A stretch of DNA of 64,000 bases, from contig NC_056536.1 in NCBI RefSeq assembly GCF_910596095.1, forward strand, positions 18,275,291-18,339,290, read 5' to 3'. How positions within the stretch are numbered: position 1 is the first letter of the stretch; each line of letters begins with the position of its first letter. Position numbers and translations under genes: made by a program. A model generated the notes under the pieces. It did not search any database and had not been told where the DNA came from. It saw only the letters and a program-made list of their open reading frames with translations. This DNA is from Thunnus maccoyii. Its lineage: Eukaryota; Chordata; Actinopteri; Scombriformes; Scombridae. Shown here in pieces: positions 1 to 64,000 of this stretch.

Positions 1-2428
1 TTGCACTCTGAGCTTAGGCTTAAGGAAATCCAGCCTTTACACATAGCCAGCAAGTTGTGGCACATTTGTCAGTCTGTCTTGTAGGATGATTGATGGGAAC
101 GTGAGGCTCACTGCCATATTATGTTGAATGTAAGACAATGACTTCACCATTACACGATTATGATTGTAAAAACAACAGAATAATCGCGGTAAGATACGTG
201 ACCTCAGCGCAAGAAAAGAGGAAGCCTCAAAAGGTGAGTAAAGTACCATCAGGCTGGATAAAAAGGCCGTAAAGGGTCAGTTCACCTAAAACACACAAAA
301 ACAATTTTTTCTCTTTGCCTACTCCAAGTACTATCAAGCCAAGCCGACTGACTCAGTTTTATGTGTTGAGGTTTTCAAGTGTCTGCCTCTGAAACTACTA
401 CTGCCGCTCTAATACAAGACAGATACCGATCAGTTTGTACTACTTAAGACTTTGACAAAACATGTTTTCCAGACACAGTGTTTGTCATTACAATCTACAG
501 AACTCGCTGTGGACAGTTTTTACAGTTGATTTCTGTAGCAGAAAGCAGTTCCAGTTTTTTTGCACCCTGAATAAGGCATAGCTGAAACGTCCATGGATTT
601 TACTCGCTTTTGCCGAACGTAGAAACTGAAAGAATAACATCTTCAAGAGGATTTTGACTGATTTTAATGAACAAAATCTTCTTTGGATGAGAAAACTCTT
701 GCTGGTTAAGCGAAATGTTTTTTTTTTCCCTTAACCTTCAGTTGCTTGAGCACCATGAATGAAAATCCAGTCACCTCCATCGTGTTGGGGCAGCAGCAGA
801 AGGTGTCAGAGGCCGACGTCTCAAAACCTCGGCACATAAAACAAAAACTATCTGAATGGCTTGACAGCTATAATGATAAGTGAGAATATGTGTTTTTGTT
901 ATCTTTGTTGACCTGGCCCATTCACCATCACAGGCCAGAACTGATCCTTGTCGTTATCAGAATATGCTCAGGTGAGGTTCCAACGAATGGCTGCAACACT
1001 ATCGCACAGTAAGTTAAATACAACAGTATGTTACTCATCATGATGAACTTGGGAGCCGTCTGATAACCTCAGGGGTGTGTGCAACTCTAACCTTGATGTT
1101 GTTCTTTTTATTGTTCAACATTTGTCTACGTTCATGTTAATTTTTTTCTATAGATCAATGAGTTTGCCTTAAATAATGACTATGCAAAAAAAAAAAAAAA
1201 AAAAAAAAATGAATAAAGAGTTAAAGGGGCAAACCAAATTGAAAAGTAAATCAATTTTAAAACTTTCAGGGATCAGAGATGATAAATCATTCAGATCTTC
1301 AATTTTTAAAATAAATGCTGCATTTAAAGACCATACAGTTATGTTAAAGTGTAAGAAATAACAGCTGATTTAGGGCCTTTAACACGCCCATTAACATACG
1401 TTTAAGCAGCACTTTCTCTTTTGTTTTCTGGGATTGAATGTTACCTTGTTTATGCCTCTCAAATGGATTATATTTTTCTATCTGTGCCTTTAAATCCCAA
1501 TCATTTGATGAAGGCCAATCTAAAGCAGGCCACAGGTGTCCTTGTCGTGTGCGCTACAAATTTCACAATCATTTGAAGCGTTGAAAGTGACAGCAAGGCC
1601 ATAAAACTGTCTACACTTTGCCTACTTTTCAACCACCAGATCTCAACTCCACAAGAATCCTGCAACACATTTCACAAAATAGAAAAATGTGTTGTTTCTC
1701 AATTTTACTGGATCTTTATTACGCCTATTGCAGTAATGTCACACACCAGAAAGACTAAAATGTAATTTTCATAATGTGTGTGTGGGTCTTTGTGAGCCCT
1801 TGGGCTGAATTCCAAACTCACAGAGAACAAAACAGCTCTGACGCGCTCAGAGTGAGTTGGACCTGACTGAAAGTCTCAAAGCGCCGTTTAGCAGACCTCA
1901 CAAGAACAAAACTTATTGTTCAACAGCAGCCAAGGGTCACATTTCACACCGGGAGTGGGCGACGTTTTCCCGCACAATAATCAATATCAGTAAAAGCCAA
2001 TTATGGCGTTGCATAACACCGCTATCTATACCTGTACTGTGCATACCACCTTAACCAAAAAAAAAAAGAAACAAAAACAAAACGTATACAACTCCACATG
2101 CGCTTTTGTTATCTTCTCACACTAAACTAGACTACAAGCAGCAGAAAAAATATTTTCCAAATGTTCTTTTAGCCAACAAAGAAGGTAGGAACGGTTTGGT
2201 TTCTTTGCCAAAAAAGCAGCACAGGAAAACTGCACGTTCAGACAGTTTGCCACTCATCAGCTGCTGATATTGAGTGATGCATGATTTTCAGGAAGCACGA
2301 AAGGGCTCTAAGCTCAGGTAGTGTAAGAGTAGAGTGTAAGAGTAATGTGTTGTATAAGGATGCAACAACAACAGCACTCAGATAAAGAGGTTAACATTAT
2401 GAGGTTTTTATAAAAGTTTTTTCCATAC
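1..2428 (-). other. pkp1 intron 1 (partial), no other gene seen
   Basis: This stretch lies downstream of the pkp1 first coding exon on the minus strand and is read as part of its first intron. I looked for the next plakophilin exon and did not find it. A homopolymer A run sits near 1186-1208. The short open frames here have no recognisable domain. Confidence 0.5.
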
Positions 2429-2612
2429 CTGTAGGTGAGGGAGACAGTGAGCCGCTCTGCCCTGGTTTGGACTTGCTCCTCTTGATGCTGTGCACTTGAT
2501 CCAGCACGCGCTGCTTTCCCGAGCGCAGCTTGTTGTCGGAGGGCACCGCGAGCGACGTGTCCTCCGTGTTGCCCGTGATCATCGCTGACCGCAGCGGCTC
2601 CGGAGCCATCAT
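2429..2612 (-). CDS. pkp1: plakophilin-1, first coding exon (partial gene)
   Basis: Plakophilin-1 is an armadillo-repeat protein of desmosomal plaques that links desmoplakin to desmosomal cadherins and also enters the nucleus. The exon encodes 61 residues plus one base. It starts at ATG 2612-2610, with a second in-frame ATG immediately after, and ends in ACAG before a GTATGG donor. The peptide follows the plakophilin-1 N-terminal head pattern: a short 'PLRSAM' segment, then 'TSLAVPSDNKLRSGKQRV', 'DQV', 'IKRSKSK', and a Ser/Pro-rich tail. This corresponds to the known 'STLALPSDQKMKTG...RQRVQEQV...VKRQKSKSSQSS' region of PKP1. The armadillo repeats must lie beyond the left edge of the window. 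PKP2 has a related but less similar head, so assignment to PKP1 is favoured, not proven. Confidence 0.8.
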
Positions 2613-2830
2613 CTTCCCTTTCCTCGAACCGAGCGACTGAGCGAAGTTTCCAAACGAGCGAGCCCAGAGGAGGAGGAGAGCGGCTCGATTCAGCGAGACG
2701 ACTGCAGCGGATCTGCCAAGTTTGTAGATTGGCTCAATGTTCCCAGAACGAGGCGGTGGACTCCACCCTTAGGACCGCGCCCCGTCGAGGTGGGACGGAC
2801 AGGAGTTCACTATGCAGGTGCCGAGTGACG
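2613..2830 (-). promoter_or_regulatory. probable pkp1 5'UTR and promoter, GC-rich
   Basis: The DNA directly upstream of the pkp1 ATG is markedly richer in GC and CpG than its surroundings (runs such as gagcgagcccagaggagg, and accgcgccccgtcgagg near 2775). This is what a CpG-type vertebrate promoter looks like. No TATA box was identified and the start site is not fixed. Confidence 0.4.
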
Positions 2831-3555
2831 GGAAGAGCCGAGCAGAAATGCATGCTTCCAAACTGCTGCAGTGTGTAATATATGCGCAACTGTGGCGCAA
2901 TAGAGGATTAGTACAAATAATATTTACAGTGAAGGAAGGCAAAATGTTAGTCAGCTTCTCCCTGGCGGCCCTGAGCTACTAGGATTTAGTGTTGTTACAT
3001 AATAAAATGTCTGTTGTCTCCTACCTTGTCCCCTTAGAGGGAAGGGTCACTGCTAATCAATACAAAGTTGTTGTGAGTGATCACCTTTATCCTATGATCA
3101 AACATTTCTACCTTGATGGGAGTTGTTTCTTCTAGGATGACTGTTGTGAAAATTTAAGATGAATTCACAGAGAGCAAGTTGTCTTTCTGAGTTTTATTGC
3201 AATATCCAGAATACATATAAGTCCAGATCTCCCAGTTTGCTAGGCTGAAGAGATGTTGACTGAAGTTCAGTGTTGGTACTTGCATATACAGCCACATGCA
3301 TCACAATCATCACATATTCATCACCCTAACAGTTAATTTTAATTAATTCACCGTATCTCTAGGGAGTTTCTCTCGGTCTCTGTTGAGAATTAAGAGTTGA
3401 AGGCCAAATCCTTATCTGCTTTTCCTCCCTGGACATTCCCTCTAAAGTTACAGTGACTGTAACTTTTAACATGGGAAGCAGAGATCATAAAGTCTTACAA
3501 TGAGTGTTTGACCATTAGGCAGTGTAACATAATCTTAAGACAATAACATAAGTAT
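2831..3555. other. intergenic, nothing recognised
   Basis: AT-rich sequence between the pkp1 promoter and a transposase relic. No open frame or RNA gene could be supported. Confidence 0.4.
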
Positions 3556-3559
3556 ATAG

Positions 3560-3880
3560 TGTATATGTTTCCATTTCAATGACAATGCCCCCATTCACAT
3601 GGCACAAGGGGTCACTGAATGGTTTGATGAGTATGAAAATGATGTGAATCATATTCTATGGCCTTCACAGTCACCAGATCTCAACCTATTTGAACACCTA
3701 TGGGAGATTTTGAACCTATGTGTTAGACAGCATTCTCCACCACCATCATCAAAAATATCTTTTGAATTAATGGTGTTCATCCCTCTAAAAGAGCTCAGAG
3801 ACTTGGTAGAATCAATGTCAAGGTGTGTTAATGCTGTTCTGGTGGCCCAACACCTTACTATGACACTTTATGGCTTTTTC
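3560..3880 (+). pseudogene. Tc1/mariner transposase C-terminal relic
   Basis: The conceptual peptide includes '[18 protein letters not shown]', the hallmark third-catalytic-residue region of Tc1-like transposases (usually [15 protein letters not shown]), followed by '[11 protein letters not shown]' and a degenerate '[16 protein letters not shown]' C-terminal tail. The N-terminal DNA-binding part and the first two catalytic aspartates are absent or unreadable, so it cannot encode an active enzyme. No terminal inverted repeats were found. It is a dead genomic fossil. Confidence 0.8.
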
Positions 3881-4019
3881 TTTAATTTGCCATCCGTCTG
3901 TATGTACAGCATGTTTGTGTGTGGCTTAAAGTTAACATCAGTCAACAATTAGGTATTTATTCATCAACACTGTAATACATTGTAACAGTGATCAAACATT
4001 AACATGAACAGGGTCTCTA

Positions 4020-4474
4020 GTCTCTAGAATATCAGGAAATAATTTTTGGGGGTAAATTGAGCCATTGACTCATCTTGCCCCAATGTCACTGGCACGTTTT
4101 ACCCCACTACCTCCATTTTGACAAAACTGTTTCACACAGTGGCTCAGATCCACAGTTATGCTAAGTTTATGACCTTGTTTTATAGCTTACATTGACTTAA
4201 ATTAACATGTAATAATGTCCAAAAGATATCTTTTTTAATTAAGATACAAGACTGATAACTTTAGTGACATGATGAATTCACTTGGCATGACAAAAACCAT
4301 TTTTTTTGCTCTGTTTTGCTGACCACTCTCTCCATGTGCTTGAGTCGAAGATGGATTGAGTAATGTGAACTATACTTTCTTAATTTGTGATCACGTGATC
4401 ACTTTTGCTTATGGTTACCTTGATAAAGGGGGTGGCTCATTTTACCCACTGGCTCTATTTACCCCGTTCTCCCC
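4020..4474. mobile_element. fragment of a non-autonomous pogo/Tc1-like element (GGGGTAAA family)
   Basis: The right end at 4474 reads, on the minus strand, GGGGAGAACGGGGTAAAT and abuts TATA, the expected target dinucleotide. Internal copies of a 'GGGTAAA(A/T)TGAGCCA'-like motif occur near 4050 and 4430. The TIR shares its first seven bases (GGGGAGA) with the neighbouring element at 4882. The left end seems to be lost. No coding capacity. Confidence 0.5.
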
Positions 4475-4544
4475 TATATACATTTTTAAAAGTTCATAAA
4501 CAGTTGTAAGTGCAAATTAAAGGTAGTCTGCTTGTACTTGTTTA

Positions 4545-6119
4545 GGGTATTTTCACTTTATGCTACTTTTTGCCTCTACTCTGTTACATTCAGGTGTTAT
4601 CCTCTTTTTACTTAATTTATTGATAGCTATTGTGTTACTTTACAGATTAAGATTTTACATACAACACATACATACAACACATATGGTCTTATAAAACATG
4701 ATCCACTGTTACAGATTATACTACCCAACTGTATATAAAATATTTAAAACTATCTCCACCATGACCAACTACAACAGTAAAATGCTTGCATATTAATATA
4801 GCAGTAATAATAATAAAGTAACATAATATATATATATATCTGTATACCACTCACAGGGGGCATTTTTCTGCACTATGAGTAGGGGAGACCAGGGACAGTC
4901 GTAACATGGGATGGTTGTAACACCTTGAATTCCTCCAATCAGAAACAAGCTCCAGTGATTACACTAACTCTGCACATGCTCAGTTAGTTTGTCTTCTTGC
5001 TTACAAAACTGAATCAAAGCCACATTTGAACTCCCAGAGAAAGTTACCAGCAAAAGTGTTTTTTTGAGGTAAAAAATTAACTTTTCTATTAGATGTATTT
5101 TTTGGATACTGTCCTGAGATCAAATGTCTAGGAATCCAAACAAGTATTATTAGAATCACTGTTTTGTAAGCTAAAAATAGAAATGGCTAACATGTGTCAA
5201 ACTAGCAGTCAAGCTAGTTCACATGAGGTGAAAACATGGCTGGTGATACTGGGACAGTTGTAACACCTTGTTGCAACCATCCCTGAACCAAGTTTCATTT
5301 ATATTTTAAAAACCTAAAGGCCTACGTAAACTAGATAGATAGATAGATCATAAAATTACATGTTAAGTTAATGATAATCAGTTGTATGCTAATAGTCAGT
5401 GGAAACACGTTTGCTTACAGTATGCTAAATATCAGAAAGAGAAAGACAGACAGGGGAGTCCCACTTCCTTTGCTGGAGAGGGCTTCAGATGGCATAAAAC
5501 AGGGCAAATCAGTCAGGACAGTGGCCAGATCATACAGCATTTGCCATTGGACCCTGTACTGAATGTTGTCCTCAAACTAATCCATTTTGATTTCATGTTT
5601 AAACTTTTCTGAGGATGTGTGTTCTACCCATTAAATAATTTTCTTGCATTATAATTTGATGGCTTCCCCTCTTTTTGTCATGTAGTGTTAAAAAAGGTAT
5701 TCGTTATTTTAAAAAAAAAGAAATGAATTGTCACAATAACATGAATGTTAAATAATCTTTTTCATTCTAAGTATTTGATTGATTAATTATGTATATTTTA
5801 GACATGTTACAACCGTCCCTGGCATGTGTTACAACTGTCCCTGTACACTGGGACAGTTTAACAGTGGAGTGACTGTATTTAAATCAATTTTGCAACCTGT
5901 ACATATTTCATAAAACCACTTAAATACATTGTTTCAGTAGTTGACACATTGCAGTTTACAATATGGTAAATGGACTGTTCCAGTTCCAATGTTTTAGATT
6001 TATTGGAAAAAATCGCAAAAAGTGTGACAACTGTCCCTGGTCTCCCCTACTTAACTTTTGACATTTTCTGTACATTTTGTTAATGATACTAAAGGATCTG
6101 AATACTTTTAACACCACTG
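4545..6119 (-). mobile_element. AGTACTTTTACTT-type hAT-like repeat, split by a later insertion
   Basis: The left part (4545-4881) and right part (6050-6119) together resemble a repeat that is very abundant in teleost genomes, ending in 'aaaggatctgaatactt' and 'accactg', a decayed form of the usual CAGTGGTGGAAGAAGTA terminus. The two parts join across the 4882-6047 element at the sequence GAGTA/CTT. The family assignment is from memory of common fish repeats. Confidence 0.55.
4882..6047 (+). mobile_element. pogo/Tigger-like DNA transposon derivative, 1166 bp, with TA duplication
   Basis: Terminal inverted repeats are seen directly. The left end begins GGGGAGACCAGGGACAGT, and the complement of the right end begins with the same 18 bases. 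Each end is flanked by TA (4880-4881 and 6048-6049), the target duplication of the Tc1/mariner/pogo superfamily. Inside, 5371-5562 encodes a short 'KRKTDRGVPLPLLERA' and 'GIKQGKSVRTVARSY' peptide, which resembles the N-terminal Psq-type helix-turn-helix of Tigger/pogo transposases. The catalytic domain is missing, so this is an internally deleted, non-autonomous copy. The motif GGGACAGTTGTAAC recurs in both orientations near both ends and internally. Confidence 0.75.
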
Positions 6120-6415
6120 TTACTTGAGTAATTTACTTCTGGCTTACTTGTACTCCACTACTATACATTTCAGAGGGAATTATAGTACTTTTACTACATT
6201 TATCTGACAGTTATTGATACTCTTCAGATTAATACTTAACATATAAAACATATCATTAGTTTATGAAATATAATGCATAGTTACACAATGTACAATACAT
6301 GCCAACAGTATATAAGAAACAGTTCAAATAAACTTCACCTCAACCAGCTACAACATAAAAATGCTGAGTACCACTTTCTAATAAGGCATATAAAGGGTTT
6401 ACAAGTTGTAGAATG
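6120..6415 (-). repeat. second partial copy of the AGTACTT-type repeat
   Basis: 'tactccactactatacatttcagaggg' style sequence, with 'caaccagctacaacataaaaatgctg' near the end, repeats the internal order of the copy at 4545-4880. It lies in the same orientation directly after that copy. Confidence 0.5.
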
Positions 6416-6419
6416 GCTT

Positions 6420-9050
6420 TATTAATACTTATTAAATCATTTATCATTTAAATCACTTTATAGACAAGTTATAGGCGCTTAATTTGGGTTACAAAAATCA
6501 ATGGCTGGTTTCCACAGCAGACATTTGACCTGTTACAGTATAAAGCACAGGTGTTACTAATAACATTAACAATGGCTCTGTTCTAATTATGTGTTGCAGT
6601 AAACTATGACAGTGTAACGGTGAACCAGTTTGCACAATACCAGGAACCTAAAACTGAAGCAGCTAAATGCAATTCAACCATCATTCACTTCATTATTTAC
6701 ACCTGTGCTTTTCCTACTGTGACATGTCAAAATGTCTTCCAAGGAAAAGGCCTATTACAAGAAATTCCACTTATCACTTTTCACCTTTGTTTTACTTTAT
6801 TTCTCTTCTTTTCTGTGCTTCTTTAAATTTAGATTTTTAGCCAGGATTAAATCACTTTTTACTGCACACTTGATCTCAGGGTTAGGGTTAGTTTTATAAA
6901 AACTGTTACCCACCCTATATTTCTACTGACTTTGGCAAAATCTAAAATTACACAACAAGCAAAAGGCACATGCAGTTATATGTTTAACACAAAAGGTGTG
7001 GTGAGCTATTTCTATCCCCTTGAAATCCATTACTGACCTTCATTACTGAAACATCCACTCTACTGATTTGCTGTTTATTGATATTGAATCCATCATGCAC
7101 CTCCTGACTGTTGTGATACACTCTATAAGATAGCTGCAATATGAACACAATATGTACAGCTGCTACCTTACATGATGTGAAATGTATTGATCAGATATTG
7201 TTTGGTGACAATAACAGGCAATAGAAACAATTTGCAGATTACTTAATTTTTTTGGTTTTGTCCATTTAAATGTCAGAACCTAATTTATTCACCATCTTCC
7301 TAAAAAACATGGGAATTATTTCATTTTCAAAATACTTTGACTTCACAAAAAAGATGCAACAAGTCAAACATTTGGATCAAATGAAAAGAAAGCCACATTA
7401 ATGCTTTTTAAAAACAAAACAAAGCAAAAAAAACCCTACTAAACTAGATCATCAACTTCAAATTGCTCTGCATGCCTCACTCAGATTTCTCTGGATAGCC
7501 TCTGAAATAGATGAGTAACATACAGTAGGCAAATTGTTGAGGACAGAGGTGAGACAGGTCACAGCATGAGCAAGCATCAATCAACTTGAGAAAACGTCAA
7601 AGAAACAGAGGAATCTGATATGTACGAGACGGGAGAACAGAGAAGGAAAAAACAGATAATACCAACATATGCTCTCTGCATAACCGGATTGTTTTGGCTA
7701 AGTTTCTGCAGGTGACATTTTCCCACCACACCCTTCACCTCAACACTGTCAAAGTAGGCCTTATAAACGAATGTCATGTCTGTAATGTATGTGCGATTCA
7801 TGTGTGTGTGTTTATGACAATGTAAGTCAATGTGGGTGCTGATATACTCAGCTCTTCTCGGTAAATCTCTAGCAGTTTTTATCTGAGAGAGAGAGAGAGA
7901 GGAACATGAGTTGTACATTTGTTTGATCTACTGACAATGTAAGTCTGTCAACACAGGTGACGTTATAGGCTAAGGACAAGATAGTATTGTTTGATTACAG
8001 TTGATAGCTGAAGACCAGAATGAAAAAATGAATCAAATGTAGTTTTAAAACCAGATTTATCCAGTTTCAAAGTGACTACCACTCTATGAGGGTTCATCCA
8101 TGACTGAATAATATACTGATTGAAGGTGAGATACAGACATGAGCAACCTTTTAACTATGTTAGCTGTATTCTTGTATTGCTGCGATGTTGGCAGGCTTAT
8201 GGGTAAGCACCACACCCAGCCTGAGGGTTTTTCCTGTGTGTCACTGTTCACCACTTGCTGTTCTGGCAGTGTGGCGCTGGTAAATTGAGCCTTCACAGAT
8301 AGATACCACTGTGACTAATGTCTGCCAACAGAGACACCGAGACTGTGAGTGGGCAACAGTGAAAGTGGGCACTTGTAGGGGTTTTTCATAACCTTGACAA
8401 AGTTACAACAAAGACGTTTGTAATGGTGCCAGATGTCACTGTGAAGCTTTGCCACATTTTCTGAGGATGTGGGGAAATGTGAACAACAATGTGCTAGTTC
8501 TTTTTTATCTTAGGGTGTGAGGATAGAGGGTGTTGTATGTTTTACAGATTGCAAATCCCTTTGAGGCAAATTTGTGATATCTAGCTTTATAAATAAAACT
8601 GACGAGCTTTTACGATGCTTGAAACCTCAAAACCCAAGGCTATAAAGCGAGCATTATCACTACCACTTTAAAGCTTAGATATGGACCATATGGACTGTTG
8701 TACATAATGTGTACTCTTATCTCTTACACTTGGATGGTTGCCAATACATACAAAATGTGCAATAGATTACAAGTGATACTGAAAGATCCTGAAAAAAAAC
8801 GTTTGAGCTTTTAGATTTACAGCCTGAAACATCCACACTATACATTGTGTAGGTACTATTTCCAGAGGATTCAAACTGAAGTGTGAGACTTGATACTGTG
8901 TTGATGTCAGGACATCTGACATAATCTGGACTGAGAAACTGATAGAAGTTTTGTTGATAGATGTCAACCTATGCCCTACAGATGAAGCTCTTTATTGTGC
9001 AGATGTATGTATGGTGTGTAGTTGTAGAGATGGCACATTTTTAGCCTATA
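6420..9050. other. intergenic, no gene seen
   Basis: AT-rich DNA with only short random open frames on both strands. A (GA)n tract lies at about 7884-7901. Nothing resembling an exon with splice signals and a known protein was found. Confidence 0.45.
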
Positions 9051-9058
9051 TCTATCAT

Positions 9059-9681
9059 CAGGGTGGAGGAAGTACTCGGATCCATGACTGAAGTAAAAGT
9101 AGTAAACTCAGTGTAAAAATACTCCATTGCAAGTGAAAGTCCTGTATTCAAAATTGTACTGAAGTAAAATTACATCATCATTATCAGCAAAATGTACTTC
9201 AACTATCAAAAGTAAAAGTACTTATTATGTATTAGATTGTTATTACAGGTGCTTTAACATGTAAATAAGATTTGATGTTGTAGTTGGTCAAGATGGAACA
9301 AATTTGAGCTACTTTATAGCAGATTACAAGGCTGGATAACCTGGCAAAGTGCCAAAAGACCCAAAATTCACTGTCGCCAATTGGTTGCATATAATTCTAT
9401 GAACTCCACATTTGATCAGGAATTTGCACCACTAAAGAAAAATGTAAAGTGAGACAGGTCCTGCATTATTACCTTAACTTCAGGCCCATCTGCAAAACAT
9501 GGCCACAGTGTCCAAATGTAGTCTTAAGAGTTAATTTTCTTTTTCACTCTGTTCATATGGTGCTACGCCTGAATAACGTTGTGTTAACTGACTCAAACTA
9601 AATGATGAACTGAAAACCTGGGGCCAGTAGTGGTCTAGCATAGTTCTGTTGGGTTTCTGGGTTCAGAGCATATACTGAAGT

Positions 9682-9716
<35 letters not shown>

Positions 9717-10032
9717 ATATAGGCCCAATGACTTATTTTTGCCCCAGGCCCCCAAACAGGTTAATCCAGTCATGCTGTTGGGTACTTTGATACTTTGATC
9801 TATAATAACAAATCATAATATTTTTAGACAATCTGTGTGCTGATTTGCAAAGTAACTAGGAAGTGTAATTGTCAAATAAATAGTGCAGTAAAAACAAAAG
9901 GTTTCCCCCTGAAATGTAGTCCAGCAGTAGTATAAAGTAGCATCACATGTTAATACTCAAGTACAAGTATCTCACAATTGTACTTCAGTACAGTACTGGA
10001 ATAAATATACTTGTAGTTACTTTCCACTACTG
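9059..10032. mobile_element. hAT-like non-autonomous element, about 970 bp
   Basis: The left end reads CAGGGTGGAGGAAGTACT, and the complement of the right end reads CAGTAGTGGAAAGTAACT. These are decayed forms of one terminal repeat. They are flanked by the 8-bp words TCTATCAT (9051-9058) and CCTATTAT (10033-10040), which match at 6 of 8 positions, fitting an aged hAT target duplication. Between them lie the typical runs of 'agtaaaagta' and 'gtacttcaa'. There is no transposase frame. Confidence 0.65.
9682..9712. repeat. homopolymer G tract of 31 bases
   Basis: An uninterrupted run of G on the plus strand inside the hAT-like element. Its exact length may be a sequencing or assembly estimate. 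Confidence 0.9.
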
Positions 10033-10040
10033 CCTATTAT

Positions 10041-10800
10041 GTGTCATCACCTAACGTTTCCCATCAGTAACTTTTTCTGCACAAAGACTTGAATGGTCTG
10101 GCTTCCTTTCATATTGGGAAACCAACCGGCAGACAACATAAATAATTTATTGTAGCACAGAAATCTGTGTATGTTTTCTTGACCCTTGTATATCTGACAT
10201 ATCCAGTTCTTGTATTCAACTTCCCACAAAATTGTAACATTACTAGCGTTGTTTAATTTTGTGAGTACACGCTCGTGCAAACACACAGGACAGACAGGAG
10301 TGTTGTGTAAACGGTAATGAGGTTATGTAACTAAAGGGAAGATACAGTACATGTGTATGTATGTGATATGTGAAAGGCTGGTTCGGTGAGGGTATGGAGA
10401 GAAGGTAAAGCTTCTACATGACTGTAAACTGATCTGTCCACTCTTGACAACTTGGTAGTGAGTAAAACTGAGCTGATAGCACCACCTGCTGTAGCAGGCC
10501 AGCATAAGAACTTTGCCAAAATAAACATAACTTAGCAAAGTTAAAATTCATATTATGAAAAACTTGATTAAATAACAGGAAAATAAGACTAAGCATTAGA
10601 TGACAACTTTCTTTGATGTCAGTTTGATAATAGATGCTACGATGCAGTTTGCTTGGTACTTTAAAATATTGAGGTTTGACACCCAGCACTAACTGGGACA
10701 ACGTAAGGAATTTCAGTTTCAAATGTATAAAGACGAATGACTTTCCCCTCAAGCAGCTGTCTGAGTGTAACTATCAAAACTCTTAAGGCTGAACAATTCT
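10041..10800. other. intergenic spacer downstream of tead3
   Basis: No exon, RNA gene or repeat could be supported here. Several open frames on the minus strand lack any recognisable domain. Confidence 0.4.
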
Positions 10801-12593
10801 GCAAACACCATGTGATTTTATTGGTACAGCATAAAGGCACAGATTTAATTCACTGAGCAGACTTGACCAAAGGAGTGATGAGGCACAGCCAACACACACA
10901 AAAACGATACAAATTTTGGCTGACCACACAGTGAATATGGTTATTTAAAAGTGAACCTGTTGGCTCTCACTTTCACGATACAAAGTCAAAAAGACAACTC
11001 ATTGTCACCTCCCACATGGTTAACGATAATCCTGCCACGAGATGAGGACATGATAGAGTCAAATAACATTTACTATTAAAAAAAAAAAATGCTGGTAGTT
11101 ATGCGTACCAGAATCAAAAACATTACATAGAATGAAAAGAAAAAAAAGCAAGTGTCAGCTGGATAATCTGTTAGTGTTAACAGGCAAAACTCTACCCCAG
11201 TGCACTGTGGGTGACCTTAGTGTGGTATGTACCATGTTCTGCATACATCAAAAAAATAAGAGACAACTAAAACACCCATCATTTATGATGTTTAGAGTAA
11301 CACTTCTAGCTGTGCTGGTAAAATACAAAAAAAGATCATTCATCTTTACAAAAAATGAGTATATTTATCTTGTTTTGGCTTATAAACAGTACCATTAAAA
11401 GTGTAGTGTACACATCCTATACATCAGTGCTCCTCAGGTCAAGGCTTTATGAACCAAAGCACATTCTTATCCCAACTCACGTGGAGGTAGAAATACTGCA
11501 GCAAGCCCACACAGTCATCGTAAGAACAGTATTGTGTCTATGAACAGTGAAGATTGTTCTTGCATTCAAAATGCTGCTGACACCCAAGTGTGAACTGAAC
11601 TATTGTTGTTTCCAAAGACAAACTAGCCAAAACTTAACACTTCCTTGAGATTTGATCTTTCCCTCTACACCGTGTACCTCCAAACACAAAATACTCCTAA
11701 AGTGATTTGCTCTCTTTACACTTTAACACAGTGTTTCATTCAAATATAAATACAACTTTGTCGTCTTTACATGTAGTGCATTATACTCTGGGAAGAGACA
11801 CACTCATACTTTCCGCCGTATGTTCTTTAGATCTTTGATTAAACCGACTGAAGATCATGAATCCACACCAAGCAGTGATAGAGGAAACACCATTATAGGC
11901 TCATTCAATTCCTACCTTACAGTGATACTACAAACTGTAAAAGAAATAGTCATTGTGGCACTTACATTAACACTGATTAAATGCTTTGTTTGCCAAAGTA
12001 TATTCAAACTCGTCTCACATCAGTCACACCTATGACGTAAATGTATACATTTGAAGTTCCTGGGAAATCATGATCTCCATTTCTAGTGCATGGAAGCTAC
12101 ATTCCCACTGTATATTATTTATACAAGGGAAGAATATCACATATTACACTTGATTAAATGTAGTGTTGCTCTTTTTCTGGTTCCTTTTGTTATATTTTCA
12201 TAAGTGAATTAAATGTCTAATCAAAAAGAAAAGCATAAAACATAGTGAACAGTGATATTTTGAATTTCTGTGACTGAATAACTACACAGACAACATAACA
12301 CTAAGTGATAATTTACACCAAGAATAATACCACGTTTTGGTCAACACCCATTCAAAATTAATTTAGTGTTAAAGTCATGGGATGCTGCGGAGAGATGTGT
12401 GCATAGTTTGCAGTAATGGAGAAGCATACACATTAAACACATCACAGGTGTGACTACAGTGTGACTGTTGGTCTGTTAAAACAAGTGTGTTTTTTGAGTA
12501 GAGGATTGGGAATCTGTGTGTTTGAGCTGGAAATAGGGTTTATGCTGTATGTATCAAAAAGTCTGTGGAGAGTCTCTGCATGCACGCAATGTG
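10801..12593 (-). other. probable tead3 3'UTR
   Basis: After the stop codon at 12596-12594, roughly 1.8 kb of non-repetitive AT-rich DNA leads to a canonical AATAAA on the minus strand. The extent is inferred from that signal only; earlier polyadenylation is possible. Confidence 0.45.
10817..10822 (-). terminator. candidate polyadenylation signal for tead3
   Basis: TTTATT on the plus strand gives AATAAA on the minus strand, about 1.77 kb after the tead3 stop codon. Confidence 0.4.
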
Positions 12594-26162
<13,569 letters not shown>

Positions 26163-26982
26163 GATGACGGCTCCGGCCACAACCCACCTTCAACACAAGG
26201 ACATTTCCATTAATTTTGTGGTGCTGTAGAACTTTATAGAGTATGAGAGAGAGACAGACTGGGGAGCAAGAGATGAGAAATGCACTTGGATTTAAAACAA
26301 TTTGAAAAATGAAATATTTTTGAGTGTTTATTACTACTTGTAAGCAAAAAATTATTGATATTCATCAAGGTAAATTCCATTATGCAGCATCAACAAAACT
26401 AGAATCAATGCATGTGGCAATACTGAACTCAGGTTTCAAGATGGGTTTTCTTCCACATTAAAAAAGCATTAGACCAAAATATCTACCACAAAGTGCGAGC
26501 ACAGAGCAGTATTTGTTTTCATAGCTGATGAATTCAAGAGGAATCGCAATCAGCAAAATGTAAAGAAATTAATGCAGCCGTCTCCGGTATGTTTTGAAAA
26601 CACAGAGCAGTTTTAATTAATCTATTAAAAGTAATATACAAACCCTTAAGTGTGTAGTCTTTGTACAGTCATCTAATAACAAACAAAAGACATTTTTGTG
26701 GTTATAGAGAATTTGCTGTATCCTCAAATCAGCAACAGATGGAATTCACCAGCATACGCCACTACCCACAATGCCAGCCTAGAAATATAGTTTGCTTCTT
26801 AAATTTGTTAGTAAGTAAAAAATATGAAAACTCTACATCTGATTCCTGAGAAAAAAAAAACTTTCTTTAATGACTGAATATAAAATTTGTTTTAGTCATT
26901 TTTTCCAAGTAAAAATGCCAAACATTAGCTGGTTCTTGCCTCTGCAATGTGAGGATTGGATGCTTCTCTTTGTCATACATTA

Positions 26983-27709
26983 CAGGGTTCAACGTTAATG
27001 TTTTTTTTTGCCCGACCGGGCAAGTGGGTCAGAAATCTACTAATTTTTACTTGTCCCTATACAAATTATTTTATTTATAAGTGGTTATCAAATAACAGAG
27101 ACCTAAGTTTATTGTCAAGTTTCATCTTTATTTAAGTAAATGAAGCAGAACAAGGACACAGAGTGTCTTTGATGCGAAGCAACAAACATTCTTGCATATT
27201 GAAAATGGTATGACCCATCCCCTATATTTCACTGAACACTAACTTCTTTTGATCAGCCCACTTTCTTTCAAATAATGGAATAGACTCCGTAAACTGATGG
27301 CAAATACATTTTTAGACTAATTTCTTCCACTCTAGGCTTCCTGATTTCCCTCTTTAATGTTTCTCGTTATCAAAAGTAGTTATGGCAGTGAAAAAAAACA
27401 TACTCCACTGATTCCTCTATTTGAATGCTCACATAGTCCTGAGGGATGTTTGTTTCACACATCACACTACTAGCCTACTCAATTCTTGATTGGCCAATGG
27501 CGTGTGCCAATATTCTCTGATGCGTGCTAGAGGAGGCGGTTATGCTGTGTGCCAGAGAATAAGAACATAATTATTGATGCAAGGATGACTGAAAAAAATA
27601 GCAAACTTTTTTTTAAATTCACTTGCCTGACAGGGCAAGTGAATTTACAAGCCCAACGTAGCATTTTACTTGCCTCGGGCAATTGGGCAAACCTTATTGT
27701 TGAACCATG
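26983..27709. mobile_element. hAT-like non-autonomous element with GGGCAAGT termini
   Basis: The left end, CAGGGTTCAACGTTAATG, then 'gcccgaccgggcaagt', is mirrored by the right end, whose complement is CATGGTTCAACAATAAGG, then 'ttgcccgaggcaagt'. Flanks TACATTA and TACTATA may be a decayed target duplication. There is no coding frame of note. Confidence 0.55.
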
Positions 27710-27799
27710 TACTATAGCAAACTTGAATATCTTTTGGTTTTGGACTGCCAGTTGCACAGAAGAAGAAATATGAAGACGTCACCTTGGACTGTGGGAAAT

Positions 27800-27884
27800 T
27801 ACAATGAACATTTTCACAATTTTCTGACATTTCATAGACAACACAATTAATTGAGAAAATAACTGTTAGTTGTAGCCCTAGAAC
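27800..27884. repeat. end fragment of the 'tagttgcagctc' repeat family
   Basis: 'aattaattgagaaaataactg', then 'ttagttgtagcccta', is the terminus of the same family as 29545-29895, truncated on its left. Confidence 0.45.
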
Positions 27885-29544
27885 AACGTTTTGTTTACAA
27901 TGGGAAGTGGCTTTACAAGCTGTAGATCACCTTGCAAATCTAACTCCCTGATGAAACAGTTGAATGACAAGGTTGATGTATCATAATTTCAAATAATACA
28001 CTTTTTAAAAATTTTTTTCATTGCCATTATGTTGATCACAGCTTTAGAAGGAGGCGTTACTATTATCACCATCAGTGGTGCTGACCACTCAAATCTGTTG
28101 TTCTTACTTATGAACTTTTCAGAGACAAGAGTGAATCCTACTAAAGTTCTTAATTTCCGCGTCACCAATTAAAATCAGATCTGCTTTATGAATGAGGCCC
28201 AATGAGAGGCAGTTCAAGAAAATAAACTCTGCCTCGCCAACCTACATCACTCAGACAGTGATGGATGGACCAGACCAGGATTAACTCTGTGGCTGCCAAG
28301 AAGGGTGACAGATTTCTGGGGGCTCCAAATGTCTCCACACTTCACCTAGAGTGAGATCAGATTCACCTGAAGTTGTTTACAGTTCCCATGGATACCGGGT
28401 GTATTAATAACTCTGGTATTCAGGGTTAAAGACTTAACAGGCAAAATGACAAAACATTGAGAACTTGTAAATTTATAAAAGACACCGACCAAGGTCAACA
28501 AATACACTACCACTTGGTCGCGTTATGAAGGCTACAAATTAAAACAACAAGTTAGTGATGACAAGACCAGTTAGTTATTTTCCTTTGAATAATCCATGAG
28601 AAACTAGAACAGGCAATTCTTAAGCCATACTAACTTCCCAAAAGCCTGCAACCTTGCCTGCGTAGGCTACATGAGGAAATTACACATTCCTTTGTTATTG
28701 TTGAGGATGCTCCAAGTCTCCTCAAAAGCAGGCACACATATGCAACATGAATGCTGCCTGGTCTGTAATGTTTTCCAGAGTGTGGCTAACATGGTCCCTG
28801 CCACAAAGGAACCACAGAGGATCAGTGTGGTCGCAGAGCTTCCCCCGCTGTGGTGTGCTTATTGGACACACTCAGCACAGGGCCTTCCCAGTTTCAATCA
28901 CTGCTGACAGGACTGTGCTGTTGCCATAGAGATCAGACAGACCCTAGTGAGATGGTTAGGAAAGAGCAAAGCCTAAAAGAACATTTTGATATTCAAGGGG
29001 AGGGGATGTGACGGTCTTGAGTTTTATTGTGCAAGAAGTCGGCCAATGGGAAGATGTTGTTGCTCTAGGGTCTGTTTGCCCTGACTGGAGCTGATTAATC
29101 CTAATGTTCAGTGTGGGGTCACGGAGAGTCCTGGCCCTTTTTAACAGCTCAAAAAACATATATAACATTGTCTTATCGCCTTTATAATTAAGGACCTTTC
29201 CTAATTTTATAATAGGTTATTGTTTGCGTTAGACGTCTCTGGGGTATAAGTGACCTCAAACATAAGTAACATCACTAGATAAGCAGGTTTCCAACCTCAG
29301 GGTAAATTTTAAGGGCATAAGATGATTAAATTATGTTTACTTTTTCAGATGTGTTTAAGTTTTTCTTTTCTCTTGTGAAATACTGGATACTAACCTCTTT
29401 AGGCCTTGAAAGCTATCAAATATGACAAACTGACATGAAAATATGCCACTTTGGTTGAACCTCTCACAGCTCACACCCACACAAAGACCATAACCTGTAA
29501 TGATGCACCATAGGTATACATCGCCTAAGTCACAAGACTAGAGC

Positions 29545-29895
29545 TGCAACAATTGGTTGATCAACTGGTTTGTCGATTGACGGATAATTCATTGCTGATT
29601 TTTTTTTTTTATGATTGATTTACTGCTCATTTTCTAAGGGGGAAAAAAACTCCAAAATTCTCTGGTTCCAGCTTCTTAAATGGGAATATTTGCTAGCTTC
29701 TTTAGTCCTCTATGATAGTAAACAGAGTATCTTTAGGTTGTGGACTGGTCGGGACAAAACAAAACATTATAAGTTGTATTTTTGGCTTTGGGAAACAGTG
29801 ACTGACGTGTTTCAACATTTTCTGGACCAAACAACTAACGGACTAATTGAGAAAATAATCAGCAGATAAATGGATAATGATATAATTGTAACTTA
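29545..29895. repeat. non-autonomous DNA transposon, 'gctgcaac...ttgat' family
   Basis: It starts 'gagctgcaacaattggttga' and has the interior order 'ggttccagcttcttaaatg', 'ctatgatagtaaacag', 'tggactggtcgggacaaaac', 'ttgggaaacagtgac', 'aattgagaaaataatcag'. That order is characteristic of a highly abundant teleost repeat that begins with the complement of 'gttgcagctcta'. Confidence 0.55.
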
Positions 29896-31319
29896 CAATC
29901 CTACACAAGACAAAAAGGTTGGGGACAGTAATGTCTTGCAGTGCATAGCAAAACATGAACTATCTCCTTGTTTGGTGTGATAATGGATCATAGTCACTGC
30001 TGTACTTTGTCACTCTAATCAAATTAGTAAACTCAGTCTGTGGTAAAGAGAAAGATTACTGATTTAAAACACTGTATGAGGCAACTGATTTTGCAGTTGC
30101 CTCATACAGTGAGTAAAAGTAATGTCAAAAAAAACTTGGAATTGTTAACTTTGATTAAAATCACTTCAGTTAACTCCAATGTCAATGCAACATTATTAAC
30201 AGTAAATAGCCCAGTATTGTGTAGCAAGACTGATTGTACTGCTTAGCAAGTTGGCCAAGATTTGGGAAATGATACAACTGGAGTGGGCAGTCACAGCTGT
30301 GATGCAAAGTTAGGACATTAAACATTGAGGGGATATGCAGCTTTGCCAGTTTCAATATAGCTCCCAGTGGCCAAAAGGTCAGGTGTTTAGTGCAGTGAGG
30401 AGCCAGTAGAGCATTGAGCTAAATACAGCTATGAGCTCAGCAAACACTGACAAGACACATGCACATTACAGTCTGCCTGCTGCTCCAATGGGAACACCAG
30501 TGACATTATGAGAAGAGCCGGGCTAGATTTCACCACAGCACTTTCAGATTTCCACGGCCGTTTCATCAAACTCCTACAGGCTTTTGTTGTTTTTAAACAC
30601 AGCAAAATGAACCAAACTTTAAGCACATGGATTAATACGGTCCTAAAAGTCAAATAACAAATCACATCAGTTTGATAAATCAGTCAGGACACGAACAAAA
30701 GGTGTTATTTCGCCTCTGACTTCTGTTGGACCCACAGGAACAGTTTCACATGTTGGTAAAACTTTCACAACAACAAGAAATGAATCCCATCTGCCAGCAT
30801 GTAGTTAGAGGGAAAATGAAATCACATTCAACGGTTGGAAGCCGTTAAAGCAACTGTGAGTTGGCAAAAATCCGTCGTTGATGACCAAAAAAGAAGGAAA
30901 ATACTCATTGTAGCTTAGCCTAGCAGTTATTAAAATACTATCTAAAGCTTGTAAAGTATAACGAGAAATGTATTTTTGAATCTTTCTGTGGATATATCAC
31001 ACACAAGCCGCTGCTAACACACTCGAGCTGACATGCTAACGTAGTTGGTTAGCTTGCGGGCTAATATTACCTCAACAAACTCCAACTAAAGTCCGAGGGA
31101 CGATTAAAAAGTCATTGTAATTACAACACGGGTGGCTGAGGAAAGTACAGATAGACTCCCTGCTAAACACACGAGGCTCTGAATCAGCAAAGCGGCAGCG
31201 GGGAAAATGCGAAATATGTCAAATATCCCAAAACTTCAGGCAGACACGAAGCGAAGCAGCTGCTGCAGCAGCATGAAAGTTGCAGCACACAACAAAGAAC
31301 TATGTGAGAGCGCACTCAC

Positions 31320-31440
31320 CTTACAAAAGGCTTCCCTGCTCCGCTGCTGCAGGCACACGCTCTTCTCCTCACACTTTGGTTTTGTAAAGCAGATTTGCTT
31401 TCTGAATCGCGACTATTTCCTCGGCGAAAAAAAATAAAAA
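31320..31440 (-). other. tead3: tead3 non-coding first exon (candidate)
   Basis: A strong donor, TTTTGTAAG followed by GTGAGTGCG, ends at 31320. The sequence upstream is GC-rich and lacks in-frame coding similarity, as expected for the 5'UTR exon of a TEAD gene. The 5' limit is arbitrary. Confidence 0.45.
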
Positions 31441-31620
31441 TAACCGTGTTTGACAGAAAAAAGGCGGAATGCCAAGTATGAGTTTGGTATGAAATCAACG
31501 CGCGGACGAGAACGCACAGAGGCGTGGCGTCGAAACACGCGCACACGCAAAAGTTTTGTGGGTCCCAACGCAAACTCCTCCCATGACATCAGCCTCTGGG
31601 CTGGAGAGTAGGGGGATAAG
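31440..31620 (-). promoter_or_regulatory. probable tead3 CpG-rich promoter
   Basis: The segment contains a cluster of CpGs (for example 'aacgcgcggacgagaacgc', 'cgaaacacgcgcacacgc') in an otherwise CpG-poor window, directly upstream of the candidate first exon. No TATA box was seen. Confidence 0.45.
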
Positions 31621-34600
31621 GGAAGGTTGTGTTGTTTTGTTACCTTCCAGAGGACACATATAAGAAGTTATGTCTGAGATTTTAGGATGATTTTTGTCCC
31701 TGTAGAATGTCTTCAGAGTCCAGTTGTCTTAACGTTGGCTGTTTTACCCCGATATACAGCTGTTAATGCAGGCTATAGTCTATATATGAATTATTTTACA
31801 GCTGTAATGATGCAGGGATATGTCAGTGGTTCCCAACCTAGGGGTAAACAAGTAAGAAACAACAAGCAAACACGAGCCCTGTTTCTGCTACATGAAACTG
31901 TATGGCATCTTTGTTTTGTTTATTTTTCTTACTTATTAAGGTAGTTTTACCTGTTCAGGCATCTATAAATGTTCAAATTAAACTTTTCCCCCCCTTTGAA
32001 GATGGTAATGGCAATCCAAATAAATAAACAAACAAGTCTGAGAAGATTAAAAAATTACTCTTTTCTTGTAATTGTTAACAGTTAATAGAAATATGCAAAC
32101 CTTATAACAAGGGGTCGTAATTACTTTGTTTTAAAGGGCCACAAGACACTCAGATAGGTGACCTAAGCAGCTATAAACAATTATGAACTATATTCATTGA
32201 AATTTATGAAAATCTTATGATCAACTGAGAAAAGTGGGACACTGCCCTGGGACCCCAAAAGTCCAGGGGCCAAAAATATGTTTGGAAATATGCGAGCACA
32301 GTATCAGCTGACATGATAAGGGCCTTAAGGTGGATCTTGATTTACAAGATAATCTTTAAAGGGTGTCAAAATATAGCTTTAAGACCTTATTTCATCTTTA
32401 CATGTTGCATATTCCTAAATTAATGCGCTGAATCCAACTACCACATGGCAAATCTGGGTCTAGGTGATATTGTAGCATAGAACAAGTGTACATAATCCAA
32501 ACAGAACAGCAGAATCGGGGAATTAATAGGGGCTCAGAAGCTCATTTTTGCTTTGGGACCCCGCATGTGAATGTTTTTTTGATGTCATTCACATATACAT
32601 GCACACAAACAGTATCACTTTCTATCATAACTGTATTCAAAACCCAACACCACATTCAGGTTTAATAGAAATGGCAGATGAACATAGTCCATATTAAGAT
32701 GAAAAATCCAAAAAAGGTTTTTTTGTTTTTTAATTGCAGTACACACAGTATAGGCCTGGGTGAGTCATTAAAACTCCACACTTTCTCTCTTCATAGGATC
32801 AATATCAATACATAAACTAGCTTCTATTTTATTACAGTTTTTAATTGTATTTTATTTAATACACCAATAAAAGTACACATGGAGTGCATTTTTATTTGCT
32901 GCTGGTTTTAAGTGGCTATATGCACGACAGGAGGCACTCAACAAGATATTATAGAGTAATTCATGATCATTATTTTCACATACAAAGTATTTATTAGTAT
33001 TTTCTTTATGAATTTCATATTCAAGTTCTCTACATAAGAGGAAAAGTCAATTCAACTTAATATGGGTTAGTTTACGATTAGTGATGTGCTGGGACACTGG
33101 GGGAGGGGGCTGTCAAAGCCTCTCAGGGATCCAAATAAGCTTGAGTCAGCCCTGGTTAATGATTTACATCAACTAGAGTATTATTCTCTCCCATAATGAC
33201 AAGGTGCAGTAATTGGAGGAAAAGGCCTTGCCAATGCAGCCGGCACATAACAGTGATTCTATTGTAAAAGCAGATGTAATGGCCTCTTGACAAAATGTCA
33301 CGAGACTGACAAAGAGACTTAAACCCTCTTATTCTCGACATGCCACCAACTGCTGACAATAAGCTCCTGTTTAATGGTACAGATTATGGGCTGACATCTG
33401 ATCTGGATTCCTGTGGGTCCCATTGGTCCCGCAGGAGTCCCAGACACACTAAAGTCTGTTTTCAATAAGTGACATCAGATCAGTACTGCTCAGTGAGGGT
33501 TGATGATGAACATTTTTAAGACTCGCCTGCCCTACATGCACCTATTTTGGGTGCTTTAATACTCTGAATTGATTGACTGAAATGTGATTGTATAAAAGTG
33601 ACAGGACTGGGAAAACATTGGTGATGGCAAAAGTCATGTTTGTGAAGGGGAAGGAGAACAGGACCAGGCAGGACGGGGGAAACATGTCAACCTGTTGACC
33701 TCTTGTTGGACTGATGTTGTCCCTTCATTTGGCCACTGGAGGGGAGTATTACCTAAGTCATGGGTGTTTCAGAGGACAAGGCCACAACTTTCTTGGCACT
33801 GACTGATGAAAAAACGTGACTTCCCAGCCAACAAGCAAGCTTTTTTTTGTAAGCATACAAGTGTTTTGGTTTGGTTTTTATTGGTCCTTTCAGTTTAGGA
33901 AAGCTGCTCAGAACACAAAAGTCACTTTCATCTTCAACTAAACCAAAAATATAATAATAATAAAAACTATACCACAAAACCTTTAAGCTTTAGAGCAAAA
34001 CTAATCAAGAAGAGAATTGATGACTCACATGTATTCACTGGAAATGGAAAAATGCCTCAGAAGGAAACAAACAGTACAGTAGATGATAGATTGCCTAACT
34101 TCAGCTGAATTTCCTTGGAGTTTTTTTTCTTTTTTCAGACATGTGCAAACATGTCCATAACTCAACCTGCCCATACAAAGTTCTTTCTCTTCCCCAGTGA
34201 GGTCTGGGGCATCAGTGGAGATCAGGTAATTATAGGTAGTTAATTTTCCAAGCTTTTAGAAATACATAAAATACATTTGTCTTGATTTAAAGCCTGTCTG
34301 AAATAATAGCTTGGCATTGGCATGACTTTTAAAGAGGTATTCACCCTTCATTTTTATCATTGTTTAGTCAAGGTGTAAGCCTCAATCTACCTCTATTTCA
34401 TGCCTCAATAATTTCCATCTCTGTCTCACTCACTCAGGAACTGGCTGGAGGGCAGACTCTTATAAGAATTATTTATTTTAGTCTCTAGAGTGTAGGTGTT
34501 GGAGAAAGAAAAAGAAAAGAAAACTTTTGCGTTATTTACATCACTCTTGCCTGACTTTACAGAGCAGCAGAGAGGAGATGCAGAGGACGATCTGTACTAC

Positions 34601-36207
34601 AGGAAGAAGGGTCTACTTGATCATAGCATTAATATTATACAACGATGATGATCATGTATGTAGTGAGAATGGAAAATAATGCTGCATACATGTAAGTGCA
34701 ATATCCTTGTTAGTGTGAAATACTTCTACAGATCAGAACTGAGATATACATTTTGCATCTTATATTAGAGTTATTCATAATCTTGAGAAGAAAGTAGGAG
34801 GAATAAAACAACGGGATGTGCAGAAAAGTGGGATTGTTCCTAGAGTATTCCCTTTACAGCTCACAAACTGCATTTACACAAGTTTGCCACTAGATGGGGC
34901 GCCTCATCTTTCTAGAATGAAAATTGCACAAGATGGTAGTTTAATCAGAGACAGTAACAGTGGAATAATCTATCATGGATTTTACGTAAACCTGCTTGTA
35001 AGCAGATACTTTATTACACTCATAAACTATTTGCTTCACTTCTTTAATCTATTATTGACCTCTGTTAGTATCAACAAAGATTTGTTCTTATGTTCAAACA
35101 GAAGAAGGCCTAGGCCAAATTAGTTGTAAACTGGTCTCAGTTTAATACCTGATAAACTTTAAATGCTGCAGTTCTTCAGTTGTCAAGTAGACCCAGACTC
35201 AGCCAATTTGGTGACCTACTTGATCTCAAATGCTGTTACTATTGGCTGCTGTTTTCCATCCATGAGCTAATAGAAGCAAAGGAAAAACTACATCAATCCA
35301 CCTGGTGAATAGCTGGTGCGTAAACCTGTGCTTATTAGCCTCTTTTATAACTTAAAAGAGTCATATATGGATTCAAATGTCACAGGTTCAATGAGGAGCT
35401 TATAATTTAGATATTTCTGCAAATTAAAGAGTGCAGATTGTGTACAGAAGCCCTTCTGCTGTATTCACATGTGATTGTCCTTCCAGCACCAAAGCCTCTC
35501 AGTCAGGTGAGCAGGGGACATATTAGCTTCAGTGTAGATTTTGTTAAGACTTATTCTGTTGGCTTTGTTAGGCCTTTATTTTAGAGTTATTTTTAATCAT
35601 AGTTGGAAACATCAGGCATAATTCTTCATCATAGAATACATTTAATAATCTGATTGCAAAATAATCAGGAAGTGGGCTAATTCTTACTGCAGCACAAATA
35701 TGCAAATTGAATATAAGACCTCCAACTTGTATCTCACGTCATTATCTACTGTTGGCTAATACTTTATATTAAAATTACTTCTTTATCCAATTTTTTTTTA
35801 CACAATACCTCAACAAAACTTGCAGGTAAGACAACACCATTTGTTACCTACAATATGCATTTTGTGCAGTAATAACTTTTTCAAAAGAATCGTTGCATTA
35901 TTAAATAAATATAATAAAATAAAATAAGTCACATATTTCGGTACTGAACCACTGAAAATGCTTTCATTATAGGTTTTCAAACTTTTAAAGTTACTTCAGG
36001 GAAAATAAATCACTGTGATTTAAATCACTAAATGTTTGCTTTGCTTTGTAAGCTTAGTTCAGTTGAGTCAATTAGTCCTGTAATTAAGTAAATCTACAGA
36101 ACATATTACAAAACAAGTTTAGAGAATGTAATAATGGATTAGGCTACTTATTCAGAGGACCTACCTCAATAGTCAATATAGATTGCATATAAATTATTAT
36201 CATTTTT
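31621..36207. other. intergenic, no gene recognised
   Basis: About 4.6 kb between the tead3 promoter and a hAT-like element. Short frames on both strands have no domain, and no RNA gene was detected. Confidence 0.4.
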
Positions 36208-36215
36208 ATGTACTT

Positions 36216-37023
36216 TAGGGGTGGATGAAAAAATCGATGATAATGAATCTCGATTCGTATGTCTTACGATTCTGAATCGATTCACTAACGTCAAAAATCG
36301 ATTTTCTAAATGTTAGTTAATAACGTGATGTTGACAGGATGAAAAAGGCGGAACTCAACTTGCGAGGGCAGTGCAGCACCCGGACAGTCTACAGCGTGCA
36401 CACGCAAGAGTTATCTTGTAGTTCAACTTCAAAAAAGGCAAGCAATTAATTACTAAATAATTACCTTTGCGAGACGAACGTGAAGTATACTGTGAACTTT
36501 CTACGCCTTCACTCGGAGAGTAACATTGTACTACTTGAACTCCAGCAGTAACAAACGGGACCGGCTGACCAACACACACTGCAGCATTAAACAACTTAAA
36601 CCAACTCTGAGGTGAAGAAAATACCTCGGTGCTCAGTCTGTTTCACCTCATAAACTCTGCGCCCGCTCAGTGTCTTGGACAGTGATGGCTTTCCCCAGAG
36701 CACTCCACCTCCCCCTCATCTTGTTATTCTCATACAGACAGGAGACTGTAAGCTGCTTTAAAATTAATTAAATCATTAATGGATGCAGTTAACTTTTTTA
36801 AAACGAAAAGGTGGTGGAACATTTGTCTTATCTGCCAGTTATGTTTCATATTGTATTTCAGTGGAATAAGGACACTAGTGAATAGTTTGTCACAGTATAC
36901 TGGAGCAAGAGACTGAAAATAGTGCCTCCTTTTTTATTTATTCAATCAAGAGTTGATTCTGAAATGAATCGGACACCAAGAATTGGAATCGAATCGTGAG
37001 ATTCCCAAATATTCACACCCCTA
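36216..37023. mobile_element. hAT-like element with TAGGGGTG termini, about 810 bp
   Basis: The left end reads TAGGGGTGGATGAAAAAATC, and the right end is the complement of TAGGGGTGTGAATATTTGGG. Inside each end lies the palindromic 'gaatcgattc' / 'ggaatcgaatcgtgagatt' sequence typical of this family. The flanking octamers ATGTACTT and ACGTAAAG match poorly, so the target duplication is decayed or absent. Confidence 0.6.
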
Positions 37024-38107
37024 ACGTAAAGTATATCGACATTACCATATTCCTGTGAATATTATTGCTTTTTTATATATGTACTACACCTAAGCATTGA
37101 AACAGAAGGCCCCTTTAGCAGGCCTGGATTTCTATTTCGAAACAATGTCCTGCATCTAGCATTTTATGAGTCTGTGTGTGCCTGTGTAAATATATCTGTA
37201 CATACAAGCTCCTGCAAGCTCAACTAAGCTGCTCATGTTATTGATAGTAGGAGAAATAACACTGCAAGTGTGTCCCTGTGTGAACTGGGTGTGAGCACCA
37301 AAACACACTGTTATCAGACTCAGCTGTCACACTCAGTTAAAGAAAGACTAACATCACAACTGTGGCACAGCCTTTAAAAAGCTCTGCGTGATGTCTCGGG
37401 CAATGATTAACTTGTATTTTACATTAGATCCACTGCATGATGCTTCACTGTTGCTCATTATAAGTGCTGAAGGAATGCTGTAAACTACTGAATGGCTGCT
37501 GTGCATTCAGAGTACATCTGCCTCTACAACTGTACACTACAGTCTAGCTGTGACTATATTTGTCCTCCCCTCCTTCTCTCTCTTGCAAGGGGACAGGAGA
37601 ATCAAGAGTTGGATGGCTGCCAAAAGAGGCCGGCCCGCCATGCAGCTGAAACTTTTACAAGCCAAGCAGGAAGAGACACAGGGAGCGATCGAAAAAGAAA
37701 AGGACGAAAAGAAAAAGTGAGAGAGACATCCGAGCTCCTTTCTCTGCCTCTCCCTGTCTCTCTCCTCTCTGTGTCTGTCTGTCTCTCCTCTTTTCTTATT
37801 CCTTGTTAAAGCCGTACTGTATTTGCCCGCCTTCGTTGGCAGGGGGTAAGTGTAGGGCTGGAGTAAGGGACGGGAGGGGAAGAGAGAAGTGGGGGGGACA
37901 TTGGGTTCAGAGAGTTCAGCTGAGGAGAGAAATAAATTCATAAACAACAAAGGAGACGTGACGTCAGGTTGAGGGGCTGTCCAACCTGCTGGCTGAATCT
38001 GAGCCTCCATGGAAGAACCGGATTGTTCGTACCACATGTGTGTGGACTATTGTGGTCTGTTTTGTCTCCGCAGTGAGTGTTTGAGGACCGGTAGAACCCT
38101 CCAAAAA

Positions 38108-38152
38108 TGTGTGTGTTTGTATGTGTGTGTATGTGTGTATGTATGTATGTTT
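38108..38152. repeat. (TG)n/(TATG)n microsatellite
   Basis: Repeats of TGTG and TATG with interruptions. Confidence 0.85.
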
Positions 38153-39212
38153 GGTCACTTTGAGTACTCAATAATTCAGGTATTACAGTAACTGCCACGA
38201 GGAATTAACTGTTTCGCTTGACAAAGACAAAACAAGATTAGTTTTTTGCCCTCAAGTGGTTGCTGTAAGTTTTAAAAGAGAGGGAAAAGTGTTTGTTTGC
38301 AGTTTCATGGTAAAAAAAGTATTCGTTTTTTTTAAAGAATTATTCCCAGCATTTTTAAAAATGACGTCATTTCAGATGTGTGCTCTGTTTGGTTGGCTCT
38401 GCTTGGGATACCCGCTCAAACGCCAGTGATTGGTCCACAGTCAGGCTATAGAGAAGGTCGGCCATTTATGAACAGATGGATTTATGTTTTCTCTCCTAAT
38501 GACTGAAGTCATCTAGAGGCGACTGCTCGCTGATCCAAGATCTGCATTGGTGTTCAAGTGTCTTGCTGGTGTGAGAAAGCAAAGGGAGACCTGGGAAAGA
38601 TGCCAACGACTGAAAAAAAAAAAAAAAAAAGTGACATTCTCTGAAATATCCACCCTCCTCGCTCATTGATTCATTTAGCTGAACTCCCTCAAACCCCTCC
38701 CACTGAGGAGGGCTGATATTATCCCTGATGGAGGGAGAGGACGAATTGAGGGAAGGATGGAGGGAGACGCGGAGAAAAGCAGGCAGAATAAAGATGTCGA
38801 GAAAGACAGTAAGTCTCCCGGGACTCCTCTTTCAGGCAGGAGAACTTGACAACAAATGTCCATCAGTTTATAGAGTTCGGATCTCAAGCCAGTTTGGGCT
38901 TTTTTTTGATCTATTGATTGTCAAAATGTGGTAAGATGGAACAATATGGCAGAAGTGTTGAGATTTGCTTGTCTCTCTCGCCATCTGTCTGTTGCTGCAG
39001 GATAGTATAAGTACGGTACAAGGCGAGCGGTGTGTTTTGAATGTTAGATGATTAACATACAAATGCTCTGAGTACTCCCAGCTGCTGTCCCACTGTTTTG
39101 TGTCACTGTGTTGTCTGCTCACAACAATTTACACGTCCTCTCTGTCTTTTTCTTGTCTTTCTCTCTCACTCTCTTTCTTAACTCTTTTTTCTGACTCCTC
39201 CTCTTTCTGTTC

Positions 39213-39252
<40 letters not shown>
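39213..39252. repeat. (CT)n microsatellite in a polypyrimidine stretch
   Basis: An uninterrupted TC run inside a longer pyrimidine-rich strand (39,120-39,345). Confidence 0.9.
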
Positions 39253-39255
<3 letters not shown>

Positions 39256-42200
39256 ACAGCATGTCCCTCCCTTCCTCTTTCTGTGTCTCTACGCCCCCCC
39301 TCCTTTTTCTCTCCTTCCCTCTTGGCAGCAGTGCCAAAGTGGGCAGGCGGACCGAGGCAAACACAGCACAGGGCAGAGCAGAGGGCGATCCAAAGGCTGG
39401 CGAATTGATTATGTGTATGTTTGTGTTTTGAACTGTCCTGCATCTGTTTATTTGTGTGGTTGTCTCCGTTTTGGTCATACGCAACTGCAAGTAATGTGAG
39501 TCTATTGCGAGTGTGATTTGGAGCTCTTTTTTTTTCTTCTTGTTGTGCACTGTTTGATACTGTGGCTTGTGTGCGTTTTGTGTGTGTGTTATAGGGCTGT
39601 GTGTGAGCAGACGTCCCTCTGTCACCCCGTGTACGGACAGACGCACTCACGCCAGTAGGAGGGGATTGTGGGAAGGGGGTGTAGCTCTCAGAGGGTGTGC
39701 TCAACTCCTCTCTTTTCCCTTCTTCCCGCCATCACGGCCCTCTTCTCCTCCAGTCCTCCGGCCCGCCCGCCGCTCACATACAGGCTCCAGGTATTTTTCT
39801 TTTTTATCCTGCGACACCTCTTCCCATCTATTTCACTGGCCTATAATCTTTGTCCTCCACTTCCTTTCGCCCTATTCTCTGTCCTTCATCACGGTCTTCG
39901 TCCTGTAAACGTGTCTCCCGTCGTCGGTTGCCACGCCGCACTCCGCTCGCCGCCATTTTGGCTCGATGGACATAACAGGAGAAACTTTTCTGGGGCTCAG
40001 AGGGACACCTTGACTCCCTGCTGACCATCTCCTGTCTTTCGCTTCCTTCATCTCTTTCTCTCTTTCCCTGTCCCCCTCTTCCTCTCCCTCTCTGCTCCAG
40101 GACAGCAGGCTCTGACAGGGTGGTAAACAGTCTTTCTGTGGCTTTCCTTACTGAACAGGTGTCTCTTTGTAGACTGGAAGGAGGAAGGACAGGCCTCCTC
40201 GGTTACTTTCTGACCTCAGAGGGTTGACCGAGTCATAGAGCTGTTGTTGTGTTCAGGTCAGTATGAGTTTAGCTGCTGACCAGTGTCGACGGGTTGCACC
40301 CACAGGACAATTGAGACGCTTGGCAGGTCTCTTATCATCCCGAGCTGTTATGATAAGTAATATGAGGGTAATATTTACTTTGTTTCTCATTCCCCTCGCA
40401 CACTGTTTGCACGTTCTTCCACCATGAAAACTCAGCTATGTGGCAGTTGTTTCACAGGAGCATGTGTGTGTGTGCGTGCGTGAGTTTTATCTCCCTGTGA
40501 TCTTTAGGTGTGACAGTTTGTGAAAAGGTGGCAACTGTAATGTTTGTCTTGACACACTAGGTCATAGACTATTGTATATGATACTTTGCACTTCAGAGGA
40601 AACACAAGCAGAAATGAAACCGAGTTAGGTCAAACACAGACGACACTGTAAAGAAAAAGACAGATTGTTTACCAAAAATTGCAGTTTAATGTGCGTTTCC
40701 TTTAGTGTTTTTTTCGCACTTTATCAGTAAGGCTGTTGATTTACTATCACCAGTGTTACCTACCGTCGAAAACTCCCCCAAAAAAAGTAAAAATAAACCG
40801 CTGTATTTATCTGATTGATGTGTATCTTATGTAGCTGCAAGGAAATAAGCTAATTATTCATATTACACTGCGTATTTTGTTGAAAGTCTCATGTCAGAAA
40901 CCAAAACGCCACTTAACCGAAGCAAAATATCATTGTTGCACTCTCCGTTTTAGACAAAACAGGATATGTAAATTCAACGACAACCGATTAGATTGTATAA
41001 TCTACATTTAGAGAGAAAATTTAACACCGATTGAAATGATATGAAATATCAACATTTTGTATGTACAATTAGGAATGTAACCAGACTGCTTATTGTCAGT
41101 ACTGTATCTTGATCTAAATAGGGATTGGTGTTAAGATGGCGCCTTCATGCCACGTGTTTAAGAAACAGAGAATATGGGCAGACCCTTTCAACATACCCCT
41201 CACAATTCGTGGGCTTACTACTCCCAATTCCTCAGCATTAGCCTCTGTCACTTCAGATTGCTCAGTTTTGGCATTAAGAGGCAAATTAATACATTAAAAA
41301 GATGAAAAAGTTTCTAAAAGACAATCTTTTTATGGATATAAACATGTGACAGTGATGAGAGGAAAATGTTAAGAAAGAAGAAGCTGGAAAAAAAAGAGAG
41401 AGAACAAGGGTTACAGAGACAGAAAGAGAGGTAGGGGTGGGAGAGCTCTTTCCCCGCCCCTCTCTTATCCTCAGATGAACTTATCGTGTTGCCTCATAAT
41501 GTTTCTGAGTTTTTCTCCTAGAGGCAGTCAGGCTAACTTCCTGCATTCAGCCTCAACATAGCTGATTGGCTGATATCTCGGCTGACCGGCCGCTGTTTGC
41601 AGCAAGGCAACAGGAAGTTTCTCTTCTCATGCAGGAAGCTGCAGCTGTTTCGTCCTGACATACACCGCTTTGCACTCTTGCACACAGACTCTTTGTATAC
41701 ACGCAGACAAATATGCACGCACACCCGCTTTGAAAGGGCATACCTTTTAAAAGTGTGTTTTGGGTGTATATTCTGTGTGTACATGTGCATGTGTGGCCTG
41801 CTCTATGTGGCATCAGTGAATGCTATAACATGTGGGCGTGTAGCAACATGCCAGGCCAGGCATCTGAGCTATCAGAAACATTTGAAACCATGGTAACCAC
41901 ACATCTCATCAGCACATTAGCAAAAGCATAGACAAGTGGAAAAGAGGAGAAGGGATAGATGAAGAGGAGGAAAGAAATCCGTGATGTATATGGTCTTCAT
42001 TCAGAGGTTTTATAAACACGCTGGAGAGTATAGCTGAACAATTCAGATATTGTCCTCTTTTTACTTTTATCAGCTAATAACTCACATTCTCTTGAAGTAG
42101 TACATTTATGTCGATATATAAAATGCATTCCTAATCTCGTGACGAATTAACCTGAGATGCTTATCTATAAATCTAAAAAACTGAAGATGTACAAAAGCAG

Positions 42201-45200
42201 AATGACTTGCCACCTTTTTAAAATACTGATTATTGAACTTAGCTTCACTTCTACTTGTGTATCTATGTTTGAAATGATTGTTGGACACTGTGATAGTCAA
42301 CACAATGGCTCCTTTATACTCCTGCCTTATCTGGGTCATACTATCTTTTCATCAAGCACGTTGCCCGACATGTTTACCTTGCTCTTATGCCCGTGAGTCC
42401 AACATTTGTGTGCAAAACAGAGATGTTGATGGCAAAGGACTGAAAGTATTTCCATTTAATTAGCATTTAGTAAATCAGGATCAGATAGGTTGAGCTTTTT
42501 CCATGTGTACAGGTCAAGCAACTGTGCTGTGTCTACCAGTGTGTGGTTGCGTGTGAGTACGTGCATTTCTATATGCATGCTTACTTGTGAGCATGTGTCC
42601 TGTGTGTTTGCGGCCGATTAATGAGGATATACAGAACATCAGTGTAGGCACCGTGCCAAGTGGGCACGGAAGAGGCTCATCGCTCTCGTCCTTCGTCCTT
42701 TAATGTAGGAAACAGGCATTCCTCAGGGAATGGGGGAGATAAAAAAGCAGGTACGATAAAATCACCATAGCGCTGTGTAGAGGATAAGCCTACTTTCTCG
42801 TATCTGCCAGATGCCCGGACTCTCTGCAGTACGGCTGGACAAGAGTTAGACAAAACTGGCGCATCCGTTTGGATCTTTTCAACTGTAGGAATTCTTCTTT
42901 CTGCCATTTATTGTGTGGCATACTTCCTCTGCCAACACCAGCTCCCTTACCCCTCCTTCTCTTTGCCCACCATCACCACCTCCTTCCTCCCTCATTGAAA
43001 TTCTGCCTGGTACACAGACACTGCCCATTCTTGGCACAGAGCTCAGAGAGAAAGCAAAGAGAGAGAGAGAGGGAGAAACACACAAGAACCTTTACCAATC
43101 GTCTGGTGCCCCCTCCGTTGTGTCTGTGCCAAGCATTCATCCCGTCTCGCGGACCAAGGGACCAGGCAGTCCAATAGGTATTTCCCTGCCTCTGCTTCCT
43201 GCGAAAAATCTGCTCCAATTCCGAGGAGTTTTGTTGGCAACTGAGTGTGCTGTGTGTGTTTGGGGATTTGCTAATTAATTTGTGTTTACGTCGTTTGCAT
43301 TGGATGAGGAATAAATCCGACGAATGGTGCATCCTTTCACAGTGGGTGAGAGGAAGCTAAGGCCTATTGTTTCCATAGTGTTTTTCATCTTAATTTCCGC
43401 ATGTTTTTTGATTTGTGAAAAATGGTGCGCTTTTTTTTTTCTTTTGGTATGTGTGTGTTTTGATAGCGCAGCAGATTTAGGTTGATGTTGGAATTTTGTA
43501 AAATCTGTATAATAATAAATGAGTAGTAATTCAATTTAGCGGCCATTTTGATTCCACAAAAGTGCAGAATAAGTAGATAGTTTGATCATAACAACTTGCC
43601 TTTTGTGTTTTGTAGGTGTTAGATATGTCTTTTTTAATTTTCTTGAAAGGCCTTCGTACTTGACAGTTGTGGCGATATAGAAAAACATATTGTGGTCGGT
43701 TACAGCAGAGCAGCGTTATCAGAGGGCAAATGAGGACAAGGTCCCTGTTTCTTGGCTTACACAGAATAGCGCTAATGTGAATTTACTACCATTGAGCCAT
43801 AATTCTGCTGTGACAGATGCACAGACAGACTGTCTGATAGAAAGATGAGATTAACTAAATGGGCCACATTTCTTCCTTTTCTTGTCTTTTCTTCAGCTTC
43901 TGTCAGCTGCCCCACTGACTTGTGGCACTTTTATTTTCGAGCTGTTGACAGAGAAAATGATTTGCCCGAGAGGAGCCATGTGTGCCCCTTTTATGTGCCA
44001 CAGACAAAGTCCACCATCACAGACAACAGCGCCCAATAGAGCTCACATGACTGACCGAGTTTGGCCTCAGTGTTTCCAAAACAGTCTGGAATTGTTCACG
44101 GAACAGGATGCCAATTTTTACAATTAACCCAGAAGCACAGAATTCCCCACAAGCATTTAATGTTTTCATTCGAGGCCAGGCTCAGATGTCCTGTTAAATC
44201 TTCATTAATTTGACCCATTTCCCCACAGTACACTATGTTATATCACTATTAGTCTGTTTCTCCCGAATACAGCGCCAGTCAGGGGACGATTCTTGGCAAC
44301 CAAACAGAGCTTGTAGATCTGTCACTGGCATGGTGGCAGAGTTGGGCATCATGCCAACACACCCCCACCCCCCTACTGTCTGTCTGGTCTTCTGTAATCA
44401 GACTAGCAGGGTCTACTGCATGCTAACTATGGGCTGGTCTGGACCAAGTCTCTGGGGTCGGGGCTGTATGCTAATTTATGCAAGTAGCATACCTCCTAAC
44501 CCTTTCTCTCTCTATTTGAGGCCCAGGTCTGGCATTAGTCTGGCACTCATTAACCCTTCAGTTGCTGCCATGTTAACCTGCTGGACCATCCTGACCTTTA
44601 TACTGTAAAGGTTTAGCAGGATGAACAACGGGTTTCTTTGTGAAATGAATAAAAGTTTAAGAGACAAAAATACTTTCTGCTTGTACAGTGAGAGTGCCTT
44701 AGAGGTTTTTTTTATCAAACCAAAAATGTTGCTGGTATCAGTAAAATCACAGGGACATTTTCTCTGTGAACTTTCCAGCTGTCTGATAAGTAATGTTAGA
44801 GTTTCTCTCCCACTCAGTACCTGAGATAGTGTGCTGTCTGCGTCTGTTGGCTTCCTCTCCAAGCTTGGCACAAGATTGATTCTCCATCACTCTCAATAGA
44901 ACAGCCGCTCTTCCTTCATCAAGAGACAGCAGACTCAGAAAAAAAACCCTGAAAGGTAGACCGTACAATGTTTTTAAGCAGACCTAAAATGGCCGATATG
45001 CAAGACGCCATTTTGTGTTTCCTTGTTTTGTTTTGGGGGGCAGAATCCCAGCCTTGTATTCAATCAGAGGCAGCTGGTGGCAGCCATATTTGCAGGCATC
45101 TGTGTGTGTACCTCCGTCTGAGAAGCAGCAGCCAGCCTACACAGGGATAGCCCACTGGAATGAGCTCAGTTTTTGGCAAAAACGGAAACGAATTCCTGGC

Positions 45201-45810
45201 ACAGAGTCGAGCAGCTTTTTTTCTCTTTCGATCACATGCCAGAGTCTCAGGAAGCCAGTGAGTTGTTTGTTGGGCTTTCACACATTAGTGCTCTCACTTT
45301 TCGATGTCTGCTTACCGTTAAATTATTTGTCTTTGATTTATTTTAATGGAACGGATATCTCGAAGACATTCAGTGCCGCAACAAAAAAAGCTTGGTTGAT
45401 TGGTGAGGATGTGCCAATAAGCCAAATCTCTGAGGCTCTTCTTTTGTTAAGGAGTGATAAACATTTCTTAAAATATTGGCAGTTTAAGACTTGTTGTTTT
45501 CAGCCATAAGTCGTGATTTTGAACCATTTCCAAGAACCGATTTAAACGACAACAAAGTCAGACAGGGATAAAACCAAAATACGATTACTCTCCTTTCTGC
45601 AGGGATTGAATTTGAACACATCGATCAAAAATGTCACGTAAATATACACTTCAAAATTGGCCATCCTTCACACCCTATCCAGTTTTATCTTGCATGTATT
45701 TTATAGAGAAGACTAGTTAATTAAGATAACCCTCTCTGTCTTTTCTTCTTTGTACCATTGCAGGAGTGTTACCTTTGTGGATCTTTGATGCTGAAGCAAC
45801 GTGGATGCTG

Positions 45811-45901
45811 TCCTTGGGGCTGAGGTAGTAGATTGAATAGTTGTGGGGTTTTGTAACCTCTTTTTGAGATAACTATACAATCTACTGTCTTTCCCAAGGA
45901 G
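45811..45901 (+). ncRNA. let-7k: let-7 microRNA precursor (let-7k type)
   Basis: The 5p arm starts at 45821 with the seed TGAGGTAGTAG and continues ATTGAATAGTT (22 nt, to 45842). The 3p arm CTATACAATCTACTGTCTTT starts at 45873, and flanks CCTTGGGG / CCCAAGG close the stem. let-7 family RNAs repress heterochronic targets such as lin-28, lin-41 and Ras-type genes. The A at mature position 16, where let-7f has U, is the feature recorded for let-7k; the 3p arm has A opposite it, leaving an A:A mismatch. Certain as let-7; the subtype letter rests on that base. Confidence 0.93.
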
Positions 45902-46058
45902 ACAGCTGAGTCAGCCACTCACCGACTGTCATCTCCAGATGGGCAATCATGCCGTCCAGTCAAAACATACGCTTGCAGCAATCAACATAATGAATTGTGA
46001 CAAGCAGTGTTTTTGCCAGAACAGGTTTATTAGGTGGGGTGTGTTTAATTTGGGCTCT

Positions 46059-46147
46059 GTCAGGGTGAGGTAGTAGGTTGTATAGTTTGGTGGGTGGGAC
46101 CGCACCCTGCTCAGGTGATAACTATACAGTCTATTGCCTTCCCTGAG
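46059..46147 (+). ncRNA. let-7a: let-7 microRNA precursor (let-7a/let-7j mature sequence)
   Basis: The mature 5p arm (46066-46087) starts TGAGGTAGTAGGTTGTATAG and is identical to let-7a. The 3p arm, CTATACAGTCTATTGCCTTC, starts at 46122, and CAGGG / CCCTG closes the stem. It lies 245 bp after the let-7k-type mature start, so the two are probably cut from one primary transcript. The same mature sequence is called let-7j in the bird let-7j/let-7k pair, which this cluster resembles. Confidence 0.95.
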
Positions 46148-46201
46148 GGGCTCACTGAACACTCGTGAATATTCAACACACTGTCCCGTCTAAATATCAC
46201 A

Positions 46202-46207
46202 TTTATT
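46202..46207 (-). terminator. candidate polyadenylation signal of the adenosine receptor gene
   Basis: AATAAA on the minus strand about 550 nt after the receptor stop codon and about 55 bp from the let-7a hairpin. Confidence 0.4.
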
Positions 46208-46757
46208 ATTCGATATTACAAAAAAAGGAGCAGGTACATACGTGCTGGAAAGGATTAGTGTTGAACTGATTGAACCTGTCGCATGACTAACCTAAAAATA
46301 TGTACATGTCAATAAAGTCGTACTTGCCTCAAATCAGTTGTCCAAGATGTTGAGTTCTTGAAATTGTTTGTTAGTCGCCCAGTATGATTCTGATGGTTTC
46401 ATGGTTTGTGTACAACAGCACCTTGAGTTTGTTAGTCTAGAGACCCCTCTAGTGGAGACACAGGAGATAGCTTTGACTAGAGGAAAGTTTGCAGAAAGGG
46501 GGTAGTCAACCGTATGCCATGGCACACCAAGAGTGTGCAGGTTTTAATTCAAAGCAAACACTACAAGTATGGTTTTCACAAATTCAAACACTCACTGGGT
46601 GCCTGCATTTCCTCAGCCTTACATGGTTATATGTAATAAAGCATTAAATGACTGTTTGATTGTGTGAGTGTGGAAAACATTTGACACAATTTCCCATGAA
46701 CTCAAATCTCAAACATCCTTGACTTAAAACGTCCGTGTGGATCTTTGTTTTGTGGTG

Positions 46758-46969
46758 TTATGGTGTAGCCCTCCCTCCTGATCCACACGTCTCTGTATGA
46801 TTGGTTCGGTGGCCTGTACTTGATCGGCGAACTTGCTTGTCCCCATGGCAACTGTTTAGCCTCATCAGGAAGCGACTCCATATTTGACTGTAGGCCTGTT
46901 GGATTTTTGGGATGCGGTAAGCATAGACTACGGGGTTGACAGCTGAGTTGGCATGAGACAGAAGAATAC
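46758..46969 (-). CDS. adenosine receptor coding exon 3 (TM7 and tail)
   Basis: 212 nt, acceptor TTTTCCAG, beginning GTATTC. With the last base of exon 2 it restores 'GILLSHANS'. It ends in a Ser/Thr-containing cytoplasmic tail and a stop at 46760-46758. Confidence 0.88.
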
Positions 46970-48065
46970 CTGGAAAATTTGGATGTGTTACTGTTAGACT
47001 TATATTCACTGTAACTGAAATTGCAAAATACATATAAAAAAAATCATAAGAATGGAGCAACTATGCAAACCAATCTTTAAACATAAAAACAAATAACTGC
47101 AGAATATGTAAGGAGAAGAAAAGCTACAGTCACCTGCCTGTGTATAGTGTCCCCTGCGTGACAGCTTGAGGACCATGAAACAGCAGCAGACAGTTCATCA
47201 GGTGCAGAGGAATCCAGCAGCTGGCAAACAAAATGAGAACCAGAGCCAGGGAGCAGGCCAGCCTCCTCTCCCTGAGCAGAGAGGCCTGGGCTTGAGGACT
47301 GCTGTCCTTTAGACGGCCCTGCAGGCTCCAGAAGATTCGCATGTAGAGGAGGGTCATGACCAGCAGGGGCGCCATGACACATCCCAGGAAGTTGAAGTAA
47401 ACCATGAAAGGAAGGGAGATAACAGAGAGGAAGGTGCAGGATGGAGAAATGAAGGAAGAGGAAGATGTATTTGTGGAATCAGATGGTAGAGTGGAGTAGT
47501 TGTGCCAGCCAAACAGTGGGGTGAACCCCAGCAGACAGGAAAGTATCCAGCACACAGACACTGCCAAACATGTTCGCTTCTGTGTGGCCATTGCTTTGTA
47601 TCTGAGGATGAGTGATTAAGAAGAAAGAGGGAATGAAAGAAGATTATTTCAACAAAACAAGTGAGGATGTGTTGTATATTGCTTTTCTTCCTGTAAACAA
47701 GTGTTTCATAGTGAGTGCATGGCTCACCTGTGCGGCGTGTGTAACCGAAGGTATCGATCAACAGCGATAGCTAGCAGGGACAGCACAGAGGCCTGCGTCA
47801 GCACGAGGACGACACAGCTGAGAAACAGGCACAGGTCAGGGGTCAGATTCACCCAGCCATCCAACAGTACAGCCAGGGGCACTGCGGCCACACCCACCAG
47901 GAAGTCTGCCACTGCCAAGGAAACCAGGAAGCAGAACGTTGGCTCCCGAAGGGAATCCCGTATGCCGACACACACTGCACACACGACCAATGTATTGCCA
48001 AGGCTACAGGCCGCAGCAATCAGCACTTCTAGTACTGTGTAAGCCACCCAACTCCATTCAGCCAT
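46758..48065 (-). CDS. adenosine receptor, A1/A3-type GPCR, complete (three coding exons)
   Basis: Adenosine receptors are plasma-membrane GPCRs; A1 and A3 couple to Gi/o. Joined exons give 337 residues with seven hydrophobic segments. Visible family marks: 'CFLVSLAVADFLVG' in TM2, 'LLAIAVDRYLRL' with DRY at 103-105, 'WILSCLLGFTPLFGWHNYS' in TM4/ECL2, 'MVYFNFLGCVMAPLL' in TM5, 'CWIPLHLMNCLLLF' in TM6 (with the ligand-binding Asn), and 'GILLSHANSAVNPVVYAYRI' in TM7 (His273, NPxxY 279-283). TM7 and the 'SCTFLSV' loop look A3-like; TM2-TM5 look A1-like, so I leave the subtype open. The start ATG is 48065-48063. The first intron, after DRY, is the family's usual one; the second, in TM7, is extra. 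Confidence 0.92.
47138..47601 (-). CDS. adenosine receptor coding exon 2 (TM4-TM6)
   Basis: 464 nt, acceptor CATCCTCAG. It ends ACAG before GCAGGT, a GC donor. A normal GT donor four bases further on would shift the frame and destroy TM7. Confidence 0.85.
47728..48065 (-). CDS. adenosine receptor coding exon 1 (TM1-TM3)
   Basis: 338 nt from ATG to CACAG before GTGAGC. It ends inside the codon for Arg113 of 'LHTPHR'. This is the conserved intron position of vertebrate adenosine receptors. Confidence 0.93.
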
Positions 48066-48449
48066 CACTGATGATGGGGACCAGAGACGACAGAGAAACT
48101 ACAAAGTTTGATAGCACAGGTGTCCTTGAAGGTTGTGGACAGGTGTAATGGATTCCACAGTGAGGTCCAACATAATCCTTGTGTCTGTTGTTCAGATACC
48201 GTATTGCTGCTTTCAGCCTGTGGCTTCAAATGACCAGAAAAGCATTGAGCAGATGCTTTTTATATGCAAACATGCATGCGCCTCTGTGCACACACAACAA
48301 CAGGCGTGCACTCCATGGAGACACCATCTGTTTTTCATTAGCTAGTGAAACTCCCCTCCTCACCCTAATAAATATGCCTCAGTAGCCTCGGTTGAAGGCT
48401 TCTGGAGGAGCCATGTCACATTTTTCACACAACAGGTGTGTTTGGTATT
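48066..48449. other. 5' flank of the adenosine receptor gene
   Basis: The 5'UTR and promoter are probably here on the minus strand. No clear TATA box or CpG island was seen. Start site unknown. Confidence 0.35.
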
Positions 48450-48535
48450 GTCAGTGGTGGAAGAAGTACTTAATAAAGTAACTTTAAATAACAATCTTGA
48501 AGATTTTCATTTAAATAAATGTCTATTAAGTATGG
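48450..48535. repeat. terminal fragment of the AGTACTT-type hAT-like repeat
   Basis: It begins CAGTGGTGGAAGAAGTACTT, the canonical terminus of the family, and is then lost against the large element that starts near 48541. A further piece of the same family lies at 54105-54490. Confidence 0.55.
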
Positions 48536-48540
48536 AGCCC

Positions 48541-48655
48541 TCAAATTACGAATCCATGCCCACAGATTTGTAAACTGTACCCTCGAATTACACATCCATG
48601 CCCACGGATTTGTAAACCATGCTCTCTCATTACGAATCCATGCCCATGGGTTTGG
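48541..48655. repeat. tandem repeat of about 42 bp, 2.7 copies
   Basis: Units contain 'tacgaatccatgccca' followed by 'gatttgtaaac'. Copies start near 48547, 48589 and 48631. An inverted, diverged counterpart with 'ggattcataatc' and 'tttgtaaacc' lies at 53565-53680. Confidence 0.7.
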
Positions 48656-49114
48656 GCGGAACCAGTGCTGGGGATTTTCAAAGTAAACGCATCAAGTTTT
48701 TTGGAGACACATTGAGCCGCTGCAGCCATTTAAGTGAGTCAATTTTATGTGTTTGTGGTCTTGTTGTGTGCATGACTTTATTGAGTTAACCTCTACAACC
48801 AAACACCGTTTAAATTGTTTACTTGCCCATCAGCGTAGCTAACTGTTAGCAGAAGATAATCAATGCTAGCAATGCTAATTGTTTTGTAGGTAAACTAGCT
48901 AGCTGTTGTGGCTAACAAATTGCTGTTGTATGCTAACGTTACTTTATTATTATCAACTGTTTTTCACCTCATTTGGATATTTGCTCATCTTAGTCTATGT
49001 GAAATGTCTACACTTATGATAGAAGTGAGTTAACCAGACCCTCTCCCCTATATATGTAAGGATTAGGGGTGTTTTGAAATGCATTTTTAATTTATGAAGT
49101 TATAGTGTGGTCTT

Positions 49115-49226
49115 TACGGAAGAGGATTAGGGCCATATCTGAAACATTTATTTGAGTTCAGAGTTTAAAATCTGACTTAAATCTCAGAACTCTATTAAAT
49201 TTTTTATGTGGCCCTAATCTTCCGTA
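49115..49226. mobile_element. hairpin MITE of 112 bp
   Basis: Ends TACGGAAGAGGATTAGGGCC and its near-perfect inverse '...ggccctaatcttccgta' are flanked by the direct repeat GGTCTT. The opposite arm of the host element lacks this insert, which confirms an insertion and its borders. Confidence 0.75.
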
Positions 49227-49599
49227 GGTCTTTGTGTTCACAAATGTCTATATTACCCGCACTGTTTGTGCATGCAGACTACAAAGTAAATAAATGTTCT
49301 AAATAATATAATAAATGTCATGTGTCCCTATTGGACAGGTGTGGGTCCACCATGGGTAGGCGGATGTATAAATTCACCCTATGACTGCACCAGAGTAAAT
49401 AGCCTGGGGGAAACTAGAAGCTGGTAAATGGAGAGCAGAGTCTGTCATTTAGACAGTAACATATTTAGGTTGTTTTGGCTGCAGCACATTTGATTTGAAA
49501 TTAAACAATGACTGAAACAAAAGTGCTGACTTGGTTTTAAGTGGTTTTATTGTGTTCACATCCATACCAGGTGAACAGTGAAGCACCTGCAGCCCCCTT

Positions 49600-49830
49600 T
49601 TTTTAGGTAGTCTGCCACTTTTAGGACAATGCCGGAGGAGGACAATCCTAAATATACAGCAAATGCAGCCAGGGAGTTTTTTATGACTCAGCAGTGGGAT
49701 GTTCTCGACTGGCATTGTCATTCACCTGACCTCAGTCCAGCTGAGCAGGTGTACCACTCCCTGAAAAACAGACCAAAGGCAAAAGTCCAGTTTGCAGTTC
49801 AGGTCTGGCAGAGAGGGAAGATATAAGTGT
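49600..49830 (+). pseudogene. Tc1/mariner transposase fragment
   Basis: A peptide with 'DNPKYTANAAREFF' and 'WDVLDWHCHSPDLSPAEQVY' corresponds to 'DPKHTA...W...[12 protein letters not shown]' around the second and third catalytic residues of Tc1-like transposases. The Pro-Ser of WPSQ is changed and upstream parts are missing. It is an inactive fossil. Confidence 0.75.
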
Positions 49831-50249
49831 CCTCAGGGATCACAGACTTCAGACAGTCAATGACTGAAAATAGTTTGACACCAAATATTATATATCATGA
49901 CTTAAGTTTTTTTTAATTGGTCAAATGATCTTTGGTTCACTAAAATTGGAAAACTTTAGTTAAAAGTAAAAACTAAAGCTACAATTCCTACACTGTTCAT
50001 CAGTGGATGTAAACACCATCAAAGTAAAGAGGAAAGATTAACCTCATAGTCATTTATTTTCTTTATCTAAGCAAAACATTTTCTTTTATTACAGAGTTTC
50101 CAGAGGACCAGAGTGGAGAGCTTGTAAGACACCAGGGAAGACAGCTGTGGATGGAGTGTTGCTCATCTGGAATGCTTTTGCTGGGGTTTCATATCTGCTG
50201 TCTGAGTCTCTAACTGTACCTACCAAGACTGGCTTTCACAGTGAAACAT

Positions 50250-50520
50250 ATACTCACCAAGCACTTTATTAGGAACACCTGTACAATCTAATGTAATCCT
50301 ATACAACAGCTCTGTCTTAAATTCTTCTATGAAGCCTATACATATTCTGTCCAACCTGAGGGTGTGGACAAAATATTAGGAACTCTTTTCTATATAATGC
50401 ACTCCAGCACACCACCCACTGCAAATTTAATTGAATTTAAGCACTCTCCTTACATTTTATGGATGATTAGAAGAGATGGTCAATCTTTATACAGTTGATG
50501 TACAAATGTATTAATTATTC
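50250..50520. repeat. dispersed repeat, 'caagcactttattaggaac' family
   Basis: It begins 'actcaccaagcactttatta' and continues 'ggaacacctgtacaatcta', a sequence found at the start of a widespread fish repeat. Recognised from memory. Confidence 0.4.
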
Positions 50521-50899
50521 ATCGTCTTGTTTTTGTCATATGACCTCTGTCTTCTTCAAGATAAATACAAGGTGTACTCTCTCTTTGTTGTTGAAATTTT
50601 CATCCACTTTTTCTTGCTGATGGGCTAAGCACTTCAGTAGCTTGTAATAGTCACTACTTAAGTGTTTTGTGACTTCACCATCCTATAGATAGTGACAAAG
50701 GGAATGTCCTCATATACTTATATGAAATTTGAGGAATTTTAAACATTGAATATAATCTACAACCTCTGATTGGATGTAAGGCTTAATCCTGATTCTAAAA
50801 GATTCATTACGGTAAGATGTTCTGGTAGAAGGCTAAGGCTGGTGATATTTAATTTACTGGAAGTGAAATGTGGCAAAGAGCCCAAATTCAGACTTACTT

Positions 50900-51290
50900 A
50901 AAGGGAAACTTTGGTATTTTTCAACCTGGACCATATTTTCCTTCTTTTTGTGTCTAAGTGACTAATGGGGAAGCAATTTTTGAAATTGGTCCAGTATTGA
51001 GCGAGAGCGCTGCAGCCAGTAGCTGCGAAATGGACTGCAATGTCATCCAACGAAGGAATTGCACACTGTCATTCTATGTCCACTAAAAGTGCTTGTTTTT
51101 GCCACTGACATGCTCAGACTGTTATTATAAGTGTTTGGTAACTTTATGGAAAGGACCATACAGAGAAATAAAACATTTTTCTTTACCTTTCGCTAGTCTG
51201 ATTGTTGTGTCTAAGTCTCGCCCAAGGAGAAGTCTCATTCTGATATCTCGCAAGAGTTGAGTTGTTTTCAAAATCAGCTAAATATTCAGC
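50900..51290. repeat. dispersed repeat, 'gggaaactttggtatttttc' family
   Basis: The motif order 'tcaacctggaccatatttt', 'gtgtctaagtgactaatggg', 'ttgaaattggtccagtattg' and 'tgttgtgtctaagtctc' is that of a common teleost MITE. Confidence 0.45.
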
Positions 51291-51308
51291 CATGACAGAG
51301 TTGGAGAG

Positions 51309-52700
51309 AGGAGTGCCTGGAGGAGTTTGTTGTGTTGGAGTGCAGAAAGCGTAGCTTAGTTTTATCTAAAAGATCAAAGTCATGGCTGCATGCAGCAGAT
51401 AATGCCAATGTCAACTTTGGAACACACCACTTTGTTTACCAGTTATTGAGCAGTGCCAATAATCAGCTGTCAGTGGATATTGAGTCAATTGTTTCAAAGA
51501 CCTGCAGCCACTTGTCAGTATCTACTTCCCGAAGAGTGGAACTTCATGCATTTTTTGCCTTTGTTGACACTGAGTGGCATGATATTCTGCATCATGTTTG
51601 TACACGATAGCTCTCTCTTCATTCAGCTCTCGATTGTCTCCTGCAAAGCTCTTACTTCATACTTCAGGTCCCTTGCAGTGACCTGTCCTGTGGCACTGAA
51701 GATGATTTTTGAGAATGAAGGAAAAACTGGAGCTGCTGAGATTTATCTGTGCTTTTTCCACAACGCAGGGTCTGTTTTTGACCAACCTGTAAAAAAGCTG
51801 GAGGAAACAAAGCTCTGCAACACAAATGTTAACAAGGAAATCTGAAAGTTCAAAATAAAGATTCTTCAGTGGAAACAGGTTTTATGACTCTGTCATTGCA
51901 TACATTGACAAGTGGTTTGATTTCTCACCAGAAAACGTTATGGTGAAACTAAAACCGATTGGCCTCTATGAGGAGCTTTATTCACTGACCTGGAACAGGG
52001 GGTGGCTGTCTTCAAAATGACAGAAAGCAAGGCAAGTTTATTTGTGTAGCAACAAGGCTACACAAAAAGTTCAAAACACAAAAAGTGCTTTACATAAAAC
52101 ATCAAAGGCATTAAGACAAAGTACAAAAGAAACACACTATAAAAGGACATTTAAATATAATTAAAGTTATTAAAGAGTTAAGAGTATAGAAAATAAAAAA
52201 ATAAGCTAAAATAGAATAAGACAGATAAAATACAATAATAAAAGTTATACCACAGTGCAAGAAATGAAACAAAAATCTCAAATTTGATTTAATAAAAGGC
52301 AGCGGCAAACAGAAAAGCCTTCAGCCTTGATTTAAAAGAATCGAGACAGTCAGTATGGACCAACTCTATGAAGAGTTCTGTGCTAGGTGGGAGGGGATGA
52401 AGAAAGCCGGACAGGATACCACAAAATCTACCAGTAAGATGTGGGTGGCAGTTTTCCAAAAAATAGGGAAAGCCAACTTGATCAACATGTTCAAGACTGT
52501 GGCATTTGTCTTCAGTGTGCCAGGCTCATGCCTTTGTAGAGAGGATTTTCTCTCTGATGACCATTAAATGGTAAGACTCAAGAAACAGATGCAGCACAGA
52601 GCTGATCAAAAATGAACTTCAAATATCCGTGAACTGTGCCTTGTCATGTCATGTTCTCTCTGGCTGTGCAAAAGGACAAAGGACTGCTTGAATCAGTCAA
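51309..52700 (+). pseudogene. hAT-type (ZBED-like) transposase pseudogene
   Basis: Fragments in shifting frames read 'FVYQLLSSANNQLSVDIES', 'LHAFFAFVDTEWHDILHHV', 'YIDKWFDFSPENVMVKLKPI' and finally 'VFSVPGSCLCREDFLS'. This is the order seen in hAT-derived transposases, whose C-terminus normally contains a 'P.SNA..ERVFS' dimerisation motif. Stops and frameshifts are frequent, and a retroposon interrupts it at 52028-52330. It cannot be translated into a full protein. Confidence 0.65.
52028..52330 (-). mobile_element. retroposon tail inserted in the hAT pseudogene
   Basis: It begins 'ggcaagtttatttgtgtagc' and ends 'cagccttgatttaaaagaa', with an A-rich centre. On the minus strand this is the 3' end of a widespread fish non-LTR element. 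It separates two parts of one transposase reading. Confidence 0.6.
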
Positions 52701-53739
52701 GAGCAGCAAAAAATATCCATGGAAAAAGTAGACTTGGTGAGTCATATCCCTATTTTCAGCTTTTGCGCTTGATTTTTTTTTTTTTTAAAGCCATGGACTA
52801 AATTAAATATACACATTTTTTGCCTCTACTTGAACAAGAATATATAAGTACACAGTATATTCACACATCACCATACCCACACCACCGGGGAACGCCACCA
52901 TTTGGCCCTTATTTGGTAGTGAGAAAGTTGGCAACCCTCGGATCAGGGTAACTGTCTTACTCCTTACTTAATGTACCAGACTCAACATGCTATGCAACTA
53001 ATATATTGTTAAAATTCAAATTTCTTAGCATCTTATCACTTATTGTAACACACTTAAAATACTTTAAATCTTACTTCTGGTAATTTACTGTGAATTGTAT
53101 TTAGCTGGTAGTTTCCCCCTAGCTGTTTCCAGGTTACCCTGGTGCAGTCTTAGGGTGAGTTTATGCATCAGCCTACCAATGGAGGTCCCACACCTGTCAA
53201 ATAGGTGCACATGACATTTATTATATTATTTAGAACATTTATTTACTTTGTAGTTGTCTTTACTTTATAGTCTGCATGCACAAACACATTACTGGAAATA
53301 TACACATTTGTGAGCACAAAGACCACACTAGAGCTTAATAAACCAAAAATGCATGTCAAAACATCCCTAATCCTTACATATATGACTGAAGAAGGTTCAG
53401 GTTCTACTATAAATGTATGTAGACATCTCACACAGACTAAGGTGAGCAAATATCCAAATGAGGTGCAAAACAGCTGATAATAAATGAGTAACAGCATACA
53501 ACTGCAATGTGTTAGATACACATTGCAGTTGTATGCTATAGAACAGCTAGCTAGTTTACTTACAAAACAACATGGATTCATAATCGAAGGCATGGATTAT
53601 GAATCCAAGGACACGATTTATAAATCGTGTGCACAGCTTTGTAAACCAAGAGTACAGATTTACAAATGGATCTTTTCTTTTTCTCAGCTGACCCCAGGAG
53701 GGCTCTGTAGTTAAGTCATTATCTATAGCCGAATGAGGT

Positions 53740-54100
53740 AACACAATGGTGATTGAACCTGTGGCCCGCTGATGAAAGCCCTTGAATTTTCAGTATTACA
53801 AACTGAGTGTCGGTGGCGACATTCCTGGGGAAAATCACAAACAGCACAGAGATTAGTGACATGTTTATTATCACCCAGCAGTGGTTGGTCCGCCAGAGAG
53901 GGTAGGCGGAGCTAGTACAACAGACTCGCTCTTCAACTCACTTGTGTGTGAAGTGGCGTACTGCCAACTGACTGACGTCACACAGACAACACTGTTTGGA
54001 TCTCTGGGAAGTGAGGTTCAAAAACACATCTGCAATTACCACTTATCGCCATAGGTGCCGCCAAAGAGAACGAAAAGGAGATCTTTGAGATTGTTACTTT
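53740..54100. other. spacer between two repeats, nothing recognised
   Basis: About 360 bp of unique-looking DNA with no frame or motif that I can support. Confidence 0.35.
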
Positions 54101-54104
54101 AATT

Positions 54105-54490
54105 ATGTAAAGGTAGCAAAATCACAATATAGAAATACTCAATTGCAAGTAAAGCGAAATGTACTTAAAATATCAAAAGTAAAAGTACTCATTAGGCAGT
54201 AAGTCCCCTTCCAGAGTGTCATATAATACTTTGTATTATATTTTTTGGAATATTACCAATGTATTAATATGTAAGCAGCATTTTAATGTTACTCTAATTT
54301 AAACTACTTTATATACTGTTTGTGTGGGTTTGATCTATAACAATGCATCACATTCTTTAAGCTAATCTTTAAAAAAATTACCAAGTTTAACTACCACTGT
54401 CAAATAAATGCAATGGAGGAAAAAACACTATTCCCCTCTGAAATAGTATAATGTAGAATTGAAATACTCAAAATATGTCACAATTGAATA
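54105..54490. repeat. AGTACTT-type hAT-like repeat fragment
   Basis: 'aaatactcaattgcaagtaa' and 'atatcaaaagtaaaagtact' reproduce the order seen in 9110-9225. The terminus is missing. Confidence 0.55.
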
Positions 54491-54849
54491 TAGGTAGAGA
54501 GCGTGACAAAATGTATGTAATTATTACCCCCCAACTTCAACAACTTCACAAAAAGAAAGTAATACGAAACATCGATGTGTTCAGCATGTGTGAGTGTTCT
54601 GTTACTGTGTGCCAGGGGACTTTTTAGATGTTACTGATTAACAGGTCTGTTTTTAGTGGCGGTTTTTCACTGCATGCTTACTTTGCATACAATTTTGGCT
54701 ATGGGTGTGAGCTTGTACGTGTCTGTGTATGTCTGTGTTTGCTTTATTTTATAAAAAAACATTTGTGTCTGCTTGGCCGATATGCACTACACAGTATGTA
54801 TGTTCACATAGATAGAGAGATAGACAAATATACCAGGTATTCTGAAAAT

Positions 54850-55130
54850 ATTTTAATTTTTATTTCTTTTACACTTTTATGTTGAGTTTAAGTTCTACTT
54901 ATAAAGTAGATATTATGTAACAACCTTTTAGATTTACATATTGTTTAATGCCAGCTGATTTCACACATTGAGCTGTGAACTACAATGTTTCATCTTCTGA
55001 CTTTTCAAATACTTGGTATTCATTTGCTTCTACATACCATAGAAACAGAATCAGCAGAATCAGCTTTCTCAGAATATCCATTGTGCTTATTCTCTTTCTA
55101 TGCTTATGTACACACTCTCCATCATGCCGC
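54850..55130 (-). other. probable 3'UTR of the Spi-family gene
   Basis: It runs from the stop codon to an AATAAA on the minus strand at 54859-54864. Confidence 0.4.
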
Positions 55131-55438
55131 CTACACTGTATTAGAGTCTCCTTGTAGTCCTCTCAAGGTCTTCTCGTCAAACCGGTAAGTGAGTTTTCTC
55201 TTCACCTTCTGAATCTCGCCAGTGCGGGAGTAATTCCTCAGTGCCCGTGCCATCTTCTGATAGGTCATAGTCTTGCGATTGCCCTTGCGGCGGCCCCACA
55301 TCTGTGCCAGTTGCTCCTTGTTTTGGGATGAAAACTGGAACGTCCCAGAGGACGAATGCACCCACCAGATGCAGCTTCGCATCGATGGCGTCTGGAGCAT
55401 CTCGAACAGGAACTGGAACAACCGCTCTTTTCTCTTTC
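55131..55438 (-). CDS. Spi-family gene, coding exon 5 (ETS domain)
   Basis: 308 nt, acceptor CCTTGGCAG, stop TAG 55133-55131. It contains the whole ETS domain and only about 13 residues after it. Confidence 0.96.
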
Positions 55439-57186
55439 CTGCCAAGGAGGAAGGGGATGTAAGTACACTTATGAGGGGACAGTATGTGTGTGGGAACATG
55501 CATGTCTTTAACATCTAAGCAGAGAGCTTTACACTACGTACAGGTGTGACTAGATTGGTTGAAGTTTGAGAGTTTTGTTGTAAAAAGTGCATGTGTGTGT
55601 GTGTATACCTGAGAGTGGGGCAAGAGGCAGGGAGTCCATGTTATTTCCATCTACCCTGTCAGAAGATGGAGACGGGGAATCATGGTATTCCTGGTACTGG
55701 GAGCTGCTGGACTGGGAGTCTGAGTCGATATATGCTGGTGCCTTGAAGGGATACACATTGTGGTCCTGGAGCAAACACATATAAAAACATATTAATAATT
55801 CACAGGTTCAACCATTCTATTAAATTATTAATAAAGTCAATCAACTGTCTTATTTTAGTCTCAGTTCAGCCTCAATATGATGAAAGGTGTCACATCCACC
55901 GCTGCAGTGTTCAGCCATAAAAGAGGTGATTAAGCTGTAATTTACTAAACGATTAAGGTGAGGTCCTTGAACTCACCCATTGGTTGTCATGTCGACTAGA
56001 CCAGGCTGTAGGCGGGCCTTGCTCTTCATATTCCTCATTTGGAGTGTTAGGGCCATAGTGCCACTCATAAGGATGCTGACCTGTACAGCTATTCACTGTG
56101 CAGATACAGACATAAGAAACAGTCAGACTAAAAATATAGAAACATACAGAAACACACACACTCCATCATCTGCATATGATCCTTTCCATCCCCACACTCA
56201 CCTGTGATCTTGGTACCCTGGTGGGTGGGTGTGTGCATTTGCTGCGCCATTGTGGTCGGTGGCGGGTGTGCAGGCTGAACCTCCAGCAAATGCTCCTGCA
56301 GGTACTCCTCAATGACCTCCAGGTCTACCTCAGGGCAGGAGGGGGGAGCCGCTCCGCTCCAGGCCGCCCGACCTCCACTCAGCCTGATTTCAGTCACATA
56401 AGCCATCTGACAGAGACAGAGAAGGACAGTAGCTTTCAGAAATCACACACACTCTGTTTTTTTACCAGGGGGTTGTTGATGTGTGATGCTGACAGAGACA
56501 AAAACACTTGCATTGCGTGATGGCTGGCATTTGTCTCATGTCAGTCATAGCCTGAGGTGTTGTTATTATCAGACCGAACACCCGCTGTTTTTTCTTTTCT
56601 TTTTTCATGATAACCCATTGTTGTTTTGTTGTGGAGCACTTTAGTGCTGTGGTGCATCACACAGTAAGTCATTTTGTTCTGAGATCTGAAGATCAAGGAT
56701 GCAATTTTTCAATTTGTTCATTTTAAGTGAGCTGTGAATTGTCGATAAATCATCCTTTTTTTCTTCTTCTTTTTTTTTTTACATGATATTAAACATCAGA
56801 AATTATTCTTTTTATATGACTAATTCTGTCCATCTAGGGTATAACATATATTTGTCAAACTTGGAAATGAGCCAAGCACCAACACTGTGACCATGTGTGT
56901 TTTAGTTTGACTGGCAAATTTATGCAAGTGTTTGTGTCCTCACCAGCCAGATAACATTCTGGTAACAGTGGTTTGTAGTTGAGCTGCTATTCTTACAAAC
57001 AACCTTTTATATTTATCCTACAGACATCGGTTACACTTCATAAGATATTTTTGAGCACTCTATTACTGGAACATTCAGTTGTATGAATACAAACACACTT
57101 TTCTTTGTCATTCATGGACTAACCTGAATCAAAAACATGCTAATTAAAAATAACATCAGACTCACCGTCTCCATTTCTGCCAACAT
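55131..57186 (-). CDS. Spi/PU.1-family ETS transcription factor, complete (five coding exons)
   Basis: Spi-family factors bind purine-rich GGAA sites and direct myeloid and B-cell development. Joined exons give 269 residues. The ETS domain occupies about 172-256: '[20 protein letters not shown]', '[18 protein letters not shown]', and the recognition helix '[20 protein letters not shown]' with Arg232 and Arg235, the two GGAA-reading arginines. Ser238 stands where SPI1, SPIB and SPIC have Gly or Ala. The N-terminus is acidic and aromatic ('[19 protein letters not shown]', 'HPYEWHYGP'), then Ser-rich. The five-exon layout and the N-terminal 'ML' in a tiny first coding exon match SPI1. ETS residues are nearest SPIC, but the long SPIC C-terminal tail is absent, so I do not assign a symbol. 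Confidence 0.93.
55609..55765 (-). CDS. Spi-family gene, coding exon 4 (Ser-rich)
   Basis: 157 nt, acceptor TTTGCTCCAG, donor GTATAC. It encodes '[20 protein letters not shown]', then a Ser/Pro-rich stretch with '[10 protein letters not shown]'. SPI1 has an acidic Ser-rich PEST region at this place. Confidence 0.87.
55977..56095 (-). CDS. Spi-family gene, coding exon 3
   Basis: 119 nt, acceptor TCTGCACAG, donor GTGAGT. It encodes '[19 protein letters not shown]' then '[13 protein letters not shown]'. Tyr/Trp-rich, as in the transactivation region of SPI1. Confidence 0.85.
56202..56406 (-). CDS. Spi-family gene, coding exon 2
   Basis: 205 nt, acceptor TCTGTCAG, donor GTGAGT. It encodes '[18 protein letters not shown]' onwards, with the acidic '[18 protein letters not shown]' segment, a plausible activation surface. 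If the upstream seven-codon exon is skipped, this ATG could itself start translation. Confidence 0.83.
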
Positions 57187-57200
57187 ACTTAAAGGACAGT
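57166..57200 (-). CDS. Spi-family gene, exon 2 with start codon
   Basis: Acceptor CCCCTCAG, then a short leader, ATG at 57186-57184 and seven codons (MLAEMET) before GTGAGT. SPI1 and SPIB also start with 'ML' in a very short coding exon. Confidence 0.8.
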
Positions 57201-57390
57201 CTGAGGGGAGAAAACACCATCATGAGACACCCGAATCAATGCTCATAATTCACACCGTGAACAGAGAAGTGAAAGAACCTGACACACATACTTCTCTAAC
57301 TTGTCAAAGACAGACAGAGTCAGATGACAGCAAACCGACAAAAGACTACGTCAGAAGCTGAATGAATGAGAACAAAGAGGAAAGCAGTAC

Positions 57391-57530
57391 CTTGTCAAGT
57401 CAGAGGTGTACTCCTGCGTCTGGTACAGAGAAGTAGTATCCACAGGCAGCGGAGGGTGGAGGCATGAGAACGTGAAGGCTCACCTGTATGATGCTCCACC
57501 TGGGTGTCACCTCTCTTATAGTCTTTGCCA
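57391..57530 (-). promoter_or_regulatory. Spi-family gene TATA-type promoter and non-coding exon 1 (candidate)
   Basis: On the minus strand TATAAGAG lies at 57520-57513. About 25-30 nt further on a leader exon would begin and run to CAAG at 57391, followed by GTACTG. The leader joins the acceptor at 57201. The start site is inferred from TATA spacing alone. Confidence 0.5.
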
Positions 57531-57819
57531 GCATACCCTCCTACCCCCATGTCTCTTTGGCCAAGCCCCAAAGTGTGAAGTGGGAGTGGTTTACAAATAA
57601 GGGCTAATTCTGGCTGCCTCCTATTGTCTTTCTCCCTGTAATATAATGTGATATATTTTCATTATTATTATTCTACTCTAATTATCTCCATGTCTTTATT
57701 TTTCTGACACAAACACACAGACCTGTTTAATAGCAGGGTTTTGGGCAAAAAGGTGAAATATTATGTCCTTTTTCATGGTAGATTGTTTCTCTATTTTATA
57801 CAACAGTTAGAGGTTTAAT

Positions 57820-57854
<35 letters not shown>

Positions 57855-60020
57855 CTTTTTAAGTTTTATTTCATGGCACCATGGAAGGTAATCATGTGGC
57901 TTTATAGTTTTTCTTTATAGTCACTTATTGTACGCAGACAGACTGAACAATGGGATGATGAATGAGCATAGAAAATAGAGCTAAAAGTTGGGGGAAGATA
58001 GGACTAGAGAGTGAGGGTAATAAGTGTGGGAGAAATGTTAATTCCTATATAAGTTTTGAGGAATGATTGATGACACTTGCTTCTACACGTTTTTTTTTTT
58101 CACCTGTATCCCAAAATCCGGCTTGATGTACCACCTATTTATCCTTACTCATTTGTTGTCTTTGTTTCTGTACTCTCAGGATTTTTTCCCATGTTCCAGT
58201 TTTATGGTGATATATTGGTGTGTGATATCTGAAAATGACTTAGTGGGAAATGTGTTTATTTTCATGTGGGCTGAACGCTACTCAATAAGGAAATGTTAAA
58301 CGGTACCAACTGAGGAGCAGGTTTATGACAAGAATAACATTTTTGCAGCTTAAACAGACAGTTTTATAGCAGACTTATTCATCATCAACTCAGTGTGCCA
58401 CGCCATGTTCTGACTCATAGATAATCAATATTTCTAGAACAGTATTATAGAAATGGCTTACTAAATACATAGAAAGAGAATAAAAGTCATTTATTGTAAC
58501 TCTCCCTCAAAAATCTTCCCAGACTCAATGCTAAAAACACATTTGTGATTCTTATATACAGTATTTTTAAAAATGTAAAGGTCACATTAAAACGACATTG
58601 TTCTTCATAAACTGTTGTGGGGAAGTGAGCAGTCTCAAGTGTTACGTCACCCAAAGTCAGGAACACATGATTTCATTCATAGTTCAAGTATTTCAAGTGA
58701 GTATGTTCCCTTTTATTGTTGTTACTTGTGTTATTGTTTCAGACGTGGTTTCCAGTACACTACTGGCAGTACAACATGTGTCTTTTTTGCAGGGTGTGTG
58801 TGTAGTTGAGGGATTTCCCTTTCTAGGTCTGAGACACGCAGTCTCTGATAGTGAGAAAATGTACTGTAGTACTAGAAATACATAGGGCCAGCAGAGATAC
58901 TATAGTGGCATTTGAAGTATAACAACCAACACAGGGGTTTGAAGTTAAATGCCACAGTAAACTTATTCTGAAATTGTTACAGAACTGGAAAAAGCCTGGA
59001 TGCTTCATCAGTGGCTAAATTTACTTTCCACTCAACCACCACTCCTATTTAAACAATTTTCTCCAGATGAGAGTGCATATTGTTGTCAGTAAAACTATGA
59101 AAACTGATGGTGAGAACTGTCAGACTCCTGTACACTGGTCCTCCCTACGTGGAGTTAATCACATTATTGTGTGTTCTTGTGAGTTTTCTCAAACATTCCA
59201 AAGACATGCAAGTCAGCAGCCGTTTCACCAAAGGTGCAAAATGAAAGCTGCTATTTGCAAGATGAGATCATTTCCTCTCCAGTTCATTTTGACATGTTTA
59301 ACTAAAAGAAAAACCACATCCGTAATCCACACATGAGAATATGAGAATACTGCAGAACTCACAAACTTATCTGCAATTTGCAAGTGACAATTATTTGTGA
59401 AATTGGGCATTAGCACAATTTGCAATCTGTGTGTAAACAGTGCTCGCAAATCGCTTTTGTGAAACAGGACCCAGGTCAACTGTATACTCTAACTGGTCAT
59501 AGCCTGAACAGGAATGTCAGGGAATCTGTGGATTAACACTGTGATGGGCTGGTAACCAGCCTAGGGTATTTCCCTGCAGTGCATGTTGTGATGGTAATGT
59601 AAATGTTGACTGACATTTGAAGAAAGAAGAAATGAAACAATGAATATAATTAAAAATGCCTTTGACACAGGTATTTACAGTATTGCCTGATAAGCAGTGT
59701 CAAGATAAATCCAAATGCAGCGCCAGTAGTCTGTGACCTCCTCGGACAGATGATATATGAAGCACATGTACCGTAATGGGAGAGGCCGTGGGTATTTACA
59801 CCCTGCTTTTTATACCTAAGCTATCATCTCAAGATGATAAAAATTCAAACTCTGCTTACAGGAATGGTATCGATAACTTTACCGCTTGTCAAGGTTTAGT
59901 GTAGAAATTCATCACCATGAAATATTACCACAGGCCCAACATTGTAAGCATATTAGCTTAGCATAAAAGGGGTCGTGGAAGGTCAATATATCAAAGTGTA
60001 TCAGCAATTACTTGTTTGGT
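57531..60020. other. intergenic, no gene recognised
   Basis: Upstream flank of the Spi-family gene. It contains a T homopolymer at 57823-57852 and short frames without a domain. Regulatory elements may lie here but none can be named. Confidence 0.4.
57823..57852. repeat. homopolymer T tract, 30 bases
   Basis: An uninterrupted run of T. Exact length is uncertain in most sequencing chemistries. Confidence 0.85.
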
Positions 60021-60027
60021 TTCCAGA

Positions 60028-60579
60028 CTTTAAAGAGGACATGTCATGCACATTTCCAGGTCTGTATTTTTATTCTGGGACTCCTTATTTATCTTACATT
60101 GGCTCTTTATGCAGCCCCTCAGTTCAGCCTCTGTCTGAGACAGGCTGTTTTAGTTTTTTAGTCTCTTTAAGGCCCCCCTTCCAATAAGCCCACTCTGTTC
60201 TGATTGGCCAGCTCCCGGAAGCTGCCCCTTGGGAGACTTCCACCAGCTCCGAAGGCTACGTAAACAAACAACGGTGGTCAGATTTTGATTATTTTTGTTG
60301 TTCTTTACTCAATATATAAAGACAACACAAACAGCCTGTGGAACAACCTTAGCAACAAAGACTATGGAACAGTCATGTGTGAATGATCTGACGTCAGTTT
60401 GATGGGGAAGTAGAGGTGACATTGTGAACGGAGCATTAAGAGTAGGCTGTAGCCCTGACTTTTGACTTGAAGGCGGCATTTTTACACACATTCACCTCAA
60501 ATTTCGGAACCTTGACATCTGACATTATAATAGTATATAAATGACAGAAAATCACAAAAAGCATGATATGTCGCTTTAG
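60028..60579. mobile_element. MITE, about 550 bp, 'aaagcgacatatcatgc' family
   Basis: The left end TTAAAGAGGACATGTCATGC and the complement of the right end CTAAAGCGACATATCATGC are matching terminal repeats. The interior includes 'ctctgattggccag'-like sequence seen in a common fish MITE. No coding capacity. Confidence 0.6.
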
Positions 60580-60852
60580 GAGAACATTTGAGTAAATGTC
60601 TAATGTATATATGTACACAGTTTTTGTGCCACTGAATATTGTATATTTCTTCCTTTCTGGTTCTGGACTGTAATTTTCTACCTATAAAAAAGTGTACACA
60701 TGTACATGCACTTGTGCATCCAGTCATACATGCGTACTGTGTGAAACTCTCAGACAATTGATTGAATGAGTGCAGCAGCTGAGCCAATAGTGCCAATGAT
60801 TGTCCACGGTGTGATAGGCTGACCATCTGGGATATGCAGTCTTAAGGAACTA

Positions 60853-60885
<33 letters not shown>

Positions 60886-60896
60886 GCACACACAGA
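60853..60896. repeat. (CT)n-(CA)n compound microsatellite
   Basis: TCTC repeats pass directly into ACAC repeats. Confidence 0.9.
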
Positions 60897-60899
60897 CAC

Positions 60900-62255
60900 A
60901 GATACACACTCAAACACATATACATTACACATGTTCAAAAGAGTCATCCACTGTGAAAGGTTCTAGCTTTTCTTGCATGCACATAGCACAGTTTTGTGTT
61001 CTCTGTGCATGTGCAGGTATCAGATTAGAATTATTATACAAACATTTTGCTAAATCTGATCATGAAATGACTGCATAACAGAAGTTGTTTGTTTATGTGA
61101 TTTTATAGTGCACTGGGGTTTTAATTGCAGTCAGAAACCTGTTTAGCAAGGTGGAGAAATAGTTTCCGGGAAATATCAGGAGTTTACCGTACTTGATGTA
61201 CATGACATCATACACCGTTTTAACCCTCAGAATACTAACTGTAAATACTGTATGCTCCATACACATGCAAATTTGAATATACCTCAGGTAACAAGTCAAA
61301 CCGCACAGTAGACCATAATCTTTATGATGTGCTAACACATCAGTGAGAGCACCTAATATTTGCTTACACTGCAAAAGTTGGATAAATATAATTCACTTCA
61401 AGGTCCATCTTCCATATCCCCAGTCTGTAACATAATTCTCTTTTATGAGCCTTCACTATCAGGACTCAGTGATGCAAACATCACAGCCATTACAGATTTG
61501 TGTTTTAATTTGAAACTGACATCATGCAAAATATATATTATTGTAGGCATACTGTAAAGGATACAATAGGACAGGACAGGTGCCCAAATGAACAAAGATA
61601 CAGGTTTTTCTTGCTGTAATCATTTCTCCTGTTCATATTGGCTGTTAAAAGAAATCTTAATCCTAACACGCTTTCAATGTAAATGATGGGGGACAAAATT
61701 GACAGTGCTTGTGTTGTGCAAAAAGTTTATCTGAAGCTAATATGAAATTTCACCAGTCTAGGTTTAGTTTCAGGTAGACCTTTCATTCTCTTTACTATCC
61801 CCCCACTGCAGCTCAGCAGGGAAACAAAAATAGGTACATTTTGTTCTAACAAGACAGTAGCTTTGGATGACATCCACTTAATTTGACTAACTCAGACTGC
61901 TGAAGCCTCATTCATTCATTGAATATCATTGAAAATCATTCACTCACTCATCTTTCCTCCCTTCAGATAAAGTTTTAAATACGGTTTTGCACAAAACAAG
62001 GACTGTGGATTTTGTCCCCCATCACTTACATTAAAAGCACATTAGTAAAGGACCTTTTAATGAAGCATTGTCAGTATGAACAGGAGGAATGACTGACAGA
62101 CTTGAAAAAACCCGAACATTTCCATTAAGGTCAGAGCAAAAATCTAGAAGGGAATCCCATATATACCCATAACTTTTATGGGATCCATAACAATCAGTGG
62201 CAGGAGTGGTTGAAGTGGAAGTCAGAGGAAGACTTTACCATTAAAGATAGACAAC
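60900..62255. other. intergenic, nothing recognised
   Basis: No exon, RNA gene or defined repeat was found. Confidence 0.4.
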
Positions 62256-62415
62256 TGGCTGAGCAGCAGTAGTGGCAGTGGCAGCAGAAGTGCCAGCAGT
62301 AGTAGTAATAGTAGCCACAGTAGTACTGGTTATATTTGTAGGAGTAGTAGTGCTACTGATGGAGGTAAATGTTGCAGTATTGTAGCAGTAGTGGTAGAAG
62401 TGGCAGCAGTAGAGG
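62256..62415. repeat. imperfect (AGT/AGC) trinucleotide repeat
   Basis: Runs of 'agcagtagtggcagtggcag' and 'agtagtagtaatagtag' form a degenerate triplet repeat. The translated Ala/Thr-rich frame on the minus strand is a by-product. Confidence 0.75.
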
Positions 62416-62419
62416 TTAT

Positions 62420-63340
62420 TAGTTATCAAAACATAAAGACACTTTTCAAGAGCTTAAAAAAAAGACTTGATAAACGTGTTCGGAAAAACCCTCAGTGGTG
62501 GAGTGAAATGGGTGACGGTTAGGATTCCTATAACTCAGCTTGCACCTGGAGGATTCAGACAAGGTGATAAGGCCAGAAAGACATTGGACCCTTGCAATCA
62601 GAAACACACAGAGTGGCAGGGGAAACCCGAGCATGCTCGCTTTACCAGGACATGAAGGTATTACACTTAACTGATTTGTGTGCTTGGAGATGCCTTAACA
62701 AAGTTGCAAATCTACTTTATTAAAAACAAACGGGGAAGTTTGAGCTAAAAATAAGAGTCTGTTTCTAAAAATAAACTCAAAATAATGCGGGGATTCACAC
62801 ATGGGTGGAAGAGTTTTTGAATCTGAGGCTGATTTCAAGAAACGTGCAGCCACAAGAGAAATCAGATCACTTTCTTTCTTTCACACACGAAGCACCACTA
62901 CTATCACTAGAGTGACATCACACCCCTTGCATATTATACCCTACATTATTTTACTCTTTTAATCTCTTGACAGAAATCAATGTACAATATCTGACTTTCT
63001 AAAAGTCATGCAGAAGTGACTCTATTGTTTGTAATTAATGTCAGTTTTAATTACATTTACATATTTCTTATGTTGACAGGCATGTGTACCGGTGTCTGTG
63101 TGTGTGTGTATGTGTAAAATCTAGAGAGATTTGATCAGCTGTCTTGTATCTGAGTCACTTGTGATGTTTAACGGTCACACAGTGGCAGGTGAATTGGACT
63201 TGAATACAGATGCACACACACACTCACATTACATATACAAACAGTTGACCATTAGTGTGTGAAGAGTTGAAACACTTAAGAAAGGTTTTCAGTGTGCTTA
63301 TCAATGCAGCCATCAGTTGCTGATGAGCAAGGGGCAACGT

Positions 63341-63374
<34 letters not shown>

Positions 63375-64000
63375 CCAGGTGTAATGGGTTTACAGTTACA
63401 GCCAAACCCCCTAGATTAGTGAACGTACGCAAATCACCTGTATGTGTGCAAGTTACTGGGAATTCCCCTAACGCCTAGACAAAAAGGTGTGTGTGTGTGT
63501 ACATGTTTACGCGTGTGTGATAAGTGATAAAGCCATACCCCCCCCCCCCATGAAGAAACACCAACATGTGCTATATACTATATAGAGTGACTCAACTAAG
63601 TAATATGTTAAATATTCAGTTGACAACATTTCACACCTGTTACATTTTGCTGTTACAAGAGTGTAATTTATTAGTTGCATGTGTTATTCTAGGTTATGTA
63701 CGTATTTGTGTGGGACTGATGATGATTTGAATGATTTGTGTGGATCAACAGTTTTTTTTATTAAAAATTCTGTTTGATGTTCACACCCATGGGCAGGGCC
63801 CTGGTGGAGGCCAGGTGAGTCAGGTGAACAATCTGGCAGGTGAGGAGGCAGTTGGACATGCTGTGGCGTCGGCTTACGTACTAACTATCAGAGACACTGG
63901 CAAGTATGCAAAACCTGAGGTTGACCCCCTCAGCATCACCACCTCCACCACCTCTGCCTCACTCACTCACACATTTCTCTTTCTTTTTATGCATTTTTGT
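62420..64000. other. intergenic to window end, no gene recognised
   Basis: Contains (TG)n at about 63335-63373 and a C run at about 63540-63549. A donor-like 'ggccaggtgagt' near 63812 has no supporting reading frame. Confidence 0.4.

What the first reader, a model, noticed from the sequence alone, without database searches (positions are those of the whole stretch)
55131..57186. Possible fourth vertebrate Spi/PU.1 paralogue
The ETS domain is unmistakably Spi-type (recognition helix with both GGAA-reading arginines). Yet the protein combines SPIC-like ETS residues ('[17 protein letters not shown]'), a SPI1-like five-exon layout with an 'ML' mini-exon, and no SPIC tail. The linkage adds weight. 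In mammals SPI1, SPIB and SPIC each sit beside a MYBPC gene (MYBPC3, MYBPC2, MYBPC1), and the related MYBPH lies next to ADORA1 on 1q32. A Spi gene about 7 kb from an A1/A3-type adenosine receptor, in a window that also has pkp1 (1q32), fits the fourth copy from whole-genome duplication, lost from mammals.
Basis: partly seen in the sequence, partly recalled or inferred. Interest (0 to 1): 0.78.

Follow-up and report, generated by a model that had tools for sequence, protein, structure and literature searches.

The report
Ray-finned-fish fourth PU.1-family gene
The window holds an intact fish gene for a blood-cell DNA-binding protein of the PU.1 family; it sits in the fourth of the four places that an ancient genome doubling would predict, is labelled Spi-B in databases, and is probably the gene already studied in zebrafish as spi2.

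Summary
A five-coding-exon Spi gene lies at 55131-57186 (-), 269 aa, identical to the yellowfin tuna protein filed as 'transcription factor Spi-B'. That name is not supported: AU tests reject a clade with SPIB, PU.1 or shark/skate Spi-D. The gene falls on the SPIC side, but tuna has a separate SPIC. Orthologues occur in teleosts, gar, bowfin and bichir. No SPIB was seen in tuna. What lowers novelty: a fourth ray-finned Spi gene, zebrafish spi2, is in print (Zhao 2022; title seen, abstract recalled), and this is most likely it. I did not find its assignment to the fourth 2R ohnologue in print (nine searches, open-licence library only). Unresolved: the root, absence from tetrapods and sharks, and a diverged tandem copy beside spic.

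The parts
57166..57186 (-). coding exon 1 (mini-exon, MLAEMET; 5' UTR not mapped)
   Evidence: spliced model, GT donor; an ML start is shared by all 9 rows, gar, bowfin, bichir and Megalops among them
56202..56406 (-). coding exon 2, holds the conserved acidic helix motif [12 protein letters not shown]
   Evidence: conserved in the 13-row alignment
56293..56322 (-). N-terminal acidic helix, residues 36-45, candidate activation or cofactor-docking helix
   Evidence: only helix predicted outside the ETS region, with low confidence (pLDDT 55-59 in its 10-residue blocks); function inferred
55977..56095 (-). coding exon 3
55609..55765 (-). coding exon 4, acidic Ser-rich stretch [10 protein letters not shown]
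55131..55438 (-). coding exon 5 with the whole ETS domain and a short C-terminus
55179..55424 (-). ETS domain (Spi type), recognition helix [10 protein letters not shown] with R232 and R235
   Evidence: (94.5 bits), fold match to PU.1, Spi-B and SpiD

Best explanation
This is the tuna copy of an ancient ray-finned-fish Spi gene (proposed to be the same as zebrafish spi2). It is the fourth ohnologue of the Spi quartet from the two early vertebrate genome duplications: SPI1 beside MYBPC3, SPIC beside MYBPC1, SPIB beside MYBPC2, and this gene in the PKP1/TNNT2/TNNI1/MYBPH (human 1q32) segment. It works like PU.1: the winged-helix ETS domain reads GGAA boxes through two arginines, while a largely unstructured N-terminus with one conserved acidic helix recruits the transcription machinery. 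The likely role, by transfer from zebrafish spi2, is to drive blood stem and progenitor expansion and myeloid output. Shown here: gene structure, predicted ETS fold and residues, orthologues in bichir, gar, bowfin and teleosts, exclusion from SPIB and PU.1, linkage in tuna. Inferred: DNA target, activation helix, blood role, identity with spi2, 2R origin. The human locations are recalled.
For: Identity with an NCBI tuna protein and teleost-wide orthologues; gar, bowfin and bichir orthologues, aligned over their length. Five Spi-type ETS exons among the genome's 43 ETS matches. ETS tree of 38 rows: window clade + SPIC + spic-like against PU.1 + SPIB/SpiD at 99/98; full-length tree of 34 rows, same split 100/100. 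AU: window+SPIB p 0.0057 (ETS) and 0.00067 (full); window+PU.1 p 0.035 and 0.0002; window+shark SpiD p 0.0045 and 0.00026. Residues P185, S196, N207, R218, T224, R239 have that state in 14 of 14 window rows and 2 of 2 SPIC rows and in 0 of 20 PU.1/SPIB rows. Linkage: csrp1, phlda3, tnni1, tnnt2 and a PKP1-type plakophilin 61-107 kb left of the gene; MyBP-C genes 20 kb from spi1 on C1 and 23-26 kb from spic and spic-like on C23, a MYBPH-type gene 219-229 kb from this one on C4. ETS fold matches PU.1 at TM 0.94 of the target length.
Against: The root of the Spi tree could not be placed, so the 1R/2R branching order is not shown. The monophyly of the window clade is disturbed by the long-branched C23 spic-like copy (one clade not rejected, p 0.30 and 0.10). 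MYBPH is 220 kb off, against 20-26 kb for the others, and its name rests on a recalled query and on lacking the MyBP-C THB motif. The second tuna spi1 (C5) has no THB match nearer than 8.6 Mb, so 3 of 4 Spi loci show the link. A troponin pair also exists at human 19q13 (recalled), so tnni1/tnnt2 alone would not separate 1q32 from 19q13; csrp1, phlda3 and pkp1 do. An ETV6/7-like gene and a Kv channel gene to the right are not 1q32 genes in mammals (recalled). Linkage was seen only in tuna, after the teleost duplication. With mouse Spi-B added, the ETS test against SPIB weakens to p 0.046.
Confidence: 0.78

Rival explanations
1. It is a ray-finned-fish-only duplicate of SPIC that was copied into the 1q32-type block after 2R.
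For: It shares class residues with SPIC; window+SPIC as a clade is not rejected (p 0.35 ETS; 0.28 full). A SPIC-side tandem copy exists on C23. The recalled abstract of Zhao 2022 calls spi2 exclusive to ray-finned fish.
Against: Already present in bichir, of the deepest ray-finned branch, with an N-terminus that by eye is unlike SPIC's. A chance landing within 230 kb of one of 10 MyBP loci is about 0.6% (uniform-placement estimate).
Confidence: 0.13
2. It is the ray-finned SPIB, as NCBI names it, only fast-evolving.
For: Source names for tuna, gar and bowfin; tuna has no other SPIB candidate.
Against: AU p 0.046 or lower in each of the five tests (and two), 0.00067 on full length; neighbours csrp1, phlda3 and pkp1 are of the 1q32 kind (human places recalled); it lacks, by eye, the LQ(N/S)V and LEVSD(G/S)E stretches that skate SpiD, coelacanth SPIB and pika PU.1 share.
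Confidence: 0.06
3. It is the orthologue of skate Spi-D, the fourth Spi gene described in cartilaginous fish.
For: SpiD is the best PDB match to the ETS domain (130 bits v Spi-B 127 and PU.1 122).
Against: AU p 0.00026 full length and 0.0045 ETS, or 0.0064 and 0.017 with the spic-like rows allowed inside. SpiD groups with the PU.1/SPIB class at 100/100 and shares a DENIPP motif with coelacanth SPIB.
Confidence: 0.02

Closest known systems
zebrafish Spi2 (Zhao et al. 2022, Development 149 dev200881)
   Same: ETS factor of the Spi group said to be found only in ray-finned fish (abstract recalled); cyprinid orthologues of the window gene exist. Passages seen: spi2 marks kidney HSPCs (PMC9365674, PMC10948150) and contributes to lymphoid/myeloid-primed progenitors (PMC12678299).
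   Different: I could not open the paper nor obtain the zebrafish Spi2 sequence, so identity is inferred. The fourth-ohnologue placement is added here.
SPI1 / PU.1
   Different: other class residues, no LQSV or LEVSD stretches by eye, other chromosome segment; tuna keeps two separate spi1 genes
SPIC
   Same: [17 protein letters not shown] and six class residues
   Different: no C-terminal tail, different N-terminus by eye; tuna has its own spic at C23:17074175 that groups with human SPIC (recalled letters) at 98/99
skate Spi-D (PDB 9d2x)
   Same: Spi-type ETS domain, once counted as a further Spi member (Anderson 2001, recalled)
   Different: belongs to the PU.1/SPIB class; clade with the window gene rejected

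Membership tests
Spi subfamily of ETS factors | ETS domain of Spi type with both GGAA-reading arginines | tested here: met
SPIB | groups with SPIB of lobe-finned fish and amphibians | tested here: not met
   AU p 0.0057, 0.00067, 0.046 with mouse Spi-B added, 0.041 and 0.0077 with spic-like allowed inside
SPI1/PU.1 | groups with PU.1 | tested here: not met
   AU p 0.035, 0.0002, 0.011
SPIC | groups with SPIC to the exclusion of other genes of the same genome | tested here: not met
   the tuna C23 gene, not this one, groups with SPIC at 98/99 (human letters recalled); a wider window+SPIC clade is not rejected
SPIC | extended C-terminal tail | tested here: not met
   6 residues v 66 in tuna spic
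skate Spi-D | clade with cartilaginous-fish SpiD | tested here: not met
   AU p 0.00026 and 0.0045
fourth 2R Spi ohnologue | lies in the fourth paralogon (1q32 type) with a MyBP family gene | tested here: met
   tuna only, human places recalled, MYBPH at 219-229 kb
fourth 2R Spi ohnologue | predates the teleost duplication | tested here: met
   gar, bowfin, bichir orthologues
fourth 2R Spi ohnologue | branching order of a rooted Spi tree fits 1R/2R | tested here: inconclusive
   root not placed with non-Spi outgroups
fourth 2R Spi ohnologue | same linkage outside teleosts | not testable with these tools
   no gar, shark or tetrapod genome at hand
zebrafish Spi2 | orthology by sequence | not testable with these tools
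   zebrafish Spi2 letters not obtained; paper not held

The most novel reading that the evidence does not exclude
Ray-finned fishes and other jawed vertebrates kept opposite members of the Spi quartet: ray-finned fishes kept the 1q32-type gene (spi2) and lost SPIB, while cartilaginous and lobe-finned lineages kept SPIB (skate Spi-D being SPIB) and lost spi2, so fish lymphoid and myeloid programmes run on a different ohnologue. The tandem spic-like copy with the same DLE(V/I)I helix could even mean that a Spi pair stood in tandem before 2R.
Probability: 0.4. Interest if true: 0.6.

Novelty: already known. Interest (0 to 1): 0.42.

Why it matters
It corrects a database name (Spi-B, PU.1 and Spi-C are all used for one orthologous gene), separates this gene from skate Spi-D, and turns a supposed ray-finned novelty into a likely 2R ohnologue with reciprocal loss. 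That makes it testable whether spi2 took over SPIB-type roles in fish blood and mucosal cells.

Tried and rejected
Rejected: SPIB, PU.1 and Spi-D identity (AU tests). Chance linkage to a MyBP gene (a rough uniform-placement estimate over 10 loci, some of them uncertain). A rooted tree with FLI/ERG-like and ETV6-like outgroups gave no usable root: branches of length 5-10 and open forks. SpiD as SPIB is favoured but not proved: it is the best full-length tree at 72/57 and 41/72, SpiD+PU.1 is not rejected (p 0.47), and SPIB/SpiD is not one clade in the ETS tree or the quick tree. An unread partial ETS match 0.29 Mb from the C3 MyBP genes was a possible SPIB remnant; read, it is not of Spi type (SPDEF-like by eye). 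Whether tetrapods or sharks hold an orthologue stays open: only 120 of 1019 matches were listed and teleosts filled the list. Paper searches for a fourth Spi gene or a fourth-ohnologue claim: (the tenth, asked about let-7); none of the listings or passages that I saw makes the claim, but most subscription journals are missing.

Full report
What is there. The window is C4:18275291-18339290 of a 782-Mb genome. The Spi gene is intact: five coding exons, four GT-AG introns, 269 aa, and the protein equals a record of yellowfin tuna named 'transcription factor Spi-B'. Of 925 matches to the full protein 120 were listed; the named ones are teleosts, except one labelled lamprey, and carry the names Spi-B, PU.1 and Spi-C in turn. 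With the Megalops ETS domain as query, 1019 proteins matched; the 120 listed include gar (P0124, P0125), bowfin (P0131) and bichir (P0153), and no named tetrapod, lobe-finned or cartilaginous species; some rows are unnamed. Gar, bowfin and bichir align along the protein, including DLDVIEEYLNE and SDSDS.

Other Spi genes of the tuna. The Pfam Ets search gave 43 matches. I read the loci of the best 14, the window's own among them, and found Spi-type ETS exons at C5:14843030, C1:24261801, C23:17071120 and C23:17074175 besides the window. Of the other 29 matches I read only three, at C4:18411483, C4:18411723 and C3:26518064, none of Spi type by eye; none of the 29 covers the ETS profile from 1 to 80 as all five Spi exons do, so a sixth Spi exon is unlikely, not excluded. 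The first two are PU.1 type; C23:17074175 is SPIC; C23:17071120, 3 kb away in the same orientation, is a diverged SPIC-side copy (spic-like). An open frame about 0.8 kb upstream of it carries 'DLEVILEFLEEYYRQN', like the window's '[12 protein letters not shown]'. Diretmus has the same pair, annotated as one 446-aa protein.

Phylogeny. ETS tree of 38 rows: window rows, SPIC and spic-like on one side, PU.1 and SPIB/SpiD on the other, 99/98. Full-length tree of 34 rows: the same split, 100/100. AU tests: window+SPIB p 0.0057 (ETS), 0.00067 (full); window+PU.1 p 0.035 and 0.0002; with spic-like allowed inside, window+SPIB p 0.041 and 0.0077; window+shark SpiD p 0.0045 and 0.00026, or 0.017 and 0.0064 with spic-like inside. 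Adding mouse Spi-B and a recalled human SPIC row, window+SPIB has p 0.046 and window+PU.1 p 0.011, and human SPIC joins the two fish SPIC rows at 98/99. Without the long SPIC and spic-like rows, 17 window rows are one side of a branch at SH-aLRT 100 (quick tree). Seven ETS residues separate window and SPIC rows from PU.1 and SPIB rows with a single shared state; one of them, R248, is also found in mouse Spi-B (letters), so I count six. Against a clean picture: with spic-like in the tree the window rows are not one clade (one clade not rejected, p 0.30 and 0.10), window+SPIC is not rejected (p 0.35 and 0.28), and the root could not be found.

Linkage. A 260-kb stretch of C4 holds, from left, csrp1 (18.224 Mb), phlda3 (18.230), tnni1 (18.238), tnnt2 (18.256) by tblastn with recalled human queries (MYBPH, ARL8A and BTG2 queries had no hit there), a plakophilin closest to PKP1 (18.269), an adenosine receptor (18.322), the Spi gene (18.330), an LGR4-type receptor (18.394), an ETV6/7-like ETS gene (18.411, by eye) and a Kv-type channel (18.432; Ion_trans and BTB_2). 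Neuron navigator 1 at 18.19-18.20 and ladinin at 18.242 were named by eye only. That csrp1, phlda3, tnni1, tnnt2, pkp1, MYBPH and ADORA1 lie at human 1q32.1 is recalled. Genome-wide, the MyBP-C-specific THB motif gave 11 matches: one is 20 kb from spi1 on C1 and one 23-26 kb from spic-like and spic on C23; the other spi1, on C5, has none nearer than 8.6 Mb. The recalled MYBPH query gave 129 matches (103 of 764 candidates scored), many of them in long titin-like frames on C11 and C5; four matches at C4:18101046-18111249 lie 219-229 kb from the Spi gene, and no THB match lies near them, which fits MYBPH. The query does not by itself separate MYBPH from MyBP-C: one exon on C23, beside spic, scored higher identity (68% v at most 64%). 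The window's receptor is 55-56% identical to three copies on C3; two of them, at 25.86-25.87 Mb, lie about 0.2 Mb from another MyBP gene without THB at C3:26.075 Mb, so C3 looks like the teleost-duplication partner, without a Spi gene. Among the 43 ETS matches no Spi-type exon lies near the MyBP genes of C3, C18 or C20, so SPIB appears lost in tuna.

How it works. The model has an ETS winged helix (174-263; pLDDT mostly 77-90 by 10-residue block) and one N-terminal helix (36-45, pLDDT 55-59) in an otherwise disordered chain; overall pLDDT is 59.9. Best PDB fold matches are PU.1 on DNA, Spi-B and SpiD. So a PU.1-like GGAA-binding factor is well supported by likeness; the acidic helix as activation or cofactor site is inference.

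What is known. Zebrafish spi2 is in print: I saw the title of Zhao 2022 in reference lists, and passages that use spi2 as an HSPC marker (PMC9365674; PMC10948150), report it raised in a leukaemia model (PMC9597180), give it a role in lymphoid/myeloid-primed progenitors (PMC12678299; PMC11136496) and say that spi2 and spic mark dendritic cells in the adult gut (PMC13381698). From memory, the abstract of Zhao 2022 describes a new ETS member exclusive to ray-finned fish, with progenitor and adult myeloid defects in mutants. I could not open that paper. So the gene is probably known; the fourth-ohnologue assignment is the added value.

Skate Spi-D. The skate SpiD ETS query returned cartilaginous proteins first, then amphibian, coelacanth, lungfish and caecilian SPIB mixed with PU.1; among 120 listed of 920 no ray-finned Spi-B was named, though reedfish PU.1 was; some rows are unnamed. 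SpiD is therefore of the PU.1/SPIB class and probably SPIB, but a tie with PU.1 is not rejected.

Noticed in passing
window 45815-45897 and 46060-46146 (+): Two let-7 precursors 162 bases apart (72 and 75 bits), mature arms of let-7k-like and let-7a type (names recalled), within about 1 kb of the adenosine receptor frames.
   Followed up: partly
L010 4073-4417 and 5195-5335 (-), C23: Diverged tandem spic-like gene 3 kb from spic that shares the N-terminal DLE(V/I)I helix with the window gene; its place in the tree is unstable and its origin unexplained.
   Followed up: partly
P0044: A protein labelled brook lamprey (Lampetra planeri) on a 20.6-kb contig is 76% identical to the tuna gene and looks like fish contamination of that assembly.
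   Followed up: no
P0165, P0167, P0169 and P0193, P0207: Skate and shark SpiD share a DEN(I/V/M)PP motif with coelacanth and lungfish SPIB; SpiD is probably SPIB.
   Followed up: partly
window 3560-3949 (+) and 49611-49826 (+): Open frames that look by eye like Tc1/mariner transposase fragments.
   Followed up: no
C4:18411483-18411827: ETV6/7-like ETS domain split over two exons, with a Kv-type channel gene 20 kb further right; neighbours not expected from mammalian 1q32 (recalled).
   Followed up: no
P0145 and P0146 (Scleropages): Two nearly identical window orthologues, one on a 24-kb contig; possibly allelic or an assembly duplicate.
   Followed up: no
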